A DNA stretch of 64,000 nucleotides. It comes from Rhodocyclaceae bacterium (GTDB taxonomy: Bacteria > Pseudomonadota > Gammaproteobacteria > Burkholderiales > Rhodocyclaceae). Shown here piece by piece: positions 1-64,000 of this stretch. The stretch covers positions 1 to 64,000 of the forward strand of contig NKXK01000033.1 in NCBI GenBank assembly GCA_004379165.1, given 5' to 3'. The notes under the pieces were generated by a model, which was given only the letters and a program-made list of their open reading frames with translations, ran no database searches and was not told the DNA's origin. Numbering within the stretch: the first letter of the stretch is position 1; each line of letters starts with the position of its first letter. Made by a program: the position numbers and the translations under genes.

Positions 1-128
1 ACGGCAATTTCGTCAAAGGGGTTCATGCTCATCTTGACGTTGGCCAGATCGACACCCGACCCGTCCGCCTTCACCCGAACCTTGACGTTGTAATCAACTA
101 CCCGTTTTACGGGAACGAGAATTTTCAT
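1..128 (-). CDS. etfB: Electron transfer flavoprotein beta subunit (partial, N-terminus)
   Basis: Reverse complement reads [42 protein letters not shown], typical EtfB N-terminus; truncated by window edge. Confidence 0.9.
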
Positions 129-274
129 GCTGCGTCTCCTGATATCGTGATCAAAAACAGGCCCCGCCGGCGGGGAACACGACAGGGCCTGGAACGAGAG
201 TGCTGTTCTCTTCTTTTTGGGTCTTTGTTGTTTTGATGAGAATCTCAAAACACTCTTGCACAAGTATTCTTCGA

Positions 275-293
275 ATGTAACGAATCGTTACAT
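275..293. promoter_or_regulatory. Perfect 19-bp palindrome (candidate operator) in divergent etfB / histidine kinase intergenic region
   Basis: ATGTAACGA-A-TCGTTACAT, 9-bp arms around one base. Confidence 0.5.
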
Positions 294-332
294 GCAAAAA
301 GTCTTTGTATTCACTGGATTAGAATCCGCCGG

Positions 333-2357
333 ATGAGCTCGCCCATGTCCTTGCCCGAACACCCCCAACGCTACGAAATGTTGCAGGCGGGGCTCGACCT
401 GCTCGACCAGGGCATCACCGTCTTTGACGCCGATTTGCGGCTGGTGGCCTGGAACCAGACCTTCCTGCGCCTGCTCGATTTTCCGGATGAGCTGGCTTTT
501 GTCGGCGCGACTTTCGAGAGTTTCATCCGTTTCAACGCCGAGCGCGGCGAATACGGCCCAGGCGATATCGAAACACAAATTGCCGAACGTATCGCCGCCG
601 CTGCCGACTTCGCGCCGCATGTCCGCGAGCGGCAGCGCCCGAATGGCCGCGTCCTGCTGCTGCGCGGCGAACCGCTGGCCAACCGCGGCTTTGTCACCCT
701 CTATTCGGACATCACTGAACAGCGTTACATCGAGAACCTGACCGAACACCAGAACATCCAGCTCGAAGAGCGGGTGCGCCGGCGCACGGCGCAACTGGAA
801 AACGCCAACGCCAACCTGCGCCGCGCCAGCGAGGAAAACGCCCGCATTGCCGCTGCGCTGGGGCGCAGCGAAGAGCGTCTGCGCCTGATCAACGACACCA
901 TCCCGATTCTGATCGGCTACGTCGACAGCAACGAGGTCTATCAGTACGCCAACAAGGGCTATTCGGACTGGTATGGCCACCCCGAAGGCGGCGTCACAGG
1001 CCGCGCCGTGCTCGAAGTCATCGGCACGCATGTTTATGGGCAGGTTCGCGAATCGGTGCGCAAGGCGCTCGGGGGCCAGCAGGTCACTTACGAATACCAG
1101 ATGGAACGCGCCGGGCAAACCGTATTTGCCCGCAGCACGCTGGTGCCGGAAACGATGCCGGACGGGCGCACCCTCGGCTTTTTCGTCTTCTCCTACGACA
1201 TCAGCGACCAGAAGCGCATGCAGTCAGCGCTGGTGCAGGCGCAGAAGATGGAGGCAATCGGGCAGTTGACCGGCGGCCTGGCCCACGACTTCAACAACCT
1301 GCTCACCGTCGTCATCGGCAACCTGGCCGCGCTGCAGGATCACCGGCCGGACGATGCCGAGCTCAACGAATTTGTCGCGCCGGCGCTGCAATCCGCCCGC
1401 CGCGGCGTGCAGCTGATCAAGCGCCTGCTGACCTTCTCCCGCCAGCAGCCGCTGGCGCCGGAGGCGGTGGATATCGACCGGCTGATCAGTGGACTAAGCA
1501 AGCTGGTACGCCGCTCGCTGCCGGAAAACATTGCCATTTCGACCGACCTCGCTGGAATCAGCATTCATGCGCTGGTCGATCCGGCGCAGCTGGAAAGCGC
1601 GCTGCTCAACTTCGCGCTGAATGCCCGTGATGCAATGCCGGACGGCGGTCGCCTGCACATCGCCGCCCGCGGCATCGAACTCGGCGCCGGCGCCGGCGCC
1701 GCCAGCTTCGATGTCTCCCCCGGCGAGTACGTACTGATCGAAGTTGCCGACAACGGCAGCGGCATGGATGCGGAGACCCTGCGTCGCGCCTGCGAACCCT
1801 TCTTCACCACCAAGCGCTTCGGCCTCGGCAGCGGCCTCGGTCTGGCGATGGCCTATGGCTTTGCCCGACAGTCGGGCGGCGGCATCTCGATCCAGAGCCA
1901 GCCGGGACAAGGCACTACTGTCCTTATGGTACTGCCACGCACCATCCCCGAAGCCGATGCCGCCCCCGATACCGACGACTCCGCGCTCGCCCACGGCGGC
2001 GAACTGGTGTTGCTGGTCGAAGACGACGCCAATGTCCGCCGTGTCGTACGCCAGCAACTGATCGATCTCGGCTACCCGGTAATCGAGGCGGAAAACGGCG
2101 ATCAGGCACTGGAAATGATCGAGCAGATACCGGATATCGCACTGGTCGTCAGCGACGTGCTGATGCCCGGGGCCATCAACGGCCACCGTCTCGCCGAGAT
2201 CGTCCTCGACCAGCATCCGTCGATGCGCATGGTGCTGATGACCGGCTACAGCGACGAAACGCCCGCCCACCTCGCCAGCCTGCCGCTGCTGAGCAAACCC
2301 TTCATCCGCCAGGATCTGGCCCGTGCGCTGCAGCGCGCCCACCGAGACACCCCATGA
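333..2357 (+). CDS. Hybrid sensor histidine kinase: PAS domains, HisKA/HATPase, C-terminal receiver
   Basis: ORF 674 aa; H-box GGLAHDFNNLLTVVIGN, N-box NARDAMPDGG, receiver VLLVEDDANVRRVV...VVSDVLMPG. Confidence 0.9.
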   Translation: MSSPMSLPEHPQRYEMLQAGLDLLDQGITVFDADLRLVAWNQTFLRLLDFPDELAFVGATFESFIRFNAERGEYGPGDIETQIAERIAAAADFAPHVRERQRPNGRVLLLRGEPLANRGFVTLYSDITEQRYIENLTEHQNIQLEERVRRRTAQLENANANLRRASEENARIAAALGRSEERLRLINDTIPILIGYVDSNEVYQYANKGYSDWYGHPEGGVTGRAVLEVIGTHVYGQVRESVRKALGGQQVTYEYQMERAGQTVFARSTLVPETMPDGRTLGFFVFSYDISDQKRMQSALVQAQKMEAIGQLTGGLAHDFNNLLTVVIGNLAALQDHRPDDAELNEFVAPALQSARRGVQLIKRLLTFSRQQPLAPEAVDIDRLISGLSKLVRRSLPENIAISTDLAGISIHALVDPAQLESALLNFALNARDAMPDGGRLHIAARGIELGAGAGAASFDVSPGEYVLIEVADNGSGMDAETLRRACEPFFTTKRFGLGSGLGLAMAYGFARQSGGGISIQSQPGQGTTVLMVLPRTIPEADAAPDTDDSALAHGGELVLLVEDDANVRRVVRQQLIDLGYPVIEAENGDQALEMIEQIPDIALVVSDVLMPGAINGHRLAEIVLDQHPSMRMVLMTGYSDETPAHLASLPLLSKPFIRQDLARALQRAHRDTP

Positions 2358-3076
2358 CCGACCACGAACACGCCAAGCTCATCGCCATTGTCGAGGACGA
2401 CCCCGATGTCGCCCGCATCATCGAGCAATCGCTGAAAGACTTCGGCTTCCGCACCGCCTGCTGCCGCAGCGGCGGCGAACTGCTGCGCCGTCTGCGCAGC
2501 CTCGCCCCCGATCTCTGCATCATTGATCTCGGCCTGCCCGACATGGATGGCATCGAGGCCATGCAACGCGTCCGCGCCGTCACCAGTTGCGGCATCCTCA
2601 TCCTGACCGGCCGCGCCCACGTCAGCGACCGCGTCATGGGCCTCGAACTAGGTGCCGACGACTACGTCCTCAAACCTTTCGAACCCCGCGAACTGGTCGC
2701 CCGCGTGCGTAGCATCCTGCGCCGGCGCGAAGCGGCAGCGCTGCCGCAGATGCAGGTCGCCGAATTCGGCGGCTGGCGCTTCAATCTCGCCAACAACTCC
2801 CTGCACGCACCACACGGCGAGGAGCATCTGCTCAGCACCTCGGAGGCAGAATTGCTCAAGGTCTTCGTTAGCAACCCCAACCGCATCCTGCAGCGCGAAA
2901 AACTGATGGGCACCCGCGATCTCGCCCCCACCGACCGCAGCATCGACGTCCGCATCTCCCGCCTGCGCCGCAAACTCGAACCCGACCCGCAGAGCCCGGC
3001 CTTCATCAAGACGGTGTATGGGGCAGGTTATCTGTTCATGGCGACGGTTGAGTGGTCAAACAACTCGGCAACCTGA
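2354..3076 (+). CDS. OmpR-family response regulator
   Basis: Receiver (IVEDDPDVARII...IIDLGLPDMDG) plus winged-helix C-terminus (SIDVRISRLRRKLEPDPQSPAFIKTVYGAGYLF); overlaps upstream kinase by 4 nt. Confidence 0.92.
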   Translation: MTDHEHAKLIAIVEDDPDVARIIEQSLKDFGFRTACCRSGGELLRRLRSLAPDLCIIDLGLPDMDGIEAMQRVRAVTSCGILILTGRAHVSDRVMGLELGADDYVLKPFEPRELVARVRSILRRREAAALPQMQVAEFGGWRFNLANNSLHAPHGEEHLLSTSEAELLKVFVSNPNRILQREKLMGTRDLAPTDRSIDVRISRLRRKLEPDPQSPAFIKTVYGAGYLFMATVEWSNNSAT

Positions 3077-3102
3077 TTCGCCACAGCCCTCACCACCCAT
3101 AG

Positions 3103-3127
3103 AAAAGGGCCGAATTTCGGCCCTTTT
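3103..3127. terminator. Bidirectional Rho-independent terminator
   Basis: aaaagggccgaatttcggccctttt between convergent genes. Confidence 0.75.
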
Positions 3128-3150
3128 CCAGGTTCACCGCGCCCCGCAGG
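3121..3150 (-). repeat. Dispersed intergenic repeat, degenerate copy (minus: gcggggcgcggtgaacctggaaaaggg)
   Basis: Read directly; between convergent RR and EF-G genes, next to terminator. Confidence 0.4.
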
Positions 3151-3194
3151 AAGTCCCCTTGGGGGGCAGGAGGGCGACAACGTCGGCGTCGTGC

Positions 3195-5246
3195 TTACTC
3201 ATCCTCGTCGTGCAGCTGGAACTTGCTCGCCATCTGCTGCTGGACATTTGGCGGCACGGCAGAGTACCGCGCGAACTCGATAGTGTAGCTGCCCTGTCCG
3301 CCGGTCAGCGACTTGAGGCGTGACTGGTAGTCGTTGAGCTCGGCCAGCGGCACTTCGCCAGTAATCGCTGCCGTGCCATGACCGCGCCCATCGGTACCGG
3401 TGATGTGGCCACGACGGCTGGAGAGGTCGCCGGTCAGGTCGCCAATCGCCCCCTCCGGCGCGATGATCTCGATACTGACAATCGGTTCCAGCACGATGGG
3501 CTTGGCGTTGCGCACAGCGTCGATCACCGCCTTTCGTGCAGCGATGGTGAAGGCGACTTCCTTGCCGTCCACCGCGTGGGTTTTGCCGTCGAACACGGTG
3601 ACGCGCACGTCCTCGACCTCGTAGCCGGCGACGACTCCACCTTCGAGGCCCTGACGCACACCCTTTTCGACCGCCGCCATGAAGACGCCGGGGATCACAC
3701 CGCCCTTGACGGCATCGACAAACTCGAAGCCCTCGCCGCGGCCACGCGGCTCGATGCGCAGATGCACCTCACCGAACTGGCCGGCGCCGCCTGACTGCTT
3801 CTTGTGGCGATACATCGCCTCGGCGTTACCAGTGATGGTTTCGCGGTAGGGAATGCGCGGCGGCTTGGTATCCACTTCCAGCTTGTACTGGCTGACCATA
3901 CGCGACAGCTTGGCCTTGAGGTGGATTTCACCCAGGCCTCGGATAACCGTCTCGTTGCTGCTCGGATGGCGCTCGATGACGAAGGTCGGATCTTCCATCG
4001 CCAGCTTGCCAAGGATGTCGAACAGGCGCTGCTCGTCGCCCTTCTTTTTGGTCTCGACGGCCAGCCCGGCCATCGGCCGCGGGAATTCGAGCGGCACGAG
4101 GTGGATGCGATCCTCGTCATGCGAGTCGTGCAATACGCAGTCAAACTCGATTTCATCAACCTTCGCCACCGCACCGATATCGCCCGGCAGTAGTTCGTCG
4201 ACCTCGACGCTGTCCTTGCCCTGCAACTGGTAGAGGTGGGCGGCCTTGAACGGGCGCTTGCCGTCACCGACGAAGAGCGGCATGTCCTTCTTCATCGTGC
4301 CCTGATGGACGCGGAAGATGCCGATCTTGCCCATGTAGGGATCGGCCACCACCTTGAACACGTGCGCCAGCACGTGCTTCGCGGCATCCGGCTCGGCGGC
4401 GAAGGCTTCCGTGGCACCGCCCGGTTCGCCCTTGAAAAAAGGCGGCGGGTTGCCTTCGGCCGGATTCGGCGCCAGCGAGGCGAGCACGTGCAGCAGCTCC
4501 TTGATGCCGGCGCCAGTCTTGGCGGAGGTGAACAGGATGGGCACCAGATGCCCCTCGCGCAGCGCTTTTTCAAAAGGTGCGTGGAGGTCGGCGACGCTCG
4601 GGTCGGCACCGTCTTCCAGATACTGCGCCAGCAGATCCTCGTCTTCCTCGACGATCTGGTCGATCAGCGCGCGATGCGCCGCTGCCACCGATTCGAAATC
4701 GGCATCACCGGCATCGTGTTCCAGCACTTCAACCACGTCCGCGCCACCGTGTGCCGGCAGGTCGAGGATCATGCACTGCTTGCCGAAACGTTCTCGGATA
4801 TCGGCCACCAACCCCGGCAGATCGAGGTTGTCGGCATCGATCTTGTTGACGACGATCATCCGGCACAGCTTGCGGTCGGCTGCGTAGCGCATCATGCGCT
4901 CGGTCATCAGTTCGACGCCGGTCTGCGCATTGACGACGATCAGCGCGGTATCGACACCAGCCAGCGCGGCGATGGCCTGTCCGGCGAAGTCGGGGTATCC
5001 CGGGGTGTCGATGGCGTGAACATGCGTGCCTTCGTACTCGAAATTGACCACCGCCGAAGCCAGCGAATGGCCCGCTTCCTTCTCCTGCGGGTCGCTGTCG
5101 CAAACGGTATTGCCCTTCTCGACACTGCCCCTGGCCGGGATGGCGCCGGTCGCAAACAACAGCGCCTCGGCGAGGCTGGTCTTGCCGGCAGCACCATGGC
5201 CGACGAGGGCGATTGAACGGAGGCTTTCGGTAGCGTACTTCGACAT
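3195..5246 (-). CDS. Elongation factor G-like protein (EF-G paralogue)
   Basis: 683 aa; GHGAAGKTS P-loop, DTPGYPDF, NKID motifs and EF-G domains IV/V. Confidence 0.88.
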   Translation of the reverse strand: MSKYATESLRSIALVGHGAAGKTSLAEALLFATGAIPARGSVEKGNTVCDSDPQEKEAGHSLASAVVNFEYEGTHVHAIDTPGYPDFAGQAIAALAGVDTALIVVNAQTGVELMTERMMRYAADRKLCRMIVVNKIDADNLDLPGLVADIRERFGKQCMILDLPAHGGADVVEVLEHDAGDADFESVAAAHRALIDQIVEEDEDLLAQYLEDGADPSVADLHAPFEKALREGHLVPILFTSAKTGAGIKELLHVLASLAPNPAEGNPPPFFKGEPGGATEAFAAEPDAAKHVLAHVFKVVADPYMGKIGIFRVHQGTMKKDMPLFVGDGKRPFKAAHLYQLQGKDSVEVDELLPGDIGAVAKVDEIEFDCVLHDSHDEDRIHLVPLEFPRPMAGLAVETKKKGDEQRLFDILGKLAMEDPTFVIERHPSSNETVIRGLGEIHLKAKLSRMVSQYKLEVDTKPPRIPYRETITGNAEAMYRHKKQSGGAGQFGEVHLRIEPRGRGEGFEFVDAVKGGVIPGVFMAAVEKGVRQGLEGGVVAGYEVEDVRVTVFDGKTHAVDGKEVAFTIAARKAVIDAVRNAKPIVLEPIVSIEIIAPEGAIGDLTGDLSSRRGHITGTDGRGHGTAAITGEVPLAELNDYQSRLKSLTGGQGSYTIEFARYSAVPPNVQQQMASKFQLHDEDE

Positions 5247-5291
5247 CTTGTTCTCCCTATGGGCTTATCTATCAGTCAAACCAATCACGGA

Positions 5292-5606
5292 TCATTTTAC
5301 GCCCAGCGCCATACGATCAACAAAGTACGGCCCCGCGAGATAGAGCAAGCCCAAAGCGATTGCCAGCAAAATCACGCCTGAAACTATCTGAATCAATGGA
5401 CGCCACAACTGATCTCGCTGCTGATTCGCCAACCAGATGGGGCCAACGAGGGGAAGCAAGAGCGCAAGCAAGCCCTTTTTCCAACCCTGAGCAAACGAGG
5501 CTGGCAAAATGACCACATAGGCTACCAATATCAACGAACCGCCGATCGCAAACAGAATCGCTACTGTAAAAAGAAAAAACACAAACCAAGCATCCACGCC
5601 CCACAC
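5292..5606 (-). CDS. Small hydrophobic membrane protein, unknown function
   Basis: 104 aa ORF with several hydrophobic helices. Confidence 0.55.
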   Translation of the reverse strand: MWGVDAWFVFFLFTVAILFAIGGSLILVAYVVILPASFAQGWKKGLLALLLPLVGPIWLANQQRDQLWRPLIQIVSGVILLAIALGLLYLAGPYFVDRMALGVK

Positions 5607-5665
5607 TCCAATCTCATGAATTTATAATACTGAGCACTGGGAACTCAGCCTCCACGGAGCTAAAC

Positions 5666-6061
5666 ATGAAAACCAAACTCATTCTTTCTTGCCTGGTTTA
5701 CTGCATGATCACTGCCTGCCAAAAAGATGCCCCCTCCAGCACAACAGTCCCCGTTTCACCTTCATCCTCTGCTCCAAGTCCAGGCAAGTTACCGATTTCA
5801 ATCCTTGAGACACGGATAGTTCAATCCGACAAAGGCGCCCTGATGCTCAAAGGGTCGGCAAGCAACGAAGCCACGATTGAAATAAAGGAGGCGCGCGCCT
5901 CGTTCAAGCTATTTGACCGAAATGGCACAGAGGTTGGTCAAGCGATTGCCGTAGTTAACAACCTGCCCCCAGGGTTTTCATGGACTTTTGATGTTCCATT
6001 AGAAGGAAGCGCTGCCAGCACCGCAAAACTCGACCATATTGACATACAGCCCAATCAATAA
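5666..6061 (+). CDS. Putative lipoprotein
   Basis: MKTKLILSCLVYCMITACQ lipobox-like signal, then a beta-rich domain resembling FxLYD-type lipoproteins. Confidence 0.6.
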   Translation: MKTKLILSCLVYCMITACQKDAPSSTTVPVSPSSSAPSPGKLPISILETRIVQSDKGALMLKGSASNEATIEIKEARASFKLFDRNGTEVGQAIAVVNNLPPGFSWTFDVPLEGSAASTAKLDHIDIQPNQ

Positions 6062-6738
6062 GCGCCACCAGAAATCAAATTTCCGCGGTTGACAGGGGAA
6101 AAATCAACCTCAATCACGATCTGTGCCTTAACCGGAACGCCGAGGATCTTTCCAGGAGAAAACCTCGCCTCCCGGAAAGCTTTAACTGCAGACTCTTCGA
6201 AAATCCCCTTGGGATATGAGGACTCCACAACAACCTCGTCAACAACCCCACGTTCGCTGATCAATACACGAAGTGTGACGACGCCCTCCACGCCCCGGGC
6301 TTGCGCAGGATAATCGGGCTGAATGTCCGCTAAAGGCACGGGTGGTGGATCAAGTCCGACACGGGCATACGCTGAAAACGGGTCAGTGCGTTGTACCTTC
6401 CGCGCCGTATCGGGCATCGCCGGTACACAGCAGTCAATTGCTTTCTCAGAGCCAGAGCGACTCGCCCTATTTTCGAGGGACTCCCGAACTGCTTCCGAGA
6501 ACAAGGTCTGCTCTCGATCTGAAGGCCCCTCCGACTCAAAATCGTTATTGCTTGCAAACTGCTTATCTGCAAGGCGTACTTGCAGCACGGCTGAGTTTTG
6601 ATTCGCCACACTGCTGAAATAGAACGGCGACAGAAACTCCTGCAGCAACATCAAATGCAGTACCAGTGAAACACAGAGCGCCCGAACAAGACAGACATTT
6701 TGGGGAGAGGTAGCCCTCCCCCCAATCAAACTGTGCAT
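6055..6738 (-). CDS. TonB-family energy-transducer-like protein
   Basis: N-terminal hydrophobic segment, C-terminal PDYPAQARGVEGVVTLRVLISERGVVDEVVVESSYP...ARFSPGK TonB fold; ATG at 6738 overlaps the pilY1 stop (TGATG). Confidence 0.82.
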   Translation of the reverse strand: MHSLIGGRATSPQNVCLVRALCVSLVLHLMLLQEFLSPFYFSSVANQNSAVLQVRLADKQFASNNDFESEGPSDREQTLFSEAVRESLENRASRSGSEKAIDCCVPAMPDTARKVQRTDPFSAYARVGLDPPPVPLADIQPDYPAQARGVEGVVTLRVLISERGVVDEVVVESSYPKGIFEESAVKAFREARFSPGKILGVPVKAQIVIEVDFSPVNRGNLISGGAY

Positions 6739-9700
6739 CAAGGTGTCGCCAGGGGACGCCAACTGATTCGCTTACCCTTCACCGCTGGCGGGGCCAAGGT
6801 AACCCCTTGGGAACTCGTCGTTCCTGCGCTGGTGGAGACTACGATACTCGGCGCGCCCATCCCGGTGATCAAGCCTGTTCCAGTGCCCGAGCCTGTTCCA
6901 GTGCCCGAGCCTGTTCCAGTGCCCGAGCCTGTAGAACTCGGTTTGAGGGACCAAAGGGTGTTTATCCCCACAATCAGCCCGTTGCTGATCTTGGTTGAAA
7001 TCTCATTGGACTCACTGGGCATCACCGCTGAGCCTGTCAAAGAATTCACGTAGTTGATGTAGCCATAGCCACCAATTGAACACGCAGAGCTCTCGAGGAC
7101 GTTGCTGGCGAAAACCAGCGTACTGCCCAATACCCGCATGCCAACGTTTACGCGCTCACCACTATCGGGAAGATCCAGCACCCAGCCGTAGTCACCGCGG
7201 CAACGCTTCGGTGTTGCGTCTGCGTCACAAGTTGCCGCCGCAGTGACACGACTTGTCCCGCTATAGCTAATGGTTAGCGGCTTGAGAACGCTATGCAGAC
7301 TCGATGCCGGGAAAGTCAATGGATCACTTGGATCTGCAGCATCATCTGTGTCCGGATGGGTCACCAGATCGACAAAGCCATATACCGATTGCGTCCGTGT
7401 CGTCGTATCCAGCGCCGGATCCAGGTCACTGGCTCCCAGCAGCCGCCCGGTGCCCACGTACACCCAAGTCTTGCCGCCCATTTCGGCAATTTCCGGGCGA
7501 ATGGTAATCGGTTGCGGCAGACCGCTCGCCGTCTTGGTAGCACCAAGGAGATACGCCTCTCGACCAGCAGTGCCAAACGAGTCATTGACATCGAACAACC
7601 AGACATTGCCACTGACATCAGCACCGTAAACACGCTTGGTCGTATTATCAAAACGTGCGTTGCTCACGTAGTTATTGACATGAACCAAGCCACTGGGTGT
7701 TCCACCATCGCCCTCCGAAGTTGCAATCTTGTAGAGCAACTCGCCGGTGTCTGCCTTCAACACATAGAGGTAGCCCAAGCCATCGCCCGTACCATTTGGC
7801 GAACGGACATTGTTGTAGCCCGAGGTCAACATCACCACCCAACGCCCATCAAGCAGCTTCGTAATGATCGGGCGACCGAATGAGTAGCCGAGATGGCAAT
7901 CCTCCCCCGCCACGCCACAGGCACCCAACTTGAACTCCCAGAGCGCTTTCGGGGATTCCGGGTTGGTTACATCCAATGCGAAGAATCCCTTACCGCCACC
8001 GTTCAGACCTCCCACCAGAATCGTTCTCCAGTCCGGAGTCCACGTCGGACGTGTTGCCGGGGAGGCAGGAATGGCAGGCGCGGCAACGTCGACATCTCCA
8101 ACGACCGGAGTTGCATCCACAAAATAGGTGTGAGTGTTCTTGTAGTTGTTATCTGCCAACTTATACAAGTTAGGCAGTACAGAAGTCGGGATGATCGCCC
8201 ACAACTCCTTGCCGCCGTCAGGATCGACAATCCGGTTATTGCTGGCGTCGGTGGTAAACCCTTTCGCATTGAAAGCGTGCAGCATCCCGTCGTTTCCACC
8301 CACATAGACCACCGGAAGTCGATTGGCCTTGGCGTCGCGGAAAATGGAATATCCATCGTCGAAGTACTCGGCAAACGGTGCTTTCACATACACCGGCTGC
8401 GAGTTGACCAAGTCACCCAATACAGCGTCGCGCCCACGATAGAGTTTGTTGATATTGCCGCTGTCAAAGTCCTCCTTACCACGCTGGCCTCGCAGGTAGT
8501 TCACCAAGTTTTCCCCCTTGGCAGCCGTACGCTGGTCAGCTGAGCCATTGGAACCATCCGTCATTGCGTTGTACTGACTTAACAGCCCAACGTTGGTGTC
8601 CGAATTGAAGAACCCTCTTTCCGAGGTATTCAAACCAGAAGAGGATGTACCGGTAGGATTCCCAGTGGTATCACATCCAAAGGTGTTCCAGGTAAAGTCC
8701 GTCAGGTTGTTGCTTGCCCCGGCACGGATCAGATAAATCTTCCGGTTATCGCAAGCAGCGCCAACGCTCTCCTGAAGTTTTGCCCGTGCCGACCAGACGG
8801 GTGTCAGGCCAATACCGCCAAGCGGGGTGATTTCGCGCGACTGCAGATCGCCGGTCCATTTCTTGGTCTGATAACTCGCAACATACGCAAAATTATCTCC
8901 CGCAACCGGTTCCTGACTCGACGTACCTGCGGCAGAGCCAGCCGCCAAGCTCGCCTCAATGCCTGATAAGGCACCGTTCAGACCGCTCACCACCGCCTTG
9001 GGGTTACCGGCACTGAAATACTGACCGCGGCCGTTGACCGCTGCATGCCAGAAATCGTCGATCGAGCGAGGATCTTCCCAACTGTTCTTCGTGGCGGAAG
9101 AAAAAGTCTCGCTGCCAGCGATCCAGCCGGCCTTAAACGGATCGGGCCAAAGCGGCCAGTTCTTGGTGCCGAGACGGATATCCGCAAAATCCCCGGTTGT
9201 TGCTGTCTTGTATTGATCGTTATAAGCCAAGGTACCGGAAACGCCCAGCGCAACCGTAAAGGTCGTCATGTGCTGATGTTTCGCACGATCATCCTCTGGG
9301 CCGCCACCAACAGGCAACACATTGTTTTCCGCGAGCGGACCGGTGGTTCTGAGATCCGTGACGTAGTAATACTGCGCTACGTCGGCCAGAGAATTGATGC
9401 TTCCCCCGGCATTCAACTGACCCTCAGTACACGGCCAGGCGGTACAATCGCCACCAGGCATTGGGCCCATGTTTGGCCACGGCGAGATATCCACGCCGGC
9501 ACGAACCGGATTGGGGCTCGGCAAGGCAGGGAATGCACCCGACGGGGTTCCAGGAACGTAACAGACGCCATTAACCTCAGCCGGCGCATCGTTCGTCGTG
9601 GTCACGGTCGGCGTCAAGTCCGGCACCACCGTACCGCCACTGGTCAGAGTCTTGGTGACCGTTGTTGTCGTTGCATACAAGGCTTTCTGCCCGGGCACAG

Positions 9701-12700
9701 GCGTACAGAAAGTTTCAATGTAGTCCGGCGCACCACTCGAGCCTGCTGTACAGGAATTCGCAAGTTCTGTGGGCGTTGTAATTTCCGAACAGCTTGTTTG
9801 CGTCCAGCTGTTTCCAGCCGAGGCAACTGCATTGGTACAGCTTGCCGAAGGAACGTTTGTCGTCACGACAGGTGCCGGACAGGTGGTTGCCTGCCAGTTA
9901 TTGGCAGCCGAAGCCGCCACCGGAGTGCAGCTTGGCACGGCGTTGGTAGACGTACTCTGAGTGCAAGTAATTCCAACCCAGTTGTTTCCAGAAGATGCCG
10001 TTTGCGGTGTGCAAGCGGAAACTCCCGTCGGCCCCGTGTTGTTCGTCGTGCAACTGGTCGCCACATAGTTGTTCGCTGCCGTCTTTCCGGACGCTGTACA
10101 AGTCTGAACAGCCGTTGGGCCAGTTGCGATCGTGTTGCAGCTTGTCGCTGTGTAGCTATTCCCGGACGCAGCACTCACAGGAGAACAGGAAGGAACAGCC
10201 GTCGGACCAGTGGTCACCGTATTGCAGGTCGTCGTGGTATAGCTGTTGCTCGACGAGGCCGTCGCCGGCGTGCAACTTGCGACGCCTGTCGGCCCCGTAG
10301 TTGCGGTATTACAGGTGGTCGTCGTGTAGCTGTTACTCGACGAGGCCGTCGCCGGCGTACAACTCGCTACCCCCGTCGGGCCAGTAGTAACCGTGTTGCA
10401 GGTCGTCGCAGTGAAGCTGTTACCTAATGCCGCCGTCACCGGCGTACAACTCGCCACCGCCGTTGGGCCGGTCGCATTGGTTGAACAGGTGGTCGCCGTA
10501 TAGCTGTTACCGGACGAAGCCGTCGCGGGCGTGCACGTCGCCACCGCCGTCGGACCAGTAGTAACCGTATTGCAGCTCGTCGTAGTGTAAGCATTGCCAG
10601 ACGAGGCAGTAGCCGGCGTACAGCTTGCGACCCCCGTTGGACCTGTGTTGTTGTTGCCACAAGTGGTGGCAGTGTAACTATTGCTCGGGGAGGCTGCTGC
10701 TGCGGAGCAACTTGGAACACCGGTCGGGCCAGTCGTCACCGTGTTGCAGGTCGTCGCAGTGAAGCTGTTACCTGGTGCCGCCGTCACCGGCGTACAACTC
10801 GCCACTGGCGTCGGGCCGGTCGTATTGGTTGAGCACGTGGTCGCCGTGTAGCTGTTGCCCGAAGAAGCCGTCGCCGCCGTACAGCTCGCCACTGCCGTCG
10901 GGCCAGTAGTGACCGTATTGCAGGTCGTCGCGGTATAGGCATTACTTGAAGAGGCGGCCTCCGGCGTACAACTCGCCACGCCAATTGGACCAGTCGTCAC
11001 CGGGTTACAAGTGACTCCCGTGTAGCCATTGCTTGCAGAAGGAGCTTCCGGGGTACATGTTGCTGCACCTGTCGGGCCAGTCGTCACCGTGTTGCAGGTC
11101 GTCGCAGTGTAGCTGTTACCTGCTGCCGCCGTCACCGGCGTACAACTCGCCACTGGTGTCGGGCCGGTCGTGTTGTTTGAGCAGGTCGTGGCCGTGAAGT
11201 TGTTGCCAGAGGACGCTGACGCGGCAGTACAACTCAACACTGGCGTCGGACCAGTGGTCTCCGTGTTGCAGGTGGTCGTCGTATAGCTGTTGCCGGACGA
11301 TGCCGTCTCCGGCGTGCAGCTTGTTACGCCTGTCGGACCGGTCGTTACCGTGTTGCAGGTGGTCGTCGTATAGTTGTTGCTCGACGAAGCGGTCACCGGG
11401 GTACAACTCAACACACCTGTCGGGCCGCTCGTCACGACGGTGCAGGTGGTCGCAGTGTAATCATTTCCCACCGCCGCCGTCACCGGCGTACAACTCTCCA
11501 CTGGCGTCGGGCCGGTCGTATTGGTTGAGCACGTGGTCGCCGTGTAGCTGTTGCCCGAAGAAGCCGTCGCCGCCGTACAGCTCGCTACTGCCGTCGGGCC
11601 AGTGGTGACTGTATTACAGGTGGTCGTGGTATAGCTGTTGCCCGGAGAGGCGGTCGCCGGCGTACAACTCGCTACCCCCGTCGGGCCAGTGGTGACTGTA
11701 TTACAGTTGGTCGTCGTATAGCTGTTACTCGGCGATGCCGTCACCGGCGTACAACTCGCTACCCCCTGACTGTTGGTCAAGGTGTCACATATCGTCGCGG
11801 TGTAATTGTTTCCCACCGCTGCCGCAACGGGGGTGCATGATGCAACGCCAATGGGCCCCGTGGTATTGGTTGAACAGGTAGTTGCCGTGTAGCCATTGCC
11901 AGACGAAGCCGTCGCGGGTGCACAGCTTGCAACTGCCGTCGGGCCAGTAGTAACTGTATTACAGGTGGTCGTGGTATAGCTGTTGCCCGGAGAGGCGGTC
12001 GCCGGCGTGCAACTTGCGACGCCTGTCGGCCCCGTAGTTGCGGTATTACAGGTGGTCGTCGTGTAGCTGTTACTCGACGAGGCCGTCGCCGGCGTACAAC
12101 TCGCTACCCCCGTCGGGCCAGTCGTCACCGTGTTGCAGGTCGTCGCAGTGTAGTCGTTGCCTACTGCCGCCGTCACCGGTGTGCATGATGCAACGCCAAT
12201 GGGCCCCGTGGTATTTGTTGAACAGGTAGTTGCCGTGTAGCTATTGCCGGGCGAAGCCGTCGCGGGCGAACAGCTTGCAACTGCCGTCGGGCCAGTAGTA
12301 ACCGTATTGCAGGTCGTCGTGGTGTAGCTGTTACTCGACGAGGCCGCTGCGGCCGTGCAACTGGCGACCGGCGTTGGCCCGGTAGTGACTGCATTACAGG
12401 TCGTTGTCGTAAAGTTGTTGCTCGCTTCCGCAGTCGCCGGGGTGCAACTTGCTACAGCAGTTGGCCCCGTAGTAATACTTGAGCAAGTGGTTGTGATGAA
12501 ATTGTTGCTCGATGACGCAGTCGCCGGGGTGCAAACGTCAACAGCAGTCGGCCCGGTCGTCACGGTTTGGCACGTATCGCCAATCGGACAAGATTCTACG
12601 GGCACAACCGATTCCTTTTCTGGATTATACCAGCGTATCTGCGAGGTACTGCGCAGGTTTTGCAGGGTGCTTTGCGTCAGTTGCGAGGTGCTCTTGGTCA

Positions 12701-14624
12701 ACTGCGAGGTACTGCGCAGGTTTTGCAGGGTGCTTTGCGTCAGTTGCGACGTGCTTTGGGTCAGTTGCGAGGTACTCTTGGTCAACTGCGAGGTACTGCG
12801 CAGGTTTTGCAGGGTGCTTTGCGTCAGTTGCGAGGTGATTTGCGTCAGTTGCGACGTGCTTTGGGTCAACTGCGATGTACTGCGCAGGTTTTGCAGGGTG
12901 CTCTGCGTAATTTGTGAGGTACTCCGCGTCAGCTGCGAGGTGCTCCGCGTCAGCCGTGACGTGCTTTGTAATCTCTGCAAGGTACTTTGGGTGAGTTGCG
13001 TGCTACTTGTGGTGAGTTGCGATGTACTCCGGGTCAGCTGCGACGTGCTGCGCAAGTTCTGCAAGGTACTTTGTGTCAATTGCGAAGTCGACTCGGTGAT
13101 CTGAGCTGTCGATTGGGTGAGTTGCGATGTGCTACGGAGATTTTGCAGGGTGCTTTGCATCACTTGCGAGGTCGACTCACGCAATTGCGAAGTTGAACGC
13201 GTCAGCTGTGAAGTACTGGCAAAGTCCTGCGTCGTGCTCTGCAGTGTCTGCGTCGTGCTCTGCAGTGTCTGCGAAGAAGTTTGCAGATTTTGCAGCGTGC
13301 TCTTCAAACGCTGAACGGTATATTTTTCGAACCAGCCACTATTGCAGGAAATAGAGGAAAACGTGTTCCATTTATCGGTGGTGATGATGGTTCCATCGGC
13401 AAAGCCTTCCCAAATCGGCCTGGGCGTCCATTCGTAGGGAGCATTTGGCGTCAACGTGCCGTCCTGCTGCCCAACCCAGGCATTTCCAGCAATATTGACC
13501 GGCCCACCAACCTTGACTCCGCTACCGTTCACACTCTCGTCCTGATCGTTCCAGTAGCCATCCGTCGTCAGAATGGTGAAATTCTGCTGGCAGGAATACT
13601 GCATTGGATCTTCCGGCATGCCCTGGTTGATGTAATCCGTTTTGCCGGCGTAATGGCGGCCGACGCGGGCCAGACCTTCACGGGCCGGCGATGTACCACC
13701 AGGCGTTTGCGCAAACAACTTGGCGTACCAATCTGTGCGCTGAGTTGCGCCAAAATCTGCGATCGGCACATACTTTGTCGAATCGACGCTCGCGCTTGAC
13801 TTACTCGCTTTCGGGAAAACCGAGATAAAACCCACCCGGAAACTGTCGGTCAGCGGATTGAATGCCAGGCTAACGGCACTCTTCGTCAGGTTCATTCGAG
13901 TGCGGTAAAACGCATACCAGTTGGCGAAATTCTGGCGCTCGTCAGTCCCTCCTGCACCCGATGTACTGCCAACGATCACTTTTGTCCAGGTACCGCCACC
14001 TGTTGCCACAATCGTCCCTGCGCCGAGACCCTCCAGCGTATCGCCGTCAGTACATGGCGCACTGCCGGGCGCTGTGGTTTGTGAGCCTGAATACCTGAAG
14101 TAGTAAGCAGGTTGAGGTGTGTCATTGAACTCCGAGGTCCCAGGGCCATTTGGCCCGGCACGCAAAGTCTTGTCGTCGTATGCCTTGAAGCTGGTCGACA
14201 AGTTCACAGTCGCCGAAGTGGCGTCATAGGGGTCATAACTTGCGCCAGTGAAACTCGGTGCGGCCCAGAACGTTCCGTCAGCCTGTTTGGGCAGGTCGTA
14301 CACGGTTGCAGGGTTGTAATACAAGGCATTGCACTGCGAGCTCTTGTAGCCCACCTGCTTGACACCGGGCGAACCGAAAATATTGCTGGCCGGTCCCTCA
14401 ACCGAATCCGGCATGTGGGTCCACGCCATGGATTTCGACGTATCCATCAGCAACATGATGTTCGGCTTCGCCTGTGCCGGGTTGTTACTGGCCAGCGGCA
14501 GGTTGGAGATGTCGGTCGGTGCGGCAAAAGCGCCACCGACATAGCTACCGACAAACAGGAGCAGGACACCGCGTGTCAATCGACGCTGGGCAGTTGAATA
14601 ATTCGTTTGAAAGGCGGTTGTCAT
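6738..14624 (-). CDS. pilY1: PilY1-like type IV pilus tip-associated protein with very large internal repeat region
   Basis: 2628 aa; signal-like N-terminus, VWA-like NIMLLMDTSKSM, C-terminal PilY1 propeller segments (GRDAVLGDLVNSQPVYVKAP, VVYVGGNDGMLHAFNA, GYSFGRPIITKL). Confidence 0.9.
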   Translation of the reverse strand: MTTAFQTNYSTAQRRLTRGVLLLFVGSYVGGAFAAPTDISNLPLASNNPAQAKPNIMLLMDTSKSMAWTHMPDSVEGPASNIFGSPGVKQVGYKSSQCNALYYNPATVYDLPKQADGTFWAAPSFTGASYDPYDATSATVNLSTSFKAYDDKTLRAGPNGPGTSEFNDTPQPAYYFRYSGSQTTAPGSAPCTDGDTLEGLGAGTIVATGGGTWTKVIVGSTSGAGGTDERQNFANWYAFYRTRMNLTKSAVSLAFNPLTDSFRVGFISVFPKASKSSASVDSTKYVPIADFGATQRTDWYAKLFAQTPGGTSPAREGLARVGRHYAGKTDYINQGMPEDPMQYSCQQNFTILTTDGYWNDQDESVNGSGVKVGGPVNIAGNAWVGQQDGTLTPNAPYEWTPRPIWEGFADGTIITTDKWNTFSSISCNSGWFEKYTVQRLKSTLQNLQTSSQTLQSTTQTLQSTTQDFASTSQLTRSTSQLRESTSQVMQSTLQNLRSTSQLTQSTAQITESTSQLTQSTLQNLRSTSQLTRSTSQLTTSSTQLTQSTLQRLQSTSRLTRSTSQLTRSTSQITQSTLQNLRSTSQLTQSTSQLTQITSQLTQSTLQNLRSTSQLTKSTSQLTQSTSQLTQSTLQNLRSTSQLTKSTSQLTQSTLQNLRSTSQIRWYNPEKESVVPVESCPIGDTCQTVTTGPTAVDVCTPATASSSNNFITTTCSSITTGPTAVASCTPATAEASNNFTTTTCNAVTTGPTPVASCTAAAASSSNSYTTTTCNTVTTGPTAVASCSPATASPGNSYTATTCSTNTTGPIGVASCTPVTAAVGNDYTATTCNTVTTGPTGVASCTPATASSSNSYTTTTCNTATTGPTGVASCTPATASPGNSYTTTTCNTVTTGPTAVASCAPATASSGNGYTATTCSTNTTGPIGVASCTPVAAAVGNNYTATICDTLTNSQGVASCTPVTASPSNSYTTTNCNTVTTGPTGVASCTPATASPGNSYTTTTCNTVTTGPTAVASCTAATASSGNSYTATTCSTNTTGPTPVESCTPVTAAVGNDYTATTCTVVTSGPTGVLSCTPVTASSSNNYTTTTCNTVTTGPTGVTSCTPETASSGNSYTTTTCNTETTGPTPVLSCTAASASSGNNFTATTCSNNTTGPTPVASCTPVTAAAGNSYTATTCNTVTTGPTGAATCTPEAPSASNGYTGVTCNPVTTGPIGVASCTPEAASSSNAYTATTCNTVTTGPTAVASCTAATASSGNSYTATTCSTNTTGPTPVASCTPVTAAPGNSFTATTCNTVTTGPTGVPSCSAAAASPSNSYTATTCGNNNTGPTGVASCTPATASSGNAYTTTSCNTVTTGPTAVATCTPATASSGNSYTATTCSTNATGPTAVASCTPVTAALGNSFTATTCNTVTTGPTGVASCTPATASSSNSYTTTTCNTATTGPTGVASCTPATASSSNSYTTTTCNTVTTGPTAVPSCSPVSAASGNSYTATSCNTIATGPTAVQTCTASGKTAANNYVATSCTTNNTGPTGVSACTPQTASSGNNWVGITCTQSTSTNAVPSCTPVAASAANNWQATTCPAPVVTTNVPSASCTNAVASAGNSWTQTSCSEITTPTELANSCTAGSSGAPDYIETFCTPVPGQKALYATTTTVTKTLTSGGTVVPDLTPTVTTTNDAPAEVNGVCYVPGTPSGAFPALPSPNPVRAGVDISPWPNMGPMPGGDCTAWPCTEGQLNAGGSINSLADVAQYYYVTDLRTTGPLAENNVLPVGGGPEDDRAKHQHMTTFTVALGVSGTLAYNDQYKTATTGDFADIRLGTKNWPLWPDPFKAGWIAGSETFSSATKNSWEDPRSIDDFWHAAVNGRGQYFSAGNPKAVVSGLNGALSGIEASLAAGSAAGTSSQEPVAGDNFAYVASYQTKKWTGDLQSREITPLGGIGLTPVWSARAKLQESVGAACDNRKIYLIRAGASNNLTDFTWNTFGCDTTGNPTGTSSSGLNTSERGFFNSDTNVGLLSQYNAMTDGSNGSADQRTAAKGENLVNYLRGQRGKEDFDSGNINKLYRGRDAVLGDLVNSQPVYVKAPFAEYFDDGYSIFRDAKANRLPVVYVGGNDGMLHAFNAKGFTTDASNNRIVDPDGGKELWAIIPTSVLPNLYKLADNNYKNTHTYFVDATPVVGDVDVAAPAIPASPATRPTWTPDWRTILVGGLNGGGKGFFALDVTNPESPKALWEFKLGACGVAGEDCHLGYSFGRPIITKLLDGRWVVMLTSGYNNVRSPNGTGDGLGYLYVLKADTGELLYKIATSEGDGGTPSGLVHVNNYVSNARFDNTTKRVYGADVSGNVWLFDVNDSFGTAGREAYLLGATKTASGLPQPITIRPEIAEMGGKTWVYVGTGRLLGASDLDPALDTTTRTQSVYGFVDLVTHPDTDDAADPSDPLTFPASSLHSVLKPLTISYSGTSRVTAAATCDADATPKRCRGDYGWVLDLPDSGERVNVGMRVLGSTLVFASNVLESSACSIGGYGYINYVNSLTGSAVMPSESNEISTKISNGLIVGINTLWSLKPSSTGSGTGTGSGTGTGSGTGTGLITGMGAPSIVVSTSAGTTSSQGVTLAPPAVKGKRISWRPLATP
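6874..6927 (-). repeat. 18-bp tandem repeat x3 encoding a GTGTGS tract near the PilY1 C-terminus
   Basis: cctgttccagtgcccgag repeated three times exactly, then a partial copy. Confidence 0.9.
9705..12572 (-). repeat. ~33 tandem copies of an 87-bp unit encoding a 29-aa two-cysteine repeat
   Basis: Consensus (C)NTVTTGPTGVASCTPATASSGNSYTTTTC; two Cys per unit; 2868 bp is about 33 x 87 bp. Confidence 0.95.
12639..13310 (-). repeat. 32 tandem 21-bp units encoding heptads (LTQSTSQ/NLRSTSQ/LTQSTLQ)
   Basis: RLKSTLQ...NLRSTSQ reads as 32 in-register heptads; 672 bp = 32 x 21. Confidence 0.95.
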
Positions 14625-14652
14625 GATTTGCTCCCGATAAGGATCGGTCGGT

Positions 14653-15210
14653 TCAATACATCAATGCTTGGATGTAACTACGGACATTTCTGGGGCCCGT
14701 TACACGGACGGTAATTCGGTAGTAGGGAAACAGCTCTGGGGTCGAGTTGTTTCCATAACTTGTGCCTTCTTTGCTTGAAGTCTCTCGAGCAACGATGCAT
14801 TGGTTCTCACTGGTTGGCGTCGTAGTCACTGACCCAGTCGAAGCACATAAGCGGTGTATGACATATTCAACCCCAGCCTCGGCAGTGGCTTGCCACGCGT
14901 TATAAGAATATGGATCAAAAGCCTGTGTGGTTGCCAAACCATTCGCCACATACCCTGCAGAACTGTTGTACAAAGCATTCGAGTTCGAAACCAACCACCT
15001 GCGTGCACTTTCAACGCCAAAATCTGCTTCAGCATTGCTACCTTCCTTGAATGCCAGATTGCCCACAATCAATTGAGCGCTACTACCCTGACGAATCATA
15101 GAAATGCCGATCAGCGACATTGCAATCAAGACGATTAGTGCAATCAACAACACCACGCCCCCTTGCTTGCCTGGTCCGGACTGCAACGTCATGTGAGAGG
15201 GAACTGTCAT
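14653..15210 (-). CDS. pilX: Minor pilin / pilus assembly protein PilX-like
   Basis: GGVVLLIALIVLIAMSLIGISMIRQ N-terminal hydrophobic helix; position between pilW and pilY1. Confidence 0.8.
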   Translation of the reverse strand: MTVPSHMTLQSGPGKQGGVVLLIALIVLIAMSLIGISMIRQGSSAQLIVGNLAFKEGSNAEADFGVESARRWLVSNSNALYNSSAGYVANGLATTQAFDPYSYNAWQATAEAGVEYVIHRLCASTGSVTTTPTSENQCIVARETSSKEGTSYGNNSTPELFPYYRITVRVTGPRNVRSYIQALMY

Positions 15211-16235
15211 TCCTGCGCCCCCCAGATGATGTTGCGCAGCGGTATCGTTCTCTCAATTACCTCATAACGATAACGCTGCCATGACGTGCCATCGGCCAGA
15301 TCCGCCATCACAAAATCGGTCGCGACACCGGTGCCGGTATGCCAGACCGGCGCCACTGTGGTTACATTTTCTTTTTCGAATTGCTTGCTTCGCACCAGAA
15401 TAGCGATGCGAATGGCGCGCACTAATCCCCAGTCCGTCGCTGCCGGATCTGCTGACTGCCAAGTGCCATCGGCAAGGCCATATTGGGCCTGCAGATCGAC
15501 GACGCCGTCTGCCACCTGCTGTTCATTAGCGACAAACGTTGTGTTGGTACGCTCCAACGAGGCTGCATTAACCCGCCAACGGGCATGCTGAGGGTTACTT
15601 CCCAAATAAAGCAAATTGCCTGAGGAAAAACCGGGCGCTGAATTAAAGGTGATTTGGTTTAACGACGTACCCGCCGCTGGCAGCGCGCTGCTCACTTGCC
15701 GAAGCACGCATTGCCCACCACCAGCCAGTGTAGCCAGGACAACCCAATCCCCTGCACTCAATGTATGGCCCTGATATGAAAAACTCATACTAGCCCCGGA
15801 GACGTCCTCGGAAAACAACCCAACATCACTGAAATTGAGATTGGTGTTGTTTGAATTCGCATACAACACCGTCACTTCATCAGGCGCACCACTCGCGCCA
15901 TCAGTGATATCCACTGCAACGAGGCGGGACGTGCCCGTAAAAACACAGCCGGGTGTGAATTGGCGGCCTGCATAAGCGGTATGTCCAAACCCCAAACCGC
16001 CTTGCGCCAGATCCTGCTGAAGGTAATACATGCCAATCGCACCAGAGGTTCGGGCATCGCCGCCGGACATCGTCGTGCTCGTACGCTCACCCCATACGCT
16101 CATGGTTTGAAAAACGACCAGCACGCCGATCATGCCGATCACGAGGCCAACCATGACCTCGACGAGGCTCATGCCTCGTTGGCTATTGGTCTTTGACCAA
16201 GTGACAACTGGGTAGAACAGATGATTAATTGACAT
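15207..16235 (-). CDS. pilW: Type IV pilus minor pilin PilW-like
   Basis: Prepilin motif GMSLVEVMVGLVIGMIGVLVVF; start assigned to MSINHLF within longer ORF. Confidence 0.83.
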   Translation of the reverse strand: MSINHLFYPVVTWSKTNSQRGMSLVEVMVGLVIGMIGVLVVFQTMSVWGERTSTTMSGGDARTSGAIGMYYLQQDLAQGGLGFGHTAYAGRQFTPGCVFTGTSRLVAVDITDGASGAPDEVTVLYANSNNTNLNFSDVGLFSEDVSGASMSFSYQGHTLSAGDWVVLATLAGGGQCVLRQVSSALPAAGTSLNQITFNSAPGFSSGNLLYLGSNPQHARWRVNAASLERTNTTFVANEQQVADGVVDLQAQYGLADGTWQSADPAATDWGLVRAIRIAILVRSKQFEKENVTTVAPVWHTGTGVATDFVMADLADGTSWQRYRYEVIERTIPLRNIIWGAQE

Positions 16236-16728
16236 AGGCCACCAGTTGGTGACTACGCTCAGAATCCTGAGGTGGTTGCCAACACATGGTAATAGTGACG
16301 CGGTTAAACGCAGCTGCGTCTGTATCCACCAATATCTGTATTCGTGAAGCTGTAGCTCCCGGTAAACCACCATAACGCCCCGCTTGCGTGACAGACGCTA
16401 CCCACTGCGTCACGGCAGCTTGCGTCGAAGCAGTTCCCGAGAAGGCGCAACCTGTACCCGTAGTCTGATGCGCAAAAGTCTGCAGAGACGCAGTAGACAC
16501 CCCGTTCGTCGCATCCCGCGCAACATTCAAGGCGATTAACGACGCGATTTCACTCGCGAAGCGTGCGGCGTCCGCTCGACTTTGGCTATCCGTTGCTGCC
16601 TGTACAGCGCGGGCATTGATTGCCACCATGCCGAGGATGCCGAAGGAAAAAACCAAGATGGCGATCAAAGCCTCCAGCAACATCATGCCGGATTGATCGT
16701 TCGGGGAATTCACTTTTAACTGCCGCAT
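16225..16728 (-). CDS. pilV: Type IV pilus modification protein PilV-like
   Basis: GMMLLEALIAILVFSFGILGMVAI prepilin helix typical of PilV; start at MRQLKVN. Confidence 0.83.
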   Translation of the reverse strand: MRQLKVNSPNDQSGMMLLEALIAILVFSFGILGMVAINARAVQAATDSQSRADAARFASEIASLIALNVARDATNGVSTASLQTFAHQTTGTGCAFSGTASTQAAVTQWVASVTQAGRYGGLPGATASRIQILVDTDAAAFNRVTITMCWQPPQDSERSHQLVAYVN

Positions 16729-17228
16729 GATCGGGTATCCGTCGTATCGGTCACTGCTGGATCGCATAAGCGGACTTGGCCGCCCGTGAAGACTTGGACA
16801 CGCAAACATCTCGGCTCTGCGCTACAACCGGTGGGCCCCGAGAAGTTAAACGTTGCAGGAGCGCCCGTGGTGGCTCGCCCCAAGTTATTGAAGCCGATAA
16901 CCGTAGTGGCACTCAGGGTGATCTGAGCCCCTCCGGACTCCCTTGAGTCTTTCTGCTCAACGACATTCGTACCGGCGTCGTCAGTGCTGATAACCCAACC
17001 GGCGCCGGACGCTGCTGGTACAAAAAAAATCGTTTGCCCACGCGATATCGCCTCGGCACGCGCACGTTGCAAACCCATGGCAAAGCCACTGGCAGCCGCC
17101 TTGATTCGTCCGCTTTCCAGCATCCCCAAAAACGATGGCAAGCCGAGGGTGGTCAGGATTGCCAATATCGCCAAGGTAATCGCCAGCTCAACCAGCGTAA
17201 AACCGGAACTGTTTTTGTGGGCTAGCAT
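16716..17228 (-). CDS. fimT: FimT/GspH-type minor pseudopilin
   Basis: [25 protein letters not shown] prepilin motif; GspH-like C-terminal region. Confidence 0.82.
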
Positions 17229-17632
17229 GATCCGTTCCGGCTGATGGCCCAACACCCTGTATTACCCGCCCAACCGGACGCACCAGTCGATGTACGGGCA
17301 TTCGCCTGATTAACCGTGTAGTCAAATCCAGACATAACACCGGAGCCCCCCGCAGTAACAGTGTAAGTTGTTGCGGAAAGGTTTGAGCACACGAAGCCAA
17401 AACTGGCCGTATTGGCTGGCATTCCCGTAGCACACCCGCCAACATAGGTTCTGTTGTCTTGGAAAAACTGCTCCAGTCTCATTTGGGCCGCAGACAATCC
17501 GTTGGTGGCCTCTGTGATTCTGGCACTCCGCACATAATCATTGTAGGCGGGCAAGGCAATCGAGCTGAGGATGCCAATAATGGCCACCACAACGAGCAAT
17601 TCGATCAACGAGAATCCATCAATACGACGCAT
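17222..17632 (-). CDS. pilE: Type IV pilin PilE-like
   Basis: [37 protein letters not shown]-terminal Cys pair. Confidence 0.85.
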
Positions 17633-17707
17633 GATTCATTCCTTTATGAGTTATTGCAGTCTAGTGTTGCCGGAGTCAAAAACACCATCGTTCTGACCAA
17701 AGGCTAA

Positions 17708-17732
17708 AAAGGAAACCTGAACGGTTTCCTTT
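17708..17732 (-). terminator. Rho-independent terminator downstream of glmU
   Basis: aaaggaaacc-tgaac-ggtttccttt with T-tract on the minus strand. Confidence 0.65.
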
Positions 17733-17754
17733 AGGGTACTTTCCTTGTCCAAAG

Positions 17755-19113
17755 CTACTTCTTTTTCTTCACTGGTCGCACCCAACCGCTCAGTGTCATC
17801 TGCTTGGCACGAGACACGGTCAGCGCGTCCGGCGGCGCATCCTTGGTCAGCGTCGTACCGGCACCCAGCGTTGCCCCGCGGCCGACGCGCACCGGCGCCA
17901 CCAGTTGGGTATCGGAGCCGATGAAGACATCGTCCTCGATGATGGTCTTGAATTTGTTGGCGCCATCGTAGTTGCAGGTAATGGTGCCAGCACCGACATT
18001 CACCCGTTCGCCGATTTCCGCATCGCCGATGTAGGCGAGATGGTTGGCCTTGGATTGGGCGGCGATCTTGCTCTTTTTCACCTCGACAAAATTGCCGATA
18101 TGCACCTCCGGCCCCAATTCCGTCCCCGGACGCAGACGGGCATACGGCCCGAGCACGCCGTCAGGACCGATCACCGCATCCTCAAAGTGACAGAAGGCAG
18201 CAATGCGCGTACCTGCACCGACCTTGACGTTCTTCAGCACACAATAGGGGCCAACTTCGACGGCATCGGCGAGTTCGACTTTACCCTCGAAGACGCAGCC
18301 GACGTCGATGGCGACATCGCGCCCGTGTGTCAGCTCTCCGCGAATGTCGATGCGCGCCGGGTCCGCCAGCCGCACGCCGGCGACCAGCAACTGGTCCGCC
18401 AGGTTGCGCTGGTGCTGGCGCTCCAGCTCCGCCAGTTGCACCTTGCTGTTAACACCCAGGACTTCCCACTCGCCGGCCGGCTGCGCTGTGCGTACCGGCA
18501 AGCCTTCGGCGACCGCGAGGCCAACGATGTCGGTGAGGTAGTACTCGCCCTGGGCGTTGTCATTTTTCAGGCTGGCCAGCCAGTCTCCAAGACGCGCCGT
18601 CGGCACCGCCATGATGCCGGTATTGATCTCGCAAATTGCCTTTTCGGCATCGGAAGCGTCTTTCTGCTCGACGATGCGCTGCACCTTGCCGTCAGCATCG
18701 CGCACGATGCGCCCGTAGCCGCTCGGGTCAGCCAGATCAACAGTCAGGATCGCCAGTCCGTCCTTGCCGGCCTGCAGCAAGCGCTTCAGGGTATCCGCCG
18801 TGGTCAGCGGGACGTCACCATAGAGCACCAGCGTCTGTTCTGCCGCCGACAGCTGGGGTACCGCCTGCGCCACCGCATGGCCGGTACCGAGTTGCTGCGC
18901 CTGCTCGGCCCAGCGCAGATCCGGGGCGGAAAGGGTGGCCCGAACGGCTTCGCCACCGTGTCCATAAACCACGATCAACTTTTCTGGATTCAAGCCGCGC
19001 GCGGTGTCGATGACATGCTGCGCCAGCGCCTTGCCGGCAACCGGATGCAGCACCTTGGGCAGATTGGAATGCATGCGCTTGCCCTGGCCGGCAGCGAGGA
19101 TGACGATGTTCAT
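17755..19113 (-). CDS. glmU: Bifunctional UDP-N-acetylglucosamine pyrophosphorylase / glucosamine-1-phosphate N-acetyltransferase
   Basis: [28 protein letters not shown] and left-handed beta-helix hexapeptides. Confidence 0.97.
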
Positions 19114-19198
19114 GTTCAGGGATGATCCGGATCGGGAAAGCTCGGATTTTTACACGAGCAGCAGGCAGCGGGAAGGCAATATTTCTCGTTTTCCGGGC

Positions 19199-19230
19199 TG
19201 CTGCGGTCAACCCGAAAAACTGCCCAAAAA
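19199..19230 (+). repeat. Dispersed intergenic repeat, copy (ctgctgcggtcaacccgaaaaactgcccaaaaa)
   Basis: Similar to copies at 37203, 45166, 57722(-), 47096(-), 3121(-). Confidence 0.65.
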
Positions 19231-19287
19231 AGGAAAGCCCGCGCACCTTGCGGTGGGCGGGCTCGGCGCTGCGAACGCAGATTGGGT

Positions 19288-20754
19288 TTAGCGCGGCAGC
19301 GTCGTTGCGCCCATCAGATAGGCATCGACTTCGCGTGCAGCCTGGCGACCTTCGCGGATTGCCCAGACCACCAGCGACTGACCACGGCGAACGTCACCCG
19401 CTGCAAAGACCTTGTCGACATTGGTGCGATAGCAGCCGTCACCATCGGTCGTTGCCTTGGCGTTCTGGCGGGCATCCTTCTCGACACCGAAAGCATCGAG
19501 CAGGCCGCCAACCGGATTGGTAAAGCCCATGGCCAGGAAGGCGTTGTCGCAGGGGAGCTCGAATTCGGAACCGGCGACTTCGCTCATCTTGCCATCCTTC
19601 CAGTCCAGACGAACAGCCTTGAGCGCCTTGACGTTGCCCTTGCCGTCGTCGACAAAACCCTTGGTAGCGATAGCGAAATCGCGGGTGCAGCCTTCGTCGT
19701 GCGACGACGAGGTCCGCAGCTTGTACGGCCAGTACGGCCAGGTCAGTTCCTTGTTCTCCTGCTCCGGCGGCATCGGCATCAGTTCGAACTGGGTGACCGA
19801 GGCAGCGCCATGGCGGTTGGAGGTACCGACGCAGTCAGAGCCGGTATCGCCGCCGCCGATGACGATGACGTGCTTGCCCTTGACGTTGATCGGGTTGGCC
19901 TTGCCTTGCTGGACTTCCTTGTTTTGCGGAATCAGGAATTCGAGGGCGGCGTAGATGCCCTTGAGTTCGCGGCCCGGCACCGGCAGATCGCGCGGAATCT
20001 CGGAACCGGCAGCGAGGATCACGGCATCGAAAGCTGCGGTCAACTCGGAAGCGGAGACAAAATCCTTGGCATCGTTGTTGATGCCGGCAGGTACGTTCTT
20101 GTCGCCAACGACAACACGGGTCTTGAAGGTGACGCCTTCGGCTTCCATCTGGGCGACGCGACGGTCGACCAAGGTCTTTTCCATCTTGAAGTCAGGAATA
20201 CCGTAAGCCAGCAGGCCGCCGAGGCGGTCGCTCTTTTCGAATACGGTGACATCATGACCAACGCGCGCCAGCTGCTGCGCGGCGGCCAGACCCGCCGGGC
20301 CGGAGCCAACGATGGCAACCTTCTTGCCAGTCTTGGACTTCGGCGGCTGCGGCACGACCCAGCCCATTTCCCAGCCCTTGTCGATGATGGCATGCTCAAT
20401 CGACTTGATCCCGACGGGCGCAGCATTGATGCCGAGCGTGCAGGCAGCTTCACAGGGCGCCGGACAGATACGGCCTGTGAAATCCGGGAAGTTGTTGGTT
20501 GAATGCAGCACATCCAGCGCCTGCTTCCAGTTGCCCTTATAAACCAGATCATTCCAGTCCGGGATGATGTTGTTCACCGGGCAGCCGTTGTTGCAGAAGG
20601 GAATGCCGCAGTCCATGCAGCGCGCCCCCTGGGTCTTGGCTTCGTCATCAGACAGGGTCTGGACGAATTCCTTGTAGTGCTTCAGGCGTTGTTCAACCGG
20701 TTCGTAGGCCTCGGATAGGCGTTCGAACTCCATGAATCCAGTCGGCTTGCCCAT
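19288..20754 (-). CDS. gltD: Glutamate synthase small subunit
   Basis: [13 protein letters not shown]..., [31 protein letters not shown] overlaps gltB stop by 1 nt. Confidence 0.97.
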
Positions 20755-23700
20755 TATGCGGCCTCCTTCTGTGCAGCAGCGGCCATCTCGGTGAGGGCGC
20801 GCTTGTACTCGTGCGGATAGACTTTGACGAATTTCTCGCGATAGGCATCCCAGTTGGCGAGAATGGCCTTGGCGGTCTGACTGCCGGTGTATTCGGCGTG
20901 ACGGGTAATCAGCTCCTTGAGCTGGGTTTCGTCTGCCTCGCCACCATGCAGCGGTTCGCCCGCAGCATGACGGCCGGCCGGAAGCACCTTCTCCAGTGCC
21001 ACCTGCGCCAGATTGCAACGGCCCTTGAAGCTGCCGTCTTCATCCAGCACATAGGCGATACCACCGGACATGCCGGCCGCGAAGTTACGACCGGTCATGC
21101 CGAGCACGACGACCGTACCACCGGTCATGTATTCGCAACCGTGATCGCCAACCCCTTCGACCACTGCCGTGCCACCGGAGTTACGGACGCAGAAGCGCTC
21201 GCCACCGACACCGGCAAGGAAGGCCTCACCCTCGGTCGCACCGTACATGACGGTGTTGCCGCAGATGATGTTCTGCTGCGTATCGCCACGGAAATCGGCG
21301 TGCGGCTTGATGATGATGCGGCCACCGGAGAGGCCCTTGCCGACGTAGTCGTTACCTTCGCCCGTCAGTTCCAGTGTCACGCCGCGGGCCAGGAAGGCGC
21401 CGAAGGCCTGGCCAGCCGTACCGGTCAGCTTGACGTGGATAGTGTCGTCCGGCAAACCGGCGTGGCCGTAGCGGCGAGCCACTTCGCCCGAGAGCATGGT
21501 GCCGCAGGTGCGGTTGACGTTGATGATCGAGGTCTCGATCTGAACCTTCTGACCCTTTTCCAGCGCCGGCTTGGCTTGCTCGATCAGCTTGTGATCAAGC
21601 GCCTTCTCCAGCCCGTGGTCCTGGGTTTCAGTATGCAGACGCGGCACATCGGCCGGCACGGTCGGCTGATAGAAGATGCGGGAGAAATCGAGGCCCTTCG
21701 CCTTCCAGTGTTCGATACCTGCACGCATGTCGAGCAGATCGGCACGGCCGACGAGATCGTCAAACTTGCGGATACCCAACTGGGCCATGATCTCGCGCAC
21801 TTCTTCGGCAACGAAGAAGAAGTAGTTGACCACGTGCTCCGGCTGGCCAGAGAAGCGCTGGCGCAACACCGGATCCTGCGTCGCGACTCCAACCGGGCAG
21901 GTATTCAGATGGCACTTGCGCATCATGATGCAGCCTTCGACGACCAGCGGCGCGGTGGCGAAACCGAATTCGTCGGCGCCGAGCAACGCACCGATGACAA
22001 CGTCACGACCGGTCTTCATCTGACCATCAACCTGAACGCGGATGCGCGAGCGCAGACGGTTCAGCACGAGCGTCTGCTGGGTTTCGGAAAGGCCGAGTTC
22101 CCACGGCGTACCGGCGTGCTTGATCGAAGACTGCGGCGAGGCACCCGTGCCGCCGTCGAAACCGGCGATCACGACGTGGTCGGCCTTGGCCTTGGCAACG
22201 CCAGCAGCAACCGTACCAACACCGACTTCAGACACCAGCTTGACCGAAATCGAAGCGCGCGAGTTGGCGTTCTTCAGGTCGTGGATCAGTTGCGCCAGAT
22301 CCTCGATGGAGTAGATGTCGTGGTGCGGGGGCGGCGAAATCAGGCCGACGCCCGGCACCGAGTGGCGCAGGAATCCGATGTACTCGGAGACCTTGTGCCC
22401 CGGCAACTGGCCGCCTTCACCCGGCTTGGCGCCTTGGGCCATCTTGATCTGGATCTGGTCGGCATTGACCAGATACTCCGTGGTCACGCCAAAGCGGCCA
22501 GAGGCGACCTGCTTGATCGCGGAACGAAGCGAATCACCTTCCTGGAAGGTGTAGTCCCGTTCGATACGCGAAGCACCAACCACTTCCGACAGCTTCTGGC
22601 CTGCCTTCAGCGGCTGGAAACGCTTGGCATCTTCGCCGCCTTCGCCGGTGTTCGACTTTCCGCCAATGCGGTTCATGGCGATGGCCAGTGTGGTGTGGGC
22701 TTCAGTGGAAATGGAGCCGAGCGACATTGCGCCAGTCGCGAAACGCTTGACGATTTCCTTGGCCGATTCGACTTCTTCGAGCGGAATCGCCGTGCCTTGC
22801 GGCTTGAACTCGAACAGACCACGCAAGGTCAGGTGACGCTTGGTCTGATCATTGATCAGCTTGGCGTATTCCTTGTAGGTCTCGTACTTGCCGGAACGGG
22901 TCGAGTGCTGCAGCTTGGCGATGGAGTCCGGCGTCCACATGTGCTCTTCACCGCGGATACGGAAGGCGTATTCGCCACCGGCATCAAGCATGCTGGCAAG
23001 CACCGGATCAGCCGAGAATGCGTCAGTGTGCAGGCGGATGGCTTCTTCGGCGACTTCAAAAACACCGATCCCCTCGACGTTGGAAGGCGTACCGGTGAAG
23101 TACTTCTCGACGAAGTCCTTTTGCAGGCCGATCGCTTCGAAAATCTGCGCGCCGGTGTAGGACATGTAGGTCGAGATGCCCATTTTGGACATGACCTTGC
23201 ACAGACCCTTGCCAATCGCCTTGATAAAGTTCTTGGTGTACTTCTCGGCCTTCTCGGCATCGCCCTTGGCCAGACCTTCGATGGTTTCGAGAGCCAGGTA
23301 GGGGTGCACAGCCTCGGCACCGTAACCACCGAGCAGGGCAAAGTGATGCGTTTCGCGGGCCGAGCCGGTTTCGACGACCAGACCGGCGCTGGTACGCAGG
23401 CCTTTCTTGACCAGATGCTGGTGAATTGCCGAGGTGGCGAGCAGCGCCGGAATGGCGACATGTTCGGCATCCACCTTGCGGTCGGAGACGATCAGGATGT
23501 TGGCGCCGGAACGGACAGCATCCTCGGCGTCGGCTGCCAGCGAAGCAAGGCGTGCCTCGATGCCATCCTTGCCCCAGGCGACCGGATAGCAGATATCCAG
23601 CTCGAAGGAGCGGAACTTGTTCGAGGTGTACTTCTCGATGTTGCGCAGCTTTTCCATGTCGTCGAAGGACAGGACCGGCTGCGATACCTCGAGGCGGATC

Positions 23701-25400
23701 GGCGGGTTGATGTCGTTGGTGTTCAGCAGGTTCGGCTTCGGACCAATGAATGACACCAGCGACATGACCAGTTCTTCACGGATCGGGTCGATCGGCGGGT
23801 TGGTCACCTGAGCGAACAGCTGCTTGAAGTAGGTATAGAGGGTCTTGTTCTTGGCAGACAGGACCGGCAGTGCCGAGTCAGTACCCATGGAGCCAGTGGC
23901 TTCTTCGCCGTTCTGAACCATCGGCTCGAGAATAACCTTGACGTCTTCCTGGGTGTAGCCAAAGGCCTGCTGGCGATCGAGCAGGGAAGCCGACGGCGCA
24001 GCACACTTTTCCTCGGGCGCCGGCACTTCGTCGAGCTTGATGCGGATCTTTTCGATCCACTCGCGATAGGGCTTGGCGTTGGCGAGGGAGTTCTTCAACT
24101 CCTGGTCGTCGATGATGCGGCCTTGTTCCATATCGATCAGGAACATCTTGCCGGGCTGCAGGCGCCACTTCTTGACGATCCTCTTTTCCGGAATCGGCAG
24201 CACGCCGGACTCGGAAGCCATGACCACGAGGTCATCGTCGGTGACGAGGTAACGCGCCGGACGCAGGCCGTTACGGTCGAGTGTCGCGCCAATCTGGCGA
24301 CCATCGGTGAAGGCGACAGCGGCGGGACCATCCCACGGCTCCATCATCGCGGCGTGGTATTCGTAGAAAGCGCGACGGCTCTCGTCCATCAGCGTGTGCT
24401 TTTCCCAGGCTTCCGGGATCATCAGCATCACAGCCTGGGCGAGGGAGTAGCCACCGCCCATGACCAGCAGTTCAAGCGCATTGTCGAACGAGGCAGAGTC
24501 GGACTGGCCCGGGTAATGCAGCGGCCAGACCTTCTTCAGGTCATCACCGAGAATCGGCGACGAGATCGCCTGTTCGCGGGCCTTGAACCAGTTGACGTTG
24601 CCGCGAACGGTGTTGATTTCACCGTTGTGGGCGATATAACGGAACGGGTGCGCCAGATCCCAGGTCGGGAAGGTATTGGTCGAGAAGCGCTGGTGAACGA
24701 GCGCCAGGGCCGAAACCGTCCGCTTGTCCTGCAGGTCGTAGTAATAAACGCCTACTTGATCGGCCAGTAGCAGCCCCTTGTAGTTGACGGTGCGTGCCGA
24801 GAAGGACGGCACATAGAATTCCTGGCCGTGCTTCAGCTTCAGCGACTTGATGGCGTTGGCTGCACGACGGCGGATGATATATAGCTTGCGCTCAAGAGCA
24901 TCGGTGACGAAAACGTCCGGACCGCGACCGACAAACACCTGGCGGATCACCGGCTCCTTGGCCTTGACGGTCGGCGACATCGGCATATCACGGTTGACCG
25001 GCACTTCACGCCAGCCGAGGAGCACCTGGCCTTCTGCGGCAATGGAGCGCTCGATTTCTTCAACACAGGCGTGTCGGGAAGCGGCCTCTTGCGGCAGAAA
25101 CACCATACCGACGCCATACTCGCCATTCGGTGGCAATTCGACGCCTTGCTTGGCCATTTCCTCGCGATAGAACTGGTCCGGAATCTGGATCAGGATACCG
25201 GCACCATCGCCTTGCAGCGGATCTGCGCCGACAGCACCGCGGTGATCGAGATTTTTCAGGATCAACAAACCCTGCTCGACGATGCCATGGTTCTTCTGGC
25301 CCTTGACATGGGCAACAAAGCCCACGCCGCAAGCGTCGTGCTCGTTGGCGGGATCGTACAACCCCTGCCGATCAGGTACTGCCGGTTCCATCACACGCAT
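20754..25400 (-). CDS. gltB: Glutamate synthase large subunit
   Basis: [22 protein letters not shown] (class II GATase) and FMN/3Fe-4S region [15 protein letters not shown]. Confidence 0.97.
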
Positions 25401-25577
25401 TCCTTCAGATAGCTTGACCGGCGGCAACCGGCCAATGATGAAAAAAGCCGCAGGGCATCCTTGCCGCCACGACCTAAACAAATTTTAGAGGCAACCGCAA
25501 AATATACCGGTAAACCCCTGTCCATTCAAGATGCTGCGTTGCACCAAGCCGCAATTATCATCCGGCGCAATCCCCGT

Positions 25578-26663
25578 TCAGGTGCATCCGGCATCGATTG
25601 CAGCACCAATCTGGTCCGCCGTCGCGATGTCACTGACAACGGCTTTGCCGATCGCGGTCAATAACACCAGGCGCAAGCGGCCATCGATCACTTTTTTGTC
25701 GTGACTCATCAGATCAAGGTAGCGCCCGGCGCCCAGCGCAGGCCCCTTGACCGGCAAACCCGCCAGAACAAACAGTTTTTCGATGCGCAGTACGTCATCG
25801 GCGGACAACCAGCCCAACAGACATGACAAACGAGCAGCAATTAGCGTGCCCGCGGCCACAGCTTCACCGTGCAGCCATTCACCATAGCCCAGCCCGGTCT
25901 CAATGGCATGGCCGAAGGTATGTCCGAGATTGAGCAGCGCGCGGTCGCCGGTTTCACGTTCGTCAGCAGCCACCACTTCCGCCTTGTTGGCACAGGAACG
26001 CTGCACAGCGTAAGCCAGCGCCTCCGGGTCACGCGCCAGAAGATACGACATATTCGCTTCCAGCCACTCAAAGAATGGCAGATCGCGGATCAGCCCGTAT
26101 TTGATGACTTCCGCCAGTCCGGCCTTCAATTCGCGATCAGGCAGCGTATCCAGCGTGCCAATATCGGCCAGTACCAGCTTGGGCTGGTAAAAGGCGCCAA
26201 TCATGTTCTTGCCAAGCGGGTGATTGATCGCCGTTTTGCCGCCCACCGAGGAATCTACCTGCGAGAGAAGGGTTGTCGGGATCTGGATGAAAGGCATGCC
26301 GCGCTGATAGCAAGCCGCAGCAAAACCGACCATGTCACCGACCACGCCACCACCCAATGCAAACAGCGTGGTTGAACGTTCACAGCGTGCTTCGAGCAGA
26401 GCGTCGAAGATCAGGTTCAGCGTTCCCCAGGTTTTGTAGGCTTCGCCATCGGGAATCACAACCGGCAATACCGAAATTTGGGCACTTTCCAGGGTTGACC
26501 GTAGCTGATCGAGATAGAGCGGCGCCACGGTGGTATTGGTGACGATCACCGCCCGCTTTTGCTTCAGATGCGGCGTGATTAATTCGATTTGCTGCAAAAG
26601 GCCGCGACCGATGTGGATGGGATAAGAACGCTCATCAAGCGCGACTTGCAAGGTTTGGATCAT
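25578..26663 (-). CDS. aroB: 3-dehydroquinate synthase
   Basis: [53 protein letters not shown]. Confidence 0.97.
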
Positions 26664-27196
26664 GGAGATGTCGTAGTATTCAGGCGGCTGTATTCGCGCA
26701 GGAGGTGGTGAACGATGCCGGAAGCGATCAGATGTCCGCCATCGACAATCAGGTGTGCGATTTCGCGATAGAGTGGATCGCGGGCGGCGTAGAGGGCTTC
26801 CAGTTTGGCCAGCGGATCAGACACTTGCAACAGCGGGCGGTTCCTGTCGTGGCGCGTTCGCTCATGGAGCATCAGCGGCGGCACATTGAGATAGACCACC
26901 CACCCGGTCTGGTGCAGGCGTTCCCGATTTTCGGGCTTGAGCACAACACCACCGCCAGTGGCCAAGACCAGACCGTTGGTTTCGGTCAAATCGTGGATGG
27001 TCTGAATTTCGCGGCGACGAAAGCCTACTTCGCCCTCGATTTCAAAGATAGTTGGGATCGGCACCCCTGTGCGCTCAACGATTTCATGATCGGAATCGAA
27101 GAACGGGCGCCGGAGCTTTTTCGCCAACTGCCGGCCGACGGTTGTCTTGCCTGCGCCCATCAGCCCGACGAGATAGATGTTCAACATATTGTTCAC
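26660..27196 (-). CDS. aroK: Shikimate kinase
   Basis: [30 protein letters not shown]; overlaps aroB. Confidence 0.97.
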
Positions 27197-27294
27197 AGGG
27201 CGATTTTAGCTGAACGCCACCCATAAATACGACTCTTGCGCACCAACGCTACTTCCGCTGAGGTGCTTACTCGGAGATATTCTGACCCTCTAAT

Positions 27295-27326
27295 AAAAAC
27301 GCCCCGCAGGCTTGCGAGGCGTTTTT
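27295..27326. terminator. Rho-independent terminator downstream of pilQ
   Basis: aaaaacgcc...ggcgttttt. Confidence 0.7.
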
Positions 27327-27391
27327 GATAGCTTAGCTATCGCTAATCGTGCTTCGCCATTCCGAGACCTTTGAACATGTAACAGGTTTTG

Positions 27392-29557
27392 TCAGTCAAA
27401 GCTTAACTTCTCAGACAACATGCGAGGCGTAATAAACACCAACAACTCCCTGCGCTCAGTCGCGTCGGATTTCGACTTAAACAGCCAGCCGAGGAAAGGG
27501 ATATCACCAAACAACGGAACCTTGGTTACACCACCTGTCGTCTTGTTGATATAAATCCCGCCGATCACTACCGTTCCGCCGTTCTCAACGACGACATTTG
27601 TTTCAACCACAGATTTTTTAATCGGTGGCACCCGGTCACCCATTAGCGTGGTTATCGCTCGCTCGTAGTCTGGCTCTTCTTTCTTCACAACGAGCGCCAT
27701 CTTCACGGTTCCATCAGGTGTAATTTGAGGAGTTACCTCTAGCGAAAGTTTCGCCTCTTTGAAGTTTACTGTTTGCGTCGGCACACCACCGGAAGTCGAT
27801 GCTTGTGTAACAGTGTACGGCACCTCCAACCCATCCTCAATCTTGGCCTTAACGTTGTTTGCAGTAATCACTCGCGGACTCGACACAACCTTCCCAACCC
27901 CATCTGATTCGAGGGCATCTACTTCAACGTTCAATATTCTCGATAGACTGGAGCTGAAAATGGACAGGGCGAGCTGACCGGTTCCTGCGATGGTATTGCT
28001 TATTGGCAAATTCACATTAACTGACTGACTGTTTATTTGCCCAGTACGCTCATACCCCCCCCCACCGATGCCGATACCAGGGTTTCCAGAGGTTTGCCTA
28101 CGAGAATCCAACAGCCCTAACCTGACACCCAAACTCCGTGCAAATGTGTCATTCGCTTCGACAACCCGCGCCTCAATCAGCACCTGCCTGGCGCCAATGT
28201 CTATAGCGCGAATGAAGCTTCGAATCTCCTCAAGTTTCGACGGCGTATCGTTAACAAACAAGATGTTCGACTGGGGATCCGCAACGGCACTTCCACGCTT
28301 GCTGAGAATTCTCTGAACATTGACACCTCCAACCGCAGGAGCTTGCGCTGCTCCAGGGACTCCGGCAACCCCGACAAGCGGAAGACCTGCCAGCAGCCTT
28401 GAAACATCGACGGCCTTCTGATAATTCAGTACAAACTGCTCAAGCTTCAGCGGCTCCAATTCGCTGATTTGAGCACGAGATTCAAAGTCCAGCTTCTCTC
28501 TTGTCGCGATTTCGTCCCGCGGGGCAATCATCAAAATATTGCCCTTCTTTCTCATGTCGAGGCCTTTTTGCTGAAAGATAATGTCAATTACCTGATCGGC
28601 AGGAACGTCTTTCAATACCAATGTGGTTGTCCCGTTAACAGTTTCGCTAATTACAGCATTTAGCCCGAGTTCTTCCGCCATCAACCGGAGTAACGCCCGG
28701 ACATCTCCATTTTGATAGTTAATACTGATTCTAGGTCCTTGAAAGCCAGCCTTGCTCCCCTGAACCAGTTTGTTGGGATCCTCAACAATCCGCTTCACCT
28801 CCACAACAAACTGATTGTCTGCTTGATAGGCGTTGTGCTCCCACAATCCTTTAGGCGTGATCGTCATCCTGACGTTATCACCGACCACCTTGGTTTCCAC
28901 TTTACTCACTGGCGTCGCGAAGTCATCGACATCAAGGCGTTTCTTCAAATGCTCAGGAATCGCAGTTTTCATGAAATCAACAACGAGTGACGCACCTTGC
29001 TGGCGAATGTCTATTCCTGTTCCGGAATCACTCAAATCAACTACGATGCGCCCCTCACCATCTTTCCCACGTCTGAAGATCACATCCTGTATCGCGTGCT
29101 TCGCACCAACATTCGTCTCCTCCGCAAAGCGCGTTGTACGCGCCTCGGCAGAATCAGAGAGGCGCTGAACAGGAGAAAGCGTCACGTAAACCGACTTTCC
29201 GTCCACTCTGGTCGAATAATTTAATAATTTGGCCAGGTTCAGAACGAGGCGAGTTCTCTCACCCACTTGAACCACATTAAGACTAGTCAAAGCACCTTGA
29301 TTCAGGACTTCTGAAGACCGACCCAGAGAATTCTCAGTGCTCGGAAAATCAAAGACTAATTTGGAAGGACTCGCAATACTGAAACCGGCTGGAGGCGAAG
29401 CCAGCGTCTGGCGCATATCTATTTTTATCGCAACATCTGCTCCCTGCCGGGCAACATTTATCGCCTCTATGGCATTGCGCCCTTGAACCTCAGCATGGGA
29501 AATTATCGGAGTGGACACCAACAGCAACAGTACAACAGCCAATCGCTTGATCATCAT
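27392..29557 (-). CDS. pilQ: Type IV pilus secretin PilQ
   Basis: AMIN domains, secretin domain (VSSPRVITANNVKAKIEDG, VPLFGDIPFLGWLFKS). Confidence 0.96.
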   Translation of the reverse strand: MMIKRLAVVLLLLVSTPIISHAEVQGRNAIEAINVARQGADVAIKIDMRQTLASPPAGFSIASPSKLVFDFPSTENSLGRSSEVLNQGALTSLNVVQVGERTRLVLNLAKLLNYSTRVDGKSVYVTLSPVQRLSDSAEARTTRFAEETNVGAKHAIQDVIFRRGKDGEGRIVVDLSDSGTGIDIRQQGASLVVDFMKTAIPEHLKKRLDVDDFATPVSKVETKVVGDNVRMTITPKGLWEHNAYQADNQFVVEVKRIVEDPNKLVQGSKAGFQGPRISINYQNGDVRALLRLMAEELGLNAVISETVNGTTTLVLKDVPADQVIDIIFQQKGLDMRKKGNILMIAPRDEIATREKLDFESRAQISELEPLKLEQFVLNYQKAVDVSRLLAGLPLVGVAGVPGAAQAPAVGGVNVQRILSKRGSAVADPQSNILFVNDTPSKLEEIRSFIRAIDIGARQVLIEARVVEANDTFARSLGVRLGLLDSRRQTSGNPGIGIGGGGYERTGQINSQSVNVNLPISNTIAGTGQLALSIFSSSLSRILNVEVDALESDGVGKVVSSPRVITANNVKAKIEDGLEVPYTVTQASTSGGVPTQTVNFKEAKLSLEVTPQITPDGTVKMALVVKKEEPDYERAITTLMGDRVPPIKKSVVETNVVVENGGTVVIGGIYINKTTGGVTKVPLFGDIPFLGWLFKSKSDATERRELLVFITPRMLSEKLSFD

Positions 29558-30099
29558 TATTTGGACCTCTCTTTACCCTGTAACAGCAGGGTGCTATCTC
29601 GCTCACTCCAATCCCCTGCGGAGTCTTGGATTAATTCTCTGAGAAGGACTTCAGACTCAGTAATTTTGGTCACCATTCCAAAATCTAATCCAACGTAATC
29701 ACCCACACTAATTTGTTTGACTTTGTTATCGACTTGAACCACGGCCATTGTCTTTTTATTAACATTTAGATACCCGATCATTTTTATTGACTCAAGTGGG
29801 TATTTTTCCAAGATGCTATTTCGTGATTCTCGCGCATCAAAATCCGGCTGGAACTGACTACCTTTACCGGCAGCCTGCTTAAACCTTGCATCCGGCTCAA
29901 TTTTTGACGCTTTAAACGGGTCCAAAAGGCCATCTGCGTCATAAGGAACCGGAATGTATTGCATGACATCAGGAAGTTTAGGAATGGCGCCGCGTAGATC
30001 CTTGGTGCTATCTTCCATCCATTGCTTCAAATTGTCGTTATCCTCCGAGGCGCAAGAAGAAAGAAGAAGGGCTAACATCAAGACAAACGGCCGCATCAT
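29557..30099 (-). CDS. pilP: Pilus assembly lipoprotein PilP
   Basis: Lipobox LLSSCASED; position in pilMNOPQ. Confidence 0.93.
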   Translation of the reverse strand: MMRPFVLMLALLLSSCASEDNDNLKQWMEDSTKDLRGAIPKLPDVMQYIPVPYDADGLLDPFKASKIEPDARFKQAAGKGSQFQPDFDARESRNSILEKYPLESIKMIGYLNVNKKTMAVVQVDNKVKQISVGDYVGLDFGMVTKITESEVLLRELIQDSAGDWSERDSTLLLQGKERSK

Positions 30100-30761
30100 T
30101 TCTTCGCTCCAGCACTTGGCTTCTTTTGCTTTGCAATTTCTTCCTCATCAAGATACCGGAATGTTTTCGTTACCGCCTCGAACGTTAGCCCACCGCTTTG
30201 GCCGGCTGGTGAAATAGATATATTATTAAGTGTGACAATGCGGGGCAGTTTCGCAATATCAGCGGAAAAAGCGCCGAAATCATGGTAGCTCCCGTTTATT
30301 TTTACAGCAATCGGCAACTCCGCATAGAAATCCTTAAAAACCTCCTGTGAAGGCCTAAACAGTTCAAACTGAAGCCCACGTCCCAACCCAGCCTGATTAA
30401 CCTCAATAAGAAGGGATTCTATCTCCGATTTATTGGGAAGTTGTTTAAGGAGCGCACCAAATGAGCGATCGATTTCTGCCAGTTGTTGAGTGTACATATC
30501 CAGGTTAACTGCTTGACGTTTTTTCTCAACATACTGTTGTTTCAATTTCACCTCTTCTGCCTCCTTGGTGGATAGCTCTGAGAGTTCGCCATCCCAAACA
30601 AACCACCAACCCGCAACAAGAAGCAAAAAAAACGCAAAACAAAGGAGAGTAACCCTCGGGATAAGTGGCCATGCCCCTAGATCATTGGGATTCAAGGCCC
30701 GAAATTCGTCCTGTATTTTATCAAGAGTGATATTGGGCAATTTCATACCAAAGACTGTCAT
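30096..30761 (-). CDS. pilO: Pilus assembly protein PilO
   Basis: Single TM, coiled coil, operon position. Confidence 0.93.
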   Translation of the reverse strand: MTVFGMKLPNITLDKIQDEFRALNPNDLGAWPLIPRVTLLCFAFFLLLVAGWWFVWDGELSELSTKEAEEVKLKQQYVEKKRQAVNLDMYTQQLAEIDRSFGALLKQLPNKSEIESLLIEVNQAGLGRGLQFELFRPSQEVFKDFYAELPIAVKINGSYHDFGAFSADIAKLPRIVTLNNISISPAGQSGGLTFEAVTKTFRYLDEEEIAKQKKPSAGAKK

Positions 30762-31330
30762 TGCTTCCCCCTCGGGGCAGCCGCCACCTGACTCCGAGTG
30801 ATGGCAAAATTAAGCAGAAATTCGTTACTTCTCCGACCACCGATCAGAACCGCCTTACTCTCCACTAGTTGTGGATTTTCCAACCATGGCGACGAATCAA
30901 GATTTCTCATAAGGGCAGATATACGTGCATTAGATTGAGCATATCCCGTGACGTTAACACGTAGCCCATCTTGCTTCAGTGATTTCAGGTAAACGCCATC
31001 GGGAACCTGCTTTACTAACTCGCTGAGTAAATACACCGTTTCACCGCGGTCCCTCTGTAGATTCTCGATAATCTGCTTACGCGCCAATAGGGCTTGTGTC
31101 TGCTCTTTGAGCCGCTTGATCTGTTCAAGCTGCTTATCTAGTAAAGCAATTTCACTTTTCAGAAAAGCATTTCTGGACTCTTGTGTCTCAATAGCACCTG
31201 CTATCAAGGTAAAGACAGCGAAAACGATCAGCGCCCCCAAAGTGGCGATCAAGCCGAGCAGCACATAAAACTGCTCGCGTCGGGCCTTTTTGGCTGCCTC
31301 GCGGTGAGGCAGGAGATTGATGCGAATCAT
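30758..31330 (-). CDS. pilN: Pilus assembly protein PilN
   Basis: MIRINLLPHREAAKKARREQFY. Confidence 0.95.
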   Translation of the reverse strand: MIRINLLPHREAAKKARREQFYVLLGLIATLGALIVFAVFTLIAGAIETQESRNAFLKSEIALLDKQLEQIKRLKEQTQALLARKQIIENLQRDRGETVYLLSELVKQVPDGVYLKSLKQDGLRVNVTGYAQSNARISALMRNLDSSPWLENPQLVESKAVLIGGRRSNEFLLNFAITRSQVAAAPRGKQ

Positions 31331-32412
31331 GACGGATCAAACCTCCTCAGCGCGAGGCCGCAGGCGACCATCAGTGATGAAGCATCCGCCAGCAGGCTGC
31401 GCGCCTTGACGCGATCGGACAGCGTCATGTTGGCAAACGGGTTGGCGATCAGGGTATTGACCTGTGTACGTGTGGCGACGACTTCATCGACACCGGGAAT
31501 CACCGCACACCCGCCGGCGAGCACGATGTGATCAACATGGTTGTACTGTGTGGAGGTGAAGAAAAACTGAAGCGCCCGGGAAATCTCGAGCGCCAAGTTT
31601 TCCATGAATGGATTCAGCAATTCCGCCTCATAATCTTCGGGCAAACTCCCTGTCCGCTTTGCCGCCTCCGCATCTTCCAACGACATGCCGTAATGGCGGG
31701 TGATGTCCTGCGTTAGCTGACTGCCGCCAAAGGCCTGCTCGCGAGCATAGACCTGCAAGCCGTTTCGCAACACTGTCAAGCTCATCACGTTGGCGCCGGC
31801 ATCGATCAGGGCGATAATCTGGTTCTTGCCACCTTCGGGCAACTGGCGTTCGATCAACTCGAAAGCCGACAGGGTGGCGAAGTACTCGACATCAATTACC
31901 GCCGCCTTGAGGCCGGCAGCATCGGCCACAGCAACGCGGTCCTCGACCCGCTCTTTCTTGGATGCCGCGATCAGGACTTCAAGTTCGTCAGGCACCGCAG
32001 GGGCTGGACCAATAATCTGGTAATCAAGATTTACTTCGTCGATGGAAAACGGAATGTACTGGTTCGCTTCCGATTCGACCTGCGCTTCAAGCTCATCTTC
32101 GCGCAATCCATCCGGGACGATGATCTTCTTGGTGATCACCGCCGACCCGGGCAAAGCCATAGCGACGTTCTTGGTCGACGTCCCCATCCGTTTCCAGGCG
32201 CGCTTGACGCAATCCACCACGCCGTCCAAATTGGCGATATTGCCATCGGAGACTGCGTCCTTGGGCAACACCTCAATGGCGTAGCGCTCGACGCGGTACC
32301 CGTCCTTCCCGTTGGCGCTGAGCTCGACTATCTTCACCGCAGACGAGCTGATGTCCAGCCCGATTAGAGATCGCGCCTTGGGATTAAATAACGCTGAGAT
32401 ATCGAAACCCAC
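31327..32412 (-). CDS. pilM: Pilus assembly ATPase-like protein PilM
   Basis: LIGLDISSSAVKIVELS; operon position. Confidence 0.96.
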   Translation of the reverse strand: MGFDISALFNPKARSLIGLDISSSAVKIVELSANGKDGYRVERYAIEVLPKDAVSDGNIANLDGVVDCVKRAWKRMGTSTKNVAMALPGSAVITKKIIVPDGLREDELEAQVESEANQYIPFSIDEVNLDYQIIGPAPAVPDELEVLIAASKKERVEDRVAVADAAGLKAAVIDVEYFATLSAFELIERQLPEGGKNQIIALIDAGANVMSLTVLRNGLQVYAREQAFGGSQLTQDITRHYGMSLEDAEAAKRTGSLPEDYEAELLNPFMENLALEISRALQFFFTSTQYNHVDHIVLAGGCAVIPGVDEVVATRTQVNTLIANPFANMTLSDRVKARSLLADASSLMVACGLALRRFDPS

Positions 32413-32572
32413 CAGACCCCCAAAAAGTCCTTACGGAATACGTAGTTAGCAAAAAAACCAATAATTCACTTCAGATCCTAACAACAACCCCAAGGTGTGT
32501 AAAGCCTTTTCACGGGGGCGCATGGCGGCAGCGTATAATCTGCGCAACTTTATCCGATCCCCTTGACCGACC

Positions 32573-34885
32573 GTGCCCCGACTTCCCCTCGCGCTTCGTT
32601 TTCTGCTCTATCCGCTGCTGCTGCTCGCCGGGTTGGTGGCCATGGGCATCGCGATTGCCCTGATCATTCTGGTACTAGCCTACCCGAATCTGCCCTCGCT
32701 GGAAGTACTGACAGATTATCGTCCCAAAATTCCGCTGCGCGTTTACACCGCCGACGGTCACCTGATTGGTGAGTTTGGCGAAGAACGTCGCGCCGTCGTC
32801 GCCATCGGCGACGTACCGAATGTTATGAAGCACGCCATCCTGGCAGCCGAAGATGATCGGTTTTATCAGCACGGCGGGATCGATTACGCCGGGGTCGCGC
32901 GCGCGGCCGTCGCCAACCTGGCCGGCGGCGGCAAGCGTCAGGGCGCCTCGACGATTACCCAGCAGGTCGCACGCAACTTCTTCCTGAGTACCGAAAAGAC
33001 CTACACGCGCAAAGTTTACGAAGCACTGCTCTCTTACAAGATCGAGAACAATCTTTCAAAGGACCAGATTTTCGAGCTGTATATCAATCAGATATTCCTC
33101 GGCCAGCGGGCCTATGGCTTTGCCGCTGCCGCCCAGATTTACTTTGGCAAGCCGCTGAAAGATATTTCAATTGCCGAAGCTGCCATGCTCGCCGGGCTGC
33201 CGAAAGCACCCTCTGCCTATAACCCGATCGTCAATCCAAAGCGCGCGCGCCTTCGCCAGCAGTATGTCCTGCGTCGCATGCACGAACTGGGTTATATCAA
33301 CGGCACGCAGCACGAAGCCGCACTCAAGGAGCCTCTGGTAGTCAAGCGGGAACTGGCCGACTACGCGGTTCACGCCGAGTATGCGGCAGAGATGGCGCGC
33401 CAGATTACCGCCGAGCGCTTTCCGGAGGATGTTTACTCGCGCGGCATGAAGGTATTCACCACGCTGATCAAGGCCGAACAGGAAGCGGCCTACAATAGCC
33501 TGCGCAAAGGTGTCATGGACTACGACCGGCGACACGGCTACCGCGGCGCCGAATCCTATCTGGAACTCAAGAACATCAAATCGGATCAGGACGAGGCGAT
33601 TGATGAAGCACTGCAGGACATTCCCGATGCCGGCGACCTGATCCCGGCACTGGTGCTTGCTGCTGATGCCAAGCAGATCAAGGCCTACCGCAAGGGCGGG
33701 GAAGTGGTCACTCTGACCGGCGATGCCATGAAATTCGCGGCCAAGATGCTCGATGACAAGGCGCCCGCCAACAAGCGCCTGAAGCGTGGCGCAATCATTC
33801 GTCTGCAGAAGGACGACAAGGGGGCCTGGATGATCAGCCAGCTGCCGGAGGTCGAATCCGCCTTTGTCGCCGTCAGTCCGGCTGATGGCGCCATCCGGGC
33901 ACTGGTCGGCGGCTTCGACTTCAATCGCAACAAGTTCAACCACGTCACCCAAGCCTGGCGACAGCCCGGCTCCAGCTTCAAGCCCTTCATTTATTCCGCA
34001 TCGCTGGAAAAAGGCTACGCGCCGGGGAGCATCATCGCCGATGAACCCATCGTTATTCCGGCCAGCCAGACCGGGGCGCAGGCCTGGGAGCCGCACAACT
34101 ACGATGGAAAATACGAAGGCCCGATGAAAATGCGGACAGCCTTGGCCAAGTCCAAGAACATGGTTTCGATCCGCCTGCTGCAATCCATTGGCACACAGTA
34201 CGCCCAAGACTACGCCACCCGTTTCGGCTTCGATGCCGACAAACATCCGCCCTACCTGACGATGGCTCTGGGCGCCGGCGCGGTTACACCCTGGCAGATG
34301 GTCAGCGGCTACGCCGTCTTCGCCAACGGCGGATTCAAAATCAACCCGTTCATCGTTCGCGAGATCCGCGACGAGCGCAACAATGTCATCGCCCGCGCGG
34401 CAGAAACGCCGGCCGGCGATGAAAGCAGCCGCGCCATCGATCCGCGTAATGCCTTCATGATGGACACCATGTTGCGCGATGTCACCATTTATGGCACCGC
34501 TGCCAAGGCCTCAGCAGCGCTCAAGCGGCAGGATCTGGCGGGCAAGACGGGCACTACCAACGAGTATGTCGATGCCTGGTTCTGCGGCTATCAGATGACT
34601 GTCGCCGGTTGCGCCTGGGTCGGATTCGATCAGCCACGCAAGCTCGGTGACAAGGAAACCGGCGGCGTGGCCGCGCTGCCGATCTGGATCGGCTACATGA
34701 GTCGCGCCTTGAAGGATGTTCCTATGCAGACACCCAGCGCGCCGGAAGGACTGGTCAGCTTCGGCGAAGGCCGCGAACGTAGCTACATCTATGCCGAGAA
34801 TGTCAAACCGAAGGCGGAAGGCGAGGCGGAAGAAGACAACACACCGCTGCCCAAGCCCGACCTGAGCAGCCCGCCCAGCGACTGA
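32573..34885 (+). CDS. mrcA: Penicillin-binding protein 1A (transglycosylase/transpeptidase)
   Basis: AAEDDRFYQHGGID, QGASTITQQVARNFFLS, QPGSSFKPFIYSASLEKG, AGKTGTTNEYVDAWF. Confidence 0.96.
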   Translation: MPRLPLALRFLLYPLLLLAGLVAMGIAIALIILVLAYPNLPSLEVLTDYRPKIPLRVYTADGHLIGEFGEERRAVVAIGDVPNVMKHAILAAEDDRFYQHGGIDYAGVARAAVANLAGGGKRQGASTITQQVARNFFLSTEKTYTRKVYEALLSYKIENNLSKDQIFELYINQIFLGQRAYGFAAAAQIYFGKPLKDISIAEAAMLAGLPKAPSAYNPIVNPKRARLRQQYVLRRMHELGYINGTQHEAALKEPLVVKRELADYAVHAEYAAEMARQITAERFPEDVYSRGMKVFTTLIKAEQEAAYNSLRKGVMDYDRRHGYRGAESYLELKNIKSDQDEAIDEALQDIPDAGDLIPALVLAADAKQIKAYRKGGEVVTLTGDAMKFAAKMLDDKAPANKRLKRGAIIRLQKDDKGAWMISQLPEVESAFVAVSPADGAIRALVGGFDFNRNKFNHVTQAWRQPGSSFKPFIYSASLEKGYAPGSIIADEPIVIPASQTGAQAWEPHNYDGKYEGPMKMRTALAKSKNMVSIRLLQSIGTQYAQDYATRFGFDADKHPPYLTMALGAGAVTPWQMVSGYAVFANGGFKINPFIVREIRDERNNVIARAAETPAGDESSRAIDPRNAFMMDTMLRDVTIYGTAAKASAALKRQDLAGKTGTTNEYVDAWFCGYQMTVAGCAWVGFDQPRKLGDKETGGVAALPIWIGYMSRALKDVPMQTPSAPEGLVSFGEGRERSYIYAENVKPKAEGEAEEDNTPLPKPDLSSPPSD

Positions 34886-35203
34886 TCACGCCAGATTGAC
34901 AGGCTCGCCGGCCTGCTGGCTGGCGAGCGTTGACAGCTTTTGCATCAGTTCGCTGCCATCCCGGGTATCGACCCAGGCTGCGCCCGACCAGCGAAAATGG
35001 AAGCCGCCGGCTTTCGCCGCGACCCAGATTTCGCGGGCGACACCATGCTTGTTGACGATGATCTTGCTGCCATCAGCAAACTCAATCTCAAGGATCCCAC
35101 CTGGCGCCAGCTCGAAATCGAGGTCGGCATCGTTGGCCTCCAGGCCCGCCTCGATCGCCGACATTGCGTCGTCGGCCAGTCGCTTAAATTCGCTTTCTTC
35201 CAT
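34886..35203 (-). CDS. cyaY: Iron donor protein CyaY (frataxin)
   Basis: MEESEFKRLADDAMSAIEAGLE...GGFHFRWSGAAWVDTRDGSELM. Confidence 0.93.
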   Translation of the reverse strand: MEESEFKRLADDAMSAIEAGLEANDADLDFELAPGGILEIEFADGSKIIVNKHGVAREIWVAAKAGGFHFRWSGAAWVDTRDGSELMQKLSTLASQQAGEPVNLA

Positions 35204-35287
35204 CGTGATAACATCCCGTTCCTAACTGAAACACCCTGACAGCCCCGGTCCGTATTCAAGCAGACCCTTCGCACTCCCAAGGTCGCC

Positions 35288-35488
35288 ATGTCCATAACCC
35301 CTGCTGCCCTGCTGCTTGCCGTCACCGCCCTGAGCCTAGCGGGCTGCGGCATGAAAGGCCCGCTCGAACTCCCGCCTGCGCCGGCACCGACGCCGCTACT
35401 CGGCAAACCTGCGGCTGCACCTGCCAAGGCAGAAGGGCCGGATGTTAGCACGCCCACCCGCCCACCTGCCGGCGCGACCACTCAGTGA
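35288..35488 (+). CDS. lptM: LptM-like small lipoprotein
   Basis: LSLAGCGMKGPLELPPAP lipobox and motif; upstream of lysA. Confidence 0.85.
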   Translation: MSITPAALLLAVTALSLAGCGMKGPLELPPAPAPTPLLGKPAAAPAKAEGPDVSTPTRPPAGATTQ

Positions 35489-35495
35489 TCCAAAA

Positions 35496-36776
35496 ATGAC
35501 AAATACTCCCCCGACCCCCGGCCATTTCGCCGTCAAGGACGGTGTCCTGCACGCCGAATCCGTTGCCCTGCCCGCCATTGCCAGCCAGTTCGGCACGCCG
35601 GCCTATGTCTATTCCCGTGGCGCGCTGACCGAATCGCTGCGCGAATTCCAGGACGTGCTCAACGCCCACCCCGCCGGGGCCGGCGCACTGGTTTGCTATG
35701 CCGTCAAAGCCAACTCCAACCTCGCGGTCCTCAATGTCTTCGCCCGCATGGGTGCCGGCTTCGACATCGTTTCCGGGGGCGAACTCAAGCGCGTGCTGGC
35801 CGCCGGCGCTGATCCGAAAAAGGTTGTCTTCTCAGGCGTCGGCAAGACGGCTGCCGAGATGAAGCTGGCGCTCGACGCCGGCATTTTCTGTTTCAACATC
35901 GAATCGATCCCGGAACTGGAGCGCCTGAACGCCGTCGCCGGCAGCTGCGGCAAGCAGGCGCCGGTCAGCCTGCGCGTCAATCCCAACGTCGATCCGAAGA
36001 CCCACCCTTACATCTCGACCGGCCTCAAGGAGGCCAAGTTCGGTGTAGCCTACGAGCATGCCCTTGATCTGTATCGTCGCGCCGCCGCACTGCCCAATAT
36101 CAAGGTCGCCGGCATCGATTGCCACATCGGTTCGCAACTGCTCGACCCGTCGCCTTTCGTCGAGGCCCTCGAACGCATTCTTGCCCTCGTCGATCAACTC
36201 GCTGCCGAAGGCATCCGGCTGCATCACATCGACCTCGGTGGCGGGCTGGGTATCAAGTACAAGGCCGATCAGGTCCAGCCGACCGTCGCCTCTTACCTTA
36301 ATCCGCTGCTCGACAAGCTACAGGATCGTGGCCTGCAGATCGTCCTCGAACCGGGTCGCCGTCTGGTCGGCAATGCCGGTCTGCTGCTGACGCAAGTCGA
36401 GTTTCTCAAGGAGGGCGAGGGCAAGAATTTCGCCATCATCGATGCCGCCATGAACGACCTGATGCGCCCGGCACTTTATGAAGCCTGGCACGACATCAAC
36501 CCGGTCGTGCCGCGTGACGGCACGACGCGCGACTACGACGTCGTCGGCCCGGTCTGCGAAACCGGCGACTTCCTCGGCCAGGCCCGTCCGCTGTGCATCC
36601 AGCCGGGCGACCTGCTGGCGGTGATGTCAGCCGGCGCCTATGGCATGGCCATGGCCTCGAACTACAACACGCGGCCACGTGCCGTCGAGGTGATGGTCGA
36701 TGGCAATGCCGTGCATGTCATCCGTCAGCGCGAAACTATCGAACAACTGTACGCTGGCGAGGCCATCCTTCCGTAA
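35496..36776 (+). CDS. lysA: Diaminopimelate decarboxylase
   Basis: CYAVKANSNLAVL, HIGSQL, EPGRRLVGNAG motifs. Confidence 0.97.
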   Translation: MTNTPPTPGHFAVKDGVLHAESVALPAIASQFGTPAYVYSRGALTESLREFQDVLNAHPAGAGALVCYAVKANSNLAVLNVFARMGAGFDIVSGGELKRVLAAGADPKKVVFSGVGKTAAEMKLALDAGIFCFNIESIPELERLNAVAGSCGKQAPVSLRVNPNVDPKTHPYISTGLKEAKFGVAYEHALDLYRRAAALPNIKVAGIDCHIGSQLLDPSPFVEALERILALVDQLAAEGIRLHHIDLGGGLGIKYKADQVQPTVASYLNPLLDKLQDRGLQIVLEPGRRLVGNAGLLLTQVEFLKEGEGKNFAIIDAAMNDLMRPALYEAWHDINPVVPRDGTTRDYDVVGPVCETGDFLGQARPLCIQPGDLLAVMSAGAYGMAMASNYNTRPRAVEVMVDGNAVHVIRQRETIEQLYAGEAILP

Positions 36777-36788
36777 GGCAAACCGGCA

Positions 36789-37163
36789 GTGAGCGGCATT
36801 CGCATCGACAAGTGGCTGTGGGCAGCACGTTTCTTCAAGACGCGCTCGCTGGCCACCGATGCGGTCAGTGGCGGCAAGGTCAGGCTCAACGACGCACCGA
36901 CCAAGCCGTCCCGTGACGTCAAGGCCGGCGACCGGCTGGAGATCTCCAATGGCGATACACGCTGGCAGGTCGTCGTCCTGGCGCTTTCGGACAAGCGCGG
37001 CCCGGCCCCCGAGGCCCGGCTGCTTTACGAAGAAACCGCCGCCAGCATCGCCGAGCGCGAGGCGGAGCAACAGCGGCGCCAGCTCGCGCGTGAGCCGGCG
37101 GCCGAGATTCACGGCCGGCCGACCAAGCGCGACCGGCGGCAAATCGACCGCTTCGGTCGTTGA
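36789..37163 (+). CDS. hslR: RNA-binding S4-domain heat shock protein 15 (HslR)
   Basis: IRIDKWLWAARFFKTRSLATDAVSGGKVRLND. Confidence 0.9.
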   Translation: MSGIRIDKWLWAARFFKTRSLATDAVSGGKVRLNDAPTKPSRDVKAGDRLEISNGDTRWQVVVLALSDKRGPAPEARLLYEETAASIAEREAEQQRRQLAREPAAEIHGRPTKRDRRQIDRFGR

Positions 37164-37202
37164 GCGGGCTCACCTCCGTGCGCTCAGCGGCTTTTGCGAA
37201 CT

Positions 37203-37233
37203 GCTGCGGTGAACCTGAAAAAACGGCAAAAAC
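37203..37233 (+). repeat. Dispersed intergenic repeat, copy (gctgcggtgaacctgaaaaaacggcaaaaac)
   Basis: Read directly; intergenic between convergent genes. Confidence 0.7.
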
Positions 37234-37239
37234 CAGAGG

Positions 37240-38127
37240 TCACAACACCCAGGCCAGTGCCAGCGGCAGAAAGATCAGTGCTGCAAGGTTGCCGATGAGG
37301 ACAATCGACGCCACCCGTTGCGGTTCCTGCTTGTAACGCTCGGCAAAGAGGAAATTGAGCACCGCCGGCGGCAACGCCCCGAAGACGAACAACATCGCGG
37401 CATCGCGCCCTTGCAAACCCAGCAGGTGGATAACCCCGGCGGCGATGGCCATGCCGGCCAGCGGGCGCAGCAGCGCCGAGCCAACCGCCAGCCGCCATTC
37501 GCCAAAGCTGACATCGGTCATCCGCACCCCAAGCGAGAACAGCAGCAACGGCACCGAGACGTCGCCGAGCATCTTGATCGCGATCAGCGCTGGCTGCCAC
37601 ACGGGAATCTTGAGCACGGCCACTGCCAAACCGGCGATGGCGGCGAAAACTACCGGAATACGCCACAGGGTCAGCACCCGTGTCGTCGGGTCGAGCAGGC
37701 GGGCGCCAAACGAAAAGTGAAGCGTGTTCTCGACCATGAACAGGATCACCGCCGCTGGCAGCGCCGCCTCACCCCAGGCCAGGACGGCAAGTGGCAGGCC
37801 GATGTTGCCGGAATTGTTAAACAGCATCGGCGGCACCAGCGTCTTCGGCTGCACGCCGCAGAGTTTTGCGACTGGCCAGGCAAGCAGGCCACAGGCAGCC
37901 AGCACCAGAAAACCGCCCAGCGCCAGCGGCGCGTAGGCTGCCAGATCGAAGGATTTGCCGGCCATCGCAGCAAAAACCAGCGCCGGCACGAAGACATCCA
38001 TGTTGAGCCGGTTGGCCACCGCCATTTCCGGCTTGTGCTTGCGGGCATAAAAATACCCTGCAGCAACAATGCCGAATATCGGGAACAGGATCGCCAGCAG
38101 GCGAAAGCTCAGGCTGTGCTCGTCCAT
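37240..38127 (-). CDS. AEC-family (auxin efflux carrier-like) transporter
   Basis: Multiple TM; PPMLFNNSGNIGLPLAVLAWGE motif. Confidence 0.85.
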   Translation of the reverse strand: MDEHSLSFRLLAILFPIFGIVAAGYFYARKHKPEMAVANRLNMDVFVPALVFAAMAGKSFDLAAYAPLALGGFLVLAACGLLAWPVAKLCGVQPKTLVPPMLFNNSGNIGLPLAVLAWGEAALPAAVILFMVENTLHFSFGARLLDPTTRVLTLWRIPVVFAAIAGLAVAVLKIPVWQPALIAIKMLGDVSVPLLLFSLGVRMTDVSFGEWRLAVGSALLRPLAGMAIAAGVIHLLGLQGRDAAMLFVFGALPPAVLNFLFAERYKQEPQRVASIVLIGNLAALIFLPLALAWVL

Positions 38128-38158
38128 CGGACGGCCTCGCGGAATCTAAAAATTGGAT

Positions 38159-38185
38159 TGTGCGGGCGGTGCCCCCACCCGCACA
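38159..38185. terminator. Hairpin downstream of hslU
   Basis: tgtgcggg...cccgcaca, 8-bp stem, no strong T-tract. Confidence 0.4.
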
Positions 38186-38198
38186 TCAGGGATAGCCC

Positions 38199-39539
38199 TT
38201 ACAGCACGTAACGCGACAGATCCTCGTCGGCTGCGACCTCGCCAAGCTTTTCATTGACGTAGGCGGCATCGACGGCAATCTGTTCAAGACCGATCTTGCC
38301 GGCTTCGAAAGAAACCTCTTCCAGCAGCTTTTCCATCACCGTATGCAGGCGGCGGGCGCCGATGTTTTCGGTCTTCTCATTCACCTGATAGGCGATCTCG
38401 GCCATGCGGCGGATGCCATCGTCGGCGAAACTCACCGTGACGCCTTCGGTCGCCAGCAAGGCCTGATACTGCTTGGTCAGGCAGGCATCGGTCTGGGTCA
38501 GGATGCACTCAAAGTCCGCCACCGACAGCGAATCCAGCTCGACGCGAATCGGGAAGCGACCCTGAAGTTCCGGAATCAAGTCGGAGGGCTTGGACAGGTG
38601 GAAAGCGCCGGAAGCAATGAACAGGATGTGATCGGTGCGGATCATGCCGTACTTGGTCGATACCGTCGTGCCTTCGACCAGCGGCAACAGGTCGCGCTGC
38701 ACGCCCTGGCGCGAAACGTCCGCCCCCTGGCTGTCGGAGCGGCTGGTCACCTTGTCGATTTCGTCGAGGAAGACGATACCGTTCTGCTCGACGGCCTTCA
38801 CCGCTTCCAGCTTGACCTCCTCGTCATTGACGAGCTTCGCCGCCTCCTCGTCGGTCAGCAGTTTCAGCGCTTCCTTGATCTTCAGCTTGCGCGATTTTTT
38901 CTTGCCGCCGCCCATGTTCTGGAACATGCCCTGAATCTGCTGGGTCAGTTCCTCCATGCCCGGTGGCGCAAAGATTTCAGCCTGCATTGCCGGCGCTGCC
39001 ACCTCAATGTCGATTTCCTTGTCGTCCAGCTCGCCTTCGCGCAGCTTTTTACGGAATTTCTGGCGCGTGGCGTTATCGCCTGCGGTGGACTCGGAATTCT
39101 CGGCAAAAAAGCCCGGACTGCGCGCCGGCGGCAGCAGGGCATCGAGCACGCGCTCCTCGGCGGCGTCTTCAGCCCGCGCACGCATGGACTTGATTGCCCG
39201 CTCGCGCCCCGACTTGATCGCCATCTCGACCAGATCGCGGATGATTGTCTCCACATCGCGACCCACATAGCCCACTTCGGTGAACTTCGTCGCCTCCACC
39301 TTGATGAAAGGCGCATTGGCCAGCCGCGCCAGACGGCGGGCGATTTCGGTCTTGCCGACGCCAGTCGGACCGATCATCAGGATGTTCTTCGGGGTAATTT
39401 CCTGACGCAGCGGCTCAGCCACCTGCGCCCGCCGCCAACGGTTGCGCAGGGCAATGGCAACGGCCTTCTTGGCGTTCTGCTGGCCAACGATGTGCTTGTC
39501 GAGTTCGGAGACGATCTCCTTCGGTGTCATGGTCGTCAT
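38199..39539 (-). CDS. hslU: ATP-dependent protease ATPase subunit HslU
   Basis: [49 protein letters not shown]. Confidence 0.97.
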
Positions 39540-40072
39540 TCCAGCGCTTCCAGCGTGAAGTTGGTATTGGTGTAGATGCACAGCTCACCGGCGATGGTCA
39601 GCGATTTGGTGACGATCTCCAACGGCGACAGCGCCGTGTTTTCCAGCAAGGCACGCGCCGCACTCTGCGCATAGGCGCCGCCGGACCCGATGGCGACGAT
39701 GCCATGCTCCGGTTCCAGCACATCGCCGTTGCCGGTGATCACCAGCGAGGATTCACGATCAGCGACCGACAGCATCGCCTCCAGCCGGCGCAGTGCGCGG
39801 TCGGAGCGCCAGTCCTTGGCCAGTTCAACCGCCGAACGGACGAGATTGCCCTGATGCTTTTCCAGCTTGGCCTCGAAACGCTCGAAGAGCGTGAAGGCGT
39901 CCGCCGTGCCGCCGGCGAAACCGGCGAGAATGCGGCCGTTGTACAGACGGCGAACCTTTTTCGCCGTGCCCTTGATGACGATATTGCCCAGCGTGACCTG
40001 GCCGTCGCCGCCCATGGCGACCGAATTGCCGCGACGCACCGACAGGATGGTCGTGCCGTGATATTGCTCCAT
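39536..40072 (-). CDS. hslV: ATP-dependent protease subunit HslV
   Basis: [26 protein letters not shown]. Confidence 0.97.
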
Positions 40073-40084
40073 ATTTTCCCTGAA

Positions 40085-41392
40085 TCAAGACTTGGGGACG
40101 ATAATACGTGCCTGCTTGTTGAGGCCGACGACAGCCATCAGTTCAGCAACGAGGTGATTCGGGCTGCGAATGACGACGTCGCGCCCAGCCGCCTTGAGCG
40201 GCGCAATGCGATTGACCAGTTGCCCAGCCGAGAAAAAATCGACACGGCGAACCGCGCCAAAATCGAGTACCGGTGCCTCGCTGTTCGCCAGATAGCCGGC
40301 CAGATCATCGAAACGGGCGTTCTTGAGCTCGCCCGACAGATAGTGCGCATCATCTGGCTGAGGTAGCTCCGCGGCGACTACCAGTGCCTGCGGCAGCGCC
40401 TCCCAGGAGGGTGGCGACAGTTCGAAAGTGACAGCGTAATCAACCGCCCGTTCCTCGAACACTTCTTGCGTGGCATGTCGTTGCAGGAGCTCAAGCAGCA
40501 GGCGCCAGGCCGGCTCATGTTCTGCAGTACCCACCTGCAGGCGGTCGCCGAGACGACGGAGCACGGCATCGACGTTGGCCAGCGTCAGCGCCAATTTGCG
40601 CCGGCGGGCCGTGGTCAACAGCGTCGCCAGTTGCCCGGCCACCTCGTCGTCACAGCCGATCAGCTTGGCGCAATCGACCTGGGCGGCAACCTTCTGCTCA
40701 ACCAGACGCGCCAGATCGGCCACCCGCTGCGCGCCTTCTGCAGTCAGCACACCCTGCAAGGACAGCTGACGCACGCCGGCCGGTACCGCAGCGGCAGTGA
40801 CAACCGGCGCCTCGCGCCAGGACGGCGGCGAGGTCTCGCAGGCCTCGGCATATTCAACACACAGGCGGTCAAAAGCAGGGCGGTCACCGGTCACTTGCAG
40901 CAGATCGAACAGCAGATTCCAGAAACGCTTGCCGCCCTCACCGGGGTAGCTGCGGATATAGGCCTCCAGTAAGCCGCGCGCCGCGGCATCCTGGCCATTG
41001 GCGAAGAGCACGACAACCTGTTCGACATCCTCCTGTACCGGGTCACCGCCATGGTCGACGTCGATTGCCATGACATTGGACTCGGTGAAGCTGAGCTCGA
41101 AATCATCGACAGTGAAGTCAATATCACCCGCCACCGGCGCCTTGGCTGCGACTGCAGGCGTATCCGTGACGGGTCTGGCAGCCACCGCGGGCGGCAATAC
41201 CGATTTTTGTGCAGAAATCGAGTCGACCGGAAATGCGAGATCGGGCAAGGGCTCGGCCAGCGGCACGACCTCTTCAACCTGCGGCGGCTTCGGTGCAAGC
41301 ACCTCCGGCATCGGCGCAGGCGCCCGTGGACGCGCGGCTTTTCGTTCCGGCATCTTTTCAGGCTTTTTGAAGAAGGAAAAAACCATCAGCAC
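40085..41392 (-). CDS. STAS-like domain protein with duplicated helical/STAS module
   Basis: 435 aa; two copies of a ...LLxLLQ...VxYAxxxExSPPSWxxxP module each followed by a STAS/MlaB-like segment. Confidence 0.6.
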   Translation of the reverse strand: MLMVFSFFKKPEKMPERKAARPRAPAPMPEVLAPKPPQVEEVVPLAEPLPDLAFPVDSISAQKSVLPPAVAARPVTDTPAVAAKAPVAGDIDFTVDDFELSFTESNVMAIDVDHGGDPVQEDVEQVVVLFANGQDAAARGLLEAYIRSYPGEGGKRFWNLLFDLLQVTGDRPAFDRLCVEYAEACETSPPSWREAPVVTAAAVPAGVRQLSLQGVLTAEGAQRVADLARLVEQKVAAQVDCAKLIGCDDEVAGQLATLLTTARRRKLALTLANVDAVLRRLGDRLQVGTAEHEPAWRLLLELLQRHATQEVFEERAVDYAVTFELSPPSWEALPQALVVAAELPQPDDAHYLSGELKNARFDDLAGYLANSEAPVLDFGAVRRVDFFSAGQLVNRIAPLKAAGRDVVIRSPNHLVAELMAVVGLNKQARIIVPKS

Positions 41393-41431
41393 TCCGCGAT
41401 CAGAAGCGTTGTTTTAGCACGCCGCAAGACG

Positions 41432-42196
41432 TCATGCAATGAGCACGCCGAAGAACACCAGTACGATGGCGAGCATCGGCCCGAACGGCTGATCGAAATA
41501 GAGCGCCAGGCTAAAGGCCAGAAGGTAGGCAGCCAGGCCGATGACCAACGACCAGCAAATGCCGGCGCGCCACGACGCCGCGCGCCGGAACGCCAGCCAG
41601 GGGGGTATGAAGACCAGTGCGAAGGCGCCCATCACCCCCAGACTCATGGTCGCCAGCGCCAGGCTGAGGGCTGCCAGGACATCGAAACCCAGCTGCGTCG
41701 GCCACGCCGACAATCCACGGATGCGGAAAAAATCCGGATACAGATGGGCGAGCAAAAGTTGTTGCGACAGGCGCCACAGCACCAGCAGACCAATTGCCGT
41801 GCCCGCCACGACCAGTTGCAGCATGGCCGCATCGGCAAAATACAGCTGGCCATCGAACATTGCATGCCCCAGACGCTCGGCCAGCGGGTGGTTGGCGGCG
41901 ACGAGGACCGCCACGGCCCAGCCGCCGAGCAACATCAGTGCATAGCCGGCGCCACCGCTGAGTCGCGCGGCAAACAGGCGCTTGCCGACGCCGGCCAGCA
42001 CCGCCGCACCGACCCCGCCAATCGCAGGCGGCAGGCTGCCAATCAACCCGAGCAGTGCGCCGCCCGCTGCAAGATGGGCATACGCCAGCGCCGCCAGCCA
42101 CTCCTCGCGCAAGCGCAGGTAGGCGCCGAGCACCGGCAGCAAGACGGCCAGTAGCAGCCCGGTTAAAAATGGAATCAGGAAGAGCTCATGCCACAT
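41432..42196 (-). CDS. znuB: Zinc/manganese ABC transporter permease (ZnuB-like)
   Basis: Polytopic ABC-3-like protein adjacent to ATPase and metal-binding protein genes. Confidence 0.82.
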   Translation of the reverse strand: MWHELFLIPFLTGLLLAVLLPVLGAYLRLREEWLAALAYAHLAAGGALLGLIGSLPPAIGGVGAAVLAGVGKRLFAARLSGGAGYALMLLGGWAVAVLVAANHPLAERLGHAMFDGQLYFADAAMLQLVVAGTAIGLLVLWRLSQQLLLAHLYPDFFRIRGLSAWPTQLGFDVLAALSLALATMSLGVMGAFALVFIPPWLAFRRAASWRAGICWSLVIGLAAYLLAFSLALYFDQPFGPMLAIVLVFFGVLIA

Positions 42197-42764
42197 CGCA
42201 GGGCTCCAGTTTGATGACGCGATCACAGACCGCATCGACAAAGGCGGCGTCGTGGCTGACGACCAGAATCGCCCGTCCGGATTCGGCGAGCTCGCGCAAA
42301 TGGCGGGTCAGATGGGCCACGCCGGCGCGATCGAGGTTATTGGTCGGCTCGTCGAGCAAGACCAGATCAGCCGGTGTGTCGAGCACGGCCGACAAGGCCA
42401 GGTAGTGGCGCTGGCCGCCGGAGAGCCGATCGAGCCGGGTATCGAGTCGATCAAGCAGCCACGGCGGCAGCCCCTTGCCATCCGCCCCGGTCATCGCCAG
42501 CAGTTCGCGACCGGTCAACGGCAAGCCGTCGACCGGCGGCACATCCTGCGTCTGCAAGGCAATGGACACCTCCGGCGCACGCCGGATCGCCCCGGAAAAC
42601 ACCCGGGCCCGACCGGCCACCGCCGCCAGCAGCGTGCTCTTGCCAACCCCATTGGGGCCGGTGAGGCCGACGATTTCTCTGGCAGACAACGTCAGCTTGA
42701 CGGCCGTGGTAGCCGGCTGCTGCCAGCCGGCCACCACGTCATCGAGAGCAAGCAAAGGCATCAT
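42186..42764 (-). CDS. znuC: Metal ABC transporter ATP-binding protein (ZnuC-like)
   Basis: GPNGVGKSTLLAAVAG Walker A, LSGGQRHYLALSAVL signature, LVLLDEPTNNLD Walker B. Confidence 0.87.
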   Translation of the reverse strand: MMPLLALDDVVAGWQQPATTAVKLTLSAREIVGLTGPNGVGKSTLLAAVAGRARVFSGAIRRAPEVSIALQTQDVPPVDGLPLTGRELLAMTGADGKGLPPWLLDRLDTRLDRLSGGQRHYLALSAVLDTPADLVLLDEPTNNLDRAGVAHLTRHLRELAESGRAILVVSHDAAFVDAVCDRVIKLEPCDVA

Positions 42765-42783
42765 CGCGATCCCGACCCAAGCA

Positions 42784-43701
42784 TCAACGGGCCGCCTTGA
42801 GCAAGCGCTGCACCGTATCGTCGAAGAGCCCGGTGAGATCCTTCGCCTCTGCCGTGCCACCCACGGTGTAGGGCAACATCACCGCCGACATACCGGCCTT
42901 GCCAGCAATCCACTGGCTGGGGCCATCGGCGTTATAAGCCGCACGCAGCACCATCTTCGCCGGTGTCACTCGCTGGCGGGAAAGGAGGCTGCCGAGGTGG
43001 CTACTGGTTGGTTCGATGCCGGGCTTGGGTTCGAGTGTGCCCAGTTCCCTCAAGCCCAGCCAGTGCGTCAGATAGACGAAGGACTGGTGATGAACCAGCA
43101 CGCCTAGCCCCTTGAGCGGCGCCGCTTCCTTCTCCCAGCGGGCGATCGCGCTTTGCCAGCGGTCGGCAAATGCCTTGTAGCCGCTCTGGTAAGCCGCCGC
43201 GTTGGCACTATCAAGTTCGGCCATGCGCTTGCTGAGCGCCTCACCGATTTTGAGCACGTTGCGCGGATCGAGATGCACGTGCGGATTTCCCGCCGCATGG
43301 ACATCGCCATGGGCGCGATCGAGCACCGTCGGCACGTCGAGACGATTGACCTGCATCGCCGCCTCGAAATAGCCGGGCTTGCCGGTCTGGATGCCAGTGT
43401 TGCCGGAATCGCGCTGGACCAGCGGCAGCCAGCCGACCTCAAGGTCGGCGCCGGCAGCCACCACCAGATCGGCCCGCCGCGCCTGCGCCAGCAGGGACGG
43501 CTTGGCCTCGATGCGATGCGGATCCTGCAACGCATGCGTGGCGTTGTACACCGTCACCTTGTCGCCACCGATCTCGCGCGCCAGCGCGCCCCATTCTGGC
43601 ACCGTGGCAAAGACCCACAGGTCGGCCTGGGCGACGCCTGTGGTCAACGCGGAAAACAGCGCAAAAACTGCCAGCCTCAAGCGCTTAGAACTTGTGCGCA
43701 C
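42784..43701 (-). CDS. znuA: Metal ABC transporter substrate-binding protein (ZnuA-like)
   Basis: VFATVPEWGALAREIGGDKVTVYNATHALQDPHRIEAKPS; GNPHVHLDPRN. Confidence 0.88.
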   Translation of the reverse strand: MRTSSKRLRLAVFALFSALTTGVAQADLWVFATVPEWGALAREIGGDKVTVYNATHALQDPHRIEAKPSLLAQARRADLVVAAGADLEVGWLPLVQRDSGNTGIQTGKPGYFEAAMQVNRLDVPTVLDRAHGDVHAAGNPHVHLDPRNVLKIGEALSKRMAELDSANAAAYQSGYKAFADRWQSAIARWEKEAAPLKGLGVLVHHQSFVYLTHWLGLRELGTLEPKPGIEPTSSHLGSLLSRQRVTPAKMVLRAAYNADGPSQWIAGKAGMSAVMLPYTVGGTAEAKDLTGLFDDTVQRLLKAAR

Positions 43702-45121
43702 CGTGGGCCCCCAGACTCATGATGTATTGCAGCGTCACCTGATTGTCGGTGATGCCGAACATCGACTTGTCCTGCGCAAATTGCAGACGGACGCGCGAGA
43801 ACTCGCTCCAGCTGTAATCGACCATCGCCGTCGCCTTCTTCGGCTTGTAGCTGTCGACGACGAGATTGGCGTTGTTGGCACCGAAATCGCGGGTGCCGCT
43901 GTCGAGCTGCTCATAGCGCAGACCGGCTCGCCAGTTGGGCGTGAACTGATAGACACCCTGAGCGTACCAGCCGGATTGGCGGGTGCGGTAAGCGCTACCA
44001 ACGCCGCCGGTGCATGTTGTCGGATTGAGAGTGTCTGCATCTTCACACAGCAAATCACCTTTCTCCTGACGATTAAAGTATTCGCCCTGGAGCTTGAAAT
44101 TTTGGTATTTCGGATTGCCGTTCGGCGCCCATTTCCAGACGAAATCTGCCAACCAGGTAGCGGAATTGCCGGAATACTTGCCCAGCGCTTCTACGCCCGC
44201 GGTGTCCTCAAAATGCGCCTCCCGCTCCTTGGCCTTGGTCGTCAGATACGACACGCCGGCACGCCAGCTGTTGGAAATACCGACATCACTGCCGAGATGC
44301 GCGAACATGGCCGCAGCGCCACTGCCATTTTTGTTGAGGTCGGTGCCCGGGAAGGTGTGACCGCGACCGGCTTCGGCACCGAATTCGAGGAAGAACGGGG
44401 TCGGCGCCACCCACTTTAACTGCACGCCGTCCTGAATGAAGCTGGCGTGATCGCCGAACATGGCGCGGTACATCAGTGGTGCATCGGCGAAGTCCCACAT
44501 GTGCGGGTGCTGCTCGTTCAGATAGCCGATGCCGGAGCGGAAACGACCGCCGCGCAGGCCAATGCCGGCACCGATGCCGAGCGACTGGAACCAGGCCTCT
44601 TCGACTTCGACCTCACCGTCGAGCATCGCGAGAATTGCCTGGCCACGCCAGTAAGGGTCGATGTTGGCCGCCAGCACCAACTCGGTATGATCGATCGAGA
44701 AGCCGCGTTTCGAGATGCCTTCGATCCCGTTACCGTGATCGTGGCCGCCCGCCGGCACGAAGCCGGTGATACCGCGCTCGGCGACGTTCTTCATGTTCTT
44801 GTACTGGCCCTGCAGGATCAACGAGACCTCGGGGTTGAAACCGCTGGCACGGGTGGCGCTGGCAACGCTCGCCGTCGAGGCGGCCACCGGCGCAGCGGTC
44901 TGGACAGCGACCGGTGCCGTTGCGGCGGGTGCTACCCGAGGGGCGGACTTACCCTGCGCTTCGGCTTCTGCGAGTTTCTTTTCGAGCGAGGCGATACGCT
45001 GCTCGTAGGTTTTCTTCATATCGTCGATCTGGGCACGGATGGCGGCGAGATCGGCGTCAGATGCGGCCTGCGCGCCGCACGAGGCGGCCAGCAGCGCGGC
45101 CACGGCAAATGGCTTGTGCAT
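43685..45121 (-). CDS. Outer-membrane porin-like beta-barrel protein, putatively metal-uptake associated
   Basis: Signal peptide, N-terminal coiled coil, C-terminal beta-barrel; overlaps znuA start. Confidence 0.7.
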   Translation of the reverse strand: MHKPFAVAALLAASCGAQAASDADLAAIRAQIDDMKKTYEQRIASLEKKLAEAEAQGKSAPRVAPAATAPVAVQTAAPVAASTASVASATRASGFNPEVSLILQGQYKNMKNVAERGITGFVPAGGHDHGNGIEGISKRGFSIDHTELVLAANIDPYWRGQAILAMLDGEVEVEEAWFQSLGIGAGIGLRGGRFRSGIGYLNEQHPHMWDFADAPLMYRAMFGDHASFIQDGVQLKWVAPTPFFLEFGAEAGRGHTFPGTDLNKNGSGAAAMFAHLGSDVGISNSWRAGVSYLTTKAKEREAHFEDTAGVEALGKYSGNSATWLADFVWKWAPNGNPKYQNFKLQGEYFNRQEKGDLLCEDADTLNPTTCTGGVGSAYRTRQSGWYAQGVYQFTPNWRAGLRYEQLDSGTRDFGANNANLVVDSYKPKKATAMVDYSWSEFSRVRLQFAQDKSMFGITDNQVTLQYIMSLGAHGAHKF

Positions 45122-45165
45122 GGAATTCTCCTGAAAATTGTCGTTGGCGACCGACAGCCGGCAAG

Positions 45166-45196
45166 GCTGCGGTCAACCCGGAAAAACGGCAAAATC
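45166..45196 (+). repeat. Dispersed intergenic repeat, copy (gctgcggtcaacccggaaaaacggcaaaatc)
   Basis: Read directly. Confidence 0.7.
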
Positions 45197-45476
45197 AGGA
45201 ATGCGGCGGTGCGCGCTGGGAAGCCGGCGGTGCCGGCAAGGCCCCGCGATCGTTGCAAATCGCAAGATCCGGCACCAGGTACGGCACGCTCAACGCTGGC
45301 GGCGTGACCGCCGAGGTCAGGGCAGCGCCGAGATTCTGGGTACTCAGGCACAGCTCGCAGGCATGCTTGGGCAAGCTGCCTTCGTCTTGGACCATATGCT
45401 CGACGGCGTGCGCCGACGCCGCCAGTTGGGCGAAGACGAGGACGGCAGCGAGGAGCAGGTGGCGCAGGAAATTCAC
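45195..45476 (-). CDS. Small secreted/membrane protein, DUF2946-like
   Basis: 93 aa; N-terminal TM, HACELCLS motif. Confidence 0.55.
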   Translation of the reverse strand: MNFLRHLLLAAVLVFAQLAASAHAVEHMVQDEGSLPKHACELCLSTQNLGAALTSAVTPPALSVPYLVPDLAICNDRGALPAPPASQRAPPHS

Positions 45477-45485
45477 GGCGACAGT

Positions 45486-46679
45486 TTAATCGACCTGAAC
45501 GAGGAGACCCTTGAGGTATTCACCCTCGGGGAAATTCAGCGCGACCGGATGATCAGCGGTGCCCGAGAGGCGACGCACGATGCGCGCCTCACGGCCGGCA
45601 TCGACGGCCGCGCCGGCGACGATTTTCTGGAACAGTTCCAGCCCGATGCCGCCGGAGCAGGAATAGGTCATCAGCAAACCGCCCGGCCGCAGCAGACGGA
45701 AGCCGAGGATGTTGATGTCCTTGTAGGCGCGCGCGGCACGGTCAGCGTGCGCGGCTGACGGGGCGAACTTGGGCGGATCGAGAACGATCAGATCGAAGGT
45801 CCGCCCGGCCTGACGGAAATCACGCAGCGCCTGAAAGACATCCGCCTCCTGCCATTCCGCACGCTCGGCCGGCAACTGCGGATTGAGCGCCAGATTTGCG
45901 CGCGCCTGCACTAGCGCCGGCCCGGAGGAGTCGATGGAGAGTACCGAATTCGCGCCGCCGGCCAGCGCCTGCAGTGAGAAACCGCCGGTGTAGCAGAAGC
46001 AGTTGAGGATGTCCTTGTCAGCGGCCACGCTACGCAGCCAGGCGCGGTTGTCGCGCTGGTCGAGATAGAAACCGGTCTTGTGGCCGCCGACGACATCAAC
46101 CGCCAGCCGCACGCCATTCTCGTCAATCGCCAGGCCGTCGACCGGCGGCTGGCCGTACAACCAGCCGACGGTCGGCTCCAGACCTTCGAGCCCGCGCACA
46201 TCGGAATCGGAACGCTCGTAGATGCGGGCGCAGCCGGTCGCCTTGACCAGTCCGGCGACGATCGCCTTGCGCCACTTGTCGGCGCCGGCCGACGTCAATT
46301 GGACAACGACGGTATCGCCATACTGGTCAGCAACGATGCCGGGCAGGCCATCGGATTCGGCATGGATCAGGCGCAGGCCCTGCTGCCCCTTCAGCTCCGG
46401 CAACGCCTGACGGCGCGCGACCGCAGCGGCGATGCGGCGCTTGAAAAAGGCATCATCGACCGACTCATCCGGATCAAAGGTCCAGAAGCGGGCGCGGATC
46501 TGCGACTGCGGGCTATAGGCGGCGCGCCCCAATGGCCGCAGGTTGTCGGCCAGCACCTCGACGGTATCGCCCGGCCGCGCACGACCTTCGAGCCTGCCCA
46601 CCGAGCCGGCAAACAGCCACGGGTGGCGATGCTTGAACGCCGCCCGCTCCTTGCCCGGCATGAGTATCAACTGTGCCAT
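45486..46679 (-). CDS. rlmI: Class I SAM-dependent 23S rRNA methyltransferase, RlmI-like
   Basis: PUA-like N-terminus, FYLDQRDNR, NCFCYTGGFSL, LDPPKFAPS. Confidence 0.9.
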   Translation of the reverse strand: MAQLILMPGKERAAFKHRHPWLFAGSVGRLEGRARPGDTVEVLADNLRPLGRAAYSPQSQIRARFWTFDPDESVDDAFFKRRIAAAVARRQALPELKGQQGLRLIHAESDGLPGIVADQYGDTVVVQLTSAGADKWRKAIVAGLVKATGCARIYERSDSDVRGLEGLEPTVGWLYGQPPVDGLAIDENGVRLAVDVVGGHKTGFYLDQRDNRAWLRSVAADKDILNCFCYTGGFSLQALAGGANSVLSIDSSGPALVQARANLALNPQLPAERAEWQEADVFQALRDFRQAGRTFDLIVLDPPKFAPSAAHADRAARAYKDINILGFRLLRPGGLLMTYSCSGGIGLELFQKIVAGAAVDAGREARIVRRLSGTADHPVALNFPEGEYLKGLLVQVD

Positions 46680-46718
46680 CGCCCTGCCCTCAATTTTTCA
46701 TAGCCCACAATGCAAGAA

Positions 46719-46746
46719 GCCCCGGTTACCTTGCGGCAACCGGGGC
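46719..46746 (-). terminator. Strong hairpin downstream of the 50-aa ORF
   Basis: gccccggtt...aaccggggc, 9-bp perfect stem. Confidence 0.5.
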
Positions 46747-46765
46747 CCGGGAATGCGACCGCGAA

Positions 46766-46918
46766 TTACTGACCCAGGCCCTTGCGGTTACGGGCGTGGC
46801 ATTCGGCAGCGTAGATGACCTTGAACATGGTCTTGCCGTCGCCCTTGAACAGGCGCTTGGTGGTCTTGGAAACGCAGCGGCGCTCCAGGGAAGAACGGCG
46901 GGTACGGTTGATGGCCAT
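46766..46918 (-). CDS. 50-aa basic small protein, unknown function
   Basis: Translation MAINRTRRSSLERRCVSKTTKRLFKGDGKTMFKVIYAAECHARNRKGLGQ; below ORF-track cutoff; aggag SD-like sequence upstream and terminator-like hairpin downstream. Confidence 0.6.
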   Translation of the reverse strand: MAINRTRRSSLERRCVSKTTKRLFKGDGKTMFKVIYAAECHARNRKGLGQ

Positions 46919-47095
46919 GAGAACTCCTTGAATCCGGCGAATATTCGAAACCGAGCATCTTAGTGAGTTGACCGGAAAACGTCAAATCAGCGCTGATTCT
47001 TCGGGGATTTTTCTGCCAAGGCCAGCGCCGCCCATTAGCGCGGGGTCATGCCAGGAAAAAATCCAACCCGATGCTACTCAAGGCCCAAGGCACGC

Positions 47096-47130
47096 CGGTT
47101 TTCGATGTTTTTTCAGGTTCAACGTAGCCG
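47096..47130 (-). repeat. Dispersed intergenic repeat, degenerate copy (minus: ggctacgttgaacctgaaaaaacatcgaaaac)
   Basis: Read directly; downstream of xerC. Confidence 0.45.
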
Positions 47131-47161
47131 GGCGGCTGTAAAGAAATCCGACGCGCGGCGG

Positions 47162-48061
47162 CTATTTGGCCTTGGCCCGGGGATGCGCGGCATCGTAGAC
47201 CTTGGCCAGATGCTGGAAATCGAGATGGGTATACACCTGAGTCGAAGCAATGCTGGCATGGCCGAGCATCTCCTGCACCGCCCGCAGGTCACCCGACGAC
47301 TGCAACACATGCGATGCGAAGGAATGGCGCAGCATGTGCGGATGAACATGCGTCGGCAGCCCCTGCAATTGCGCGCGCTGCGCGAGCCGTAACTGGACGA
47401 CGCGCGGACTGATGCGCCGCCCCCGGGCACCAACAAACAGTGCCGTTTCATCCGCCGCAGCCACTGTGCTGCGTTGTTCTCCCCACGCAGCCAATGCGGC
47501 GCGGGCAACACTGCCGACGGGCACCAGCCGCGCCTTGCTGCGCTTGCCGAGTACCCGCAGTTCGCCATCCGCCAGCACGCTCTCAAGCGTATCAACATCG
47601 AGCGCCACAAGTTCGGCCAGCCGCAGGCCAGAGGAATAGAAAAGCTCAAACATCGCGGCATCGCGCGCCGAAAAGACGCCATTTTCGTCATCGGCCGCCG
47701 GCGTCAGCAGGCGGGCCGTTTCGTCGACCGACAGCGCCTTGGGCAGACGCTTGGGGGATTTCGGCGGGCGAATGCCATCACAAGGATTGGCGCGCACCAG
47801 ACCGCGCTCGCCCAGCCAGCCGAAAAATCCGCGCCAGGCCGACAGCAGGCGCGCCAACGAGCGGCCGGACAAGCCCCGACCGTGATACTGGGCAACGAAG
47901 CGCCGGACATGATGGCCCTGCACATCGGCCAGCGGCACCGCACCGAGATCAAGCAACAGCTTGCCCAGATCGCGGCGGTAATTGCTCAGCGTGTGAGCCG
48001 CCAGCCGGCGCTGGTCCGACAGCTCTGCCAGCCAGGTATCGACGGCGGCCGACGGTGTCAC
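47162..48061 (-). CDS. xerC: Tyrosine recombinase XerC
   Basis: HMLRHSFASHVLQSSGDLRAVQEMLGHASIASTQVYTHLDFQHLAKVYDAAHPRA. Confidence 0.96.
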   Translation of the reverse strand: MTPSAAVDTWLAELSDQRRLAAHTLSNYRRDLGKLLLDLGAVPLADVQGHHVRRFVAQYHGRGLSGRSLARLLSAWRGFFGWLGERGLVRANPCDGIRPPKSPKRLPKALSVDETARLLTPAADDENGVFSARDAAMFELFYSSGLRLAELVALDVDTLESVLADGELRVLGKRSKARLVPVGSVARAALAAWGEQRSTVAAADETALFVGARGRRISPRVVQLRLAQRAQLQGLPTHVHPHMLRHSFASHVLQSSGDLRAVQEMLGHASIASTQVYTHLDFQHLAKVYDAAHPRAKAK

Positions 48062-48729
48062 AGGACGCTCTTGGTCACCCGTGCCAGCGCTGCCGAGACC
48101 ATCTCGCCGAGACGCTCAAGGTACAAAGTGCCCATGTCGGCATAGAAGCGCTGCGCCTCCTCGCTGCCGAGGGCGATCATGCCGATGGTGCCGCCACCGT
48201 TACGCAAGGCGATCAGCGCGTGCGAACGGATATGCGAGGCATGCTCGCCAAACCACGTGGCGGTTCCAAATCCGGCGGTCGACCCGCAGTACGGCCGGCT
48301 GAGGGTTTCGGCAAACACCTGCAACTCCTCACTGACTGCCGCGAATTCCGGCAGATCCTCGACGCCATCCGGTTTGTGCCAGAGGCGTAGCGCGACGTGC
48401 GGTACGGAAAAGTCATCGCGCAGATGGAAGTTCAGCAAGTGGATGACCGCCTGAAAGGTCTCGGCCGCCACCAACCCGACCGCGAGACGATGCACTTTCT
48501 CGCTGATCTGGTCGTTTTCTTCGCCAAACGCAATGAGCTCCGCCAGCTTGCTTTCCGTTTGCCGGTTTTTCTCGCGTAGCGTCAACATTTGACGTTCAGC
48601 CAGCGACACCGCCCGCCCGCCATGAGGATGCGGCACGAAGATCTGGGCCATCAGGTCGGCATATTGCTCGAAAAAACCAGGATTGTTCTTCAGGTAATCG
48701 GCAACGTCTTCCGGAAACAGTGCGCTCAT
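48058..48729 (-). CDS. DUF484 family protein
   Basis: [40 protein letters not shown]; between dapF and xerC. Confidence 0.92.
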
Positions 48730-49556
48730 AATTCGATTTCTCCTTCAAAGACGGTCACCGCCGGCCCCGTCATCAGCACCGGTCGGCCGGGGCCACCCCA
48801 GGCAATATTCAATTCGCCACCGCGGGTGGCGACGCGCACCGGCGATTCGAGCAAACCGCGGCGAATGCCCGCGACTGCCGCGGCGCAGGCACCGGTACCG
48901 CAGGCGAGGGTTTCACCCGATCCGCGCTCATAAACGCGCAACTTGATGTGATGCCCATCGACGATCTGCATGAATCCGGCATTGACCCGCTTCGGGAAGC
49001 GCTCATGGCGCTCGATCAGCGGCCCGTGCTCACCGACCGGGTGCGTATCGACATCGTCGACAACCTGCACGGCATGCGGATTGCCCATCGAGACCACCGT
49101 TGTCTCCAGGGTTTCGTCGGCGACGTCGAGGAGATGGATGATCACGTCGTCATCCGCCAGAAAGGGAATTTCCGCCGGCCGGAAGCGCGGCTCGCCCATG
49201 TCGACAGTGACATTGCCATCGCCTTCGAGGCGCGGCTCGATGATGCCGCGCATTGTCTCGACCCGGATCTGGCGCTTGTCGGTCAGCCCCTGCTCATGCA
49301 CGAAGCGGACAAAACAGCGGGCACCGTTGCCACATTGTTCAACCTCACCGCCATCGGCGTTGAAAATGCGATAACGGAAATCAACAGCAGCCTGTTCCGT
49401 CTTCTCAACGAGCAGGATCTGGTCACAGCCGATGCCAAAATTCCGGTCGGCGAGATAACGCAATTTCTCAGGCGAGAGGTCGACCCGCTGGCGCACGCCA
49501 TCGAGAACGACAAAATCGTTGCCCAGGCCATGCATCTTGGAAAACTTGAGCTTCAC
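48726..49556 (-). CDS. dapF: Diaminopimelate epimerase
   Basis: [45 protein letters not shown]. Confidence 0.97.
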
Positions 49557-49616
49557 GAAAGGCTCCGCAATGAATCAGAAAAAAGAATAACAGGGACAGT
49601 AGGTTACCTCAAATTA

Positions 49617-50120
49617 TTAAAGTTTTTTCTCCATCACGAAGTCATCCATCACGTAACCGCGACCAATGTCGTCCACGGTCGCCTCACGAACCTCGAAACC
49701 GTATTTCCTGTACGAGTTGATCGCATTCACATTGCGCTTGTTCACCTGCAGGATGACGCAGGGGTAGCCCATTTTCTTCGCCCGCTCGGCCACGTGGGCA
49801 ATCAACTGGCCGCCTACGCCCTGGCGCTGCACATCCGGGTGGATATAGAGCTTGTCGAGTTTGAATTCGCCCTTGTAGATTTCGCTGAAGGCAAAGCCGA
49901 TGCGGCGGTCGCCGAGAAAGGCCTGATCCAGCCATTTGTGAAGATCTTCCAGATCGTCGTACAGGCGCTCATGGCCATAGCGCTGTTCGAGCATGAAGTC
50001 GATCTGCGCCTGCGTGATGATGCCGGGGTAAGTGGCCTGCCAGATTTCACGGGCGAGTGCGGCAATCCCCGGTACGTCGGGCTGGGTCACGGGACGGATT
50101 TGTATGTTCAGGCTGTTCAT
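49617..50120 (-). CDS. GNAT family N-acetyltransferase
   Basis: LYIHPDVQRQGVGGQLIAHVAERAKKMGYPCVILQVNKRNVNAINSYRKYGFEV. Confidence 0.92.
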   Translation of the reverse strand: MNSLNIQIRPVTQPDVPGIAALAREIWQATYPGIITQAQIDFMLEQRYGHERLYDDLEDLHKWLDQAFLGDRRIGFAFSEIYKGEFKLDKLYIHPDVQRQGVGGQLIAHVAERAKKMGYPCVILQVNKRNVNAINSYRKYGFEVREATVDDIGRGYVMDDFVMEKKL

Positions 50121-50992
50121 TTGTAAAACCTCTGTTCTCCGGGTGGCCGGGTCTTGAAACGCTTGTGCAACCAGAAATACTGCTCCGGCATGCGCAGCAC
50201 CTGGCCTTCAATGAAACGATTGACGAATTCGGTATCGGCTTCGACGCTAATGCCCGGAAAGTCCTGCCACGGCGGCGAGACCTCGACAACATAGCCGGTG
50301 GGCGTCTGGCGGGTGACACAGGTGACGACCTTGGCACCGGTCAGACGCACCAGACGGGCAACGCCGGGAATGGTTGCAGCCGGCACGCCGAAGAAGGGGA
50401 CAAAAATCGACTCTTTCGGGCCGAAATCCATGTCCGGCAGGTAGTAGAAGGGGTAGCCGTCCTTCATCGCCTTGACGATCTTGCGCATGCCATCCTGCCG
50501 CGACAGCAGCAGGATGTCCGAAAAACGCCGGCGGCCTTCGTACATCAGTTTGTTGAGGACCGGATTCTTCTGGTTCGAGAAAACGCTGCACGCCTTGCCA
50601 TAAAACGAAATGCGCGTCGCGCCGGCGTCCAGACCAACGAAATGCGGCGCCAGGATCAGCAGCGGCTTACCTTCCGGGTCGTGAAGATGTTCCGCACCCT
50701 CGACCTTGATCAGGTCGGCGAGCCTCTCCTTCGACGCCCACCAGAGCAGCGTCCGGTCGAGAACGGCCTGTGAAAAAGCGACGAAATGACGGCGCGCCAG
50801 TTGCTCGCGTGCAGCTTCCGACAGACTCGGCAGACACAGGCGCAGATTGGTCAACGCCACATTCCTCCGCTCGCGGCCTAAGGCATAGAGCAGGCGCCCG
50901 AGGCCAACCCCCAGCGCCCGCAGCAAGGAAAGCGGCAGCAGATGCAGCACCCAGAGCAGACCCAGAAGGACATAGGTAAAAAACAGCTTCAA
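50117..50992 (-). CDS. Lipid A biosynthesis acyltransferase (LpxL/HtrB family)
   Basis: RRNVALTNLRLCLPSLSE, LILAPHFVGLDAG; TTG start inferred just after the upstream stop. Confidence 0.88.
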   Translation of the reverse strand: MKLFFTYVLLGLLWVLHLLPLSLLRALGVGLGRLLYALGRERRNVALTNLRLCLPSLSEAAREQLARRHFVAFSQAVLDRTLLWWASKERLADLIKVEGAEHLHDPEGKPLLILAPHFVGLDAGATRISFYGKACSVFSNQKNPVLNKLMYEGRRRFSDILLLSRQDGMRKIVKAMKDGYPFYYLPDMDFGPKESIFVPFFGVPAATIPGVARLVRLTGAKVVTCVTRQTPTGYVVEVSPPWQDFPGISVEADTEFVNRFIEGQVLRMPEQYFWLHKRFKTRPPGEQRFYK

Positions 50993-50996
50993 GACT

Positions 50997-51839
50997 TCAC
51001 TCCACCGGCGGCGGCTCGGCGCCCCCTGGACGTTTGTAACGGTTATAGCCCCACAGGTACTGGGCCGGGCACTCGCGGACCAAGGCCTCGATCTCGCCGT
51101 TGATCTGCGCCGCCCGCTCGATGGTCGAGCCACTCAATACCTGAAGGGGCGGCCGGAAATGCAGACGATAGCCCCGTCCCTTCGGCAAGCGCTCGCCCCA
51201 AGCCAGAAGCGTTGTTGCCCCAGTTTCGGTCAGCCGTGCGGCCAGTGTCATCGTATAGGCGTAGCGCCCGAAAAACTTCAGCCAGACGCCTTCGCCAACC
51301 TTCGGTGCCTGGTCGGGCAGCATGCCCACCGCCTGCCCCTTCTTCAGCGCCTTGATCAGCGATCTGACACCGCTCAGATCCGCCGGCGCCAGATGCAGAT
51401 GTTCGCGCTTGCGGCCGTTGAGAATCAACTCCTGAACCGCTGCCTGCTTCGGCTGACGGTAAAGCACAGTGATTTCACCAAAGGCTGAAAAAAATTGCGC
51501 CGTGATTTCGAAACAGCCGAGATGCGGCGTCAGGAAGACAATCCCCTTCCCCGACGCCTGCGCTGCCTCAATGTTCTCCCAGCCCACCACATCGACCACC
51601 TGTGCATTGGTTTCTTCCAATGTGCGCAGCCAGATGCGCGACAACTCTAGCATCTGCTTGCCGGTTTCGCCGGCCACGGCAAAGCGCAAGGCTGGATCAA
51701 TACCGGCCAGCGCCATGTTCTCGTTCTGATGCTTGCGATAAGTCGGCGACAGCAGGTAAACCAGGCGCCCCAGCCCCGCCCCAAGGGCGTGAACAAAGCG
51801 CAGCGGACACCTGCTCAAAAGTCGGAATAGAAAAACCAT
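50997..51839 (-). CDS. Lipid A biosynthesis acyltransferase (LpxL/HtrB family), second paralogue
   Basis: FLTPHLGCFEITAQFF, GMLPDQAPKVGEGVWLKFFGR. Confidence 0.9.
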   Translation of the reverse strand: MVFLFRLLSRCPLRFVHALGAGLGRLVYLLSPTYRKHQNENMALAGIDPALRFAVAGETGKQMLELSRIWLRTLEETNAQVVDVVGWENIEAAQASGKGIVFLTPHLGCFEITAQFFSAFGEITVLYRQPKQAAVQELILNGRKREHLHLAPADLSGVRSLIKALKKGQAVGMLPDQAPKVGEGVWLKFFGRYAYTMTLAARLTETGATTLLAWGERLPKGRGYRLHFRPPLQVLSGSTIERAAQINGEIEALVRECPAQYLWGYNRYKRPGGAEPPPVE

Positions 51840-51852
51840 GCGGCCCCGGGGT

Positions 51853-51880
51853 TTGAAACCCGGACTGAAAAGTTTAATAT
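51853..51880 (+). promoter_or_regulatory. Candidate sigma70 promoter for metK leader
   Basis: TTGAAA-N16-TAATAT; predicted start site near 51887, at the first base of the leader's P1 stem. Confidence 0.45.
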
Positions 51881-51884
51881 TATG

Positions 51885-51938
51885 GGATCGCCGAGTTAAA
51901 CAGACAACTTGCGGGGCGATTTATAAATGCCGCTAAAG
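51885..51938 (+). promoter_or_regulatory. SAM-II-like riboswitch aptamer in the metK 5' UTR
   Basis: P1 ATCGCC(51887-51892)/GGCGAT(51915-51920); pseudoknot GCGG(51911-51914)/CCGC(51930-51933); ATAAATGccGCTAAAG matches the recalled SAM-II 3' core. Confidence 0.6.
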
Positions 51939-51997
51939 CGTCGCCCGCTCGTGGTCCGAAGCCGGTAACGCCGGACCAAGGACCACTGGAGCATTCC

Positions 51998-53161
<1,164 letters not shown>

Positions 53162-53184
53162 GCGTCTCCGCATAATTCACACAA

Positions 53185-53206
53185 GGGCGCTCCGGCGCCC
53201 TTTTTT
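53185..53206 (+). terminator. Rho-independent terminator downstream of metK
   Basis: gggcgctccggcgccctttttt. Confidence 0.85.
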
Positions 53207-53225
53207 GTCGGTAAAATCGACAAAT

Positions 53226-54431
53226 ATGCTGAAGAAAATTCCCGTTTCCGAACTCAAGCTGGGTATGCACCTGCAAGAGTTCTGCGGCGCCTGGCTGGAT
53301 CACCCGTTCTGGCGGACTAAATTCGTCCTGACCGATCCGAACGACCTCGTTCTCGTCCGCGAGTGTCCGATTACCGAAGTATGGATCGATATCAGCAAGG
53401 GACTGGACGTCGATGCCGGCTCCCCGGCGGCTGGGGTGAACGCGGAAATTGTCGAAAAATTGCCCGAACCGCCATCAGCCAAGATCGAGAAAACAAGCTT
53501 CAACAACGAAGTCAAACGTGCCTCGCGGATCGTTGCCAAGGGCAAGGAGGCCGTCGTGTCGATGTTTCAGGAAGCCCGCATGGGCAAGGCCATCGAGGCT
53601 GAAGCCGCGGCGCCGCTGGTCGAGGAAATATCCAACTCGGTGATGCGCAACCCCGGCGCCCTGATCAGCCTCGCCCGCCTGAAAAGCGCCGATGATTACA
53701 CCTACATGCATTCGGTCGCAGTTTGCGCCCTGATGATCGCCCTCGCCCGCCAGTTGGGCCTCGACGAACAACAGACGCGCGACGCCGGTATGGCCGGCCT
53801 GCTACACGATCTCGGCAAGGCGATGATCCCGCTCGACGTTCTCAACAAACCGGGCCGGCTGACCGACACCGAATTCGCGCTAGTCAAGACCCACCCGGAA
53901 GAAGGTCACAAGCTGTTGCTTGAGGGCAAGGGGGTCAGCGACGTCACCAAGGATGTCTGCCTGCACCACCATGAAAAAGTGGATGGAAGCGGCTACCCCA
54001 AAGGTCTGAACAGCGAAACCATGAGTCTGTTCGCCAAAATGGGCGCCGTCTGCGATGTTTACGACGCCATCACGTCCAACCGCCCCTACAAGGCTGGCTG
54101 GGATCCGGCCGAGTCGATCAAGCGCATGGCCGAGTGGAAGGGACATTTCGACCCGACGGTTTTTCAGGCCTTCGTCAAGAGTCTGGGCATTTATCCAATC
54201 GGCTCGCTGGTTCGCCTCGAATCCGGAAAGCTCGGCGTTGTCATCGAACAGGGCGAACAATCGCTGCTCAAGCCCAAGGTCAAAGTCTTCTTCTCGACCA
54301 AGGCGCAGGCCTACATCAAGCCGGAAACCATCGACCTCGCGCACAGCCCGGAGAAGATCGCCGGCCGCGAGGATGCAGCCAAGTGGGGCGTCAAGGATAT
54401 CGACCGTTACTGGGCAGCTGAAAAATCCTGA
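53226..54431 (+). CDS. HD-GYP domain phosphodiesterase (probable c-di-GMP hydrolase, DUF3391-like N-terminus)
   Basis: HDLGKAMIPLDVLNKPGRLTDTEF, HHEKVDGSGYPKGL; start at MLKKIPVSELKLGMHL. Confidence 0.92.
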   Translation: MLKKIPVSELKLGMHLQEFCGAWLDHPFWRTKFVLTDPNDLVLVRECPITEVWIDISKGLDVDAGSPAAGVNAEIVEKLPEPPSAKIEKTSFNNEVKRASRIVAKGKEAVVSMFQEARMGKAIEAEAAAPLVEEISNSVMRNPGALISLARLKSADDYTYMHSVAVCALMIALARQLGLDEQQTRDAGMAGLLHDLGKAMIPLDVLNKPGRLTDTEFALVKTHPEEGHKLLLEGKGVSDVTKDVCLHHHEKVDGSGYPKGLNSETMSLFAKMGAVCDVYDAITSNRPYKAGWDPAESIKRMAEWKGHFDPTVFQAFVKSLGIYPIGSLVRLESGKLGVVIEQGEQSLLKPKVKVFFSTKAQAYIKPETIDLAHSPEKIAGREDAAKWGVKDIDRYWAAEKS

Positions 54432-54468
54432 GCCATTTGCAGGAAAAACCGGTTTATAATCCGCCACC

Positions 54469-54560
54469 TACCGAGGGGCGCTGCAGGGGAAATTTCTCTC
54501 AGGCTCGGTTCTAAACGGCGCTCACTGTTCAACCCTGCCGGGCGCAGGGGGCCGGTGAGC
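54469..54560 (+). ncRNA. SAH riboswitch upstream of ahcY (aptamer plus probable expression platform)
   Basis: CCGAGGGGCGCTGCAGGGG...CTCAGGCTCGGTTCTAAACGGCGCTCACTG matches the SAH motif; GCTCAC(54520-54525) also pairs with GTGAGC(54555-54560). Confidence 0.88.
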
Positions 54561-54614
54561 ATGATACCGATGACACCCCATCCCCTCCCCGTCACAGTTA
54601 TTTAGGAGCTTACT

Positions 54615-56015
54615 GTGGCTGAATTCAATGACTACGTTGTTGCCGATCTGAGCCTTGCCGACTGGGGTCGCAAGGAAATCCGCATCGCCGAAACCGAAAT
54701 GCCGGGCCTGATGGCCATTCGCGAGGAATTTGCGAAGACCCAGCCGCTCAAGGGCGCGCGCATCACCGGCTCGCTGCACATGACCATCCAGACCGCCGTG
54801 CTGATCGAGACGCTGACCGCCCTCGGCGCCGATGTCCGCTGGGCCTCGTGCAACATTTTCTCGACCCAGGATCACGCCGCGGCCGCCATTGCCGCGCAGA
54901 AGATCCCGGTCTTCGCCGTCAAGGGTGAAACGCTGGTCGATTACTGGGATTACACCCACCGCATCTTCGAGTGGGTCGACGGCGGCTACTCCAACATGAT
55001 CCTCGACGACGGTGGCGATGCCACCCTGCTGCTGCACCTCGGTGCCAAGGCCGAGAAGGATCTGTCGGTGCTGGCCAATCCGTGCTCCGAAGAAGAAACC
55101 ATCCTCTTCGCTGCGATCAAGGCCAAGCTGGCTGTCGATCCGAGCTGGTACTCGGTGCGTCTGGCCCAGATCAAGGGCGTGACGGAAGAAACCACCACCG
55201 GCGTACATCGACTGTACCAGATGCACGCCCGTGGCGACCTCAAGTTCCCGGGCATCAATGTCAATGACTCGGTCACCAAGTCCAAGTTCGACAACCTCTA
55301 CGGCTGCCGCGAATCGCTGGTCGATGGCATCAAGCGCGCCACCGACGTCATGGTTGCCGGCAAGATCGCCGTCGTCTGCGGCTACGGCGATGTCGGCAAA
55401 GGTTCCGCGCAGGCCCTGCGCGCCCTGTCCGCCCAGGTTTGGGTCACCGAAATCGACCCGATCTGCGCCCTGCAGGCCGCGATGGAAGGCTATCGCGTCG
55501 TCACCATGGAATACGCTGCCGATCAGGCTGACATCTTCGTCACCACGACCGGCAATTTCCACGTCATCACCCATGACCACATGGTCAAGATGAAGAACAA
55601 CGCCATCGTCTGCAACATCGGTCACTTCGACAACGAAATCGACGTTGCCTCGCTGGAAAAGTACCAGTGGGAAGAGATCAAGCCGCAGGTCGACCACGTC
55701 ATTTTCCCCGACGGCAAGCGCATCATCCTGCTCGCCAAGGGCCGACTGGTGAACCTCGGCTGCGGCACCGGCCATCCCTCCTACGTCATGTCTTCGTCCT
55801 TCGCCAACCAGACCATCGCCCAGATCGAGCTGTTCACCAAGACCGCCGATTACCCGGTCGGCGTCTACACGCTGCCCAAGCACCTCGATGAGAAGGTCGC
55901 CCGTCTGCAACTGAAGACGCTCAACGTGCAACTAACGACGCTGACGCAGCAGCAGGCCGACTATATCGGCGTGCCGGTCGAAGGCCCGTACAAGACCGAC
56001 CACTACCGCTACTAA
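54615..56015 (+). CDS. ahcY: Adenosylhomocysteinase
   Basis: GTG start, SD aggag; [39 protein letters not shown]-terminal DHYRY. Confidence 0.98.
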
Positions 56016-56034
56016 GAAGGCATAGTCCGTTCCG

Positions 56035-56862
56035 ATGAGCATGAACTCCTTCCATGCCCGCCAGGGCGGACGGTCACGTGACGAGAAGCCGGCGAAGGCG
56101 CCGGTCGAACGTCACGGCCTGCTGCGCGCCGATGCCCTGCTTGTCCAGACCGGACAGGCGGCATCGCGCACGCAGGCACAGCGTCTGATCAGCGAAGGCC
56201 GAGTGTTCTGCGAAGGCAAGGCAATTGCCAAGCCGTCGCTCGAACTCCCTGCCGATGTCGTCCTCAAGGTGCTCGAAGACGAAAGCGACCGCTTCGTCTC
56301 ACGCGGCGCCCTCAAACTGGCTGGCGCCCTGCGCCATAACGGACTCAGCGTCTACGGCAAGCGTTGTCTCGACGTCGGCCAATCCACCGGCGGCTTTACC
56401 GATTGCCTGCTGCATGCCGGTGCCCGGCATGTCGTCGGCGTCGATGTCGGCCATGGACAGTTACATCCGAAACTCAAAGCAGACCAACGCGTCACTGCCA
56501 TCGAAGGCATCAACTGCCGCACCCTCACCGCTGCCGACCTCGGCGACGCCCTGCCCGCCGCTGGCTTCGACCTCATCGTTGGCGACGTCTCCTTCATCTC
56601 CATGAGCCTCATCCTGCCGCAACTGCTGCCGTTGCTGGCGCAGAACGGCGAGATGCTCCTCCTCATCAAGCCGCAATTCGAAGTTGGCCCCACCAACATC
56701 GGCAAGGGCGGCATCGTTCGCAATACGGCGCTCTATCGCGACGTTGAACGCAAGTTTGCCGATTTAGCCCGAATTTCCGGGTTGACCGTAGCTGACTGGC
56801 TGGACAGCCCGATCACCGGCGGCGACGGCAATCGTGAATTCTTCATCTGGTTGAAAAAATGA
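56035..56862 (+). CDS. TlyA-family rRNA methyltransferase (S4 + FtsJ-like)
   Basis: RADALLVQTGQAASRTQAQRLISEGRV; CLDVGQSTGGFTDCLLHAGARHVVGVDVGHGQL. Confidence 0.92.
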   Translation: MSMNSFHARQGGRSRDEKPAKAPVERHGLLRADALLVQTGQAASRTQAQRLISEGRVFCEGKAIAKPSLELPADVVLKVLEDESDRFVSRGALKLAGALRHNGLSVYGKRCLDVGQSTGGFTDCLLHAGARHVVGVDVGHGQLHPKLKADQRVTAIEGINCRTLTAADLGDALPAAGFDLIVGDVSFISMSLILPQLLPLLAQNGEMLLLIKPQFEVGPTNIGKGGIVRNTALYRDVERKFADLARISGLTVADWLDSPITGGDGNREFFIWLKK

Positions 56863-57683
56863 AACCTGAAATTTCCATCGAGTTTTTCCCGCCACAAACG
56901 CCAGAAGGCATCGAAAAACTCCGCAAGGTACGCGGCGAACTCGCTAGCCTGAACCCGCAGTTCTTCTCCGTCACCTATGGCGCCGGCGGCTCGACACGCG
57001 AGCGCACCTTTGCCGTGGTCAAGGAAATTGCCGCCGAAGGCTTCGACGCCGCGCCCCACCTCTCCTGCATCGGCTCCACCCGCGAGTCGATCCGCGAAAT
57101 CCTCGCCGAATACAATGAAGCCGGCATCAAGCGCATCGTCGCGCTGCGTGGCGACCTCCCGTCCGGCATGGCCGAAACCGGCGAATTCCGTTACGCGAAC
57201 GAACTCGTCGAATTCATCCGCGCCGAGACCGGCAACCACTTCAGTCTCGAAGTCGCCGCCTACCCGGAATGGCACCCGCAAGCCCGCAGCCCGAAGGACG
57301 ACCTCGACGCCTTCGTGCGCAAGGTCAAGGCTGGCGCCAACTCGGCCATCACCCAGTATTTTTACAACGCCGATGCCTACTTCCACTTCGTTGACGAAGC
57401 CAAGGCACGGGGCGTCGACATCCCCATCATTCCCGGCATCATGCCCATTGCCGGCTTCACCAAACTGGCGCGCTTCTCCGACGCCTGCGGCGCCGACATT
57501 CCGCGCTGGATGCGCAAGAAGTTCGAAAGCTTCGGCGACGACAGCGACTCGATCCGCGCCTTCGGCCTCGATGTCGTGACCGAACTCTGCGAACGCCTTC
57601 TCAAGGGCGGCGCCCCCGGCCTGCACTTCTATTGCATGAACCAGTCGGCACTGACCACCGAAATCTGCCGCCGCCTCGGCTAA
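56859..57683 (+). CDS. metF: Methylenetetrahydrofolate reductase
   Basis: ISIEFFPPQTPEGIEKL; SVTYGAGGSTRERTF; HFYCMNQS. Confidence 0.97.
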   Translation: MKPEISIEFFPPQTPEGIEKLRKVRGELASLNPQFFSVTYGAGGSTRERTFAVVKEIAAEGFDAAPHLSCIGSTRESIREILAEYNEAGIKRIVALRGDLPSGMAETGEFRYANELVEFIRAETGNHFSLEVAAYPEWHPQARSPKDDLDAFVRKVKAGANSAITQYFYNADAYFHFVDEAKARGVDIPIIPGIMPIAGFTKLARFSDACGADIPRWMRKKFESFGDDSDSIRAFGLDVVTELCERLLKGGAPGLHFYCMNQSALTTEICRRLG

Positions 57684-57711
57684 ATTCAGGCGCAGCAGCC
57701 CAAACGCAAAA

Positions 57712-57731
57712 GCCGGCAACTGCCGGTTTTT
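57712..57731 (+). terminator. Rho-independent terminator downstream of metF
   Basis: gccggcaactgccggttttt. Confidence 0.75.
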
Positions 57732-57755
57732 GTCGTTTTCCGGGTTCACCGCAGC
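57722..57755 (-). repeat. Dispersed intergenic repeat, copy (minus: gctgcggtgaacccggaaaacgacaaaaac)
   Basis: Read directly; downstream of metF. Confidence 0.65.
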
Positions 57756-57944
57756 GGCGCTTGCGCTGGGAAAAAACGGGGCATAAGTTTCGGCTTTGCT
57801 TCAGGTTTCGGATGCGCCGGCCTATCGCCTGCCCGCTGATGCCGACGTCGTGCCAATACTCACCGCAACCGCTAAACTCTGACTTCCGTTGATAACAACA
57901 AGGGTGCCGGCAGCAACTGCCTCGGTGGTGCTGCCCAAAACATC

Positions 57945-58799
57945 ATGAGTTCTGGCCGGTGGACTAAAGATCAACTCAAACTCGCTTTCCATTTGTATTG
58001 CCAATTGCCGTTCGGGAAACTGCATTCAAAAAATCCCGAAGTCGTTCAACTGGCTGAACTGATTGGCAGAACGGCGTCAGCAGTTGCCATGAAGCTGGTC
58101 AATTTCGCCAGCCTTGACCCGGCAATTACCAGCACCGGCCGCAAAGGCCTTGATGGCGCATCAAACCTCGACCGCGAAATCTGGGCTGACTTCCGTGCCG
58201 ACTGGGAAGGCTTGGCCCTTGAGTGCGAACATCTCCGCGAGCAATTCGGCCTAATTCCTACGTTCGACCGTCCGGAAGCGGCAAAAACCGACGACTTCGA
58301 AATTCCTGATGATTTCACCGGCGAAAACCGCCGCGTTTTTTCCGAACAACGCATCAAGCAAAACTTTTTCCGCCGCGCCGTTCTAGCCAGCTACCGTGGC
58401 CGCTGCTGCATGTCCGGTCTCTCCGAGCCGCGCTTGTTGATCGCCAGCCATATCGTTCCGTGGAGCAAGGACAAGGCGAACCGGCTAAATCCAAGCAATG
58501 GACTTTGCCTTTCGGCCCTCCATGATCGGGCGTTTGATATAGGGTTGATTACCCTCAGCGACGACTGGAAAATCGTTCTGTCTGAAGAACTGCGAAAGCG
58601 TGACGAACCCTTCGTTCAGTCCGTTCTAAAACCACTGGAAGGCCGCACAATCGAGATTCCAGAACGCTTCGTTCCCGATGCCGCCTTTCTTCAGCGCCAC
58701 CGTGCTGAAATTTTTCTGGACAATCGCTCGCGTTGTCAAACAGGTCTGGATGTCACTGGGCAGGAATATTTGAATGCAAAAATCTACCGTTTTCCATGA
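57945..58799 (+). CDS. HNH endonuclease domain protein
   Basis: RGRCCMSGLSEPRLLIASHIVPWSKDKANRLNPSNGLCLSALHDRAFD. Confidence 0.85.
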   Translation: MSSGRWTKDQLKLAFHLYCQLPFGKLHSKNPEVVQLAELIGRTASAVAMKLVNFASLDPAITSTGRKGLDGASNLDREIWADFRADWEGLALECEHLREQFGLIPTFDRPEAAKTDDFEIPDDFTGENRRVFSEQRIKQNFFRRAVLASYRGRCCMSGLSEPRLLIASHIVPWSKDKANRLNPSNGLCLSALHDRAFDIGLITLSDDWKIVLSEELRKRDEPFVQSVLKPLEGRTIEIPERFVPDAAFLQRHRAEIFLDNRSRCQTGLDVTGQEYLNAKIYRFP

Positions 58800-59148
58800 G
58801 GATGTTTTCTACAAACATTTCCGCCCATTCAGACACCCATTAGCGCGACACGACATTTGGGGCGGGCATGGACTTGAGACATTTGGCGACGACTTGCTAC
58901 TGGCATTTGAGCACGACGAAAATCATGTATGGACTGTCGTGGATGGCGAAGAGATCAATGAGCAATGGATCATCCCCGGCTTTCATCGCGTCAATCGCAT
59001 TTGCTTTCTGCTGACGGAGGTTGCGCACTTCGATGCGCCCATTGAATTTCGAATCGAACGCGGGCCTCACTCACTGACGCCCATTGGTCTGACTCGTCGG
59101 ATAACCACGCTAAAACGAATTCTGAGTGAGAACAAAGCCAAAGATTGA
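58774..59148 (+). CDS. Hypothetical protein coupled to HNH endonuclease gene
   Basis: 124 aa ORF overlapping the HNH ORF by 26 nt. Confidence 0.55.
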   Translation: MQKSTVFHEDVFYKHFRPFRHPLARHDIWGGHGLETFGDDLLLAFEHDENHVWTVVDGEEINEQWIIPGFHRVNRICFLLTEVAHFDAPIEFRIERGPHSLTPIGLTRRITTLKRILSENKAKD

Positions 59149-59265
59149 GCGCTGCAGCAGATTCCAGATTTTTCCATTTTTCTGGTCGTCTACGCCCTGA
59201 AAGAAGGGCTCTTGGGGTGTAGCCCCCCCTCAAACTCGGCCAATTCCGCCACTCGCGAACAACTT

Positions 59266-59622
59266 TCAACCGCCCTCAACTGGCGGCAGATGGCGCGCCA
59301 GAGCCATGCTGTCATGCAGAAGGCGAAGCACGTCGATCTGTTTCTTCCCGTCGACGCTCTCTACCCGGAACATGATGAAGTGTCGACCTTTGCGTCCATT
59401 GCGGGCAACGTGGAGCGTCCGCACATTGCCGCCGATTTCTGGGCGCGCCTTGACGCCCGGGATGTCTGGGCCGGCGGCCAGCATTTTGAGTGCTGATGCG
59501 AGTGTTTCGGCATAAACCCGCGCCTGCGCCGGTCCGAAGTGCTCCGCCGTCCACCACAAGATTTGCACGTAGTCTGCCTCGGCGGCCGCCGCAAGGCGAA
59601 CCGTCCAGGAATGCTCTGCCAT
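59266..59622 (-). CDS. parE: ParE/RelE-family toxin
   Basis: WTVRLAAAAEADYVQILWWTAEHFGPAQARVYAETL; RNGRKGRHFIMFRVE. Confidence 0.88.
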   Translation of the reverse strand: MAEHSWTVRLAAAAEADYVQILWWTAEHFGPAQARVYAETLASALKMLAAGPDIPGVKARPEIGGNVRTLHVARNGRKGRHFIMFRVESVDGKKQIDVLRLLHDSMALARHLPPVEGG

Positions 59623-59900
59623 TAGCTGCCGACCGTTGCCGCGGCGAGCGTTGCCAAATGCTGACCAAGTTCGTCTGCAGAATTAAAGCCGCGGAAGGCA
59701 CCGGCGTCGATATCGGCAATACCGATCCGGGCGGCTTCGCGCAAGGCCAGCAAGCGCATGTCGTCCTCCGATTCGCGACGCTCGACCAGCCGCAAGCCCT
59801 CACGCAAGACTTCGCTGGCATTCTGGTAGCGACCGGTATTGACCAGTTGCTCAACAAATTGGGCTTGATGGTCGGTCAGGACAACATTTCGGGTCGGCAT
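59622..59900 (-). CDS. parD: ParD-family antitoxin
   Basis: NVVLTDHQAQFVEQLVNTGRYQNASEVLREGLRLVERRE. Confidence 0.9.
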   Translation of the reverse strand: MPTRNVVLTDHQAQFVEQLVNTGRYQNASEVLREGLRLVERRESEDDMRLLALREAARIGIADIDAGAFRGFNSADELGQHLATLAAATVGS

Positions 59901-59926
59901 GTGACGCTCCTTCGTCAGACTTCATA

Positions 59927-59943
59927 TTGGCATACTATGCCAA
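59927..59943. promoter_or_regulatory. Perfect palindrome upstream of parD, probable autoregulatory operator
   Basis: TTGGCATA-C-TATGCCAA, 8-bp arms, 27 bp upstream of parD ATG. Confidence 0.65.
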
Positions 59944-59994
59944 CGAATCTTGGGTGGCAACATCGCCTTGGGTGCAACAGTCTCCAAAAAACAA

Positions 59995-60019
59995 AAAGGC
60001 GGCCGAGTCAGCCGCCTTT
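59995..60019. terminator. Terminator downstream of thiC
   Basis: aaaggcggccgagtcagccgccttt, T-run on minus strand. Confidence 0.75.
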
Positions 60020-60045
60020 TCATTGCTACCAAGCATTCAGCAAGC

Positions 60046-62031
<1,986 letters not shown>

Positions 62032-62039
62032 TCACGAAC

Positions 62040-62131
62040 ATCCGTTTCCCTGTCCGGCATGACCCGATCAGGTTCGAAGGGTATTTCTCAGTCATCTGCG
62101 CAAAACGCAACGGCGACACCCCTAACGAGAG
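62040..62131 (-). ncRNA. TPP riboswitch (thi element) upstream of thiC
   Basis: Minus strand: TAGGGGTGTCG...GACTGAGAAATACCCTTCGAACCTGATCGGGTCATGCCGGACAGGGAAACGGA. Confidence 0.93.
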
Positions 62132-62269
62132 GCTGCAAGTTACTGGAATTACAGGCAAAACGCAAGAAAGCCCTTATCCTTGCGGTAAGCTTGCTCAAGA
62201 TTTCCAGAATCCGGTCGAAATACGTCTGGTAACCATACGAATTCAAAGAATAAAACTGAGGGTTTTCAT

Positions 62270-63727
62270 ATGCGCCTAGCACCGATCGCCATCCTGCTGG
62301 CCGGCCTGCCGCTCTCCGCGGCCGCCGCGCCGACCTGGCAGACCATTTCCTCCGAGCCCGGAAAACGTATCGAACTCGACCGCACCAGCATCAAGCGTGA
62401 GGGCAACGTCGTTCAGGCCCAAGGACGCGTTGTCCTCGAGAAGGAACTGATCGACGGCAAGTCCGGCGCCGGTTATCGCGTCATCGAGGCCATCACCCGC
62501 TACGATTGCACCGGCCGCAACGCCAACACCATCAAGCGCATCTACAAAAAGAATGAAAGCGAAGTCGTCCGCGAAGAGGAGACCAAGGGTGCCGAGCTAC
62601 CGGTCCGCTCCGGCACACTCGACGACAAGGTGCTGCGCGAGGTCTGCCGCCCACCCAAGGACAGCCAGGCCGAAATCGCCCAGAAAGCGAACGAGGCAGC
62701 CACCCAGTTGAAAGCGGCCAACGACGCGCTGCTGAAGAAGGAAATGGCCAAAGCCGAGAAGCCGCCGGTGGTCAAGGCGGCGGATAGCGGGCACGGTGAG
62801 CAATCCGCTATTCCGTCGATCCGGCCGAACCTGAAAGCGCAGATGGAAGCCGCCAAGGAGTCGGCCAAGGAAGCTGCGCCACCCCCGGCACCTGCGAAGG
62901 AAGCACCTTCACCCGCCAAGCCGAAGCCGTCGATGGTGGTCGTCAAGACCTCGGCCTATGATGCCCCGCCGGCGCCCAAGCCAAAGAAACCGGCAAAGCA
63001 GGAAGGCTACATGCTCGAAGTCTCGCCCAGCGGGGCCGTCGTGCAGCACGCCCACACCCACTGGGGCTACGAAGGCGCCGGTGGACCGGAAAACTGGGCC
63101 AATCTCGACCCGAAGAACAAGGTTTGCGCCACCGGAGAACGGCAGTCACCGATCGACATCAAGGACGGCATCAAGGTCGATCTGGAGCCAATCCAGTTCA
63201 GCTACCGCCCGTCGAATTTCCGCATCATCGACAACGGCCACACCCTGCAAGTCAGTGTCGGCGAGAGCGCCATCACGCTGACCGGCAAGACCTACGAGCT
63301 GGTCCAGTTCCACTTCCACCGCCCTTCCGAAGAAAAGATCAACGGCCAGCGCTTCGACATGGTCGCGCATCTCGTGCATAAGGCGGATGATGGATCGCTG
63401 GCGGTCATTGCCGTATTAATGGAGCGCGGCAGCGAAAACCCCTTCATCCAGACGCTGTGGAACAACATGCCGCTGGAGAAGAACCAGCCTGTCTCCCCGC
63501 CCACCGTCGTCATCGACCCGGCAAACCTGCTGCCGGCCAGCCGCAACTACTACACCTACATGGGCTCGCTGACGACGCCGCCATGCAGCGAGGGCGTCCT
63601 GTGGCTGGTCATGAAGCAGCCGGTTCAGGTTTCGCAGGACCAGATCAACATTTTCAGCCGCCTGTATCGCAACAACGCCCGGCCGATCCAGCAGACCAGC
63701 GGCCGCCTGATCAAGGAAGGCCGCTGA
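62270..63727 (+). CDS. Alpha-type carbonic anhydrase with N-terminal surface-adhesin-E-like domain and Lys/Ala/Pro linker
   Basis: [62 protein letters not shown]-terminal [36 protein letters not shown]. Confidence 0.9.
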
Positions 63728-63775
63728 GGTCATACGCTCGGTGCAGCCCGCGCTTGACCAGCCGCAAGGACGAAT

Positions 63776-63809
63776 GGTAACTTAATGACCAGTCAGTCAT
63801 TAAGTTACC
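63776..63809. promoter_or_regulatory. 34-bp perfect palindrome (14-bp arms, 6-bp spacer) abutting the tetR-family start codon
   Basis: GGTAACTTAATGAC-CAGTCA-GTCATTAAGTTACC immediately followed by ATG at 63810. Confidence 0.85.
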
Positions 63810-64000
63810 ATGCTGCCCGCCACCGCCCCCCGCAAACGCCGCAAGGAAGCCCGCCCGGCTGAATTGCTCGCCGCCGCCCTGATGCTTTTTGTCGACAAGG
63901 GCTACGCCGCCACATCGCTTGAGCGGGTGGCATCGCACGCGGGGGTCAGCAAGGGCACGCTTTACCTCTACTACGAGAGCAAGGAAGCACTATTCAAGGC
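63810..64000 (+). CDS. TetR-family transcriptional regulator (partial, N-terminus)
   Basis: ELLAAALMLFVDKGYAATSLERVASHAGVSKGTLYLYYESKEALFKA; runs off the window. Confidence 0.93.
   Translation, partial: MLPATAPRKRRKEARPAELLAAALMLFVDKGYAATSLERVASHAGVSKGTLYLYYESKEALFK

Follow-up and report, generated by a model that had tools for sequence, protein, structure and literature searches.

What regulates metK, the gene for S-adenosylmethionine (SAM) synthetase, in beta-proteobacteria? A survey by Leyn et al. in 2014 searched for a metK regulator in this group and found none (PMC4239095), and a paper from 2022 stated that the 5′ untranslated regions of metK, metX and metZ in B. thailandensis were suspected to be regulatory, ‘which we confirmed (unpublished data)’ (PMC8814607). 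Canonical SAM-II riboswitches are known in beta-proteobacteria, including Bordetella (PMC1273637), and their terminators have been described in both alpha- and beta-proteobacteria (PMC2258182). The locus considered here lies in a window of 64,000 nucleotides, i.e. the whole stretch of DNA analysed, from contig NKXK01000033.1 of a Rhodocyclaceae bacterium, for which an earlier note had proposed a SAM-II-like riboswitch upstream of metK. We conclude that the metK leader carries a previously uncatalogued form that is homologous to SAM-II and belongs, as a variant, with the SAM-II and SAM-V riboswitches; neither a paper describing it, in the literature searched, nor an Rfam family covering it was found. 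It probably senses SAM and, as an OFF switch with a pseudoknot like those of SAM-II and SAM-V, exerts feedback on metK at the level of translation.

The leader comprises the 113 nt directly 5′ of metK (51885–51997), with a sigma-70-like promoter just upstream (Table 1). P1, the pseudoknot, the promoter boxes, the competing stem (51911–51919 with 51941–51948) and the GTGGTCC/GGACCAC hairpin all lie where the earlier note had placed them, and its identification of the gene as metK agrees with TIGR01034. Two features had been overlooked: a GAC/GUC helix, which corresponds to P2a of SAM-II, and the position of the Shine-Dalgarno (SD) sequence, which is not just beyond the hairpin, as had been supposed, but within its stem. 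Three promoter-like sites were found against 0.2 expected in shuffles, and many relatives have similar TTGAC/TANNAT boxes 5′ of P1.

Table 1. Positions of the metK leader elements and associated features in the window
Feature	Position	Strand	Remarks
Sigma-70-type promoter TTGAAA-N16-TAATAT	51853..51880	+	Transcription start predicted at or just before P1
metK-type SAM-II-like aptamer, whole element	51885..51945	+	Covariance models R2, R3
P1 5′ strand AUCGCC	51887..51892	+	Pairs with 51915–51920
L1 third strand GAGUUAA	51893..51899	+	GAUUUGA in canonical SAM-II
P2a-like 5′ strand GAC	51903..51905	+	Pairs with GUC 51940–51942; covaries in relatives
Pseudoknot 5′ strand GCGG	51911..51914	+	In P1 loop; pairs with CCGC 51930–51933
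P1 3′ strand GGCGAU	51915..51920	+	Pairs with 51887–51892
A-rich strand AAA, 5′ of core	51925..51927	+	Alignment A1
Pseudoknot 3′ strand CCGC and conserved putative ligand-site core GCUAAAG	51930..51938	+	GCUAAAG invariant in A1
Expression-platform segment UCGCCCGCUC	51941..51950	+	Can pair with 51911–51919 or, via GCUC, with the SD
Hairpin GUGGUCC (51951–51957)/GGACCAC (51980–51986)	51951..51986	+	Carries the SD stem
Shine-Dalgarno GGAGC	51988..51992	+	Four bases (GAGC 51989–51992) paired with GCUC 51947–51950
metK, S-adenosylmethionine synthetase, 387 aa	51998..53161	+	Pfam PF00438/PF02772/PF02773; NCBIfam TIGR01034, 605 bits
SAH riboswitch RF01057	54467..54530	+	52.7 bits; upstream of ahcY at 54615

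The only match to Rfam at the gathering threshold is the SAH riboswitch listed above. The genes in this neighbourhood are metK, an HD-domain gene, ahcY, a tlyA-like gene and a metF-like gene. With RF01057 placed before ahcY and close to metK, two adjacent SAM-cycle genes would thus each have their own RNA sensor.

In the Rfam check that the earlier note had proposed, the SAM-II model RF00521 aligns with the metK element over the full length, yet at 15.1 bits (E = 0.78) against a gathering cut-off of 36 bits, so standard annotation misses the element. The models for SAM-V (RF01826) and SAM/SAH (RF01727) gave no match at E ≤ 10. No Rfam family other than this sub-threshold RF00521 alignment matches the element, and RF00521 found nothing in the metK leaders of 25 relatives. 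In an initial RF00521 scan of the genome, the metK element was not among the scored candidates, the best of which were a metX leader at 20.4 bits and likely chance matches.

Covariance model R3 was derived from 28 canonical beta-proteobacterial SAM-II elements of the GAUUUGA type, nearly all of which reach the threshold of RF00521. It detects the metK element at 47.2 bits (E = 4.3e-12; the runner-up in the window has E = 0.14), and genome-wide it ranks this element second, behind the genome's own metX SAM-II (53.3 bits). We set aside the score of model R1 (71 bits), because R1 contains the window sequence and the result would be circular, and used in its place the leave-out model R2, from which all sequences listed under Rhodocyclaceae had been excluded. 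R2 detects 51885–51945 at 70.9 bits (E = 6.7e-18), and the hit ranked after it has E = 2.4. In the reverse direction, RF00521-positive elements are detected by R1, whose seed sequences are of the variant form; the one in G067:C1, for example, scores 36 bits. On the strength of the R2 and R3 scores and the genome rank, sequence comparison identifies the metK element as a SAM-II homologue, not a look-alike, and the SAM-II-like identity first proposed is upheld.

The element is also widespread and structurally conserved. It lies 5′ of metK in all 30 of the closest relatives, which were picked by MetK protein alone. A pattern scan over 84,980 genomes returned at least 80 readable matches, and among those listed at least 64 combine the full motif with a metK gene immediately 3′ of it; the matches without GCTAAA (L084, L090, L094, L107, L111 and L121) are likely due to chance. 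An order-wide sample of 150 genomes from 51 families contained 147 metK genes, 42 of which have the element 53–122 nt upstream; all 42 belong to 13 families, which together have 45 metK genes in the sample. Of the strong matches (≥45 bits), 40 of 57 precede metK. Although the earlier note regarded the lineage as unusual, canonical SAM-II is common in beta-proteobacteria and metK usually carries the present form in its leader in those 13 of the 51 sampled families, so the lineage is not unusual.

Covariation, which the earlier note had put forward as a check, is present among the relatives. Across 48 sequences, 97.3% of pair cells hold standard pairs, compared with at most 54% when the partners are slid, and double-sided changes occur in five of six P1 pairs and two of four pseudoknot pairs. 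The alignment reaches a covariation score of 0.290, while shuffling gave 0.120 ± 0.009 (0 of 500 shuffles as high). The pseudoknot occurs as GCGG/CCGC, GCAG/CUGC, GCGA/UCGC and GCGU/ACGC in relatives, and in P2a GAC/GUC, GAAC/GUUC and AGC/GCU are swapped jointly. The genome-wide pattern fixed GAGTTAA and GACAACTTGC, and the invariance of both in pattern-derived rows therefore reflects selection by the pattern; this bias does not affect the 30 leaders chosen through the MetK protein. The UUG and GCUAAAG core, invariant in alignment A1, is present in all 30 of these protein-chosen leaders. SD sequestration alone would also fit a leader that binds protein or acts independently of a ligand, for example in autogenous control by MetK, and that either descends from SAM-II or merely resembles it. 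We consider this extremely improbable, given the near-invariant ligand-pocket bases and the significant homology to a SAM-binding aptamer.

Related elements were seen in other settings. A gamma-proteobacterial family outside the order (f55, L239–L246) has elements with GAUUUAA and AGCAACUUGC, located 5′ of an open reading frame of ~105 aa that shows only very weak MetW/methyltransferase similarity and no confident family. In a member of the Pelagibacteraceae (L072, 827–883), a GAGUUAA element with a terminator-like hairpin lies upstream of a metY-like gene, and hence alpha-proteobacteria too have the GAGUUAA L1, there combined with a transcriptional platform. In family f13 (L276 and L277), a metK-type element precedes an AAA-type-ATPase-like open reading frame of ~550 aa, an unexpected target.

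How does the metK form differ from canonical SAM-II? Both share the H-type pseudoknot, P1, a third strand of the form GA-UU-A, UUGC, the AAAU-nC-GCUAAAG core and a methionine-pathway target gene. The differences, drawn from alignments A1 or A2 against the canonical alignment A3, are as follows. The metK form has GAGUUAA where the canonical form has GAUUUGA, two unpaired bases rather than one between UUGC and P1, and GACAA in place of CAG before CUUGC. Its pseudoknot is a contiguous, covarying helix of 4 bp, whereas canonical SAM-II keeps an unpaired base 5′ of GCUAAA. It tolerates inserts of up to ~50 nt, some of them foldable, between P1 and the A-rich strand (in relatives, variable inserts, some with hairpins, lie immediately 5′ of that strand), and its predicted platform sequesters the SD and has no terminator.

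The third base of L1 deserves particular attention, being G in 109 of 120 elements and U in 11 of 120 in a set that was partly selected by pattern. In SAM-V, U9, U20, U47 and A50 contact the sulfonium, adenine and amino acid of SAM, with U9 and U20 reading the sulfonium, and U8 touches U47, which pairs with the adenine of SAM (PMC6061858). The changed L1 base probably corresponds to U8, and that this position is G in most members is a point against a SAM-responsive OFF switch. A shift in ligand or selectivity within an aptamer of SAM-II origin (e.g. to SAH, methylthioadenosine, or SAM and SAH together) would account for the consistent U-to-G change at a second-shell ligand position, the G-to-A change nearby and the continuous 4-bp pseudoknot that has replaced a bulged one; spermidine-sensing variants of SAM-I are on record (PMC10853860). 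Nevertheless, such a shift is in our view quite unlikely. The equivalents of U9, U20, U47 and A50 are retained in the aligned metK set, including the uracils that read the sulfonium charge; the downstream gene is SAM synthetase; and in tandem arrangements the element shares its mRNA with canonical SAM-II. Moreover, members with the canonical U (GAUUUAA) coexist with GAGUUAA members of the same kind, which suggests that G and U are interchangeable at this position and the ligand the same.

With SAM as the probable ligand, the next question is how binding would be coupled to expression. When 159 metK leaders were compared, pairing between the sequence just 3′ of the aptamer and the SD region of the same leader had a mean energy of −13.1 kcal/mol, as opposed to −9.5 ± 0.19 kcal/mol when SD regions are swapped between leaders (0 of 1000 swaps as good; Wilcoxon p = 2e-17). 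This leader-specific pairing speaks for a translational platform in which the SD is sequestered. In 88 of the 159 leaders, the SD-pairing segment overlaps the aptamer-pairing segment by at least three bases, as a switch requires. Aptamer–platform complementarity is stable, yet no better than with swapped partners and thus not leader-specific, and in thermodynamic folding of 146 leaders mean SD accessibility did not change (0.31 with the aptamer free, 0.30 with it formed). The window leader has three alternative states within 3.6 kcal/mol. The competing-stem ON/OFF platform proposed earlier is therefore plausible, while folding gave no demonstration of switching.

Might SAM be sensed but the effect fall on transcription, through Rho-dependent termination, or on mRNA stability, rather than on ribosome access? 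The accessibility modelling would be compatible with this, as would the SAM-II before metX in the same genome (L001, G000:C21:128461–128532), a canonical copy followed by a terminator-like hairpin and a T-run, which scores 20.4 bits with RF00521, below the cut-off, and 53.3 bits with the beta-specific model. However, no intrinsic terminator-like site was found on the + strand of the metK leader, and the anti-SD complementarity is leader-specific across the 159 leaders compared, so we give this reading very little weight. In another beta-proteobacterial family (L016, G106:C28), metK itself is directly preceded by a canonical SAM-II that scores 41.7 bits with RF00521 and has a terminator-like hairpin.

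The favoured reading is thus SAM-dependent control of translation, with the following proposed course. At high SAM, the ligand would be held in a major-groove triplex of GAGUUAA, the CUUGC strand and GCUAAAG, fixing P1, the pseudoknot and P2a, such that segment 51941–51950 could not pair with the aptamer. GCUC would then close the stem over the SD and metK would be off. At low SAM, the same segment would pair with 51911–51919, breaking P1 and the pseudoknot; the SD would lose its partner and metK would be translated. Since folding shows no SD switch, we infer the OFF direction from pathway logic, in which SAM represses SAM synthetase, and from the known SAM-II and SAM-V switches.

SAM-V is among the closest known systems. 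It shares translational control (predicted here), a SAM-II-like core, tandem placement behind SAM-II and, at the site of the metK-form inserts between P1 and the A-rich strand, room for an additional stem-loop (P3) (PMC6061858, PMC9481103). Unlike the metK form, SAM-V buries the SD start in P2a; the metK SD lies ~45 nt 3′ of P2a and is paired by a separate segment. SAM-V is found in marine alpha-proteobacteria and Bacteroidetes, and the metK form in beta-proteobacteria, at metK. A further reading, which we regard as rather unlikely, is that the metK form constitutes a distinct SAM-sensing class parallel to SAM-V, of SAM-II descent, with a re-shaped pocket (G for U beside the adenine-binding uracil, and a pseudoknot without the bulge). 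The affinity of such a class, or its discrimination between SAM and SAH, may have changed, and its special role throughout the beta-proteobacteria would be to control the translation of SAM synthetase. The SAM/SAH riboswitch (RF01727) is likewise a small H-type pseudoknot directly 5′ of metK, with translational control (predicted here), but is confined to Rhodobacterales. The metXZ element of beta-proteobacteria is also a methionine-gene leader with a pseudoknot; it was reported for metX/metZ and with a terminator (PMC4239095), and is probably the canonical beta-proteobacterial SAM-II that we see at metX and metY/metZ.

Tandems in which a canonical SAM-II and the metK form precede one gene resemble the SAM-II/SAM-V tandems. 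Tandem SAM-II arrangements with mixed platforms are already known, with 44 tandems described (PMC9481103). In seven cases (L118, L145, L281, L282, L283, L286 and L287), a canonical SAM-II with a terminator-like hairpin and, 3′ of it, a metK-type element together precede the gene for a protein of ~100 aa that starts M(Y/F)DC and has no Pfam or NCBIfam match; where the sequence extends far enough, the next gene encodes a NorM-like MATE transporter. A further tandem (L278, G029:C22) lies 5′ of an HD-type protein, with a divergent second metK (62% identical) farther downstream.

The metK element would fill the regulator gap left by the 2014 survey in a large group, with Burkholderia, Cupriavidus, Ralstonia, Bordetella and Rhodocyclaceae among its members, in which the current Rfam model is blind to it. 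It also provides two natural tests. One is how far the SAM-II pocket tolerates change beside the base that binds adenine; the other is how a single aptamer fold is re-used in the same cell for predicted transcriptional control at metX and translational control at metK.
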